Below, in pieces: positions 1-36,146 of a stretch of DNA of 36,146 nt (positions are counted from its first letter, which is position 1; the number at the start of each line of letters is the position of its first letter). The notes beneath the pieces were generated by a model. It had not been told where the DNA came from. It ran no database searches and saw only the letters and a program-made list of their open reading frames with translations. Made by a program: the position numbers and the translations under genes. Location of the stretch: positions 1 through 36,146 of the IMG/VR virus record IMGVR_UViG_3300027659_000101; one strand, given 5' to 3'. The DNA comes from a virus.

Positions 1-329
1 AGCCCGGAAGTAAGGTTACTAACGCCAAAGGTGGCCAGTCTTACCATAACTTCTCTTTAGCGGTGGACATAGTCCTGCTGTGGGATAAGGATGGTAACGG
101 AACGTTTGAGACTGCGGTGTGGGACACCAAGACCGACTTCGATGGAGACAAGGTCTCTGACTGGATGGAGGTAGTAGCGATATTCAAACGTTATGGATGG
201 GAGTGGGGGGGAGATTGGAAATTCGTGGATATGCCACACTTCCAAAAGACATTTGGTAAGTCTGTTAAGCAGTTGCTTGAGAATTACAACAGAGGTGCTA
301 AGGATAAGAATGGTTACGTGATCATATAA
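1..329 (+). CDS. Peptidase M15 family endolysin, 3' end only
   Basis: This is the C-terminal part of a cell-wall peptidase of the M15 (VanY/L-Ala-D-Glu endopeptidase-like) family. It is open from the left edge and ends with TAA at 327-329. The visible part has SYHNFSLAVDI, where His and Asp are the usual zinc ligands, and WGGDWKFVDMPHFQ, which carries the third ligand His. In phages such enzymes cut peptidoglycan cross-links at lysis. The N-terminus and any binding domain lie outside the window. A late promoter follows directly. Family assignment is firm; the exact bond cleaved is not known. Confidence 0.85.
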   Translation, partial: PGSKVTNAKGGQSYHNFSLAVDIVLLWDKDGNGTFETAVWDTKTDFDGDKVSDWMEVVAIFKRYGWEWGGDWKFVDMPHFQKTFGKSVKQLLENYNRGAKDKNGYVII

Positions 330-330
330 C

Positions 331-376
331 CACCCCCTGTTCTGTCAATCATTTCAATAGACTATAAATAATTTTG
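331..376 (+). promoter_or_regulatory. Late promoter P1 with shared upstream element
   Basis: CACCCCCTGTT at 331-341 is followed by the Bacteroidota -7 box TAATTTTG at 369-376, and ATG comes at 383, so the transcript may be leaderless. The same 11-mer at the same distance (27 nt between) stands before the glycosyltransferase gene at 22306-22351. No clear -33 TTG is present, so the upstream element may replace it. Confidence 0.6.
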
Positions 377-382
377 TAAACT

Positions 383-943
383 ATGTCACTATTAAGATCG
401 TTATCAATGGCGCCATCAGAGATGGAAGGCCCAGTTCCAGAGAAACCTCCTAGGAGACCTGTAGGAGATGATGAGTATTACTCAGCTAATGCTAAACTGA
501 TATACTACAGGGACATACTCAATAATAAATTGAAGGAAAAGGATCAATCTGGATATGATAGTTTCTTCGGTGGATTGGGTGCTACAATGAGGAAAGATCC
601 TTCAAAGAGAAACGAATACGTAGAGCAGACTAAATACGAACAGTACCTTACTCCTGATGAGATTAAAGGAGCTCTTGGCACTGACTACGAAGACTACGTG
701 TCAACCATATCAACAATAAGGGATAAAGGTTTCGCTGACGACAAGGTTAAGAAGTTGTTTGGAGTAAAGGAATCTGAATCAGAACCATCTTCACTTATGT
801 ATGGCAAGAGATTTGCAACAATGCCTGTTGTAACTAGTTTTTCAAGGACAACTAAGGGAGAGTCCGGATCAAGCACAGTAGAGGACATCTACAACTACAA
901 TCAAAAAACAAAGAAGGTAGACAAGATCTCTGTTAAAAAATAA
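383..943 (+). CDS. Unknown phage protein, 186 aa
   Basis: This ORF starts at an ATG just after promoter P1. I do not recognise a family. The N-terminus is proline-rich (residues about 15-26, PVPEKPPRRP), the middle is charged and likely helical, and the C-terminus is lysine-rich. No membrane segment or catalytic motif is visible. It lies between the lysin gene and a small acidic gene on the same strand, so a virion or lysis-associated role is possible, but that rests on position only. Confidence 0.8.
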   Translation: MSLLRSLSMAPSEMEGPVPEKPPRRPVGDDEYYSANAKLIYYRDILNNKLKEKDQSGYDSFFGGLGATMRKDPSKRNEYVEQTKYEQYLTPDEIKGALGTDYEDYVSTISTIRDKGFADDKVKKLFGVKESESEPSSLMYGKRFATMPVVTSFSRTTKGESGSSTVEDIYNYNQKTKKVDKISVKK

Positions 944-946
944 GTC

Positions 947-1204
947 ATGAAAGCTAAACTTGAATTTGATCTGGATGATTTCGATGATAAGATGGCACAC
1001 CTCAGGTGTACCAAGTCCCTTGACATAGCTATGGCGCTGTGGGAAATTGTACATAACACCAAGAAGGGGATCATGTACGGACTGGAGGGTAAACAGATGG
1101 AAGGCAAGAAGCTAGATAACTGGGAGGTTGTTGAACTTGTCTTCGATAGGATACATGATATCCTAGGTGAGCACAACGTGGTGGTAGATGAGTACATAAA
1201 CTAA
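947..1204 (+). CDS. Small acidic unknown protein, 85 aa
   Basis: It starts 3 nt after the preceding stop, so the two are one operon. The protein begins with an acidic stretch (LEFDLDDFDD) and looks fully helical, with no membrane segment. It is the last rightward gene before the convergent minus-strand operon, whose last stop is at 1225. Only about 20 bp separate the two ends and I see no clear terminator there. Similar short proteins are common in Bacteroidota phages without a known function; I cannot name one. Confidence 0.75.
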   Translation: MKAKLEFDLDDFDDKMAHLRCTKSLDIAMALWEIVHNTKKGIMYGLEGKQMEGKKLDNWEVVELVFDRIHDILGEHNVVVDEYIN

Positions 1205-1224
1205 AACTCCCGAGCTCTGGCCAA

Positions 1225-1422
1225 CTACATTAATTCTTCTTTTACATCTGTCCAAAATTGGTATCCCCTGTCCGCCCCCATGTATCCCAACACTTCCTCT
1301 GCCACTTTAAGTGCACAGAGTCTAGCCGTTGGAGAATATATCTTGGAGTAGTCGGACAGCTTGGGTGGTTTGACTTCAGTGAACCAGTCTACTAGTTCCT
1401 CTGCTTTCTGTTTTGCTGTCAT
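1225..1422 (-). CDS. Unknown small protein, 65 aa, end of early operon
   Basis: This is the last gene of the long leftward early operon. Its start overlaps the stop of the upstream gene by the ATGA pattern (1419-1422), a sign of translational coupling. The sequence is mixed charged and helical (for example KAEELVDWFTEVK) with no motif I recognise. Function unknown. Confidence 0.7.
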   Translation of the reverse strand: MTAKQKAEELVDWFTEVKPPKLSDYSKIYSPTARLCALKVAEEVLGYMGADRGYQFWTDVKEELM

Positions 1423-1712
1423 AGGTTCTCGATTATTTCTATTACAATTTTTGCAATGGTCTGAGGTGGTGGCGGTTCGGGGAACTCTCTCAACTTCTCA
1501 AGACACTTTGCATACACATCATACCTATCTATCCTGTGACCTAACCATTCTAGAGATATGACCTTGTATCCTGATGGTTCCCGTATCAGCATAGGAACGG
1601 TATCCAAACCCCTGCTGTACAGGTAATGATGTGCGTAGATGTCTGCGTCATTGACGTGGTTGCAATTGGCGTCATCGTATCCTGCGTTGTATGCATCTGT
1701 TATGATCTTCAT
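1419..1712 (-). CDS. Unknown protein, 97 aa
   Basis: Located between the metallophosphoesterase and the last early gene, with an ATGA overlap downstream. It has a His/Asp/Tyr-rich first half (NHVNDADIYAHHYLYSRG), a proline run PEPPPP near residue 80 and a hydrophobic helical end. No family recognised. The His/Asp pattern could bind metal, but this is a guess. Confidence 0.7.
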   Translation of the reverse strand: MKIITDAYNAGYDDANCNHVNDADIYAHHYLYSRGLDTVPMLIREPSGYKVISLEWLGHRIDRYDVYAKCLEKLREFPEPPPPQTIAKIVIEIIENL

Positions 1713-1723
1713 AATTGTTATTT

Positions 1724-2410
1724 TTAACGTATATCTAGAATATTCCCATGTGAGGTTAGTCCAAGGTCAAACCTTCCGTCAGTTACGCAGGCGCCATTTG
1801 AGAAGATGGTGTCTATCTTACTGAACCTTGCGATACCTTGGTTGTGTATGCCATCCATGTCGTGGATGTGACCGAACAGATGCGCCTTGGGTCTATACTT
1901 GAATATCCACTTCATTAGTGAGCTGTCTCCACACTGCTTAAGTTCTCCATCCCTTTCCTCTGACAGGTCTCTAACGCCCTTTGCAGGACCGTGTGTGACC
2001 AGTATATCTATGTCAGTCGACATGGCATCCCATACACGGTTGATGGTCTGTCTAGACTTCATGAATGACCACTCGCCAAAGGTAGGAGTGTACGGTGATC
2101 CGAAGATTTTGAATCCGTTAATGGTGACATCCTCGTGTTCTAGGTAGGTGATCCCCCGATCTGCAAAGTTTTCCCTAGTGATCATTCTCCTCTCAATACT
2201 GGTGTCGTGATTGCCAGCGACATAGATCTTATGCTCAACCGGGATAGTCATGTACCATTCCAAGAAGTCGAACACCTCGTGGGAGTTACGTGCAGGGTCT
2301 CTCCAGTTAGAGCAGTCACCAGAGTGGATGACCATCTCGATATCTTTAAATATCTCACCCGGTAGCTGCTCGTGCATACCGTGAGTGTCGCTGATGTGTA
2401 GAATCTTCAT
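1724..2410 (-). CDS. Calcineurin-like metallophosphoesterase, 228 aa
   Basis: It hydrolyses phosphoester bonds with a two-metal centre. All family motifs are visible in order: DTHG (residues 8-11), GDCSN (31-35), GNHD (66-69), THGP (about 138) and GHIH (about 175). The length fits a single-domain enzyme with no extra domain. It overlaps the upstream gene by 4 nt (2407-2410). In phages such enzymes may act on RNA ends, cyclic nucleotides or DNA intermediates; the substrate cannot be read from the sequence. It shares the operon with nucleotide and DNA metabolism genes. Confidence 0.9.
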   Translation of the reverse strand: MKILHISDTHGMHEQLPGEIFKDIEMVIHSGDCSNWRDPARNSHEVFDFLEWYMTIPVEHKIYVAGNHDTSIERRMITRENFADRGITYLEHEDVTINGFKIFGSPYTPTFGEWSFMKSRQTINRVWDAMSTDIDILVTHGPAKGVRDLSEERDGELKQCGDSSLMKWIFKYRPKAHLFGHIHDMDGIHNQGIARFSKIDTIFSNGACVTDGRFDLGLTSHGNILDIR

Positions 2411-2700
2411 AGCTTATTTATAAATTCTTCAAGTTTCTTTTTCTCCTTGGCGCCCATGTGTGTTGCGCACCTGAGCAGTTCATCATAGAACAGGTGGTCG
2501 TCCTCCCGAGCTGTCTTCCTGTTGGTTGGAGGGATCTTCAACTCGAGAGCCGTCTTCATCCATCTCAGCTTGGTTACTAGTGGAGACACTGATCCACGCA
2601 GGTTGGTATTACTCAACAGATCCTCTGAATACAGGAGACCATTACATATGCTGGCGTACAGTAATTCAAAAGACTCAGACTGTGACTCAGTTAGCTTCAT
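2407..2700 (-). CDS. Unknown helical protein, 97 aa
   Basis: Four-nt stop/start overlap with the metallophosphoesterase downstream and 14-nt overlap with the gene upstream. The protein looks all-helical and charged, ending in KKKLEEFINKL. No motif recognised. Its overlaps on both sides support it as a real operon member. Confidence 0.7.
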   Translation of the reverse strand: MKLTESQSESFELLYASICNGLLYSEDLLSNTNLRGSVSPLVTKLRWMKTALELKIPPTNRKTAREDDHLFYDELLRCATHMGAKEKKKLEEFINKL

Positions 2701-2929
2701 TGATTAGTTCATTTAGTTTTGATAATACCTGACCAACTACTATCCCCAACCTGAGGTCGTTGCCTTCCTCGATTGCTCTTGAGATGGACACATACAACTC
2801 CTTTAGATCTGACACCTTCGGTCCTGACTGGTTGAGGAATGATATAATCTCTTTACCTTGAACAGTCTTCTCTTCTAATCCCGTGACGAATACGTATTGT
2901 TCGCTGGGGATGATTCCAATCTTTGTCAT
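2687..2929 (-). CDS. Unknown helical protein, 80 aa
   Basis: It is coupled to the dNMP kinase gene upstream by an ATGA overlap (2926-2929). The C-terminal half is leucine-rich and amphipathic (SKLNELINEAN), which suits a small coiled coil or an accessory protein. No family recognised. Confidence 0.65.
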   Translation of the reverse strand: MTKIGIIPSEQYVFVTGLEEKTVQGKEIISFLNQSGPKVSDLKELYVSISRAIEEGNDLRLGIVVGQVLSKLNELINEAN

Positions 2930-3438
2930 AACAGTGATATTGATTTAATTTTTAATTCTTGTAACGTTCCGTTGTTGTCGATAACATGATCAAACTTCCA
3001 GTCATCCAGTGCTGTCTCTGATAGGTGGTTATTTACGGGACCAACCCCGGGTCTGTTCACTCTTATTAACACACCACCTCTGTCCTTAATGGACTGCGCC
3101 TCGTTGGGGAATCTTACGTCAGTGATAATCCACTTAGCATACTGGTAGTAGTCCACAAAAAGTGCGTTGACCCATGCGTCTGTGTGTACTCCACTTCTGA
3201 CGCCTTCAGTTCCCAATCTCTGGAGCAATTCCCTTACAGTCATATCCCATCCCATCAGGTGTTTCATTTTAAAGGACTGGTCCTCGAATGACTCTGCTGG
3301 TATACCTGTTAGTATGCTGGCGATATCCTTGAGTTTACCTGAGAATTTCTTGATCTTCCATGTTGGATGTAAAGACCTGATAGCGTTTGCGATTTCGTCC
3401 TTTCCCGATTTTGCGTAACCATTCAGACCTATGATCAT
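2926..3438 (-). CDS. Deoxynucleoside monophosphate kinase, 170 aa
   Basis: This P-loop kinase probably phosphorylates dNMPs to feed phage DNA synthesis. The Walker A motif GYAKSGKDE lies at residues 7-15. TDVRFPNEA at about 118-126, with GGVLIRVNRPG after it, is the signature seen in T4 gp1-like dNMP kinases. The C-terminal HLSE and DHVIDNNGT also fit that family. The length is somewhat short but complete. It is coupled by 4-nt overlaps to its neighbours. Which dNMPs it accepts is not visible. Confidence 0.85.
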   Translation of the reverse strand: MIIGLNGYAKSGKDEIANAIRSLHPTWKIKKFSGKLKDIASILTGIPAESFEDQSFKMKHLMGWDMTVRELLQRLGTEGVRSGVHTDAWVNALFVDYYQYAKWIITDVRFPNEAQSIKDRGGVLIRVNRPGVGPVNNHLSETALDDWKFDHVIDNNGTLQELKIKSISLL

Positions 3439-3704
3439 ATGGATGCGATTGTTTTGGATTCCTTAATAATCATCTTGCTATCGTATGTAGCCAACAGCAA
3501 TGCAAGCAGTACCTCAGCTTCGCAATATCCAAGTATTATCTCCTGTCCTGCGATTTCAATTGTGATGTCGTCTTCGCTGTCTAGTATTCCCCCGAGCTCC
3601 TCGCCATCCATACTGGTGATGGTGGTTGTCCTGTAGCTTTTCTCGATTAAGTAATCCAAATGCTTTGCTTCTTCTCCTATCTTATGTGATGTAAATACTT
3701 GCAT
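3435..3704 (-). CDS. Unknown protein, 89 aa
   Basis: It follows a strong terminator, so it is either expressed by read-through or from its own start. The ATG at 3704 follows an A/T-rich leader. The middle is acidic (GILDSEDDITIEIAGQ) with beta-like alternation, and the end is lysine-rich. An exact CCCCCGAGC motif lies inside the gene at 3589-3597. No family recognised. Confidence 0.7.
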   Translation of the reverse strand: MQVFTSHKIGEEAKHLDYLIEKSYRTTTITSMDGEELGGILDSEDDITIEIAGQEIILGYCEAEVLLALLLATYDSKMIIKESKTIASI

Positions 3705-3706
3705 GT

Positions 3707-3740
3707 AAAAAAAAAATAAGGGGAGGAGTGACCCTCCCCG
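3707..3740 (-). terminator. Rho-independent terminator after the SSB-like gene
   Basis: On the minus strand a 7-bp GC stem (plus-strand GGGGAGG 3720-3726 with CCTCCCC 3733-3739, 6-nt loop) is followed by a TTA and ten T residues. It follows the stop at 3746 directly. It suggests the SSB-like gene is transcribed at a higher level than the genes beyond it. Confidence 0.8.
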
Positions 3741-3745
3741 GTTAA

Positions 3746-3970
3746 TTAGAATGGTAGATCGCTGTTCTCAGTCTTTGCTAACTCAGCCTTAGGCTGGTAG
3801 GTGTCAACCTGCAACCTGTAGTCAGGAGATCTCTCTCCTTCTTTCTTGAAGGTGTTAGGCCAAGCTGTGTAACGCTGCTCTCCGATGGTGATACTGAGGA
3901 CCTCTAATGGTCCGTTCTTGGTGTTGATGGTCTTCTTCCATGCCGCACCTGCTGATTGTACTGTACTCAT
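3746..3970 (-). CDS. Small SSB-like protein with DLPF tail, 74 aa
   Basis: A short, likely all-beta protein (AAWKKTINTKNGPLEVLSI, then GEQRYTAWPNTFKKEG) whose C-terminus is ENSDLPF. An acidic tail ending in D-x-P-F or DLPF is the hallmark by which single-stranded DNA-binding proteins recruit partners. The fold is shorter than a usual SSB (over 100 aa), so it may be a minimal OB-type protein or a DUF736-like protein. Its own strong terminator fits high expression. SSB role is inference from the tail and from its place beside replication genes. Confidence 0.6.
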   Translation of the reverse strand: MSTVQSAGAAWKKTINTKNGPLEVLSITIGEQRYTAWPNTFKKEGERSPDYRLQVDTYQPKAELAKTENSDLPF

Positions 3971-4113
3971 TTGGTTTTTATATTGAGTGTTAAAAAATAA
4001 TTAAGGAAGTACACACCGATTTCAAATTTCTTTTCGTCTGGGTGGTATAGTACTGCGATGTTGGGGATAAGCACCCATACCTCAATAGTGCCTGTCTCGA
4101 TTGTTAGCTTCAT
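3967..4113 (-). CDS. Unknown small protein, 48 aa
   Basis: This short ORF (starts MKLTIETGTIEVWVLI) shares ATGA overlaps with both neighbours: 4110-4113 upstream and 3967-3970 downstream. Such perfect tiling is strong evidence that it is translated. The sequence looks like beta strands with the hydrophobic stretches VWVLIPNIAVLY and GVYFLNYFLTL; the second could be a weak membrane segment. Function unknown. Confidence 0.7.
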   Translation of the reverse strand: MKLTIETGTIEVWVLIPNIAVLYHPDEKKFEIGVYFLNYFLTLNIKTK

Positions 4114-4451
4114 GGTTTTATAATTTGGTTTTGAATTAACATCTCTAATATTTCTTTGAAATCCTCAAGAGTCATGGCGACTATGGTCCCCTTACGATTA
4201 CGCTTGTGGAAGACTAGATTGTAGTTGTCATCCTTCGGCATCCGTGCTAGTATGTCATGGATGCTACCCAGTTTCTCTACTGCCTTCGCTTGGATTGAGA
4301 AGGGATCAGTGTAGCACAGGTCAATACCCTGATCGTCCTTGTTCTTGGACTCTGATCGGGAGCTGACTGCCTTGGTCCAGCCTAGATCCCTAAACCAATC
4401 TCTGATGGTAAGCTCGTAGCTGTGGCCTTTGACTCTTGGATTAATCGCCAT
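4110..4451 (-). CDS. PD-(D/E)XK nuclease, Holliday-resolvase-like, 113 aa
   Basis: The motif order fits Hjc/VRR-type resolvases and nucleases: RVKGHSYE near the N-terminus (Glu14), the acidic pair in DDQGIDLCY (about 39-47) and the QAKA core (53-56) carrying the catalytic lysine. It could resolve branched DNA made during Erf/YqaJ recombination or replication. Its first 70 nt overlap the end of the upstream ORF in another frame. Catalytic residues appear intact. Which DNA structure it cuts is unknown. Confidence 0.75.
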   Translation of the reverse strand: MAINPRVKGHSYELTIRDWFRDLGWTKAVSSRSESKNKDDQGIDLCYTDPFSIQAKAVEKLGSIHDILARMPKDDNYNLVFHKRNRKGTIVAMTLEDFKEILEMLIQNQIIKP

Positions 4452-4756
4452 ATCCTTCCTGTTTTATAGATTTCTTCAATGGATGACCATGACACACTCT
4501 GATGGAATACAGTCGGATGAAACTCATTCCGCTTGTAGATCTGTTGCATGTAGTATGGTTGTCCCGGTTTAATATCCTCTAGCTTTATTTGTTCTAATAA
4601 TCCTTCCCCCGACCTGTCTTCCACATACTCCAACCACGCACCGCCATTGTTATAGTACCTCCAGTTCTCCTTAAACAGAACCTGCGAGTGAGGCGAAGCT
4701 TTGGATGTCGTTCTTTGTGATCGGCTGACCGATGAACTTCGTCTTGTCTGTGCCAT
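4382..4756 (-). CDS. Unknown protein, up to 124 aa, start uncertain
   Basis: The frame is open from 4756, but its first 86 nt lie inside the primase-helicase 3' end and encode low-complexity Ser/Arg/Thr, which looks like a shadow. The protein-like part begins around FKENWRYYNNGGAWLEYVED just after the helicase stop (4671). No ATG is near, so a GTG or TTG start there is possible. The end also overlaps the nuclease gene by 70 nt. I recognise no family. The gene is probably real but shorter than the full frame. Confidence 0.5.
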   Translation of the reverse strand: MAQTRRSSSVSRSQRTTSKASPHSQVLFKENWRYYNNGGAWLEYVEDRSGEGLLEQIKLEDIKPGQPYYMQQIYKRNEFHPTVFHQSVSWSSIEEIYKTGRIWRLIQESKATATSLPSEIGLGI

Positions 4757-6419
4757 CGTTTATTCTTTCTGCAGATATGTACCTGCTGTTATTAATATTG
4801 TACGTGAAGAAGCTAGTACCAACCTGACCAGTGTACTTGAACCTTACCTTCCATCTGTGTATCTCAGTCTGGCGTGTCTCCATATTTCTGTAAACAGAGA
4901 TGCCATTGTCAGGAAGGTTGTAGAAGTGTGAGCTGTCACCGACATCGTATCCGCTTGGCACTTTATAAACACCACTCTTCAACTCAGTCATCTTCTTTGG
5001 ATGCGCTACTAAGAAGACATGCACTCCATAATTCCTAGCAAACCTGCTAACATCAGTCATCATGACCTTGATCTGGTGGTGACGTGTATCAGTCTGGTTG
5101 CTCATGCTCTTCTCAACTGTACTCATGTTGTCGATGACAAGGATGTTAATACCAAACCTCTTGACCATACCCTTTGCCTTCTCGATGATGCCATCAATAC
5201 TTAGGTCATTGTCATATAACCTGTAGTACTTGAAGTGATCATTCATAAATGGCATGTAGTCCTCGAGGTCTTGCTTGGTCATTCTCTCAGAGAACGGTGT
5301 TGTAAAGAAGCTCTTACCTGTAGCGATCTGGTACATATCTGACAGGGCAAAGGCTGTGTTAGCCTCCTCAGCTGAGTAGACAAATGACTTGAGTCCGTGC
5401 ATCGCAGCCAGCCTGTAGATAATATTCTTAATGAAGGTTGACTTACCATGACCGGGGATGCCAGTCACCAGTGTTACCTGACCGGGATGCCATATGAACT
5501 CATTATCCATCTCGTATCCTGCAGTATAACCATCAGGTGTACCACTCTCGAACAGCTGATACAATTCATCCTTGACACTAAATGCGTCATCGATACCGTC
5601 CACAGGGAATACAGTGGCTGACCTGTAACAGTTGAGCAGTGCTTCCTTACCTTCCTTGACTAGGGTTTCATTGGCGTCCTTGTGTGGAAACTCTATGATG
5701 TAGCAGTTGTCCTTACCTAATCTTCTGGCAAGTTCATTCCTGAGAGCAATGCCTGCCTCGTCCATGTCGGTGGCTAGGTATATTTTCTTTCCATCGAATA
5801 AATGGATGAACTCCTCTAACCAGTCTAGCTTTTGAGACCCCTTACTAGCTCCGTTAGGTACTGATATAGCAGTCTTAACTCCTGCTTCAAAGAAAGACAT
5901 TGCATCGATCTCTCCCTCCGTAATAACCAGTTCAGTGGACGAATTATCAAGTACAACATCAATGCCGTAAGGACCAAGCATAGCACCACTAACCAACTTA
6001 AAATTTTTATTAGAATCCCTATACTTAATGTTATAAATCTCTCCATTGTAGATGTAGTTAAAATGAATTGTTCTTACCTCTGCTTCAACTTGAGGCATGT
6101 AGTCTAAACCTTCTGATAATCTGTATCTTAAAAGAGTTTGATTGCTAATCCCACGACTTGCAAACCAGTCAATAATAGGCTGAGACAAATTTTTCAGTTC
6201 GGGGGTTGGCTTAACATACTCTTTCTTCGGTGTCACCATCTTCACAGTTCCTTTAAATTCGCAGTGATGGCAATTGTATATGCCCTCTTCGATCAGCACA
6301 CTCAAGCACGGATCGCTCTTATGCTTTCTTGTATGGGAACACTGAGGACATGGGACCTTTACGTTACCGTGCTGTCCTGTCCTTACATTAATCCCCAAGG
6401 ATTGTAGTTGCTGAATCAT
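4671..6419 (-). CDS. Bifunctional primase-helicase, 582 aa
   Basis: This is a T7 gp4-type replication protein that makes primers and unwinds the fork. N-terminal zinc ribbon: CPQC (24-27) and CHHC (50-53). TOPRIM primase core: VITEGEIDAMS (about 167-177) with the catalytic Glu, then IYLATDMDEAG (about 217) with the metal-binding Asp pair. RecA/DnaB-type helicase: Walker A TGIPGHGKST (about 319) and Walker B ILVIDNMS (about 426). The length matches the family. No separate loader is obvious except the adjacent winged-helix protein. It is the core of the leftward replication operon. Confidence 0.93.
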   Translation of the reverse strand: MIQQLQSLGINVRTGQHGNVKVPCPQCSHTRKHKSDPCLSVLIEEGIYNCHHCEFKGTVKMVTPKKEYVKPTPELKNLSQPIIDWFASRGISNQTLLRYRLSEGLDYMPQVEAEVRTIHFNYIYNGEIYNIKYRDSNKNFKLVSGAMLGPYGIDVVLDNSSTELVITEGEIDAMSFFEAGVKTAISVPNGASKGSQKLDWLEEFIHLFDGKKIYLATDMDEAGIALRNELARRLGKDNCYIIEFPHKDANETLVKEGKEALLNCYRSATVFPVDGIDDAFSVKDELYQLFESGTPDGYTAGYEMDNEFIWHPGQVTLVTGIPGHGKSTFIKNIIYRLAAMHGLKSFVYSAEEANTAFALSDMYQIATGKSFFTTPFSERMTKQDLEDYMPFMNDHFKYYRLYDNDLSIDGIIEKAKGMVKRFGINILVIDNMSTVEKSMSNQTDTRHHQIKVMMTDVSRFARNYGVHVFLVAHPKKMTELKSGVYKVPSGYDVGDSSHFYNLPDNGISVYRNMETRQTEIHRWKVRFKYTGQVGTSFFTYNINNSRYISAERINDGTDKTKFIGQPITKNDIQSFASLAGSV

Positions 6420-6972
6420 GTTTTTGTTTATTTATCCAATAGTGATTGGCATCGTCTAAATATTTGAGGAACTTGCCGGAGAAGATTGTCGATGGTCTGT
6501 TGTACTCCTTCATCTTATCTTCAACACCCCATGTCTCTTTCTTGTGTGCTATCACACTCTTGAAGTGGGTGATGGTAAGCTTCGGGTTTGCCTTCAGCAC
6601 CTTCTTCACCATCTCAATGTTGTTGTGCAGCTGGTACTTGGTTTCGTTCACCTCGTTAAAGTATTCAATCACTTCCTTAGCGAGATCTTCCGAGATGGTT
6701 ACGACAACAACGTCTTCTCCATCATGCGCCAAGTACCATTTGGTAGTAGGGTAGTAGAAACCATTAACAACCTTCTCAACAAGTCCCTTATCGATCAGGT
6801 CCTTCATGCTCTGTGTGACTGTACCGGAGTTCAGTCCAAGCATTTCAGACAGGGCGGATACACCAGTGCCCTTCATCAGGGGATAGTGCTGTGCACATGC
6901 ATGGCATACCATGTACGTGACGGGGTGGAGGTTTAACCTCTGCCTTACCGAGTGGTCTATTAATGATATCAT
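6388..6972 (-). CDS. Winged-helix replication initiation protein with Phg_2220_C-like end, 194 aa
   Basis: The N-terminal half (about 1-85) is a MarR-like winged helix (SALSEMLGLNSGTVTQSMKDLIDKGLVEKV), which should bind DNA. The C-terminal half fits the phage conserved C-terminal domain found in replication proteins: EYFNEVNETKYQ, then LTITHFKSVIAHKKETWG and YNRPSTIFSGKFLKYLD. Such proteins often recognise the origin and help load the helicase. It lies directly upstream of the primase-helicase with a 32-nt overlap and next to a 4-nt-coupled small gene. Origin position is not known. Confidence 0.8.
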   Translation of the reverse strand: MISLIDHSVRQRLNLHPVTYMVCHACAQHYPLMKGTGVSALSEMLGLNSGTVTQSMKDLIDKGLVEKVVNGFYYPTTKWYLAHDGEDVVVVTISEDLAKEVIEYFNEVNETKYQLHNNIEMVKKVLKANPKLTITHFKSVIAHKKETWGVEDKMKEYNRPSTIFSGKFLKYLDDANHYWINKQKHDSATTILGD

Positions 6973-7352
6973 AGAAGTTCTTCAAGTTTCAAGTATGGGT
7001 TTCTTTGAGTCTTGTGTTGAATGCTGTTCAGACACAGGCACGTCTTGATGTACAGCTTGTTGATAGAATCATCAAAGCTTTTTAGTTGACCTGCGTCATC
7101 CCTTTCCCTGCCGATCTTGTAGCTTTCCCTGAACTGTGATATCTTATGGCGATACGAATCATATCCGCAGTCGATATACTGCATCACCTCGGTCGCTTCA
7201 AATCCATACATGTCCGCTAGTCCAACGAACACAGTCCTTGCCAGCTCCTTGTTTCCTTCATACTCTTCGTTGACCTGCATCGGCTTCAGACCTTCCCTGT
7301 CCCAAACGAACTGACTCTTCATTACCTTTTCTATATCATTTAATCGTATCAT
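6969..7352 (-). CDS. Unknown protein, possible HTH, 127 aa
   Basis: It is coupled to the winged-helix gene by a 4-nt overlap. The segment ELARTVFVGLADMYGFEATEV followed by GYDSYRHKISQFRE resembles a helix-turn-helix arrangement distantly like DnaA domain IV or a sigma region, but the match is weak. Three cysteines occur in the remaining C-terminal part (YIKTCLCLNSI and one earlier). Between Erf/YqaJ and replication genes, a DNA-binding accessory role is plausible. Confidence 0.7.
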   Translation of the reverse strand: MIRLNDIEKVMKSQFVWDREGLKPMQVNEEYEGNKELARTVFVGLADMYGFEATEVMQYIDCGYDSYRHKISQFRESYKIGRERDDAGQLKSFDDSINKLYIKTCLCLNSIQHKTQRNPYLKLEELL

Positions 7353-7362
7353 AGTATTTATT

Positions 7363-8349
7363 TTATAAGCGGACTTGAAACTGTTTTCTCCACGTTATCT
7401 TGCCATTGGGTAATACCATAGTGGTTGCACCTTCTTTCTCCATCACCTGCTTGAGTCTGTTCTGGTACAACTGTTTGTCATTCTCCAGATTTTTGAGTTC
7501 ATCACTGATGTCCCTATATGCATACGCCCACTTCTCATGCTCATCACCACCTTGGATGGTCACCTCTTCCTCCCGAGCTTTGTGCTTTTCAGAGACGAAT
7601 GCGTTGAAAGCCATTGATGAATCAGCATCTGGTTCAAACTGGGATGCTATCTGCAAGGCTTCGTTATCATCTTCGACACCTTCGATTGCCTTCCTTGCTT
7701 GGTGAACCCTCCTGCTGAAGTTGATGGCTTCATCGAGGATGGACAGCTGTAGATCTACATCCGCCTCGAAGGTTACACAACCCAGTTCCCGTCCGTCCTT
7801 CAGATAGCAGATGTCTGCGTACTGTAGTTCACACACCAGCATGTAATGCTGTATCTGAAGCAGGTAGCTCGGGGGAATGCCACCCTCGTAGGAATCCGAA
7901 GAGTAACCAGAGATCGTCTTGATCTCCAGTATACCCTTCTTCTTCCCGTAGGTTGGATGTTTGGTTATAATTCCGTCCACGTTAGCAAAGAGGAACGGAT
8001 ACTTTGGGTTCTCTATAATAGCCTTGACCTTCTTGTATCTCTTAATCTTATTGTTGGCGGTGGTGTTAGCAACCCAACCCTCGTCTGTCCCGTCATAGTA
8101 CTGCCAGCACTTTGCCACATACTCCTCAAGTTGCTTCCCGTGTAGCATGATGGCATTCATTTGAGATGGCAACGAATTGATGCCGACTGACTGGTAGAAC
8201 ATGTTGATAGGGGACTTGTACTTATTTAAACCGAGTAGAGTCCCAGCATCTGAACCACCTACCATACCCTTGGTTACAAAAGACTGGCGTAAGGTCTGCC
8301 ATTCGGCCTCGCTTAGCTTAGCCGTTGGTGTTAGTTTTAGGTGCTTCAT
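7363..8349 (-). CDS. YqaJ-like viral exonuclease (recombination), 328 aa
   Basis: This lambda-exonuclease-type nuclease should resect dsDNA ends for single-strand annealing. Visible motifs: GGSDAGTLLGLNKYKSPINM (31-50, YqaJ signature), FANVDGII (about 118-125, catalytic Asp), ILEIKT (about 139, Glu-x-Lys) and SYLLQIQHYML (about 160). After the nuclease core, residues 215-328 form a helical, partly coiled extension. It is paired by a 4-nt overlap with the Erf annealing protein, the usual exonuclease/annealase partnership. The pair points to phage-encoded recombination, likely independent of host RecA. Confidence 0.92.
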   Translation of the reverse strand: MKHLKLTPTAKLSEAEWQTLRQSFVTKGMVGGSDAGTLLGLNKYKSPINMFYQSVGINSLPSQMNAIMLHGKQLEEYVAKCWQYYDGTDEGWVANTTANNKIKRYKKVKAIIENPKYPFLFANVDGIITKHPTYGKKKGILEIKTISGYSSDSYEGGIPPSYLLQIQHYMLVCELQYADICYLKDGRELGCVTFEADVDLQLSILDEAINFSRRVHQARKAIEGVEDDNEALQIASQFEPDADSSMAFNAFVSEKHKAREEEVTIQGGDEHEKWAYAYRDISDELKNLENDKQLYQNRLKQVMEKEGATTMVLPNGKITWRKQFQVRL

Positions 8350-9002
8350 TTTTTTGCAGATTTTATTACGGCTTCAGACTTGGATTGATTAATCATTGCA
8401 GTGAGTAGCTTCTTCTGTGAGTCGTTCAGAGTGTACTTCTTGATGGCGGACTCGACCTCCTTGATCTTGCCATCGGTGATGAACTTCACCATAGCATCGT
8501 ACTTATCGGAAGGAAGTGAAGGGAGTTCAGAAGTTGGCGTGCTCGGGGGAGTTGCCTGAGTGAATGATGGGTTGCCTTTAATAACACTACCAAAACTATT
8601 TGTACCATTATTGATAACAATATTACCAGACACAGCAATCGCATCGTCATCCTCATCGGCAACGATCAGGTTAAGAAGACCTGTCAGTGAATACCTCTTG
8701 GCATAGGATACAGCAGAACCATAGTCCTGTGCTGATACCTTGCCGACAATCACAGGGAACTGGCTGAAGATGTTCTCCCCCGAGCTGACATCCCACACAC
8801 GGGACTCTACATAGGGTGCGCCATCGATCACCACGTTTGCCTGTGTGACCACCAGTCCGCATGACTTGAGGTGAGGTCTGATGTGCCTCTGGATATCATC
8901 CAAGCTGGCGTACTTACTCTTAAAGAAGGGGTTGTTTGCTGACTTGACGATGGCAGGGCACACGTCTTGGAACTTACTGAGCGATTGTAAAATTGACTTC
9001 AT
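8346..9002 (-). CDS. Erf family ssDNA annealing protein, 218 aa
   Basis: It anneals complementary single strands in phage recombination. The Erf signature is clear: NNPFFKSKYASLDDI (22-36), HIRPHLKSCGLVVTQ (40-54), and SAQDYGSAVSYAKRYSLTGLL (about 88-108) followed by ADEDDDA. The C-terminal 90 residues are a Thr/Pro/Ser-rich linker and a helical end, as in other Erf proteins. It is the second gene after the early promoter and overlaps the first by 29 nt. It feeds from the product of the YqaJ exonuclease. Confidence 0.92.
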   Translation of the reverse strand: MKSILQSLSKFQDVCPAIVKSANNPFFKSKYASLDDIQRHIRPHLKSCGLVVTQANVVIDGAPYVESRVWDVSSGENIFSQFPVIVGKVSAQDYGSAVSYAKRYSLTGLLNLIVADEDDDAIAVSGNIVINNGTNSFGSVIKGNPSFTQATPPSTPTSELPSLPSDKYDAMVKFITDGKIKEVESAIKKYTLNDSQKKLLTAMINQSKSEAVIKSAKK

Positions 9003-9213
9003 TGATATAGTTTTTTAAGAATTGATATTCCTCAGCTTTGAGGAAGATTGACTGCCAGTCGTATGTCATACGAGTCTTGTTACTGACCAGAATGGACTTG
9101 ATAAAATGACCAGCACAAAGCTGTTCGTGATTGTTAACCAACCACTTGCGGTAGTTATTTAGACCATAGACAACACCGTCTACAATCATCCTGTCGTTTA
9201 CATAGTCGTACAT
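8974..9213 (-). CDS. First early gene, unknown, 79 aa
   Basis: First gene of the leftward early operon. Its ATG lies only 4 nt after the -7 box TAACTTTG, so the mRNA is probably leaderless or nearly so. The protein is rich in Tyr, Asn and Trp and has no motif I recognise. As the first gene under the presumed repressor it may be an antirepressor or a host-takeover protein, but this is inference from position only. Confidence 0.75.
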   Translation of the reverse strand: MYDYVNDRMIVDGVVYGLNNYRKWLVNNHEQLCAGHFIKSILVSNKTRMTYDWQSIFLKAEEYQFLKNYINEVNFTIAQ

Positions 9214-9217
9214 AATA

Positions 9218-9225
9218 CAAAGTTA
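9218..9225 (-). promoter_or_regulatory. Early leftward promoter, -7 box TAACTTTG
   Basis: Read on the minus strand this is a perfect TAnnTTTG box 4 nt from the ATG at 9213. No well-spaced TTG at -33 is clear. The operator-like palindrome at 9231-9241 sits just upstream, where a repressor could block polymerase. Confidence 0.65.
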
Positions 9226-9230
9226 AATGA

Positions 9231-9241
9231 TCTATTATAGA
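9231..9241. promoter_or_regulatory. Operator-like palindrome O1
   Basis: TCTATTATAGA is a perfect inverted repeat with one central base. The same core recurs at 19193-19203 and 19921-19931. It lies in the divergent intergenic switch between the early operon and the repressor gene. Confidence 0.55.
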
Positions 9242-9255
9242 GAGTATGTTTAACA

Positions 9256-9293
9256 AATTATTAGTTTTCCTAATAATTATGCACATATATTTG
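9256..9293 (+). promoter_or_regulatory. Repressor promoter with 9-bp dyad and DnaA-box match
   Basis: The -7 box TATATTTG is at 9286-9293, about 30 nt before the repressor ATG. Upstream, AATTATTAG (9256-9264) and CTAATAATT (9270-9278) form a perfect dyad with a 5-nt spacer over the -33 region. TTATGCACA at 9277-9285 matches the DnaA-box consensus TTWTNCACA. The dyad could be an autoregulatory operator. Confidence 0.6.
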
Positions 9294-9324
9294 CATTATA
9301 TCATAGACATGAAAAAACCCAAAC

Positions 9325-9627
9325 ATGAAAAAAGAACAAATAGGTAAAAGACTAAGAGAGGTTAGAATAAATGCTAGATTAACTCAGAGAGAAATGGCTA
9401 CGCTTGTAAACTTAGCCACTGGTTCTATAGGAGCTATGGAGAATGGGTTATATACACCTAATTTTGACGTTCTTAGAGTGATTCATAATAGACTAGGAGT
9501 TTCATACGACTATATAATAGATGGTCTAGAATCGCCTGATAATACGGCTAAATTGATTGAAGAAAATACTAGACTGAAGGATGAGCTGGATAGAATGAAA
9601 AAGATCGTAGACAAGTTGGTTAAATAA
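9325..9627 (+). CDS. Cro/CI-type HTH repressor, 100 aa
   Basis: A small lysogeny regulator. Residues about 5-60 form a classic HTH_3 domain (LREVRINARLTQREMATLVN, then SIGAMENGLYTPNFDVLRVI). Residues about 76-99 (LIEENTRLKDELDRMKKIVD) form a coiled coil that should make it a dimer. There is no LexA/S24-type cleavage domain, so RecA-driven self-cleavage is unlikely and induction must work another way. It is divergent from the early operon, with palindromes O1 and the 9-bp dyad between them. It very likely represses the leftward early promoter. Confidence 0.88.
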   Translation: MKKEQIGKRLREVRINARLTQREMATLVNLATGSIGAMENGLYTPNFDVLRVIHNRLGVSYDYIIDGLESPDNTAKLIEENTRLKDELDRMKKIVDKLVK

Positions 9628-9778
9628 GACCGTATAGATCAGAGTACTGATCCTTCTTCCTGTTTTTGTACATCTTTTCACATGCTTTACAGTAGGTTGA
9701 CATTCGATCAACCGTTGTTGTGCTTTTAAAGAACGCTGTCTTGGGTTTCTCTTCTTTACATCGTGGACATTTCTTCAT
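9620..9778 (-). CDS. Small zinc-ribbon protein, 52 aa
   Basis: Two CxxC knuckles (CPRC at 4-7, CKAC at 30-33) spaced as in the small zinc proteins often found with HNH-like folds in phages. No HNH histidines follow, so nuclease activity is not supported. It overlaps the repressor's 3' end by 8 nt on the opposite strand and is coupled upstream by ATGA (9775-9778) to another Cys-rich gene. A nucleic-acid-binding role is likely but unproven. Confidence 0.7.
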   Translation of the reverse strand: MKKCPRCKEEKPKTAFFKSTTTVDRMSTYCKACEKMYKNRKKDQYSDLYGLI

Positions 9779-9957
9779 TTCATGATCTCTTTTAGTTGTT
9801 CGTAAATAGATTGCTGTTCAGCGCCCCAGTACATGATGCACTTACCATCCTTCACAGGAGGTTCTGTAAAGTAGGGGGGAGGCGGTTCGGGGGAATAGCG
9901 TTGGCAGGTATCCTTCATAGGACAGTCAGTGCCTTTACAGTTGGTTAAACTACCCAT
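9775..9957 (-). CDS. Cys/Pro-rich small protein, 60 aa
   Basis: It begins MGSLTNCKGTDCPMKDTCQRY and then has PEPPPPYFTEPP and a late Cys. Four cysteines in the pattern Cx4Cx5Cx21C could bind zinc. Similar short Cys/Pro proteins occur in Bacteroidota phages, without known role. It is coupled to the zinc-ribbon gene. A CCCCCGAAC motif lies inside it (9887-9893 core). Confidence 0.7.
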   Translation of the reverse strand: MGSLTNCKGTDCPMKDTCQRYSPEPPPPYFTEPPVKDGKCIMYWGAEQQSIYEQLKEIMK

Positions 9958-10011
9958 TGCCTTTCATTATAGTAGTGAGGTTGTGCTTCTGTCATGGTTT
10001 AATAATTGAGA

Positions 10012-10038
10012 AACCCCCGATCAAAATGACCGAGGGTT
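10012..10038 (-). terminator. Terminator hairpin after the integrase operon
   Basis: On the minus strand 12 continuous base pairs form around a TTT loop. Two of them are G-U pairs that would be C-A mismatches on the plus strand, so the minus RNA is the intended one. The T-tract is short (TTT then CTC). The stem contains a CCCCCGA motif. Confidence 0.65.
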
Positions 10039-10056
10039 CGTTTTAATAAATAAAAT

Positions 10057-10293
10057 TTAGGGGGTGAAGTTCTGCTCGAAGTATTCATCTGCGGTGGGCC
10101 ATTTTTCGTTGTGTAATAGACCAATGACAACAAAATCAATAGCATCACGATAGGTACTCTTAATTACTTCTTCCTCATCATCAAGCATCATTTCAACTTC
10201 AACAATCAGGTCGATATCGTTCTTCTCTTTGGCGTATGCTAGTACTTTTCTCAGTGGACTTAACGCCATATAATCAATTAAACATTTTTCCAT
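10057..10293 (-). CDS. Acidic unknown protein, 78 aa
   Basis: It overlaps the integrase end by 20 nt. An internal ATG at residue 9 (MALSPLRK, 10269) would give no overlap and may be the true start. It is strongly acidic around residues 30-45 (VEVEMMLDDEEEVIKS) and helical. Followed by a terminator, it is the last gene of the integrase transcript. It could be an excisionase-type partner by position, but no HTH is visible. Confidence 0.7.
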   Translation of the reverse strand: MEKCLIDYMALSPLRKVLAYAKEKNDIDLIVEVEMMLDDEEEVIKSTYRDAIDFVVIGLLHNEKWPTADEYFEQNFTP

Positions 10294-11560
10294 AGTAGTC
10301 GTTTATTTCTGATTTGTAATACTTTTCAACGTGTCCAACGTACCTCTCGAACGCATTCGAGTTGGTGGTATGTCCGCTGGCGAACTTGATGAACCTCTCA
10401 GGAACCTTGTTGTATATCATCGTGGTGATGGCAGTTTTCCTCAGTAGGTGAGGGTGTACCCATTCCCATAACTGCTTGGTAACCACGTGTTCATTGCCTT
10501 TTATATCAAGTTCTGCAACAGACACGGTCTCGTGCATATCGTCATACATCTTAAATAAAACTTTGATATTATCGTACACAATATCCCTATTCGGTTCAAT
10601 GCTATATATTCTTCCCAGCCTTGTCAGATTGTCCCTGTAGATATTGGAAAGGAATGGGGGTAGTGGCATCTCTGAATAGACTCCTGTCTTTTCGTTCTTC
10701 TTTCTCATGAAGACGGTATCACGGGTGAATGTGAAATCATTTTCTTTCAAACTCATTGCATCACCAATGCGAAGGGTAGTGATAAGGATAGTTGCCGATA
10801 ACTCCCAAACAAACCTCAATTCTGGTGTCAGTTTAGGGTAAACCTTATCATCATCATTAAGAAATTTCTTAACGAAGTCAGAGGGGAGTACTATGATAGC
10901 TCTCTCATGTCCACTGAGTCTTGGTACTTTTGGCAACATAAAAAACAGGTGATCTGCCCAGTACTTAGCCATGACACCAGTCATATTCATCACCTCTGAC
11001 CTGCTTTTTACTCCAAGGTTACGCTCCATAAGATAACTCTCGTATTTCTTCCAATACTGTGCAAACTGATCAGCCACTTCACGCTTCTTGATTGATTCCC
11101 ATGTTGGGTCGATATGGAAATCTCGCAGATCCAGTGGTCGGTAATAGTTAGAGAACTCGGTTAGCAAGCCTGCAACGTACTTATAAAGGGTAACAGAAGC
11201 CTTACTGTATTTCCTTTTAGAACTGCTCAATAATTCACCCTTAGCCATACCAGCTACATACTTTCTCAGTAGATCATGTAGGAGGTAAGTTTCGCCTTGT
11301 GGAAGTTCGGGGGTGAATCTATTAAAGTGCTCCTTAACCAACTTAAAGTCTCTATGTTCGAGATATAAGTCTGTTATGCTGGATTGACACTTGGACAGCT
11401 CTGCATTGAGCTTAGCTACCTCAATGGTTTTGCCTTTAAAAGTACCGTTGAACTTGTGGTGTGGCTCTATATCGATTCCTGTAGAGAGGCGGTAAAAGTC
11501 CTTGCCATCAGATATTCTGGCTTGAACTACTGAACCTCTTGCATAAAACGTTATCTTCAT
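10274..11560 (-). CDS. Tyrosine integrase, 428 aa
   Basis: A site-specific recombinase for phage integration and excision. The N-terminal 90 residues fit an arm-binding domain of the Bacteroidota type (MKITFYARGSVVQARI). A SAM-like core-binding domain follows (about 90-210). The catalytic domain shows the first Arg in TTLRIGDAMSL (about 267), HPHLLRKT (His-x-x-Arg, about 370), SGHTT and the nucleophile Tyr in FERYVGH (about 409). The set looks intact. The non-coding stretch upstream with inverted repeats and a tRNA-like sequence is the likely attP. Confidence 0.93.
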   Translation of the reverse strand: MKITFYARGSVVQARISDGKDFYRLSTGIDIEPHHKFNGTFKGKTIEVAKLNAELSKCQSSITDLYLEHRDFKLVKEHFNRFTPELPQGETYLLHDLLRKYVAGMAKGELLSSSKRKYSKASVTLYKYVAGLLTEFSNYYRPLDLRDFHIDPTWESIKKREVADQFAQYWKKYESYLMERNLGVKSRSEVMNMTGVMAKYWADHLFFMLPKVPRLSGHERAIIVLPSDFVKKFLNDDDKVYPKLTPELRFVWELSATILITTLRIGDAMSLKENDFTFTRDTVFMRKKNEKTGVYSEMPLPPFLSNIYRDNLTRLGRIYSIEPNRDIVYDNIKVLFKMYDDMHETVSVAELDIKGNEHVVTKQLWEWVHPHLLRKTAITTMIYNKVPERFIKFASGHTTNSNAFERYVGHVEKYYKSEINDYYGKMFN

Positions 11561-11612
11561 AATAAAAATTTAGGTATGCAAAATAGTGTAAATATCAATA
11601 AAATAAATACAC

Positions 11613-11622
11613 GTTTTCCACA
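11613..11622 (+). promoter_or_regulatory. GTTTTCCACA site
   Basis: One of four exact copies in the window, all on the plus strand and all between genes. It matches DnaA box TTWTNCACA. Here no good -7 box follows at +30, so it may serve recombination or replication rather than transcription. Confidence 0.4.
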
Positions 11623-11717
11623 ATGTATTTTTACGTGTGATAACGATGATGTACAGGCCAATTCGGGTGAAATTATGTCTCATTTAAGCACACCAAATGA
11701 GCACACTTTTTTGCAAC

Positions 11718-11737
11718 TAGTTGATAATCATCAACTA
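11718..11737. repeat. Perfect inverted repeat, 8-bp arms
   Basis: TAGTTGAT and ATCAACTA are separated by AATC. The left arm also belongs to the palindrome CAACTAGTTG (11714-11723). The size suits a tyrosine-recombinase core site or a small hairpin. Confidence 0.45.
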
Positions 11738-11775
11738 TCTATTTAACATAATATTGCCGGATGACTCATTGGTAA

Positions 11776-11806
11776 TGCAAAGTAATTGATTCTATTGACT
11801 TTGCAA
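11776..11806 (-). promoter_or_regulatory. Candidate integrase promoter within an inverted repeat
   Basis: On the minus strand TTG (11806-11804), 18 nt, then TTACTTTG (11785-11778) approximates the Bacteroidota -33/-7 promoter with one mismatch in the -7 box. The TGCAAAGT/ACTTTGCA inverted repeat overlaps both boxes, so a bound protein (integrase or a regulator) could control it. It lies about 215 nt before the integrase ATG. Confidence 0.4.
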
Positions 11807-11866
11807 AGGTTATGCAGAAATTTATCCTCAATTTTCAGCACACTTTAACGTTTGAAATTGAATATG

Positions 11867-11947
11867 CCAAGGTGGTGGGAGTCGAACCCACAATTCCCGA
11901 TTCGGGCGTGTTTCCACAGGTCGAATGACCATTACACTACACAATGG
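11867..11947 (-). other. tRNA-like element, degenerate or remnant
   Basis: On the minus strand there is a perfect T-arm (GTGGG, loop TTCGACT, CCCAC) and a D-arm-like hairpin with loop TAATGGT. Outer arms CCATTGTG/CACCTTGG pair at 6 of 8 positions. Between the D and T arms lie a GAAA-capped hairpin and CCCGAATCGGG, but no proper 7-nt anticodon loop on a 5-bp stem. It is therefore not a convincing functional tRNA. It may be a captured host tRNA 3' part used as att site, or a larger relative of the nine elements at 13897-17112. Confidence 0.5.
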
Positions 11948-11951
11948 TTGG

Positions 11952-12296
11952 TTAGATAGCCAAGGCAGACTTCATCAGGTTCATCATCTTATCTACTGAC
12001 AATATCTCGGTGGTTGAAATGGCGTGTCGAGATAGCTTGTCGAAGATCTGAGCATACTCATCGTCAAACCTATACCTTGAAGGGTGGTCTCTCAAGTGGT
12101 GCATGACCGTGGTGTGGTGGAATCCCATCAAGGTTCCAATCTGCACCAACTTCAGTCCGTAATACTTGTGCATCGCATTTACAATGGCGCACTTAACCGA
12201 TACGATTTCCTTCTTTCTGCTTCTCGTGTATCGGATATCAAGTCCGCTAATTTCCTTTGCCTTGTCGCACACATCTTTATATATTTGCTCCTTCAT
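11952..12296 (-). CDS. DnaA domain IV-like DNA-binding protein, 114 aa
   Basis: Residues about 25-75 (RKKEIVSVKCAIVNAMHKYYG, then IGTLMGFHHTTVMHHLRDH) match the DNA-binding domain IV of DnaA. The HHTTV stretch corresponds to the DHTTV signature that reads DnaA boxes. There is no AAA+ ATPase domain, so it is a stand-alone DNA binder. I chose the ATG at 12296 because GGAGG (12301-12305) stands just before it, and it fits the 20-nt overlap with the upstream gene. It may compete with host DnaA or regulate phage promoters carrying GTTTTCCACA. Confidence 0.8.
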   Translation of the reverse strand: MKEQIYKDVCDKAKEISGLDIRYTRSRKKEIVSVKCAIVNAMHKYYGLKLVQIGTLMGFHHTTVMHHLRDHPSRYRFDDEYAQIFDKLSRHAISTTEILSVDKMMNLMKSALAI

Positions 12297-12474
12297 TTTG
12301 CCTCCTTTTTTCAACAAACTTTACTAAATCAACTACGTAGTCGCACATCTCCTCGTTAATCCTTCTTAACGATTCTAAGGTTCGTGTTCTTTCTGAGAGC
12401 GGTAGCTCTTCGATCTTGCTCAGACCATTGTTTATTGTACGGAATAGTAGTTTCACGTCGGGTATTTTGCTCAT
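12277..12474 (-). CDS. Unknown helical protein, 65 aa
   Basis: It precedes the DnaA-like gene with a 20-nt overlap that carries that gene's Shine-Dalgarno sequence. All-helical and charged (LSKIEELPLSERTRTLESLR). Its first 119 nt overlap another ORF (12356-12547) in a different frame; one of the two overlapping parts may not be used. Confidence 0.6.
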   Translation of the reverse strand: MSKIPDVKLLFRTINNGLSKIEELPLSERTRTLESLRRINEEMCDYVVDLVKFVEKRRQNEGANI

Positions 12475-12547
12475 ATGCTATAATTGTGGTTTCAGGATAG
12501 CCGAGTTCTCTATAGATATGGGCCATCCACTGGTTAAATGTTAACAT
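12356..12547 (-). CDS. Unknown protein, 63 aa, heavily overlapping
   Basis: The first part (MLTFNQWMAHIYRELGYPET) looks like real protein. The second half overlaps the next gene's frame and is Arg/Thr-rich, as expected for a shadow. It is coupled upstream by a TAATG-type overlap at 12547. It is probably real at its 5' end, possibly extended at its 3' end after loss of an earlier stop. Confidence 0.5.
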   Translation of the reverse strand: MLTFNQWMAHIYRELGYPETTIIAYEQNTRRETTIPYNKQWSEQDRRATALRKNTNLRIVKKD

Positions 12548-12789
12548 TAATAGTAAATTTTAAGATATCCGTTATTTTGAATGAAGGTTATCTTCAAATC
12601 CTCAAAGTGGATTGCCCTTGCCAAGTAGACTCCAATGTGGAATCCTACCCTTGCCTCGTCAGTCACTTCGCAGATTTCCATTAGGCGGTCGGTCGGTTCG
12701 GGGGAGGAGTATCCGTCCAACCCCCATGAGATAGATGCGCCCTGACTGAGTGCGTTAATAATCTGCCGAAATTTCGTCATTGGTTTCAA
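12547..12789 (-). CDS. Unknown protein, 80 aa
   Basis: ATG choices are 12789 or 12780 (MTKFRQIINAL). The protein has SWGLDGYSSPEPTDRL and ends in a hydrophobic beta-like stretch (FIQNNGYLKIYY). No family recognised. It contains a CCCCCGAAC motif. It overlaps neighbours at both ends, as in the rest of this operon. Confidence 0.7.
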   Translation of the reverse strand: MKPMTKFRQIINALSQGASISWGLDGYSSPEPTDRLMEICEVTDEARVGFHIGVYLARAIHFEDLKITFIQNNGYLKIYY

Positions 12790-12997
12790 TTAAAAGTGAT
12801 TGTGCTATGTTCATAATCTCGGATGACAAACCTGTTCCAGCCAGCAGTCCAGCCTCGTCTTCATCGTAACGGAAGACCTCAACGCTATTGTACTTGGCGA
12901 TTAGCTTGTGAATCTCTGCGAATTGTCCTTCTGCCTGACCATCAATAAAAAGGTCAAGGTCACACCCATTAACGGGGTAGTTTAATTTTAGTCTCAT
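12755..12997 (-). CDS. Unknown acidic protein, 80 aa
   Basis: It starts MRLKLNYPVNGCDLDLFIDG and becomes acidic (RYDEDEAGLL). An ATGA overlap at 12994-12997 couples it to the upstream gene. No motif recognised. Small acidic proteins in such phage clusters can be DNA mimics or inhibitors, but there is no direct sign of that here. Confidence 0.7.
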   Translation of the reverse strand: MRLKLNYPVNGCDLDLFIDGQAEGQFAEIHKLIAKYNSVEVFRYDEDEAGLLAGTGLSSEIMNIAQSLLIETNDEISADY

Positions 12998-13278
12998 AGT
13001 TCTACTTCAATTGTTTTGATGAATCCTCTGCCTTTATGCTTTCTTGCCATTTGCCTTGAAGGGTATACCTTTCCACAAGTCATAATCTCACCACCCCATG
13101 ACTTGAGGTTGATGTAGACCCTTGGCTTCTCGGTAAGATCGAGTTTGGATTGGTTCTTGTCAGTCCTTCTCCCGTTTGGAAGCCAAGTCAAAGGTGTACC
13201 GTTTACTGACCCGATGTAGCGGTTGATTTCATTGTTAAAGGACAAGTTGGCTACTTGTCTTCCGTCTCTTGTATGCAT
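12994..13278 (-). CDS. Unknown basic protein, 94 aa
   Basis: I chose ATG 13278 (MHTRDGRQVANLSFNNE) over the longer frame from 13308 because upstream sequence belongs to another small ORF. The protein has beta-type segments, SKLDLTEKPRVYINLKSWGG and a basic end (KHKGRGFIKTIEVEL). A nucleic-acid-binding role would fit its charge, but no family is recognised. Confidence 0.65.
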   Translation of the reverse strand: MHTRDGRQVANLSFNNEINRYIGSVNGTPLTWLPNGRRTDKNQSKLDLTEKPRVYINLKSWGGEIMTCGKVYPSRQMARKHKGRGFIKTIEVEL

Positions 13279-13406
13279 GGTTTTTGTTGTTCGGTATCCC
13301 CCGTCCACGAGTTGTGTTCAAAAAAAAGTTCTCTTACTTTACTTCCCAACTCCATGTTGTTTGGAGTGGATGTAATAAGGTCGATTGGTATTACAATAAA
13401 GTTCAT
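13251..13406 (-). CDS. Unknown small protein, 51 aa
   Basis: It starts MNFIVIPIDLITSTPNNMEL and ends with an acidic tail (CIQETEDK). It lies directly downstream of a terminator and overlaps the next gene by 28 nt. A 5-bp hairpin (GCACG/CGTGC) stands just before the start codon and could limit its translation, or on the plus strand act as a weak terminator with its T6 run. Confidence 0.5.
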   Translation of the reverse strand: MNFIVIPIDLITSTPNNMELGSKVRELFFEHNSWTGDTEQQKPCIQETEDK

Positions 13407-13450
13407 TATAAGGCACGAATACGTGCTTTTTTGGTTGTTATATGACAAGT

Positions 13451-13481
13451 AAAAACCCCATCCGTAGAAACGGACGGGGGT
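13451..13481 (-). terminator. Strong terminator closing the small-gene array
   Basis: Stem CCCC-mismatch-TCCGT with loop AGAA, followed on the minus strand by TTTTT. The flanking A run on the other side makes it possibly bidirectional. It stops transcripts of the array at 13496-17049 from entering the next operon. Confidence 0.75.
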
Positions 13482-13495
13482 AAAAAAAACACACA

Positions 13496-13687
13496 CTAAA
13501 ACAATCTCTTCACTGCTAACCTTCTCCATTCATCTTGGATGTGAGGTTCAATGTCTTCCCATAGGTACTGCCTGAGCATTTCCCTGATTTGCTTTTCAAT
13601 GGCGAAACCATCGTCCCACCTATTCTGCTCATCAATCATGCTCCAATCGTAGTCATGCTTGTGGATTAATTCGATCAACTTTTCCAT
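13496..13687 (-). CDS. Unknown protein, 63 aa
   Basis: Last gene of the array, 4 nt after the preceding stop region. It is rich in Trp, Asp, Glu and Arg (HDYDWSMIDEQNRWDDGFAI) and helical. No family recognised. It has no structured element in front and is likely translated together with the gene upstream. Confidence 0.7.
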   Translation of the reverse strand: MEKLIELIHKHDYDWSMIDEQNRWDDGFAIEKQIREMLRQYLWEDIEPHIQDEWRRLAVKRLF

Positions 13688-13691
13688 GTTA

Positions 13692-13877
13692 TTAATATGT
13701 TTGTTTGATGTGATTCAAGACTCTTACAAAAAAGTACAATTGATTGATGTTGGTTATGGCATCATCTTCGGTAGACAAGTCATGGATAGATTCGCTTATT
13801 AATCTTTTAACCTTTTCAACACCATACATATCAGTATACTTTTTAGCATAGTCTCTGACTTCTTTATTGAATTTCAT
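13692..13877 (-). CDS. Unknown protein, 61 aa
   Basis: Helical and charged (KFNKEVRDYAKKYTDMYGVE). Element E1 ends 19 nt before its ATG, followed by the leader CTCATCAAAAACTACACAA. No family recognised. Confidence 0.7.
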   Translation of the reverse strand: MKFNKEVRDYAKKYTDMYGVEKVKRLISESIHDLSTEDDAITNINQLYFFVRVLNHIKQTY

Positions 13878-13896
13878 TTGTGTAGTTTTTGATGAG

Positions 13897-13942
13897 GAAC
13901 TGCGGTCGGTTTCGCTCCGACTTCGGTCATACCTCGCAGTTC
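13897..13942 (-). promoter_or_regulatory. Structured leader element E1
   Basis: Minus-strand RNA: 8-bp outer stem GAACTGCG/CGCAGTTC, 13-nt linker, then hairpin GTCGG-AGCGAAA-CCGAC directly against the outer stem. A CCCCCGAAC motif overlaps its 5' end. Confidence 0.7.
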
Positions 13943-13951
13943 GGGGGTGGG

Positions 13952-14281
13952 TTAGAAATCGTAAAAATACCCTTGGTCAGCGCATCGTTTTGGTTGCTCG
14001 TTTTTCCAAACCCAATCAGCCGATTCTGATAAATTAGGGGAGAGACAATCTTTGTTATCATAATAGAAGTCTATCCCTTGTGAACGAGTTTCAAGCCCGT
14101 TCATCTTTGCAACAAGTTCAAAATAGTCCATACCACCAAACACCCCGTAGCCATCGTAAGATTCTTCCATCCATTGATTGCCCTTGTCATCGGTCATGTA
14201 GACTCTGAATGTTGGGCGTTCGGAAAAATTGTTAGCAATTGACTTGTCGGTGTCTTGAGTGTGCCAAGAAAAAAATCCCAT
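13952..14281 (-). CDS. Conserved-looking phage protein MGFFSW, 109 aa
   Basis: It starts MGFFSWHTQDTDKSIANNFS, a start I associate with a family of unknown-function proteins in phages of several phyla (MGFFSWKTQDT-type). It carries VYMTDDKGNQW and DGYGVFGGMDYFEL and is acidic overall. Element E2 lies 21 nt upstream. Function unknown. It is the largest product of the array. Confidence 0.75.
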   Translation of the reverse strand: MGFFSWHTQDTDKSIANNFSERPTFRVYMTDDKGNQWMEESYDGYGVFGGMDYFELVAKMNGLETRSQGIDFYYDNKDCLSPNLSESADWVWKNEQPKRCADQGYFYDF

Positions 14282-14302
14282 AGTTGTGTGGTTTTGATGA
14301 GC

Positions 14303-14343
14303 AACTTGTGGCAGAGTCGAACTGCCATGCGACCATCCAAGTT
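14303..14343 (-). promoter_or_regulatory. Structured leader element E2
   Basis: Outer stem of 6 bp (AACTTG/CAAGTT), 10-nt linker and 6-bp hairpin TGGCAG-TTCGACT-CTGCCA on the minus strand. The loop TTCGACT is a canonical T-loop sequence. The outer stem differs from the family consensus on both sides, a compensatory change. Confidence 0.7.
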
Positions 14344-14350
14344 CGGGGGA

Positions 14351-14548
14351 TTACTTTTTTGTAACGAACACCCCATTGTCGGTTATTTCAACCTCATAGC
14401 CGTTTTTACGGAGTTCAGCATAGTACTCATGCTTTGGCATGATGTAACCATCCATACCCCTTGGGAAGCCTACATTTTTCGGTAATCCCCCACAATAGGT
14501 TTCCTTTACTTTGATTGTGCTTTCCCCTTTGAGTGCGTTGTTATTCAT
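14351..14548 (-). CDS. Unknown protein, 65 aa
   Basis: Start chosen at ATG 14548 (MNNNALKGESTIKVKETYCGG) because it overlaps the upstream stop by only 8 nt. It looks like a beta-containing small protein with GFPRGMDGYIMPKHEYYAEL and ends VEITDNGVFVTKK. No family recognised. Its stop is directly followed by T and CCCCCGAAC. Confidence 0.65.
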   Translation of the reverse strand: MNNNALKGESTIKVKETYCGGLPKNVGFPRGMDGYIMPKHEYYAELRKNGYEVEITDNGVFVTKK

Positions 14549-14684
14549 GGTCGCTTTTTTTAAATGAGTCAATGATTTTTTCTCCCGTACTATTGTCAAT
14601 GTAGACCACCCAGTCTCCTATAGTTACATATAGGCAGTCCTCAGACCTTACATCGATTTCGATGTCTTTAATTGTTACTATCAT
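14541..14684 (-). CDS. Unknown acidic protein, 47 aa
   Basis: Start chosen at 14684 because AAAACACACCAA, the array's conserved leader, precedes it, and element E3 ends 18 nt before. The sequence MIVTIKDIEIDVRSEDCLYV suggests a small beta fold, acidic. Function unknown. Confidence 0.65.
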   Translation of the reverse strand: MIVTIKDIEIDVRSEDCLYVTIGDWVVYIDNSTGEKIIDSFKKSDHE

Positions 14685-14702
14685 TTGGTGTGTTTTAGTG
14701 AG

Positions 14703-14748
14703 GAACTGAGGGTGGTAACGAACCACCTTCGCACATTGCTCTCAGTTC
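14703..14748 (-). promoter_or_regulatory. Structured leader element E3
   Basis: 8-bp outer stem GAACTGAG/CTCAGTTC, 13-nt linker, hairpin GGTGG-TTCGTTA-CCACC. This is the one member of the classical set with GAACTG that lacks the CCCCCGA motif at its 5' end. Confidence 0.7.
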
Positions 14749-14754
14749 TGATTT

Positions 14755-14904
14755 TTAATTGTTATCCCTATAGTAATCAGCTATGGCAATAAGGCGGTCA
14801 ACCAATTGGTCTTCGCTTTCTTTAGCCAATTCTATAAGGTCTTGCTTTGACTCAAACTCATCTCCTGATAATTCAATAATTGCATCAATTAATTTTGTTC
14901 TCAT
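14755..14904 (-). CDS. Unknown acidic helical protein, 49 aa
   Basis: Start chosen at 14904 (MRTKLIDAIIELSGDEFESK) after the leader TAAAACACACAAA. Strongly acidic and helical, with QDLIELAKESEDQLVDRL. An inhibitor or DNA-mimic role is possible but unproven. Element E4 lies farther upstream than usual (33 nt), with an extra 6-bp hairpin between. Confidence 0.65.
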   Translation of the reverse strand: MRTKLIDAIIELSGDEFESKQDLIELAKESEDQLVDRLIAIADYYRDNN

Positions 14905-14937
14905 TTTGTGTGTTTTATAATACCAACATCGGTATTG

Positions 14938-14981
14938 GAACTGCATTGGGAATCGAACCCAATTGAACACCATGGCAGTTC
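14938..14981 (-). promoter_or_regulatory. Structured leader element E4
   Basis: 7-bp outer stem GAACTGC/GCAGTTC, 11-nt linker, 6-bp hairpin ATTGGG-TTCGATT-CCCAAT. A further hairpin (AATACC/GGTATT) takes the place of the usual CTCATC leader part. Confidence 0.7.
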
Positions 14982-14987
14982 GGGGGA

Positions 14988-15179
14988 TTAGGCTGGCACA
15001 TGAGTTGCCAAGTACTTTTGGATGGATTCATATTCTCCAATATTCTGACCATTATCTACATCCCATATTATCCAATCCTTATACATTGCCTTTAATTCTT
15101 CAAAGAGGGCATCATAAGTCATATCCGTGGTGTGGTAGACATCGAATAACTTGCTAAAAAGAAAAAATGAGTAATTCAT
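14988..15179 (-). CDS. Unknown protein, 63 aa
   Basis: It starts MNYSFFLFSKLFDVYHTTDM, with an aromatic N-terminus that is not long enough for a clear membrane span. The middle is acidic (IIWDVDNGQNIGEYESI). Leader CATCAAAACACACTCAC and element E5 precede it by 19 nt. Function unknown. Confidence 0.7.
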   Translation of the reverse strand: MNYSFFLFSKLFDVYHTTDMTYDALFEELKAMYKDWIIWDVDNGQNIGEYESIQKYLATHVPA

Positions 15180-15198
15180 GTGAGTGTGTTTTGATGAG

Positions 15199-15244
15199 GA
15201 ACTGATGGCGGTAGCGAACCGCCTACGCTCTTTGCTATCAGTTC
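15199..15244 (-). promoter_or_regulatory. Structured leader element E5
   Basis: 8-bp outer stem GAACTGAT/ATCAGTTC, 13-nt linker, hairpin GGCGG-TTCGCTA-CCGCC. CCCCCGAAC overlaps its 5' end and touches the stop codon of the upstream gene. Confidence 0.7.
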
Positions 15245-15250
15245 GGGGGA

Positions 15251-15490
15251 TTACTTTGAAATTTCAGCATCCATTAAGTAATCGTGAATGCAATCCAATT
15301 CAGATTTGTTTAAATCATTGTAGTCACTTACAAGGAAGGCTTCGTACTTCTTAATGGCATCTGCCCATAGGTAGTCAAGTTCCCTCTCGTTTCGGTCAGG
15401 CAGTGACATTGCCATGCAGAAGACCCCGTAACTATTCATGTAGCTTTTGTGCATTGCTTGGTCAAAATCGGTTGTGTCAATTTTATACAT
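15251..15490 (-). CDS. Acidic unknown protein, 79 aa
   Basis: It starts MYKIDTTDFDQAMHKSYMNS and contains RNERELDYLWADAIKKYEAF. It is acidic and helical, without cysteine clusters or membrane segments. Element E6 lies 20 nt upstream. No family recognised. Confidence 0.7.
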   Translation of the reverse strand: MYKIDTTDFDQAMHKSYMNSYGVFCMAMSLPDRNERELDYLWADAIKKYEAFLVSDYNDLNKSELDCIHDYLMDAEISK

Positions 15491-15510
15491 GGTGTGTTGT
15501 TTTGATGAGG

Positions 15511-15556
15511 ACTGCCTCGCATAGCGAGTGCGAATGATGGCTGACCATCGGGCAGT
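15511..15556 (-). promoter_or_regulatory. Structured leader element E6
   Basis: 6-bp outer stem ACTGCC/GGCAGT and hairpin TCGCA-CTCGCTA-TGCGA. The 17-nt linker itself can fold (GATGG/CCATC), adding a second arm at the place of a tRNA anticodon arm. CCCCCGAAC overlaps the 5' end. Confidence 0.7.
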
Positions 15557-15566
15557 TCGGGGGAAA

Positions 15567-15860
15567 TTATAAATACCATTCTTGAATAATCATTTGCGCT
15601 TGTGCCTCTATGTAGATGTCACTCATTCCCTCTTCGGTATTCTTTAACCAATAGTCATTACGCTTGACTTCTTCAGTAGCGTTTATGAATCCTTGGATAA
15701 CTGGGTCTTGGTAGATGTGTTCAGCCACTTCGATTATTTCATCCACTGAGGCTATGTTATCGTGTGGCATCTCTTGGTTTGGCATTGAGACTCTTAATCT
15801 TTCCCAAGTCCTTGCGGTGTTTACAAGGATGTAATTGTAGATAAATTTTTCGCTTGTCAT
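15567..15860 (-). CDS. Unknown protein, 97 aa
   Basis: It starts MTSEKFIYNYILVNTARTWE and is helical and acidic, with DEIIEVAEHIYQDPVIQGFI. No motif recognised. Element E7 precedes it by 20 nt, and the leader is CTCACTAAAACACAACACA. Confidence 0.7.
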   Translation of the reverse strand: MTSEKFIYNYILVNTARTWERLRVSMPNQEMPHDNIASVDEIIEVAEHIYQDPVIQGFINATEEVKRNDYWLKNTEEGMSDIYIEAQAQMIIQEWYL

Positions 15861-15880
15861 TGTGTTGTGTTTTAGTGAGG

Positions 15881-15924
15881 ACTGCCTCCGGTCACGAGCC
15901 GGATGCCATCAGAATGGGGGCAGT
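15881..15924 (-). promoter_or_regulatory. Structured leader element E7
   Basis: 6-bp outer stem ACTGCC/GGCAGT, 15-nt linker, hairpin TCCGG-CTCGTGA-CCGGA. CCCCCGAAC overlaps its 5' end. It resembles E6 more than the others in outer stem and loop start. Confidence 0.7.
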
Positions 15925-15932
15925 TCGGGGGA

Positions 15933-16004
15933 TTATTGTATGCATAGTGCAAGTGCCATAAGTACAATAACAATCAGTAGGTAGCTGAGGTCATTATTTT
16001 TCAT
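15933..16004 (-). CDS. Single-span membrane micropeptide, 23 aa
   Basis: MKNNDLSYLLIVIVLMALAL with only three further residues, so one membrane segment and almost nothing else. Its start overlaps the upstream stop by ATGA (16001-16004). It could be a small membrane effector, a holin-like or superinfection-exclusion peptide, but no family can be assigned at this length. Translational coupling supports expression. Confidence 0.55.
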   Translation of the reverse strand: MKNNDLSYLLIVIVLMALALCIQ

Positions 16005-16165
16005 ACTGCTTGAAGTTTGGTTTGAAGAATGAAGAGGCTATATCGTTCCCTTGCCTCTTTGATCGAAATCCCATAAAGGGCAATGTACTTGCGGATGATT
16101 TGGTCATCAATGGTATATGACCTTTTGACCTTCCGTGTTCTGCTGAAGACAATGCGTGGTTTCAT
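16001..16165 (-). CDS. Basic protein, 54 aa
   Basis: It starts MKPRIVFSRTRKVKRSYTID and is strongly basic at the N-terminus, then helical (IRKYIALYGISIKEARERYS). The second part resembles a small HTH-type helix pair. It is coupled on both sides by 4-nt overlaps to membrane micropeptides. It may bind nucleic acid. No family recognised. Confidence 0.65.
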   Translation of the reverse strand: MKPRIVFSRTRKVKRSYTIDDQIIRKYIALYGISIKEARERYSLFILQTKLQAV

Positions 16166-16239
16166 TTTTTAGGTTTGAGTGAGTAATAAAAAACGATGTT
16201 GGCAAGTGTGAATCCGATGGCGGTGGTGAATATAATCAT
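16162..16239 (-). CDS. Single-span membrane micropeptide, 25 aa
   Basis: MIIFTTAIGFTLANIVFYYS plus a short lysine tail gives a membrane helix with a basic C-terminus. The leader AAACCGCACACAC precedes the ATG and the stop overlaps the next start. It is the second micropeptide in this block; the two could act together in the envelope. Function unknown. Confidence 0.5.
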   Translation of the reverse strand: MIIFTTAIGFTLANIVFYYSLKPKK

Positions 16240-16250
16240 GTGTGTGCGGT

Positions 16251-16448
16251 TTAATAATCCCTTGTGAATTCCTCTCTGCTTTTGCGATTGGCATCTTGTT
16301 CATTGCTCCAATAAACGTTTAGAACGTTAACCACAAGTGCTTCAAGTTCCATTCCCAAAATGTGCTTTTGGAGGTCGGTCAAGGTGGTTTCTGACCTCAG
16401 CTCAAATGATTGTATGACTTGGTCATAGTGGCGGTTTGTTTTTTGCAT
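16251..16448 (-). CDS. Unknown helical protein, 65 aa
   Basis: Charged and helical (HYDQVIQSFELRSETTLTDL), ending NRKSREEFTRDY. The leader CTAAAACACACGAAA is present but no structured element precedes it. No family recognised. Confidence 0.7.
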   Translation of the reverse strand: MQKTNRHYDQVIQSFELRSETTLTDLQKHILGMELEALVVNVLNVYWSNEQDANRKSREEFTRDY

Positions 16449-16459
16449 TTTCGTGTGTT

Positions 16460-16636
16460 TTAGTTGTCAACAAATTCGGTTTGATAAATCTCTTCAATGA
16501 CATTGCATTGTTCCAATTCTTGAGCATAGCGACTTTCATTGCTTTGCAGAATCTCTAAGGCTTGCTCTTCTGACTCTGCAACAACCTCGAAGGTGGTCGC
16601 ATAGGCGCGAATCATACTTAACGTGTACTTTTTCAT
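16460..16636 (-). CDS. Unknown protein, 58 aa
   Basis: Start chosen at 16636 (MKKYTLSMIRAYATTFEVVA) because the array leader CTAAAACACACGAA stands before it. The pattern of a beta strand, then AESEEQALEIL helix, resembles small single-domain proteins of unknown function found in host genomes (an AEdAEEALe-type motif). Acidic C-terminus. Confidence 0.7.
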   Translation of the reverse strand: MKKYTLSMIRAYATTFEVVAESEEQALEILQSNESRYAQELEQCNVIEEIYQTEFVDN

Positions 16637-16646
16637 TTCGTGTGTT

Positions 16647-16838
16647 TTAGTTGAATTCAATAGAAAGTAAGTCGATAGAACCATTCAGAAGACCATTCAT
16701 GGTGGTGAGGTCTACAATTGCTGAAGACCAGCCATCTGAGAGGTCGTTTATCTCAAACTGATTTTCTGAGAGGCGGTAGACCTCCCTTGTGACAAGACCG
16801 AATTTCCAATCTTGCCATGTGTTGATTTGTTGAGTCAT
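16647..16838 (-). CDS. Unknown protein, 63 aa
   Basis: It starts MTQQINTWQDWKFGLVTREV. Acidic with several Trp. Element E8 lies 19 nt upstream and the leader is CTCATCAAACCACACACA. No motif recognised. Confidence 0.7.
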   Translation of the reverse strand: MTQQINTWQDWKFGLVTREVYRLSENQFEINDLSDGWSSAIVDLTTMNGLLNGSIDLLSIEFN

Positions 16839-16857
16839 GTGTGTGTGGTTTGATGAG

Positions 16858-16900
16858 GAACTGCTAGGCGAATCGAACGCCTATACAACCATTGCAGTTC
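16858..16900 (-). promoter_or_regulatory. Structured leader element E8
   Basis: 7-bp outer stem GAACTGC/GCAGTTC, 10-nt linker, 6-bp hairpin TAGGCG-TTCGATT-CGCCTA. The loop is the perfect tRNA T-loop TTCGATT. CCCCCGAAC overlaps the 5' end. Confidence 0.72.
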
Positions 16901-16908
16901 GGGGGGGA

Positions 16909-17049
16909 CTAATTAAGGGCTTCAACCTCAGATTCATCCAAGTAAATGACCGCACCATTGTCCAATTTTATCCAATTGTCTTTTGCATCAATAATTGTTT
17001 TGCCAATAAGACTTTCGATTGCTGATTGAGAAAGTGTTGAAATTGTCAT
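16909..17049 (-). CDS. Unknown protein, 46 aa, first gene of array
   Basis: Start chosen at 17049 (MTISTLSQSAIESLIGKTII) after leader CTCACTTAAACACAAAACA; the longer frame upstream would run through element E9. It ends in a beta-like, acidic part (KLDNGAVIYLDESEVEALN). No family recognised. Confidence 0.65.
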   Translation of the reverse strand: MTISTLSQSAIESLIGKTIIDAKDNWIKLDNGAVIYLDESEVEALN

Positions 17050-17068
17050 TGTTTTGTGTTTAAGTGAG

Positions 17069-17112
17069 CATCCCCCATCGGAATCGAACCGATGTAAATG
17101 CCATTGGGGATG
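17069..17112 (-). promoter_or_regulatory. Structured leader element E9
   Basis: Outer stem CATCCCC/GGGGATG (7 bp, completely different sequence but paired), 11-nt linker, 6-bp hairpin CATCGG-TTCGATT-CCGATG. The changed but still paired outer stem is good evidence that the fold, not the sequence, is kept. Confidence 0.7.
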
Positions 17113-17134
17113 TGTAATCAGTTGTACTACCATG

Positions 17135-17520
17135 TTGGCACAAATGCCGATTAGGTCAAGTACAATAGCAACCCATTAAGCCTCATGACTACACTATCCG
17201 CATCCGATAAATCTGAATGCGTGTGATGGGTTGGTTACTTGCCGTCTTGCCGTCTACTAATGATGCCTACTTCGACCAAGGGGTCTTTTCGTGTGTGGGT
17301 TGTTCCCGATTAAAGGAGCAGGGCCGTTTATCACCAATTTTCGACTAAACAAGGGGTTTTCACGCCAAGGGTCAGAGCATCACCAAATGACTTCGTTCGC
17401 ATCCTTCTCTGACTTAATGCTGAAGAGCATCAGTATCGTTTGGGTAGCTATCCGTCACCGCCAAGAGGCGTGGGTGTGTTGACCTTTCAAAGAACTAAGA
17501 TAAGAACTTTCGCTATTATC
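17135..17520 (-). other. Long structured untranslated leader, no gene
   Basis: No convincing ORF in about 385 bp. Many helices are visible: CAACCCAT (17169-17176) with ATGGGTTG (17226-17233) enclosing an irregular CGCAT..ATGCG hairpin; GTCAGAG (17371-17377) with CTCTGAC (17407-17413); ATGCT-GAAG-AGCAT (17417-17430); CGCC-AAGA-GGCG (17459-17470). A tandem CTTGCCGT repeat lies near 17240. It is upstream of the small-gene array and may be its 5' leader or a separate non-coding RNA. Confidence 0.5.
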
Positions 17521-17534
17521 GAGACACAAAGATG

Positions 17535-17548
17535 TGTCATATATGACA
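17535..17548. repeat. Perfect 14-bp palindrome TGTCATATATGACA
   Basis: It overlaps a hairpin-forming GACACA/TGTGTC pair (17525-17540). The half-site TGTCAT recurs twice at 17905-17910 and 17914-17919, upstream of the 68-aa gene, which suggests a shared DNA-binding protein. Confidence 0.5.
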
Positions 17549-17573
17549 TACTGCGAAATATATTTTCAAAATA

Positions 17574-17587
17574 GATTATATATAATC
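17574..17587. repeat. Perfect 14-bp palindrome GATTATATATAATC
   Basis: AT-only core between two other palindromes in a very AT-rich stretch. It could be an operator or part of an origin unwinding region. Confidence 0.45.
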
Positions 17588-17611
17588 AGCTATAATGCAG
17601 TAATAACAACA

Positions 17612-17627
17612 ACGAAAACGTTTTCGT
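17612..17627. repeat. Perfect 16-bp palindrome ACGAAAACGTTTTCGT
   Basis: Third palindrome within 95 bp. The form (CG-A4-CG centre) resembles binding sites of dimeric regulators. No partner site of the same sequence was found elsewhere in the window. Confidence 0.5.
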
Positions 17628-17698
17628 AAATAGTTAAAAATAATGCACACAATATCCACTTTAATTATTTTAGCAGACATTTCGCTATTGTATAGACT

Positions 17699-17905
17699 CT
17701 AAAAAAGTTGATCAATATCCATACTGATGTGTGGGATTATCAGTCCATACATGGCAGTAGATTCGGGGTCTTCGTGACCCTCCGACTTGGACTGCTCAGA
17801 GGCTCTCAGATAGTCATCATAGGTAATATCCTCAATAGATTTTATGTTGGTCTTCAGTTGCTCAACAAGTTGTTGTTGGTGTTTATAGAATCGAAGTTTT
17901 TTCAT
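17699..17905 (-). CDS. Unknown helical protein, 68 aa
   Basis: It starts MKKLRFYKHQQQLVEQLKTN, then is acidic (EDITYDDYLRASEQSKSEGH). No HTH is clear, but the gene lies alone between palindrome sets and is divergent from an HxlR-type regulator. TGTCAT half-sites stand directly at its start codon. A regulatory or replication role is possible. Confidence 0.7.
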   Translation of the reverse strand: MKKLRFYKHQQQLVEQLKTNIKSIEDITYDDYLRASEQSKSEGHEDPESTAMYGLIIPHISMDIDQLF

Positions 17906-18027
17906 GTCATAAATGTCATTATTTTATGTAAAAATCTATTGTTTAAAACACAGTCCCACTACTAAAAACGTAGTATTATTTTTAAACACATAACGATTGA
18001 TGTTGATATGTTTAAGATATTGCTATA

Positions 18028-18333
18028 ATGTTTGCAATGATTAAAAATTGTGCAATTGTTACTGATTTGATTGGGCAAAAATGGGCGCATCATGTTGTTG
18101 TTATCCTGCATCATGCACCACGCAGATTTAACAAAATTTCGCAGATATTACCTCAGATTTCTCCTACCATTTTGAGTGGGTTGTTGAAGAAATTAATGGA
18201 TTCTGGAATCTTATGGCGTGATGGTGATTTGTATACTATGACCACGTTTGGGGAAGAGATAGCAAAGCACGTTATCATCTATAACAAGTCGGTTGCAGAG
18301 ATATCGAAAAAAATGCAGTTCGGGGGATTATAG
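18028..18333 (+). CDS. HxlR-type winged-helix regulator, 101 aa
   Basis: A transcription regulator. TDLIGQKWAHHVVVILHHAP followed by RRFNKISQILPQISPTILSG and LKKLMDSGIL is the HxlR signature, although the usual N-terminal cysteine context (CP-x) is reduced to one Cys at residue 8. The start could also be ATG 18037. Its C-terminus (MQFGGL) is encoded by GCAGTTCGGGGG, the half of a leader element, and its stop overlaps the convergent gene. It is divergent from the 68-aa gene. The target may be the TGTCAT sites between them. Confidence 0.8.
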   Translation: MFAMIKNCAIVTDLIGQKWAHHVVVILHHAPRRFNKISQILPQISPTILSGLLKKLMDSGILWRDGDLYTMTTFGEEIAKHVIIYNKSVAEISKKMQFGGL

Positions 18334-18651
18334 CCTCTTGTTCAAGAGATACCGCCTGATAGCAGATAAGAACTCCCTACCACGGGGAGAGATAGAGAAC
18401 CGACCAGCATCTAACTGAATCAGTTCGTAGGAATGTAGAGCATGAACACTACGGGAGATGGTAGCATTGGTGATAGGATATCCCAACTTGGATGCATGGC
18501 GAAGGAGTGATGCTTGGGAGGTATTCATGGGAAGGTATTGGATGCTATAGATAGCGAAGACCTCATTCGGGGTGAGGGGTGGGATGCCATACCTCTTGGA
18601 TGCAACCTCAACTGCTGAGGGAAGGAGGAACACAATTTTCTGAATCTTCAT
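18328..18651 (-). CDS. Winged-helix DNA-binding protein, 107 aa
   Basis: Start chosen at ATG 18651. LTPNEVFAIYSIQYLPMNTS, then ASKLGYPITNATISRSVHAL and GRFSISPRGREFLSAIRR give a MarR-like winged helix at about 25-95. It overlaps the HxlR-type gene tail to tail by 6 nt. Two adjacent small regulators outside the repressor switch suggest a second control layer, perhaps for the small-gene array or the rightward operon. Confidence 0.7.
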   Translation of the reverse strand: MKIQKIVFLLPSAVEVASKRYGIPPLTPNEVFAIYSIQYLPMNTSQASLLRHASKLGYPITNATISRSVHALHSYELIQLDAGRFSISPRGREFLSAIRRYLLNKRL

Positions 18652-19446
18652 ACACAATAGTTAGGTGAGGTTAAAGAGGAGGGGGTTATTGGGATTACGC
18701 ACCAACGTACGCCATCATCCAAATCCCATGCGCATTCCCGTTTGGTATTGGTCTTATCCCGTTTCATTTCCCCCATCATTTGCACCCGTGATGGGATGGT
18801 TTTGTGCGCATCGTATGTATAACCGATTAGGTGTCAGCCATTACTGAATCGTCCGTACATAATGGTGCATTAAATATGTGTGATAAAACCGAATCCAAAA
18901 CGGCTAAATTGACCCCCACCCGATGCCCGATTTCGACTCCCCATTTGACCCCATACCCACCTGTTTATATGCATTACCCCACCTCCATTTCCACACATAA
19001 GTCTAATCCAGATCTTCCTCCAACCCGTGACGAATAGTCACGACTTTCTGAATAGTGCTGTGAGTCTATTACAGACTATTCTAGGACATCAATTGATCTG
19101 GCAACATGTTACCATTTCCAGACTCACACAGCAAAGATAAACGGGGCAATCTCGATAATATTGTGTTTTCCACAATTGAGGATAACTCTAAATCTATAAT
19201 AGAGTGTTTAGTAATTTCGCCTTCTTGGTTCCACCTGCTAGGGTCGGGGTCCATTCAAAACCCCAAGCTATGTTTATCCGAGGACGGAATGTTTAAGCTT
19301 TTAGCAGGAGCGACAGAGATCTAACTCTCTGCTGGGGTTACCCAGAGCTGCGTGACGGAGTCGATGAACTCAGGTGCAGTTTTCTTCGCAAAGGGAAACC
19401 TTTTAAGCGAAGCTTTATTCAGGAATCTCTAAATCTAGGTGCAGTT
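18652..19446. other. Region without convincing genes
   Basis: About 795 bp. Short open frames exist on the plus strand but look random and run through regulatory signals. Visible content: a C-run-rich stretch at about 18908-18975 (G runs on the minus strand), hairpins at 19026-19042 (CGTGAC/GTCACG), 19333-19350 (CTGGG/CCCAG) and 19386-19414 (CTTCGC-AAAGG-GAAA-CCTTT..GCGAAG), GTTTTCCACA plus operator O2 near 19165-19203, and AGGTGCAGTT twice (about 19372 and 19438). It probably holds the control region of the rightward operon. Confidence 0.5.
19165..19203 (+). promoter_or_regulatory. GTTTTCCACA site and operator-like palindrome O2
   Basis: GTTTTCCACA is at 19165-19174. Exactly 30 bp after its first base begins TATAATAG (19195-19202), an imperfect -7 box covered by the palindrome TCTATAATAGA (19193-19203). 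The layout suggests a rightward promoter that the repressor can block. Confidence 0.45.
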
Positions 19447-19617
19447 ATGATACATATCGGTAATGTTAGAATAGATATAAAGCTACTCCCAAGTGACATA
19501 CTAATAGGGATAGGGACAGGAAAGGGTCAATACATGTGTGAGTCATGTGATAAATGGCATGACATGTACGTTGTCCAACTGGGATTCTTCTTCTTTACTA
19601 TAACCATAATGTGGTGA
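19447..19617 (+). CDS. Unknown small protein, 56 aa
   Basis: It starts MIHIGNVRIDIKLLPSDILI, has one CESC knuckle and ends with the hydrophobic LGFFFFTITIMW. It overlaps the HNH start by GTGA, which supports translation and a common operon. A membrane-tail role is possible. It is the first gene of the rightward middle operon. Confidence 0.6.
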   Translation: MIHIGNVRIDIKLLPSDILIGIGTGKGQYMCESCDKWHDMYVVQLGFFFFTITIMW

Positions 19618-19862
19618 GGAACCACACCAAGATATACCTTGAATACTTTGACTACGCCCTTGATGACTTTATCGGATGTGAAATCTGCGGTAACCGTGCC
19701 GTTGACATTCATCATATTGATTGTCGTGGTATGGGTGGCGTCAAGAGTAAAGACAAGATCGAAAATCTAATGGCCCTGTGCAGGTCATGTCATCTTGAGT
19801 ATGGCGATAAGAAAGAGTATACTGAATTTTTAAAAGAAACCCACCAGAAATGGACGAACTGA
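19614..19862 (+). CDS. HNH endonuclease, 82 aa
   Basis: A small ββα-metal nuclease. CEICG and CRSC are the zinc knuckles; VDIHHIDCRGMGG carries the catalytic His pair, and NLMALCRSCHLEYG completes the HNH fold. Start GTG 19614 overlaps the previous stop by 4 nt. In tailed phages HNH proteins beside terminase can assist packaging cleavage; here terminase is about 4 kb away, so a role in nicking or host DNA attack is equally possible. Confidence 0.85.
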   Translation: MRNHTKIYLEYFDYALDDFIGCEICGNRAVDIHHIDCRGMGGVKSKDKIENLMALCRSCHLEYGDKKEYTEFLKETHQKWTN

Positions 19863-19930
19863 TTGTAACCAGACAGATGGAGTATGACGGTCCTGAGGAA
19901 AACTATGAGGATAACTTCTCTCTATTATAG
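19850..19930 (+). CDS. Possible acidic peptide, 26 aa
   Basis: MDELIVTRQMEYDGPEENYE and a short end. It overlaps the HNH end by 13 nt and its stop codon lies inside operator O3. Very acidic. It may be real, but length and position give only modest support. Confidence 0.35.
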   Translation: MDELIVTRQMEYDGPEENYEDNFSLL

Positions 19931-19933
19931 AGA
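19919..19933. promoter_or_regulatory. Operator-like palindrome O3
   Basis: TCTCTATTATAGAGA, a perfect 15-bp palindrome that contains the same 11-bp core as O1 at the repressor switch. It lies 21 bp before the GroES-like start codon. Confidence 0.5.
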
Positions 19934-19953
19934 ATGCTAAGTATCTTAGCATT
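19933..19953 (+). promoter_or_regulatory. Perfect hairpin abutting a start codon
   Basis: AATGCTAAG, loop TAT, CTTAGCATT: 9 perfect pairs ending at the base before ATG 19954. As RNA it would lie inside the ribosome-binding region of the GroES-like gene; as DNA it could be a further operator. Confidence 0.6.
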
Positions 19954-20529
19954 ATGGTATCTCCTACTAAAATTATTGTCATTCTCGAGAAGAGGTACAC
20001 TGATGAAGTCAACTTCAATGGCGGAACCATCTACCTAGATCCCACCTTTGCTCCTGAGCAGCATGCATTTCCATACGGAACAGTCTACTCAGTACCGCTG
20101 CGAAACCCTAACATCTCTGATGACTACGTCTACAACGTACAAGTAGGAGACAGGCTGTACCTAAACTTCGGTGTAGTTAATGATCTGTCTAACCTGATAG
20201 AGCAGGACGGTGAAGATTACTGGATGGTTGACTACTTCATGGCCTTGGCTGTGGTCCGTGACGGCAAGATCATTCCTGTCGGGGAGCACATCATAATAGA
20301 ACCGATGGAGGAGACAGTTACCAATGACACAATCATCATACCGGAAATGTCCAGCAAGAAAATATTAACCCGTGGAAATGTGGTGGCGTCAAATGACCCA
20401 TCCATTCCAGAGGGTGCATGTGTGGAGTTTGAGGAGCGTGGCATGTTTGAGAACGAGATAGAGGGACGTAATCTATTTGTAATGTACAACTCCAACATAC
20501 TCTGCATACATGAAAAAACAACAGGTTAA
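19954..20529 (+). CDS. GroES-like co-chaperonin, 191 aa
   Basis: The C-terminal half (about 105-188) has the cpn10 order: PVGEHIIIEPMEET, then TIIIPEMSSKKILTRGNVVA, EGACVEFEERG and NLFVMYNSNILCIHE. The N-terminal half looks like a second, diverged beta domain (IIVILEKRYTDEVNFNGGTI). At 191 aa it is twice the normal GroES length. By analogy with T4 gp31 it may work with host GroEL to fold the major capsid protein. No GroEL gene is seen here. A palindrome and a hairpin directly precede its start. Confidence 0.75.
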   Translation: MVSPTKIIVILEKRYTDEVNFNGGTIYLDPTFAPEQHAFPYGTVYSVPLRNPNISDDYVYNVQVGDRLYLNFGVVNDLSNLIEQDGEDYWMVDYFMALAVVRDGKIIPVGEHIIIEPMEETVTNDTIIIPEMSSKKILTRGNVVASNDPSIPEGACVEFEERGMFENEIEGRNLFVMYNSNILCIHEKTTG

Positions 20530-20866
20530 ACTAATCAGGGAGCTGGCAGACAGGCTCCCAGTGGTCTACGACCAGACCGTGTCAGGATACTACGAGGACT
20601 ATGACGAGGAGGGGAACATGAAGATATACCCGAACATGGTCAGCCACGAGATCAACCACGTCCGCAGGATGAGGAAAGCCTTTGAAGCTAACGGCATGGA
20701 CGGAGTTAAGGCGTACTTAGAAATGATTCACAAACTTCAATTAAATAGAAATGATTTACACAAGGACAGTTTATCTGAACGGGAAGAAGTACGAGTGGCA
20801 GATTCACCTGAAGACTCTGGAGATCGACCTGTTCCTGCTGGGGATATCGATCAGCATACCGTATAG
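20510..20866 (+). CDS. Unknown protein, up to 118 aa
   Basis: Starts inside the GroES-like end (20-nt overlap). Residues 1-80 look like true protein: KLIRELADRLPVVYDQTVSG, acidic YYEDYDEEG and helical HEINHVRRMRKAFEANGMDG. The last 38 residues (ADSPEDSGDRPVPAGDIDQH) overlap the next gene's frame and look like a shadow. An earlier stop was perhaps lost. No family recognised. Confidence 0.6.
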   Translation: MKKQQVKLIRELADRLPVVYDQTVSGYYEDYDEEGNMKIYPNMVSHEINHVRRMRKAFEANGMDGVKAYLEMIHKLQLNRNDLHKDSLSEREEVRVADSPEDSGDRPVPAGDIDQHTV

Positions 20867-20966
20867 TATTACCAAGGAGTCTTGGGAGCACATCGAAGAA
20901 AGGAGACTAGCTGCTGAGATTGCAATAAAGAAGGCGTTTAAACTTCTTAAGAAGAAGAATGCTTGA
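20751..20966 (+). CDS. Unknown protein, 71 aa
   Basis: It starts MIYTRTVYLNGKKYEWQIHL with beta strands and ends in a strongly basic helix (KKAFKLLKKKNA). The first 116 nt overlap the 3' part of the upstream ORF. Its C-terminus overlaps the next gene by 8 nt. No family recognised; the basic tail suggests nucleic-acid contact. Confidence 0.6.
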   Translation: MIYTRTVYLNGKKYEWQIHLKTLEIDLFLLGISISIPYSITKESWEHIEERRLAAEIAIKKAFKLLKKKNA

Positions 20967-21453
20967 CTGTGAAACACCACTAGGTAAGACGTTCATTGAT
21001 CACCAGATGTTCACACAACGCATTCTGGAATCAAAGGGTTACACCATAATGAACATGTCTACCAAAGATTCAGCATCTGACGTTGTCATCGCCAAGACGA
21101 TTGAGAACGTGCTGACGATCTGTGGGGTTGCTGAGATCAAGTCCAGAAAGATGGCAGGTAGTCAGCCTCTCACGGTAGATTACCTGAGAAATAATGGCGG
21201 ATACCTGATTACCCACGACAAGTTAAAGTTCGGCAGTGATGCCAGCTATGTGTTCTCTGTTCCATTTTATCTGGTTGTTAACCTACTGATGGAGGATAAG
21301 ATCCTGATCTGGCAGGTGACTGACGATCAGGGACTGTTTACATTCGACTTCGACACAAGAGATACATCAACCAAAATGACCTGTAATGGCGGTGAAATAG
21401 TCCGCCCTAATTCATACTTACCCGTTGATAAAGCTATTGTAATTGAATATTAG
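20959..21453 (+). CDS. PD-(D/E)XK-like nuclease candidate, 164 aa
   Basis: The pattern helix (FIDHQMFTQRILESKGYTI), then SASDVVI with a motif-II Asp (Asp40), then ICGVAEIKSRKM with E-x-K (about 57-59) fits the PD-(D/E)XK core. A DYLRNNGGYLITHDKLKFG segment follows, as in endonucleases that recognise mixed-origin DNA. It is directly followed by a second protein of the same kind. Roles could be resolvase, anti-host nuclease or repair. No exact subfamily can be given. Confidence 0.6.
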   Translation: MLDCETPLGKTFIDHQMFTQRILESKGYTIMNMSTKDSASDVVIAKTIENVLTICGVAEIKSRKMAGSQPLTVDYLRNNGGYLITHDKLKFGSDASYVFSVPFYLVVNLLMEDKILIWQVTDDQGLFTFDFDTRDTSTKMTCNGGEIVRPNSYLPVDKAIVIEY

Positions 21454-21817
21454 TAATACCAGCAGGATTGGCGATGTTGCCGAGTTCCTATTTGACGCAG
21501 GTGCGGTACAAAGAGGGTTCGTTGTCAACAGGCCGATCCATGCAGGTACGATATACGACAGGGTTGTTGAGAGTAACGGCAGGTTTTACAAGGTGCAGAT
21601 CAAGTGCACCACCAAGGACAAGAAGACTGGTGTGGTGTTCAAGAGGAATAACAACCAACCGTACCCTATCGACTGTGTGGATGTGTTTGCTGTTTATGTG
21701 CTGTACATGGATACGTGGTATTTCTTCAAGAACGAGTTACAGCGTAGCGTATATATATCATTGAATAGGTTCAAGGAGAACAAGGAAAACTGGAACATAT
21801 TCTATGAAGAGATTTAA
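21443..21817 (+). CDS. PD-(D/E)XK-type endonuclease, 124 aa
   Basis: SRIGDVAEFLFDAGAVQRGF, then YDRVVESNGRFYKVQIKCTT gives Glu, Asp and Q-x-K, the classical order of the PDDEXK_11-type endonucleases. DVFAVYVLYMDTWYFF follows with the usual beta strands. The start is TTG 21443, overlapping the preceding stop by 11 nt. The pair of nuclease-like genes side by side may be a heterodimer or two separate activities. Confidence 0.7.
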   Translation: MNISNTSRIGDVAEFLFDAGAVQRGFVVNRPIHAGTIYDRVVESNGRFYKVQIKCTTKDKKTGVVFKRNNNQPYPIDCVDVFAVYVLYMDTWYFFKNELQRSVYISLNRFKENKENWNIFYEEI

Positions 21818-22073
21818 AGTCGTATACAGGAACTTGAAGAAGGCGTGGGGATACGCTGACTTCAACACACAGGAGGTTCACATAGATCAGAAGGCGAAGG
21901 GTAAGAAGCATATGGAGATAATCATCCACGAATGCCTTCACCTGATGTGGCCGGATGAATCAGAGGAGGCAATTGTGAAGAAGTCTATAATGATAACTAA
22001 TACCCTATGGTACGAGAACTACAGGAGGGTTGACGATAGAAATGATTTACCACTTCAAGACGGAACCAAATGA
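21804..22073 (+). CDS. HExxH metallopeptidase-like protein, 89 aa
   Basis: IIIHECLHLMWPD at about 39-51 contains HECLH, the zinc-binding HExxH motif. The N-terminal part (VVYRNLKKAWGYADFNTQEV, then HIDQKAKG) is like the beta part of SprT/ImmA-type small metalloproteins, and a later Glu could be the third ligand. No membrane or HTH part. In phages such proteins might cut a repressor or host factor. Activity unproven. Confidence 0.7.
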   Translation: MKRFKVVYRNLKKAWGYADFNTQEVHIDQKAKGKKHMEIIIHECLHLMWPDESEEAIVKKSIMITNTLWYENYRRVDDRNDLPLQDGTK

Positions 22074-22303
22074 GCGAAAGATTTATCAACCTCCCTGCAT
22101 TTATTTACGAAGATGGACTCATATGGTTCCATGATTTGTACATCAACCCGTTCCAGATCGAGTCTGTCGTAGAGATAGATATCTCCTATACCAGTCCAGA
22201 AGGAGAAAGCGTTGAGACAAAGGGTAGCAGTATTGTTACCAAGTCTGGGTGCGAGCATGACATCAACATGAGTCCTGAGGATCTGCTTCTGATCATTGGA
22301 TAA
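22070..22303 (+). CDS. Unknown protein, 77 aa
   Basis: Coupled by ATGA to the metalloprotein gene. All-beta looking (LPAFIYEDGLIWFHDLYINP, VVEIDISYTS) with a typical short hydrophobic end. Last gene before the late promoter P2. No family recognised. Confidence 0.7.
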   Translation: MSERFINLPAFIYEDGLIWFHDLYINPFQIESVVEIDISYTSPEGESVETKGSSIVTKSGCEHDINMSPEDLLLIIG

Positions 22304-22305
22304 TT

Positions 22306-22351
22306 CACCCCCTGTTTTCCACACCCCCGAACTGGCGCTAATTTAACTTTG
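22306..22351 (+). promoter_or_regulatory. Late promoter P2
   Basis: CACCCCCTGTT (22306-22316), overlapping GTTTTCCACA (22314-22323), stands 27 nt before the perfect -7 box TAACTTTG (22344-22351). ATG follows at 22357, so the mRNA is likely leaderless. A CCCCCGAAC motif lies inside the promoter (22324-22332). Confidence 0.7.
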
Positions 22352-22356
22352 CCTTA

Positions 22357-23331
22357 ATGCGTATTCTATCCTATGTAAAAGGATTAGATGGTAGCTCCTA
22401 TCATCGTGTACTCATGCCAAACCAAACACTTGACGCTCGTGTAAAAAACGAGATAACCGAAGAGGACTTGGAGTGGTGTGACATTATGCATTATAGTAGG
22501 CATACCCATCTAGCTGTCAAGTTCTTGGACGAGATGCGGTCAAAGCATAAGTTCAAGATCATCGTTGACACAGACGACTGGTGGGAGGTTCCTAAGGATC
22601 ACCCCAAGTACGAGTACTGGAGAAAGAGTAACGTGTCTCTGCAGATCAGGAACCACCTGATGAATGCTGACGCTGTTACCTGCACACATGAAAGACTGGC
22701 GGAGGAAGTGAGACCGCTGAACCCAAACGTGTACGTCATACCCAATTTGATTGACTACGGTAAGGGACAGTTCAGGAGTAGGAAGATGCCGGAGAGCGAC
22801 AAGGTCAGACTGCTTTATGCAAGTACGATAATGAACTTCAGTAACACGGCAATCATAGCCGGGGCGATGAAGAAGCTTAAACACCTGCCTATTGAGGTGG
22901 TGATAGCAGGACACCATGAGAGTCCGCTCTTTGACATACTGGTTAAGAACCTAACTGCTGGCGGTGATATACCGTACAGGCTGATGCCTTGGGCAGATTC
23001 CAAGAGCTACATGTCTAAATATGTTGGTGATATCGGAATTCTTCCGAGTAAACCCACACAGTTTAACAGCATGAAGAGTAACCTAAAGGTTTTGGAATAT
23101 GCTGCACTTAAGATGCCAGTTGTGGTATCTCAGGCTGACCCATACTTGGGAATGCCAGTAAGCTATTTCAATGGCGAGAATGAGTTTGTGAACAGGGTTA
23201 CGGAGCTGGTTGAGAATCCCGAACTGAGAAAAGCTCGGGGGGAATCCCTCTACAAGTGGTGCAAAGAAAACTACTCACTAAAATCTACCAATAGGATGGA
23301 CATATATAAACAAGTTTATGATTGCAGATAA
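22357..23331 (+). CDS. GT-B glycosyltransferase, 324 aa
   Basis: A glycosyltransferase of GT4-like fold. The N-terminal Rossmann half has DIMHYSRHTHLAVKFLDEMR and IIVDTDDWWEVP; the C-terminal half has VRLLYASTIMNFSNT, IEVVIAGHHESPLF and SNLKVLEYAALKMPVVVS, the typical donor-binding Glu region. It may glycosylate virion proteins, phage DNA or host surface sugars to change receptors. It is transcribed from P2 together with terminase and capsid genes, so a virion-related substrate is a reasonable guess. Confidence 0.85.
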   Translation: MRILSYVKGLDGSSYHRVLMPNQTLDARVKNEITEEDLEWCDIMHYSRHTHLAVKFLDEMRSKHKFKIIVDTDDWWEVPKDHPKYEYWRKSNVSLQIRNHLMNADAVTCTHERLAEEVRPLNPNVYVIPNLIDYGKGQFRSRKMPESDKVRLLYASTIMNFSNTAIIAGAMKKLKHLPIEVVIAGHHESPLFDILVKNLTAGGDIPYRLMPWADSKSYMSKYVGDIGILPSKPTQFNSMKSNLKVLEYAALKMPVVVSQADPYLGMPVSYFNGENEFVNRVTELVENPELRKARGESLYKWCKENYSLKSTNRMDIYKQVYDCR

Positions 23332-23914
23332 GGAATATTCCACGATGGAGTTCGATCCAACTGTCAAGAAATCCTTGACAACTGCATATCCAAAGCTGAA
23401 GGATATAGTCGGCCCCAGTGAGGACAAGATGCTTAGGTACGTGATACTGATGTATGACGTAAGCAGTCCATTAAGACAACACTACCCGGAGCTTGGTAAG
23501 AGGAAGGAGTTTGCTGCATCGATAGCTGGATACGACCTGATTAAGGACAACGTGGTCAGCTTGTTTGATTTTAAGATTGATGACGAACCACATGAAACGC
23601 TGTTGGATATTATCATCAAATACTTAAAGTATCAGAATAACTGGGTGTGGTCCATGATCGTCAGCAATGAGCAGGCGTTCTACGAATACAACCGCAGGGT
23701 TATGATGCCAGTGGAGGGTAATAAGGATAAGGATATTCTACAGGCGATCAACATAAAGACACAGATCATGTCCTCACAAGACGAGATATACCAACGCCTT
23801 CAGAAATACTATCGAGACCTCAGTGGTGGAGATACAAATCTTGAGGAGGCAATCACCATAAAGAAGAGACTAAGACCAGAAGAGATAGCAGCCAATGTTC
23901 AAAACAATAGATAG
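23318..23914 (+). CDS. Putative small terminase or packaging partner, 198 aa
   Basis: It overlaps the glycosyltransferase end by 14 nt (an internal ATG at 23345 is another start) and the large terminase start by 20 nt. All-helical with DFKIDDEPHETLLDIIIKYL and TQIMSSQDEIYQRLQKYYRD. No clear HTH. Position directly before TerL suggests the small subunit, but sequence alone does not show it. Confidence 0.6.
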   Translation: MIADKEYSTMEFDPTVKKSLTTAYPKLKDIVGPSEDKMLRYVILMYDVSSPLRQHYPELGKRKEFAASIAGYDLIKDNVVSLFDFKIDDEPHETLLDIIIKYLKYQNNWVWSMIVSNEQAFYEYNRRVMMPVEGNKDKDILQAINIKTQIMSSQDEIYQRLQKYYRDLSGGDTNLEEAITIKKRLRPEEIAANVQNNR

Positions 23915-25907
23915 CGGTACACAAGAGGACATACAAGGTCTAATCTGTCACCTACCTCCAGTTGGTTATGTATATAATCTGCTTACTGGTCAGGTTGAGA
24001 AGAGGAGTGTATACGCTAGGTCTCCCAAGAAGGATGAACAGTACTGGGAACCCACGAAGCTTCCAAAGGATTACACGAAGCTAAGGGACAAAGAGATTGA
24101 GAGGCAGCTGGAAGATAAGGAGCACTTCGATCCAAACCTAGAACAGTTCAGACAACAGGAATGGGACCGTAGGCTTAACGGATTCTGGTTTAAGTCAAAC
24201 GGTATTGATGTATACGTAACAGGGTTACACTACTTCTACCTTTGCTACTGGAACCTAGACACCGGACTACCAAAGTATAGAGACACAGATAGAAAATATT
24301 TTTACTTCCTGCATTACTGCATTGAAGATCCAGAGTGCTTTGGCATGGTCGAGATTACAAAGCGTAGGCAAGGTAAGACGTTCAGGGGTGGGGTCTTCTT
24401 ATATGAATATACATCGAGAACAAACAACGCACGATCTGGTATACAGTCCAAGACAGGATCTGACGCCAAGGAGGTATTCCGTAAGGCTGTCGTTCAACCA
24501 TTCAAAAAACTACCAGACTTCTTTGTTCCAGTGTACGACCAGTCCAAGGGACTGACACCAACATCGGAGCTTAGATTCTACCAGACTACCGTAAAGGGTA
24601 AGAAGGCAAACCAAATTAAAGACGAAGAAGAACTTGAATCTGCAATTGACTGGAAGACATCAGAGGCGATCTCTTATGACGGACAGAAGATACACAGGTA
24701 CTTAGGAGACGAGGTCGGTAAGACCGCTGATGTTAATGTATGGGATAGGTACTTGGTAACAAGGTACTGCCATCTCGATGACGAGGGTAGGATTATTGGA
24801 AAGGCGCTACTCACCACCACGGTCGAGGATATGGAACAGGGGGGCGCTCCGTTCAAAAAGATATGGGACAATTCTGACCAGATAAAGAAGTCCGGTAAGA
24901 GGACTCCCAGTGGACTGTACAGGTACTTCTGTCCAGCGGATGAGACAAGATACTATGACAGGTTCGGTCACGCTCACAGAGAGAAAGCTTTAGATGAGAT
25001 CCTTGAGGAGCGTAAGCTTTTAGCAAATGACACAAGAGCTCTTAGCTCTGTGATCCGAAAGGAGCCTTTGAGTTGGGAAGAGGCGTTCAGGATAGACGGA
25101 AGTAAATGTCTGTATGACGCCATGAAGTTGAACGAGAGGATGGACAGGCTGAGTTGGAAGGAGAATATAACAACCAGAGGAAACTTTGTTTGGCAAAACG
25201 GAGAGAGGGACACGAAGGTGGTCTGGGAACCTAACAGAAGTGGACGATGGGAAGTGGTGAGGTTATTTGAAAACGAACAAGACAGTAATAGGATTGCCCG
25301 AAGGGGTGAGTCGTATTACTCAAACAATACCGGATTCGTAATGGGTGTAGACCCAGTGGATCACAACCAAACACAGGACGGGAGGCGCTCTAATGGAGCT
25401 GCTCTGGTTCTGCAGAAGTATAACTCGGTCAAGGAAGATGATATGTATAACTACTCATTCGTGTGTAAATATATATACCGACCTGAGTCGGTTCAGATCT
25501 TCTACGAGGACATGATCAAGACAGCTGTCTACTACGGATGTCAGGTCCTGTTTGAGAACCAGAAGATTGGGATGATGCACTACTTCAACGACAGAGGTTA
25601 TAGCAACTTCCTGATGTGGTTACCAGAGAGAACGCAACCCGGGATAGCAGCGTCACCGAAGACGCACCAACACATTGCTGAACTAACTGAGTCGTACATC
25701 AACGAGTACTACGAGAAGGTATACTTCAAGGACTTGATAAACGACTGGTTGGAGTTCGACATATCAAACACTACTGCATACGATGCTGCTATGGCAGCTG
25801 GGTATGCACTGATAGCAGATCAGGTGAAGCAAGTAAGGAGAGACATGACCGAAGTAAAAGAAGTTAAAGAGTATTTCAAACCGCATAAAATAAATAATTC
25901 GAGATGA
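23895..25907 (+). CDS. Terminase large subunit, 670 aa
   Basis: The packaging motor and headful nuclease. ATPase: Walker A TKRRQGKTF (about 155), Walker B IHRYLGDEVGKT (about 265-276) and the coupling motif ALLTTTVED (about 302). Nuclease: GVDPVDHN (about 482, first Asp), VLFENQK (about 548) and the late Asp in TTAYDAAMAAG (about 635). Length is within the range of large Bacteroidota phage terminases. It overlaps the portal gene by 4 nt. Confidence 0.93.
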   Translation: MFKTIDSGTQEDIQGLICHLPPVGYVYNLLTGQVEKRSVYARSPKKDEQYWEPTKLPKDYTKLRDKEIERQLEDKEHFDPNLEQFRQQEWDRRLNGFWFKSNGIDVYVTGLHYFYLCYWNLDTGLPKYRDTDRKYFYFLHYCIEDPECFGMVEITKRRQGKTFRGGVFLYEYTSRTNNARSGIQSKTGSDAKEVFRKAVVQPFKKLPDFFVPVYDQSKGLTPTSELRFYQTTVKGKKANQIKDEEELESAIDWKTSEAISYDGQKIHRYLGDEVGKTADVNVWDRYLVTRYCHLDDEGRIIGKALLTTTVEDMEQGGAPFKKIWDNSDQIKKSGKRTPSGLYRYFCPADETRYYDRFGHAHREKALDEILEERKLLANDTRALSSVIRKEPLSWEEAFRIDGSKCLYDAMKLNERMDRLSWKENITTRGNFVWQNGERDTKVVWEPNRSGRWEVVRLFENEQDSNRIARRGESYYSNNTGFVMGVDPVDHNQTQDGRRSNGAALVLQKYNSVKEDDMYNYSFVCKYIYRPESVQIFYEDMIKTAVYYGCQVLFENQKIGMMHYFNDRGYSNFLMWLPERTQPGIAASPKTHQHIAELTESYINEYYEKVYFKDLINDWLEFDISNTTAYDAAMAAGYALIADQVKQVRRDMTEVKEVKEYFKPHKINNSR

Positions 25908-28294
25908 ATGTTTATGATTTCCCGTCACACTTAGTTAGTCCCAAGGAAAAAGGAAAGGATTGGATCAAGCAATATGCAAAAGCTGCATGGTCCTCTTGGA
26001 ACAACGACAACCCTAGAGACATATTCTTTAACGCCAGATACAAGTACGAGGTATACAAGCAGTACGCAATGGGTAACCAGTCCGTTTCCAAGTACCGTCC
26101 ACTGATGGGAGTTGAAGACGAGGCAACTGAAACATGGTTAAATGTTGACTGGTCTGTTATTCCAATAGTACCGAAGTTTAGGAGAATTGCTATTGGCAAA
26201 CTTTCGAAGATAGATTATAACATCACAGCTACACCTGTTGACGCACTAGCTAATGAGGAGGTTGACGACTACTTTGCTAAGACTAGGGCAAAGCTGATGA
26301 TTCGTGAACAGGCTGCTAAGATAGATCCCAGTCTACTGGAATCCCCCGAGCTGCAACTAGATCCAAAGGAAGCTAAGGATATGGAAGAGCTGGAGATGCA
26401 GATGAACTACACGTTCAAGCATCAGATGGCAATCGAGGCAGAGCAGGGTATTAAGCTGGTACTCGAACAGAACGAGATCGAGAAGATGCGTGAGAAGATC
26501 AAGGAAGATCTGTTTGACTTTGGTGTGGGAGGATACAAGGAGTTTGTGGATTCAAATGGCGCCATCAAGATCAGGACTATTAACCCTAGGAATATCGTCA
26601 TCAATAGCTGTAAGAATAAGGACTTCTCTGACGCATCATATGTTGGTGAGGTGATTGAGTTGACCATTGCTGATCTAAAGCAAATGGCAGGTGACCAGTT
26701 CACAACTGAGCAGTATGAAGACCTTGCAAAGAACGTCCTAGGCAAGTACGGCAATCCAAATGAATTTCAGGCTTCTCTTTCAATATTTAATAAAGGATAT
26801 GATAGATTTAAGATTCGTGTACTCGACATTGAGTTCTTCTCCGTTAATGAGTTGGTTTACGAACAGCGCATTGACAGGCGTGGAAATCCAGTATACGCTC
26901 CTGCAAACTACGAAGACAGAAACAAGCGCAAGGATAAGTTTGAGCGTGTAGCTTATAAGGTTGTTTACAAGGGTCGCTGGATAATCGACACCGATCACAT
27001 CTTTGACTACGGTTTATGTACAAACATGAAGCGTGCCAAGTCAAGCCTGATGGACACCAAGATGTCTTACCACATATATGCACCGGAGTTCTGGGATATG
27101 AGGGCGGTAGGGATTATGGAACAGCTGATCCCAATCGCTGACGCCATCCAGATCGCTTGGTACAGACTACAGAACGCTATCAACCAGTCAAGACCTAAGG
27201 GTATCATGATTGAAATGGGCGCACTGGAGGAGATTCCACTGGGAGCTGGCGGTAAGAAGCTGTCTCCTATGAAGGTACTTGACCTGTACAATAAGACTGG
27301 TACACTAGTGTATCGTAAGCTTGACGCACAGGGACGTGCCACCAACTACAAACCAATTGAAGAATTGGAGAATGGACTGGGCCGTGACGCAATGAACTAC
27401 TGGCAGTTGATACAGAACCACATCCAGATGGTCCGTGACATCACGGGAATGAATGAGATGACTGACGGTTCTACTCCTGATCCAAGGACGCTAACCACTG
27501 TCGCAAAGCTTGCATACGAAGGAACTAATAATGCACTTAATAATATAGTATCTGGAGATAAGAAACTTCTGGAGTCTCTGTCAAACGACATCATACTCAG
27601 GTTGCAGGACGTTGCCCAGATGGGTGAGGTTAAGGGATACATCAGGGCGCTTGGTTCTAACACCATGAAGTTCTTCAAGATGTCTTCCAACGTTTCTCTC
27701 CATGAGTTTGGAATCTTCTTAGAAGACAAACCAACTGATGATCAGAGGGCGATGCTGATGCAGCAGGTTCAAGCTGGTCAGGCAAATGGAATGTTAGATA
27801 TCGAGGATGCCATCATCATACAGAACACCGATAACCTTAAGGTTGCTCAACAGCTATTGGGATATAAGATAAAGAAGCGTAAGGAAGAGGAAGAGCAGAA
27901 GGCGATCAGAATGCAGCAGATGAATGCACAGACACAACAGGAGTCAGCGATGGTTGCAGAGCAAGCTAAGCAGCAGACCATTCAAGTGGAAGGTCAGGTG
28001 AAGGCGCAATTAATTCAGCTTGAGAAAGAGATGGACGCCAAGATGCTGGAGATGAAGTACCAGTACGAACTACAGCTTGAGCAGATGAGGCAGACCGGGA
28101 AGGTTACAACCAAAGAAGTTGAGAACAAGGGTAAGAAGAACGTCACCAAGATCAAGATGGGTCAACCGGATGACGAGCCTATGATGTCTCAACCAATGAT
28201 GCCACCAGCAATGAACGATGATATTCCGTTTGAGATGGAAGAGGAAGACGAGAATATGGTTGCAGAAGATGAGAGGTACGGACCGATAGAATAA
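25904..28294 (+). CDS. Portal protein, 796 aa
   Basis: The dodecameric DNA gate of the head, recognised by place directly after TerL and by sequence character: an N-terminal helical part with KYRPLMGVEDEA, a mixed middle (INPRNIVINSCKNKDF, MKMSYHIYAPEFWDMRAVGI) and QLIPIADAIQIAWYRLQNAI followed by GMNEMTDGSTPDPRTLT, typical of portals. The C-terminal 150 residues are Gln/Lys/Glu-rich coiled coil, likely the barrel. The size is large, comparable to portals of crAss-like and other Bacteroidota podophages. Confidence 0.85.
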   Translation: MNVYDFPSHLVSPKEKGKDWIKQYAKAAWSSWNNDNPRDIFFNARYKYEVYKQYAMGNQSVSKYRPLMGVEDEATETWLNVDWSVIPIVPKFRRIAIGKLSKIDYNITATPVDALANEEVDDYFAKTRAKLMIREQAAKIDPSLLESPELQLDPKEAKDMEELEMQMNYTFKHQMAIEAEQGIKLVLEQNEIEKMREKIKEDLFDFGVGGYKEFVDSNGAIKIRTINPRNIVINSCKNKDFSDASYVGEVIELTIADLKQMAGDQFTTEQYEDLAKNVLGKYGNPNEFQASLSIFNKGYDRFKIRVLDIEFFSVNELVYEQRIDRRGNPVYAPANYEDRNKRKDKFERVAYKVVYKGRWIIDTDHIFDYGLCTNMKRAKSSLMDTKMSYHIYAPEFWDMRAVGIMEQLIPIADAIQIAWYRLQNAINQSRPKGIMIEMGALEEIPLGAGGKKLSPMKVLDLYNKTGTLVYRKLDAQGRATNYKPIEELENGLGRDAMNYWQLIQNHIQMVRDITGMNEMTDGSTPDPRTLTTVAKLAYEGTNNALNNIVSGDKKLLESLSNDIILRLQDVAQMGEVKGYIRALGSNTMKFFKMSSNVSLHEFGIFLEDKPTDDQRAMLMQQVQAGQANGMLDIEDAIIIQNTDNLKVAQQLLGYKIKKRKEEEEQKAIRMQQMNAQTQQESAMVAEQAKQQTIQVEGQVKAQLIQLEKEMDAKMLEMKYQYELQLEQMRQTGKVTTKEVENKGKKNVTKIKMGQPDDEPMMSQPMMPPAMNDDIPFEMEEEDENMVAEDERYGPIE

Positions 28295-28304
28295 TTCAGG
28301 GTGT

Positions 28305-28342
28305 GTTTTCCACATCATTGTAAATAAGGTAATTGAATTTTG
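28305..28342 (+). promoter_or_regulatory. Late promoter P3
   Basis: GTTTTCCACA (28305-28314) lies 30 bp (first base to first base) before the -7-like box GAATTTTG (28335-28342), the same spacing as in P1 and P2. A TTG at 28318-28320 could serve as -33. The leader contains AAAACCAAATAAA, repeated before the gene at 30737. Confidence 0.55.
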
Positions 28343-28362
28343 TAAAACCAAATAAATAAACT

Positions 28363-29337
28363 ATGGAAGAGACTATAGATTTCTCAAGTGCAAACGTAGA
28401 TGATTTCAAGTTTGCCGGACAAACAGCACCTGAACCAGTTTCAGAACCTGCTGCTGCACCGGAACCAGTATCGGAACCAGCTGCGGAACCAGTATCAAAA
28501 CCTGCAGAAAATACAAGTTTTGATAATCCAACTCCTGAAAAGGAAACAGCTCGGGAGTATAAGTTCAAAGACGACTTCATTAAGAATGTCGTAGAGTTCT
28601 ATGAGAAGACAGGTGATATCACACCGTATTTGCAAGCCAAGCTTGTTGACTTCAACGGTATGTCTGACGAGGATGTTATGAGACGTAACCTCCGTGAACA
28701 GTATGCTGACCTTTCTGATAAGGCGTTTGATCGTCTTTATAAGACTCAGGTAGTTGACAAGTTTAAGATTGATTCTGACGAATGGGGAGAAGAAGATTCT
28801 GAACTAGGCAGAGAGTTGCTTAAGTCTGAGGCTTCTAAAGTCCGTAATCAGTATCTAGATTGGCAAAACAACTTCAAGGCTCCGGATCAAGAAGTTGTGC
28901 AAGAATCGAATGACGAAGCTGTAGAGCAACTCAGGAGATTTGAGCAAGAGGTAAAGAGTAATCAATACACCAAGAACTTATTGGAGGCGAAGAAGATTTC
29001 CATTAAGACATCTGAAGGTGATTTTAATTACGAGTTACCTGAAGCAAATTCGTTGTTTGATATGACTATCGATAATGACAAGTTCTTTAGTCAGTTTGCT
29101 AACCCCGATGGTCAGCTGGATTACAACAGATGGTATAAGACCGCTGCGTATTCACAGAATCCGGAAATGTTTGAGAAGTCTCTCATCAACTACGGTAAGA
29201 CACTAGGCAGAAGCGAGGTGACAAAGGAAATTAAAAACCCAAGTACTGCCTCAGTTGGGGACGTACCTACCGAGAGCTCAGGTGATTTTAAAGCCGGACT
29301 CTTACAGGCGTTTGCCAACAGGGGTATTTCTAAATAA
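28363..29337 (+). CDS. Scaffold-like head assembly protein, 324 aa
   Basis: Acidic, mostly helical protein between portal and major capsid, the usual place for scaffold. The N-terminus (about 20-50) carries Pro/Glu/Ala repeats of the type PEPVSEPAA. The middle has EFYEKTGDITPYLQAKLVDF, and the end GLLQAFANRGISK is a short basic-amphipathic helix like capsid-binding ends of scaffolds. No protease domain seen. Confidence 0.7.
   Translation: MEETIDFSSANVDDFKFAGQTAPEPVSEPAAAPEPVSEPAAEPVSKPAENTSFDNPTPEKETAREYKFKDDFIKNVVEFYEKTGDITPYLQAKLVDFNGMSDEDVMRRNLREQYADLSDKAFDRLYKTQVVDKFKIDSDEWGEEDSELGRELLKSEASKVRNQYLDWQNNFKAPDQEVVQESNDEAVEQLRRFEQEVKSNQYTKNLLEAKKISIKTSEGDFNYELPEANSLFDMTIDNDKFFSQFANPDGQLDYNRWYKTAAYSQNPEMFEKSLINYGKTLGRSEVTKEIKNPSTASVGDVPTESSGDFKAGLLQAFANRGISK
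28425..28510 (+). repeat. Pro/Glu/Ala-coding short repeats
   Basis: Degenerate tandem units encoding (A)PEPVSEPAA, about three copies. They give a flexible linker at the N-terminus of the scaffold-like protein and may vary in number between relatives. Confidence 0.7.
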
Positions 29338-29358
29338 CCCTTTTTAAATTAATATTCT

Positions 29359-30678
29359 ATGGCCGGATCTATTGGTGCTATTACAAAACAGTATGTTTCC
29401 TCTATCGACTTTCTCGATCAGAGAGAAATCCTCAACAAGGTACTCGACATCACTAACGAAGAAGCTAGCTTCTTGGATGTCATTGAACTCACAGGCCGTT
29501 CTAAGCCTACATCAGTTCCTGAGTACAATCATTTCGTTAACGAAGAACTTTATGTTCTCGGTGCAGTATCTGCCGTAACTGGTTCTGGTACTACCGCTAT
29601 CACTGCAGATCTTGACACTGCTACCTCTGCTGCTGCCTATCCTTTTGTAAACGCTGGCGAACTTGTATTGTTCCCTGACGGTAAAGTTGGTTATGTTACA
29701 GCAAAGTCTGCAAGCAAGACTCTGAACATTAAGAGTGTTGACGCATCAGTTCTTACTCTTGTATCTGGCGGTAAGATCTCTTTCTTCTCTAACGCAAACG
29801 GTGAAGGTTCTCTTTCTCCTAACGCTAAGAAGTGGGGTGTTACCAAATATTCTAACCAAGTTCAGTCCTTCAAGGGCAAGTTCGAGGTTACCGATATCCA
29901 GAAAGCTTCTAAGGTTGAAGTTGACTTCCAAGGCAAACCGTTCTACATGTACAAGGGTCAGCACGAGTCTCTGATGAAATTCAGGAATGACATCTCTGCT
30001 GCCTTGATGTTTGGACGTAAGAGTACAACCAAGTTCAGTGATGCATCACCAGTGCTGCTTGATGCTGAAAGTAAGCCAGTTCAAACCACAATGGGTCTTG
30101 ATCAGTATGTTACCTCTCTTGGTAATGACATCAGCTTGTTGACTTCTGGTTCTGTTGCTCTTGCTGACATCAGTGCATTGACTCAGTTGTTGAACAAGAG
30201 GCGTGCTCCTCAAGAGTATTTCCTCTTCGTAGGTACAACTCAGAACATCTACTGGGACAACCTGTTTAACAACCTCGGTAACTCTGCTCTCTTGTCTCAA
30301 GGTGCACGTTTCCAGATCGCTGGTAAAGAGATCGAACTCGGTATCGATACCGTTAAGATCTACGGACGTACCTATTACAAGAAGTACTTGCCAATCCTCG
30401 ATCACCAAAACATCGTAAACTTCACTGGCGGTTATAACGCTAAGGATGCTGCTTATGGTGTTCCTGCTTCTAAGGTTAAGACCAACGATGGCGGAATGGT
30501 AGATCGTATGCAAGTTCGCTACATGACTGAAGGTGGAACAGATTTCAAATACCGTGAAACTCTTCTCGGTGGTCTGGCTCCAGTTCCAACAAGTGAGCGT
30601 TCTGTACTCGAGGTACACTACTCTAGTATTCAAGGTTTGGAGATTCTGGATGCCCAGAATTGCTTCAAGCTGAAGTAA
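29359..30678 (+). CDS. Major capsid protein, 439 aa
   Basis: Recognised by position after scaffold, its length, a strong own terminator and codon use with few rare codons, as expected for the most abundant virion protein. N-terminal KQYVSSIDFLDQREILNKVL and the middle NDISAALMFGRKSTTKF look like the N-arm and spine helix of an HK97-type fold, with QMRVRYMTEGGTDF-like P-domain strand near the end (VDRMQVRYMTEGG). Direct assignment to a capsid family is not possible by eye. Confidence 0.8.
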   Translation: MAGSIGAITKQYVSSIDFLDQREILNKVLDITNEEASFLDVIELTGRSKPTSVPEYNHFVNEELYVLGAVSAVTGSGTTAITADLDTATSAAAYPFVNAGELVLFPDGKVGYVTAKSASKTLNIKSVDASVLTLVSGGKISFFSNANGEGSLSPNAKKWGVTKYSNQVQSFKGKFEVTDIQKASKVEVDFQGKPFYMYKGQHESLMKFRNDISAALMFGRKSTTKFSDASPVLLDAESKPVQTTMGLDQYVTSLGNDISLLTSGSVALADISALTQLLNKRRAPQEYFLFVGTTQNIYWDNLFNNLGNSALLSQGARFQIAGKEIELGIDTVKIYGRTYYKKYLPILDHQNIVNFTGGYNAKDAAYGVPASKVKTNDGGMVDRMQVRYMTEGGTDFKYRETLLGGLAPVPTSERSVLEVHYSSIQGLEILDAQNCFKLK

Positions 30679-30686
30679 GCTACATA

Positions 30687-30719
30687 GGGGAGGGGAGCAA
30701 TCCTCTCCCTTTTTTTTTA
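30687..30719 (+). terminator. Terminator after major capsid gene
   Basis: GGGGAGG (30687-30693) pairs with CCTCTCC (30702-30708), one G-T pair, followed by nine T residues. It suits a partial stop after a highly expressed capsid gene. Confidence 0.7.
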
Positions 30720-30736
30720 AAACCAAATAAACTAAG

Positions 30737-31570
30737 ATGAAAGTAACTAAGCTTTTTAATCAGCTGTCCCCCGAACTTATTGCTAAGACTAGACTTAAGC
30801 CGGGTGAGCAAGCTGTGTACCGAGTATCAGGGATAACTCCCAACCCAATGGACCCAACGAAGTGGGCCATCCCTTCTGCTAAGAACGTGCCAATCACAGA
30901 CGAGATCTGGGATGAGGTAAAGCAGGAGTACGTTCCAATCGGTGCTGTAAGATCTGTTGCAGCTGACGGGGTACACTCGTTCTACGATCTATTCTTCTAC
31001 GGTAATCAGGGTGGTCACATGATCTTAATCGGTGGCAGATCTGCTGATCAGGACATCCATTCCTATCTATCCTTGTGTAACTATAACGGATCTAATCCGA
31101 ATAGGGATACAAGCAAGGAAGTAATCTTTGAACTTGTTGACGAGGCTGTTAAGTCAGTTAAGGAAAGCAAGCAGAGGAACCTCAAGCGTGAAGCACTCAA
31201 TGCTGCCGCTGATCTGAGTGCCGAAGATGTAAGAAACTATACCGCTGCTCTTGGTCAGGACGACGCTAGAAAAGTTGAGATTCTGAGAAACTACCTAGAG
31301 GAATTGGCAGACAACGACCCAGCATCATTCATTGAGTTAATCAACAACAAGCAGGCCGTGATGAAGGCAACTATTAACAGGGCGCTGACTAAGGGAGTAA
31401 TCCAGTTTGATGTTGAGCAGTCAAGGTTCACATGGCCTAATGGCGAAGTGATCTTGGTTGTATCTAGAACAACAGGTGGAGACCACATCGAGGAGCTGCT
31501 TGGATATTGTGCAACCAACGCCAAGGGAGAGAAAGTATATCAAACCATACAATCTAAGTCAAAGAAATAA
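30737..31570 (+). CDS. Probable virion or head-associated protein, 277 aa
   Basis: The first part looks beta-rich (KLKPGEQAVYRVSGITPNPM shortened here to its core PGEQAVYRVSG), the middle is helical (KEALNAAADLSAEDVRNYTA), and the end has FTWPNGEVILVVSRTTGGD. It stands between the capsid gene and a strong terminator, so a head decoration, head-tail or neck role is likely. I recognise no family. It contains a CCCCCGAAC motif near the start. Confidence 0.7.
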   Translation: MKVTKLFNQLSPELIAKTRLKPGEQAVYRVSGITPNPMDPTKWAIPSAKNVPITDEIWDEVKQEYVPIGAVRSVAADGVHSFYDLFFYGNQGGHMILIGGRSADQDIHSYLSLCNYNGSNPNRDTSKEVIFELVDEAVKSVKESKQRNLKREALNAAADLSAEDVRNYTAALGQDDARKVEILRNYLEELADNDPASFIELINNKQAVMKATINRALTKGVIQFDVEQSRFTWPNGEVILVVSRTTGGDHIEELLGYCATNAKGEKVYQTIQSKSKK

Positions 31571-31608
31571 TCAAGACTGTCTCTCTTAGTTTGGTTTTAG
31601 TTTGGTTT

Positions 31609-31637
31609 AACCCCGGTATTTCTATACTGGGGTTTTT
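31609..31637 (+). terminator. Strong terminator closing the head operon
   Basis: AACCCCGGTAT, loop TTCT, ATACTGGGGTT: 11 pairs with one G-T, followed by a T run. It is preceded by two TTTGGTTT units. The next gene needs its own promoter. Confidence 0.85.
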
Positions 31638-31690
31638 CATACTGTCTTTTTCGGCAATGTGGGAAATAAGTTTTGGAAATTTGCAATAAT

Positions 31691-34600
31691 ATGCCGACCG
31701 TAACCAGTATATCCTTCAATGTCAGATATGATCTGACTAGTGCCCCCACGCTTGTACTGACAGATGCGACTACATATCCTGTTGGTGCTGTAGGTATTTT
31801 TACAATTACTCAGCCGGACGGCTACGTTAGGACTGGTAACTTTTCTACTCCTGATGTTACCAGTTCGGGGGGCACTCTTTCTACAGGACTTAGACTCAGT
31901 TCAACTGGCGGTGTCCAGTGCGGAACATACATTATAAAGTACGAGATTAGAACCACTGACCTTGTGATCAGTACGTTCACTAGGAACTACGTATTTCAAT
32001 ACGAGCCTGTTGGGTTGGTGATGACTGAGAACTTTGATGTGTTCACCCCGAACCTGTCGTATTCGGATAGTACTATCTATACCGTTGCCAACTATAGCAA
32101 CACTGCTCCTACTAGAGCATGGACAGCTGTGAGCATCCCTACGGGGACCAAGACTAGCACCACTGCAGCGATTAACCTTCAGCATAACGGAAGCTACTAC
32201 GATGCAGTGTACACGATTACACTGGCTTCTACGCTTACATACTCTCATCAGACATATGCGTGGTTAAGTATACAGGAAACAATTAGCAAAACGGTTACAG
32301 CTGAGGCGTGTACCCCCGAGCCGATTGAGGACCTGATCCCCATGATCGAGGTGTTGAGACAAAAGTCCATTGAATGTAATGGCGACTTCCCTGACTTTGA
32401 AAAGGCGCAGACATTATTCAGTCACTTGACTGACATGCTGAGAGTGTTGCTGCTCGGGGGAGCGACTCAAGAAGGAATCTATGACGTGTACGAGGACCTC
32501 ATGGCGATCCTGCGCAATCACGTTCCATGTGTCCATACTAATCTACCAATCCCTCCATACGACTTGGGAGACTATGCTGTCTCTCAGTTTCCAATTGACG
32601 CAGCGTTCTGTCAGAATGTTGGCGATGGAGTTAATACTGTTTACAGTGTTTCACACAACCTTAACGATGACTGTGTTCTCGTTCAGGTGTACGAAGTTAC
32701 GAGCGGTGCTCAGGTCCTAACGGACGTGACTGTCACTAGTAACAATTCGGTGAATGTATCCTTTGCTGCTGCTCCTTCTACTAATGCTTACAAGGTTGTG
32801 GTGCATTCAGGTAATGCAGGTATGGTTGGACCGGGAGTCCCTGCAGGTGGTACGATTGGTCAGTTCTTAGTTAAGGGTACTCTTGCAGACTACAACACTC
32901 AGTGGATCACTCCATCTTTTATTCCTAATGCTAGGACGCTTACAATCAATGGCACTACGCAAGACCTAAGTGCTGACAGGACATTTACTATTCCAACCAT
33001 CTACAATAGTGATGGGTCTTTGACTGCGAACAGGACTGTTACAATGGGAGCATTTACGCTTTCATTTGAAAAGGACTTATTGGTTAATGGTCTGACTGTT
33101 GGTAGGGGCAATGGTAATATTGCAAATAATACGGCAATTGGAAATCAGGCATTGATTACCAATACGACAGGAACTGGCAATACTGCCAATGGTGTATCTG
33201 CTTTATATCTTAATACATCTGGAAACTATAATGTCGCTATTGGAACATGGGCATTAGAGAATAACACAACAGGAGGTAGTAATATTGCTGTAGGTGTTCA
33301 AGCTTTAAGGAATAATACAACAGGTGGTAGCAACTCTGCGGTTGGTAGAGATGCATTACGCTTAAATTCTACCGGAACAGCAAACTCTTCGTTTGGGGCA
33401 TTTTCAATGTACAATACCACAAACTCGAACAACTCATCGTTTGGTGCTAACTCTTTGTATTCAAACACTACAGGAGAGTTCAATGCGGTATTAGGTATGC
33501 AAGCCTTAAACTGGAGTACAACTGGAAGTAACAACACTTCGATAGGCGCATATTCCGGATATGGAACTAGTACTACATTCGCAAATAGAACTGGAAGCAA
33601 CAATATATTCATAGGTTATCAGTCTGTAGGTGTTTCTCCAAATGAATCCAATCGTACATGGATTGGTAACTCATCAACAACCTCCACTTGGCTAGCAGGT
33701 AATCTTCTTTTGGGAAGTACTACCGATAGCGGTATTGCTAAACTACAAGTGACAGGATCAATCCAACAATCTTCAGTCTTGTCTTCTTTACTGAAGACTG
33801 ACGGTTCGGGGGTATTGGTTGCAGCAACACTTGGAACAGACTACTCAGTTCTTCCTTCTCAGACAGGCAACACAGGTAAGTTCCTTAGTACAGACGGTAG
33901 TGCTCTGTCATGGGCGGATGTTATAACTAGCAACATCTATACAGCAGATGGAACTCTGACTGGTAACAGGACTGTTACTATGGGCGGGAACTTCATAAAC
34001 TTTACTGGAGGAAACATTGGCGTAAATAATCCATTTCCTGTAAGACTGCTTGACTTAATTACAACCCAAACAAACAACTATGTGTCTGTAGCCTCGTTCA
34101 TGGCTCCAAACAATGCAGTTGCTGGTAACACTACGCAGTTTTATTTAGGAACGTCTCAGTCTATTGGTAACTCAATATCTTGGACTTTTAGATATGAGGG
34201 TAATAATTCAGCCTCAAACAGAATGGGTTTTGAGTTCAATGGATATGCCACTCCTGTACTGACTATGTATCGTAGTGGTAATGCTATATTGGGAGGCACG
34301 GTTGACGCAGGTTATAAGTTTGATGTGCAGGGAACTGCTAGGACAAGTAATAAGTTAACAGTAAGTGCTGGAGGTTTTGAAGCATTTGGGGATTCATTGT
34401 TTAATAATAACCTAACTGCTTATGGTAGTATTACTACTGCAAGTCAATTTTTTGGTGGTATTCAAGGAGGCGGTGCAGCATTTGGACAAGTAGTTGTACA
34501 ACTTAAAAACAATACAAATACTCCTTTCATTAGTTATGGTACACAATACAATACTGCGTCAGTAAATTTATCTCAGAATAATAGTTATTCTGGATATGGA

Positions 34601-36146
34601 TTTGTGCTTAATGGTTCTAGCAGTATTGGATTATCGTTCTTTACAAATAATGGACCAGATGTTAGTACTGTTTTAGGTGAAGAGAGAATGAGATTAACAG
34701 GTTCTGGAAATCTTATTTTGGGAACAATTACAGATGCCCCATCATCTCAGTTAACAATTAATTCCACCACCAAAGGCTTCCTTCCTCCCCGTATGAACAC
34801 CACACAGCGTGACGCTATAGCATCACCTGCCACTGGTCTTGTCATCTACAACACCACTACACTTGCTGCCAATGTTTACAATGGTACTAACTGGGTAGGA
34901 TTAGGTGGAGGCGTAATAGCAATAGGCGATACAATTACATCAGCAACGGCAGGTTCAGTATTATTCGCAGGTGCAAGTGGTGTACTTGCTCAAGACAATG
35001 CTAATTTCTTTTGGGATGATACAAATAATAGGTTAGGTATTGGTAAAAATAGTCCAGCAAATATACTTGAATTACAAAAAAACCAAAATGCTGTTACAAG
35101 CATCATAATAAATAATAAGACAGCTGGTACAGGGTCAGCAGCAGTAATTGAAATAAATAGTGACGGTGCAAATGCTCTTAATCTTGGCAAGTACTCATCA
35201 TCGACAAACACTTACAAAATTATTACTGCCAATGATTCGTATTTAGGAAACTTTTTTAACGGAGATATTGCAATATTGAATGATTTTGCAACAGGAAAGA
35301 TAAAGTTCGCAGCAGGTGCGTCATCAACTGCACAAGCAACTTTAACCGCAGCAGGTCGCCTCTTGTTGGGAACAACTACGGAGAGTACGTATTTACTTGA
35401 TGTCAACGGAACTGCGAGGGTGAGTGGGGATATTAGAACGCAAAACGGAACTACATATACAGACCTAACGGCAGATGCTACAAGTGGAAAAATACTTCAA
35501 GCATTAATACCCGCTACATATGATTTATATGTTTATATGAATAGGACATCTGTTTATGGTGGAGGTGGTGTCCATTTAACAAGACAAAATCTTTCATCGG
35601 GAACTCTTACAAGTTACGCTGATTTTAATGTAGGAAATTTTTATAGTTCTTCTGTAAGTACAAGGAATATAAATATTAAAACTTACGGAGGTACTTCAAC
35701 AGATGATAAAATACTTACATTATATACAGATGGTACGTCACAAAATCAAGCCTTTACAAGATTTTGGGATGCAGGAGGTTATGGATATATAGCAACATTT
35801 GGTATATCATCAAAGACTGGACATAATATTCGTGATTTTGATTTTAGGATGGAAGGTGCAGACCTTGATGCAGGAACTTTAGTTTATAGAGCATTTGGGA
35901 CAAGTAAGAATTTTGGTTTTGGTTCAGCATCCGATGTAGCATCAGCAGCAGTACATATAACATCAACCACCAAAGGCTTCCTCCCTCCTCGGATGACAAG
36001 TACTCAACGTACTGCCATCTCATCTCCTGCTGTTGGTCTCATCGTATATCAAACCGATTCGGTTGAAGGAACATACGAGTACACAAGTACAGGTTGGAGG
36101 ATTATCAACGCTGCAGGTGGTGGTACAGGAACTGTTACAACAGTAT
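31691..36146 (+). CDS. Giant tail fibre or receptor-binding protein, 5' part (1485 codons, open at the right edge)
   Basis: The frame is open from ATG 31691 to the window end. Residues 1 to about 200 are beta-rich and may attach to the virion. About 471-623 hold seven or more repeats of the type NTTGxxNxAxGxxAL, like YadA-head or trimeric-fibre repeats. About 1026-1035 and 1426-1435 carry STTKGFLPPRM followed by T-T/S-QR-x-AI-x-SPA-x-GL, a motif typical of Bacteroidota phage and adhesin fibres, each after a block ending in GTxxT. Likely a trimeric fibre that binds the host surface. The C-terminus (possible S74 chaperone) is outside. Confidence 0.85.
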   Translation, partial: MPTVTSISFNVRYDLTSAPTLVLTDATTYPVGAVGIFTITQPDGYVRTGNFSTPDVTSSGGTLSTGLRLSSTGGVQCGTYIIKYEIRTTDLVISTFTRNYVFQYEPVGLVMTENFDVFTPNLSYSDSTIYTVANYSNTAPTRAWTAVSIPTGTKTSTTAAINLQHNGSYYDAVYTITLASTLTYSHQTYAWLSIQETISKTVTAEACTPEPIEDLIPMIEVLRQKSIECNGDFPDFEKAQTLFSHLTDMLRVLLLGGATQEGIYDVYEDLMAILRNHVPCVHTNLPIPPYDLGDYAVSQFPIDAAFCQNVGDGVNTVYSVSHNLNDDCVLVQVYEVTSGAQVLTDVTVTSNNSVNVSFAAAPSTNAYKVVVHSGNAGMVGPGVPAGGTIGQFLVKGTLADYNTQWITPSFIPNARTLTINGTTQDLSADRTFTIPTIYNSDGSLTANRTVTMGAFTLSFEKDLLVNGLTVGRGNGNIANNTAIGNQALITNTTGTGNTANGVSALYLNTSGNYNVAIGTWALENNTTGGSNIAVGVQALRNNTTGGSNSAVGRDALRLNSTGTANSSFGAFSMYNTTNSNNSSFGANSLYSNTTGEFNAVLGMQALNWSTTGSNNTSIGAYSGYGTSTTFANRTGSNNIFIGYQSVGVSPNESNRTWIGNSSTTSTWLAGNLLLGSTTDSGIAKLQVTGSIQQSSVLSSLLKTDGSGVLVAATLGTDYSVLPSQTGNTGKFLSTDGSALSWADVITSNIYTADGTLTGNRTVTMGGNFINFTGGNIGVNNPFPVRLLDLITTQTNNYVSVASFMAPNNAVAGNTTQFYLGTSQSIGNSISWTFRYEGNNSASNRMGFEFNGYATPVLTMYRSGNAILGGTVDAGYKFDVQGTARTSNKLTVSAGGFEAFGDSLFNNNLTAYGSITTASQFFGGIQGGGAAFGQVVVQLKNNTNTPFISYGTQYNTASVNLSQNNSYSGYGFVLNGSSSIGLSFFTNNGPDVSTVLGEERMRLTGSGNLILGTITDAPSSQLTINSTTKGFLPPRMNTTQRDAIASPATGLVIYNTTTLAANVYNGTNWVGLGGGVIAIGDTITSATAGSVLFAGASGVLAQDNANFFWDDTNNRLGIGKNSPANILELQKNQNAVTSIIINNKTAGTGSAAVIEINSDGANALNLGKYSSSTNTYKIITANDSYLGNFFNGDIAILNDFATGKIKFAAGASSTAQATLTAAGRLLLGTTTESTYLLDVNGTARVSGDIRTQNGTTYTDLTADATSGKILQALIPATYDLYVYMNRTSVYGGGGVHLTRQNLSSGTLTSYADFNVGNFYSSSVSTRNINIKTYGGTSTDDKILTLYTDGTSQNQAFTRFWDAGGYGYIATFGISSKTGHNIRDFDFRMEGADLDAGTLVYRAFGTSKNFGFGSASDVASAAVHITSTTKGFLPPRMTSTQRTAISSPAVGLIVYQTDSVEGTYEYTSTGWRIINAAGGGTGTVTTV
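33103..33560 (+). repeat. Coding repeats of the fibre, NTTGxxNxAxG type
   Basis: About seven diverged units of 20-24 codons encoding A-x-G-x-x-AL-x-x-NTTG-x-x-N. They match left-handed beta-roll repeats of trimeric adhesins. Good substrates for recombination and host-range change. Confidence 0.75.

Follow-up and report, generated by a model that had tools for sequence, protein, structure and literature searches.

Conserved paired DnaA-box-like sites suggest a probable lysis-lysogeny role for a stand-alone DnaA domain IV protein in a clade of phages

Introduction

What use does a phage have for the DNA-binding domain of DnaA when the ATPase of that protein is missing? Many phage annotations list a stand-alone DnaA domain IV protein with no role known for it, frequently under 'DNA replication initiation', and our literature search found no paper giving a phage protein of this kind (here DnaA-C) a function. 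One such protein is encoded at positions 11952-12296 (minus strand) of the IMG/VR virus record IMGVR_UViG_3300027659_000101, whose 36,146 bases, analysed as a whole, are referred to as the window. An earlier note, made from the letters of the window, had proposed that the protein is a transcription regulator, perhaps the late activator, which acts through the decamer GTTTTCCACA, and that it may also compete with host DnaA. Here, we analysed the gene, its product and its candidate target sites in the window and in related phages.

Results

DnaA-C is a stand-alone DnaA domain IV encoded beside the integrase

The leftward early region of the window encodes a primase-helicase, YqaJ, ERF and a tyrosine integrase (10274-11560, minus strand; PF00589, E 3.8e-10), and the rightward region carries HNH, terminase, portal and SU10-type capsid genes. 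A CI-like repressor with HTH_19/HTH_3 domain matches is encoded at 9325-9627 on the plus strand, and a replication-initiation-like protein, separate from dnaA-C, at 6388-6972. The phage has a Bacteroidota-type host. Close relatives measure 54-69 kb, and the window is thus probably a fragment.

The dnaA-C product, 114 aa with an extra C-terminal helix, matched PF08299 (Bac_DnaA_C) with E 5.3e-7 and 30.0 bits, just under the curated cut-off of 31.5, which several of its distant relatives exceed. Its AlphaFold (AF2) model reached a pLDDT of 86.6, with helices including residues 79-112, and the ten best PDB matches in Foldseek were all DnaA (TM up to 0.82 on target, rmsd 2.0; 3pvp, TM 0.81; 1j1v, TM 0.76 on target). 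The match covers the DnaA C-terminal domain only, and the AAA+ ATPase domain is absent from the ORF. Of the base-contact residues of DnaA, R399, D433, H434 and T435 (PMC7561715), the equivalents of R399, H434 and T435 are kept; the D433 position holds H in this subclade, whereas several sister phages have D there. The product had no sequence match to a known RDF family, its fold being that of DnaA domain IV instead. These results indicate that the ORF is a genuine stand-alone DnaA domain IV, and the statement in the earlier note that the phage encodes this domain without its ATPase was thus borne out by both the Pfam match and the fold.

Searches with TerL, capsid and DnaA-C collected about 25 related contigs, although an IMG/VR search with the single DnaA-C sequence gave no matches and the DnaA-C proteins of the relatives were recovered there with an alignment query. 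The DnaA-C profile matched in 21 of the 27 records searched; three of the remaining six (G035, G038 and G045) end before that region and the other three (G046-G048) are distant. In 19 of the 21 contigs where it was placed, the window among them, dnaA-C adjoins the integrase gene; in G039 the two are 4 kb apart, and in G032 no integrase was found. Prophage searches of GTDB genomes with TerL and with the integrase returned no clade member from which attB and attP could be read. The integrase search there found only integrases of about 29-36% in Flavobacteriales and Chitinophaga MAGs, and DnaA-C profile matches in two such genomes were frames of 478-488 aa, the size of full DnaA.

Repeated intergenic elements were also observed on the minus strand (11870-11945, 13873-13947, 14293-14349, 14679-14753, 15175-15249 and 16849-16905). 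They resemble a tRNA acceptor stem plus T-arm with little or nothing between, and are possibly RNA processing signals of the early transcript; ARAGORN and Rfam gave no matches to them or elsewhere over the window.

The decamer at the 22314 late promoter mostly overlaps another element

The decamer GTTTTCCACA occurs at 11613, 19165, 22314 and 28305, each time on the plus strand and outside plausible genes, compared with 0.13 copies expected in shuffles, none of which reached four. At 22314 and 28305 it lies exactly 20 bp upstream of a Bacteroidota-type -7 box, TAnnTTTG, which is found at -12 to -5 in Flavobacterium (PMC9723704). The observation in the earlier note of four copies, all plus-strand and intergenic and two of them at promoter spacing, was therefore confirmed. 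The broader class TTWTNCACA, to which that note had assigned the decamer, showed no enrichment in the window (5 vs 4.3 expected).

The two promoters on the plus strand read ACCCCCTGTTTTCCACA-N20-TAACTTTG (22307-22351) and GTTTTCCACA-N20-GAATTTTG (28305-28342), the latter with a weak 12-bp partner box, TTGTAAATA, at 28318-28326. When orthologous late promoters were aligned, ACCCCC was constant, 37 bp ahead of the -7 box (ACCCCC-N31-TAnnTTTG), whereas the CCACA half at the equivalents of 22314 varied (CCACA, TAAGG, ACAGG, TTAGC or CCGGC) and was missing in many relatives that retain the dnaA-C gene. At its fixed spacing the ACCCCC element matched 21 times in 22 phages; no other spacing gave more than 7 matches. 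The alignment rules out GTTTTCCACA as the conserved late-promoter element, and the decamer at 22314 therefore mostly reflects overlap with a different element. G002 keeps the box at 28305 as TTTTCCACA, next to a tandem partner, and G001 has an altered form of it. Across all IMG/VR contigs the composite GTTTTCCACA-N20-TAAMTTTG had six matches. Three belong to members of this clade, each of which has DnaA-C; the contigs of the other three lack both DnaA-C and this terminase. Of the other two copies, the one near the integrase start (11613-11622) is not conserved in relatives as a DnaA box, and the one at 19165 is regulatory in position, as half of the conserved inverted pair described below.

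A composite late promoter of the form ACCCC-N32-[TA]AnnTTTG was also seen at 332-376, and in relatives such promoters mostly stand directly before late genes. Separately, the first gene of the leftward early operon (18328-18657, minus strand) is common to most relatives and has no Pfam or PHROG match; its product has a winged-helix look by eye and is a candidate regulator, for example of ACCCCC promoters.

Paired DnaA-box-like nonamers are conserved at four positions

DnaA-box-like nonamers stand in pairs or triplets at four places in the window. S1 (9265-9285, plus strand) is a tandem pair with a 12-bp period, TTTTCCTAA-taa-TTATGCACA, in the repressor promoter. S2 (11810-11842, plus strand), in the gap between dnaA-C and the integrase gene, is a triplet with the same period, TTATGCAGA-aat-TTATCCTCA-att-TTCAGCACA. 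S3 (19166-19185) is an inverted pair, TTTTCCACA-AT-TGAGGATAA, which contains the decamer of 19165, and S4 (19894-19914, read on the minus strand) is a tandem pair, TTATCCTCA-tag-TTTTCCTCA, upstream of ORF 19954. The earlier note had placed TTATGCACA in the repressor promoter at 9277, which proved correct, the word being half of the conserved tandem pair; the partner boxes and the arrays at 11810 and 19894-19914 were absent from it. The match at 19914 falls in a small ORF, and chance was discarded as its explanation because it is conserved in relatives.

In a genome-wide scan, S2 was the top DnaA-box triplet of the whole window, and the best triplet likewise lies between dnaA-C and the integrase gene in G001, G002, G003 and G037. 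Compared with dinucleotide shuffles, tandem period-12 pairs were enriched both in this gap (Fisher 1.3e-11, 12 phages) and in the repressor promoter (Fisher 9e-14, 11 phages), and a tandem pair was found upstream of ORF 19954 in 10 phages (2.6e-12; Z 4.31 at period 12). These values serve as guides, as inspection preceded the choice of regions and the phages, being related, are not independent. Stronger evidence comes from the period-specific and permutation controls. Period 12 exceeded all other periods in the fixed-region tests of the gap and the repressor promoter, and genome-wide there were 34 pairs at period 12 vs 5-11 at other periods. At the three tandem sites permuted nonamers fell short of the true nonamer, the one equal-scoring 'permutation' being the true word itself. 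The inverted pair with its 2-bp spacer had a meanZ of 3.87 and is present, with changed bases, in 7 phages. When nine less related phages were included, the pair signal persisted in the gap and the repressor promoter; no clear pairs were seen in the distant clade members G029, G030, G042 and G043, nor in the scanned parts of distant DnaA-C phages. Seven TerL-related phages without DnaA-C showed no excess of period-12 pairs.

Single DnaA boxes were mildly enriched in the int/dnaA-C gap, where pairs are what stands out, and a de novo 8-mer search of the gap returned mainly AGTTATCC, operator-like and AGCACACC words. The word TTWTCCTCA has five copies in the window, four of them within S2-S4, vs none of the reversed control. 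The 56 box units collected give the DnaA-box form TTWT-C-C-A/T-C-A (consensus TTWTCCWCA), towards which the table is biased, its units having been picked by hand from sites found with a DnaA-box query. The link to DnaA boxes made in the earlier note was thus largely right as to box-like sites in regulatory positions, but not for the class TTWTNCACA, which stands at chance. Replacement of D433 by H goes with loss of A at box position 7 (Fisher 0.005, confounded by descent), a slight coupling that may favour the phage protein as the reader of the sites.

The pairs hold fixed places relative to -7 boxes and operator-like palindromes

The -7 box of the repressor promoter, TATATTTG, lies at 9286-9293 (plus strand). 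In S1-type pairs the end of the second box falls anywhere from 1 bp inside this -7 box to 6 bp ahead of it, and the pair therefore occupies the whole -33/-12 spacer. At the rightward leader promoter (-7 box at 19212-19219) the inverted pair ends 26 bp ahead of the -7 box in 6 phages, this one included, and 27 bp in a seventh, and at the ORF 19954 promoter (-7 box at 19942-19949, 27 bp downstream of S4) the tandem pair ends 26-29 bp ahead; the -7 boxes of these two promoters, imperfect in sequence (e.g. TAATTTCG, TATCTTAG), were identified by eye. In most phages both promoters carry an operator-like palindrome between the boxes and the -7 box, here TAAATCTATAATAGAGTGT (19189-19207) and TCTCTCTATTATAGAGAAT (19917-19935). 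A similar palindrome, ATGATCTATTATAGAGAGT (9227-9245), lies near the repressor promoter, and the consensus, ACTATCTAWWATAGATAGT, is likely the repressor operator. At the ORF 19954 promoter of G003 and G005 a different palindrome, CTACGA-N6-TCGTAG, was observed.

The leftward early promoter, with its -7 box TATCTTTG at 19132-19139 (minus strand; conserved as GCRAAGATAAACGG in relatives), starts from the same region as S3 and should drive the operon that ends in dnaA-C. In the other direction, a long 5' leader (19226-19445, TGGTTCCACCTGCTAGGG...) upstream of the HNH and structural genes is strongly conserved in several relatives; Rfam gave no match to it, and it may be a structured or antitermination RNA. 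Just before S2 lies an inverted repeat, TGCAAAGT-N14-ACTTTGCA (11776-11805), a possible candidate for the integrase core site. It was equalled in 6 of 200 shuffles, and its spacing is shared with G001 and G049 and not with five others (3 of 8 phages).

Discussion

Starting from the established gene and fold, and from four classes of paired sites with established spacing, position and conservation, we propose that DnaA-C probably acts in the control of lysis and lysogeny and not in replication. In its specific form, as a lytic-phase switch regulator that binds paired DnaA-box-like nonamers in the manner of Apl and Cox, the proposal is one towards which we lean with modest confidence. It draws on the DnaA domain IV fold with its retained base-contact residues, on the adjacency to the integrase gene, on nonamer pairs that are conserved at a constant distance to the -7 box, and on a layout of repeats and operators that matches that of Apl and Cox, with repeats here lying near int. 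The protein would be expressed from the repressor-controlled leftward early operon and would bind the TTWTCCWCA nonamers as pairs. Its occupancy of S1, just upstream of the repressor -7 box, would block repressor synthesis; at S3 and S4, at about -60 to -39 and just upstream of the repressor operator, it would activate the rightward operon or help its de-repression; and at S2, in the gap beside the integrase gene where an excision factor would bind, it may aid excision or control int. Activation of the rightward promoters is probable, while the sign of regulation at each single promoter and the excision role at S2 are predicted from the placement of the sites, as is the reading of the pairs by phage DnaA-C rather than host DnaA.

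Other readers and other targets have to be weighed against this. Host DnaA could occupy the paired boxes and link the switch to host replication, with the phage domain IV competing or modulating as HdaB does. HdaB of Caulobacter (cited in PMC7561715), reportedly a small protein related to DnaA domain IV that acts on the RIDA process, would be a precedent for a DnaA-related protein that affects DnaA regulation. The consensus of the nonamers agrees with the DnaA box in general, and host DnaA activates lambda pR (PMC3698200). However, the sites are degenerate and differ among phages, box position 7 varies with H or D at D433 (an association confounded by descent), and the control phages without DnaA-C have no pair excess; we consider a host reader unlikely. 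A role of DnaA-C in replication, in which it would mark the phage origin at the int/dnaA-C gap arrays and help load the primase-helicase, would agree with its homology to an initiator and with an AT-rich gap that holds DnaA-box triplets. Yet the same paired sites stand at three promoters beside repressor operators, the AAA+ domain is absent, and the phage has its own primase-helicase together with a separate replication-initiation-like protein, and such a role seems very unlikely.

The late activator suggested in the earlier note, acting through GTTTTCCACA at the late promoters of 22314 and 28305, is very unlikely in that form: CCACA is lost at orthologous promoters despite the presence of DnaA-C, and ACCCCC with its 37-bp distance remains, even though in several phages the -7 box follows at exactly 20 bp, three of the six IMG/VR composite matches fall in this clade, and TTTTCCACA is kept at the G002 equivalent of 28305. 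What stands of that suggestion is a transcription regulator, which fits the anatomy of the sites best, with other key targets than the decamer at late promoters. The sequence evidence supports the repressor promoter, the dnaA-C/integrase gap and the two rightward promoters with repressor operators as putative targets, and the geometry at -60 to -39 makes activation of the rightward operon, with its HNH and structural genes, possible, so that the idea of a late activator may hold in substance at these other sites. The competition with host DnaA that the earlier note also raised may likewise occur.

For the lytic-phase switch regulator favoured here, the conserved paired DnaA-type sites at switch promoters offer a concrete, testable function for one clade, and as the exact candidate targets (S1-S4) are named, the test is small. 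An Apl/Cox-like job could, moreover, be carried out by an unrelated fold. Through such paired sites a phage switch might also sense host replication. A broader generalization, that phage orphan DnaA-domain-IV proteins form a class of lysis-lysogeny regulators reading paired DnaA boxes, is doubtful; since these boxes are open to host DnaA as well, competition between phage and host DnaA would then tie the switch to the state of host replication.

Among known proteins, the stand-alone DnaA C-terminal proteins of Flavobacterium muminvirus and of Pelagibacter, Nonlabens and Tenacibaculum phages likewise have this fold and consist of the domain alone, but they share about 20-34% identity with DnaA-C, lie away from the integrase where inspected, and had no paired sites in the parts scanned. 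HdaB is similar in being small and related to DnaA domain IV, and differs in being bacterial, RIDA-related and without phage switch sites. Lambda pR is a phage promoter under DnaA-dependent control (PMC3698200); there, full host DnaA acts, whereas this phage encodes its own domain IV. The closest likeness in layout is to 186 Apl and P2 Cox, whose sites are imperfect direct repeats spaced by about one turn that cover the lysogenic promoter and also occur at att, while the lytic promoter is covered by repressor operators distinct from the Apl/Cox sites (PMC7498355). As in those temperate phages, a small HTH protein of DNA-binding type is encoded with a tyrosine integrase, and repeats stand over the lysogenic promoter (here in 11 phages) and near int, apart from the repressor operators. 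The differences are the DnaA domain IV fold with its DnaA-box-like nonamer, a period of 12 bp instead of 10-11 bp, repeats placed by reference to int, with a putative role in excision, additional sites where an activator would sit at rightward promoters, and the back-to-back arrangement of the switch promoters in this phage. By sequence and by fold DnaA-C is outside the RDF family; the job proposed for it is of a known kind, and the protein is a DnaA domain IV.
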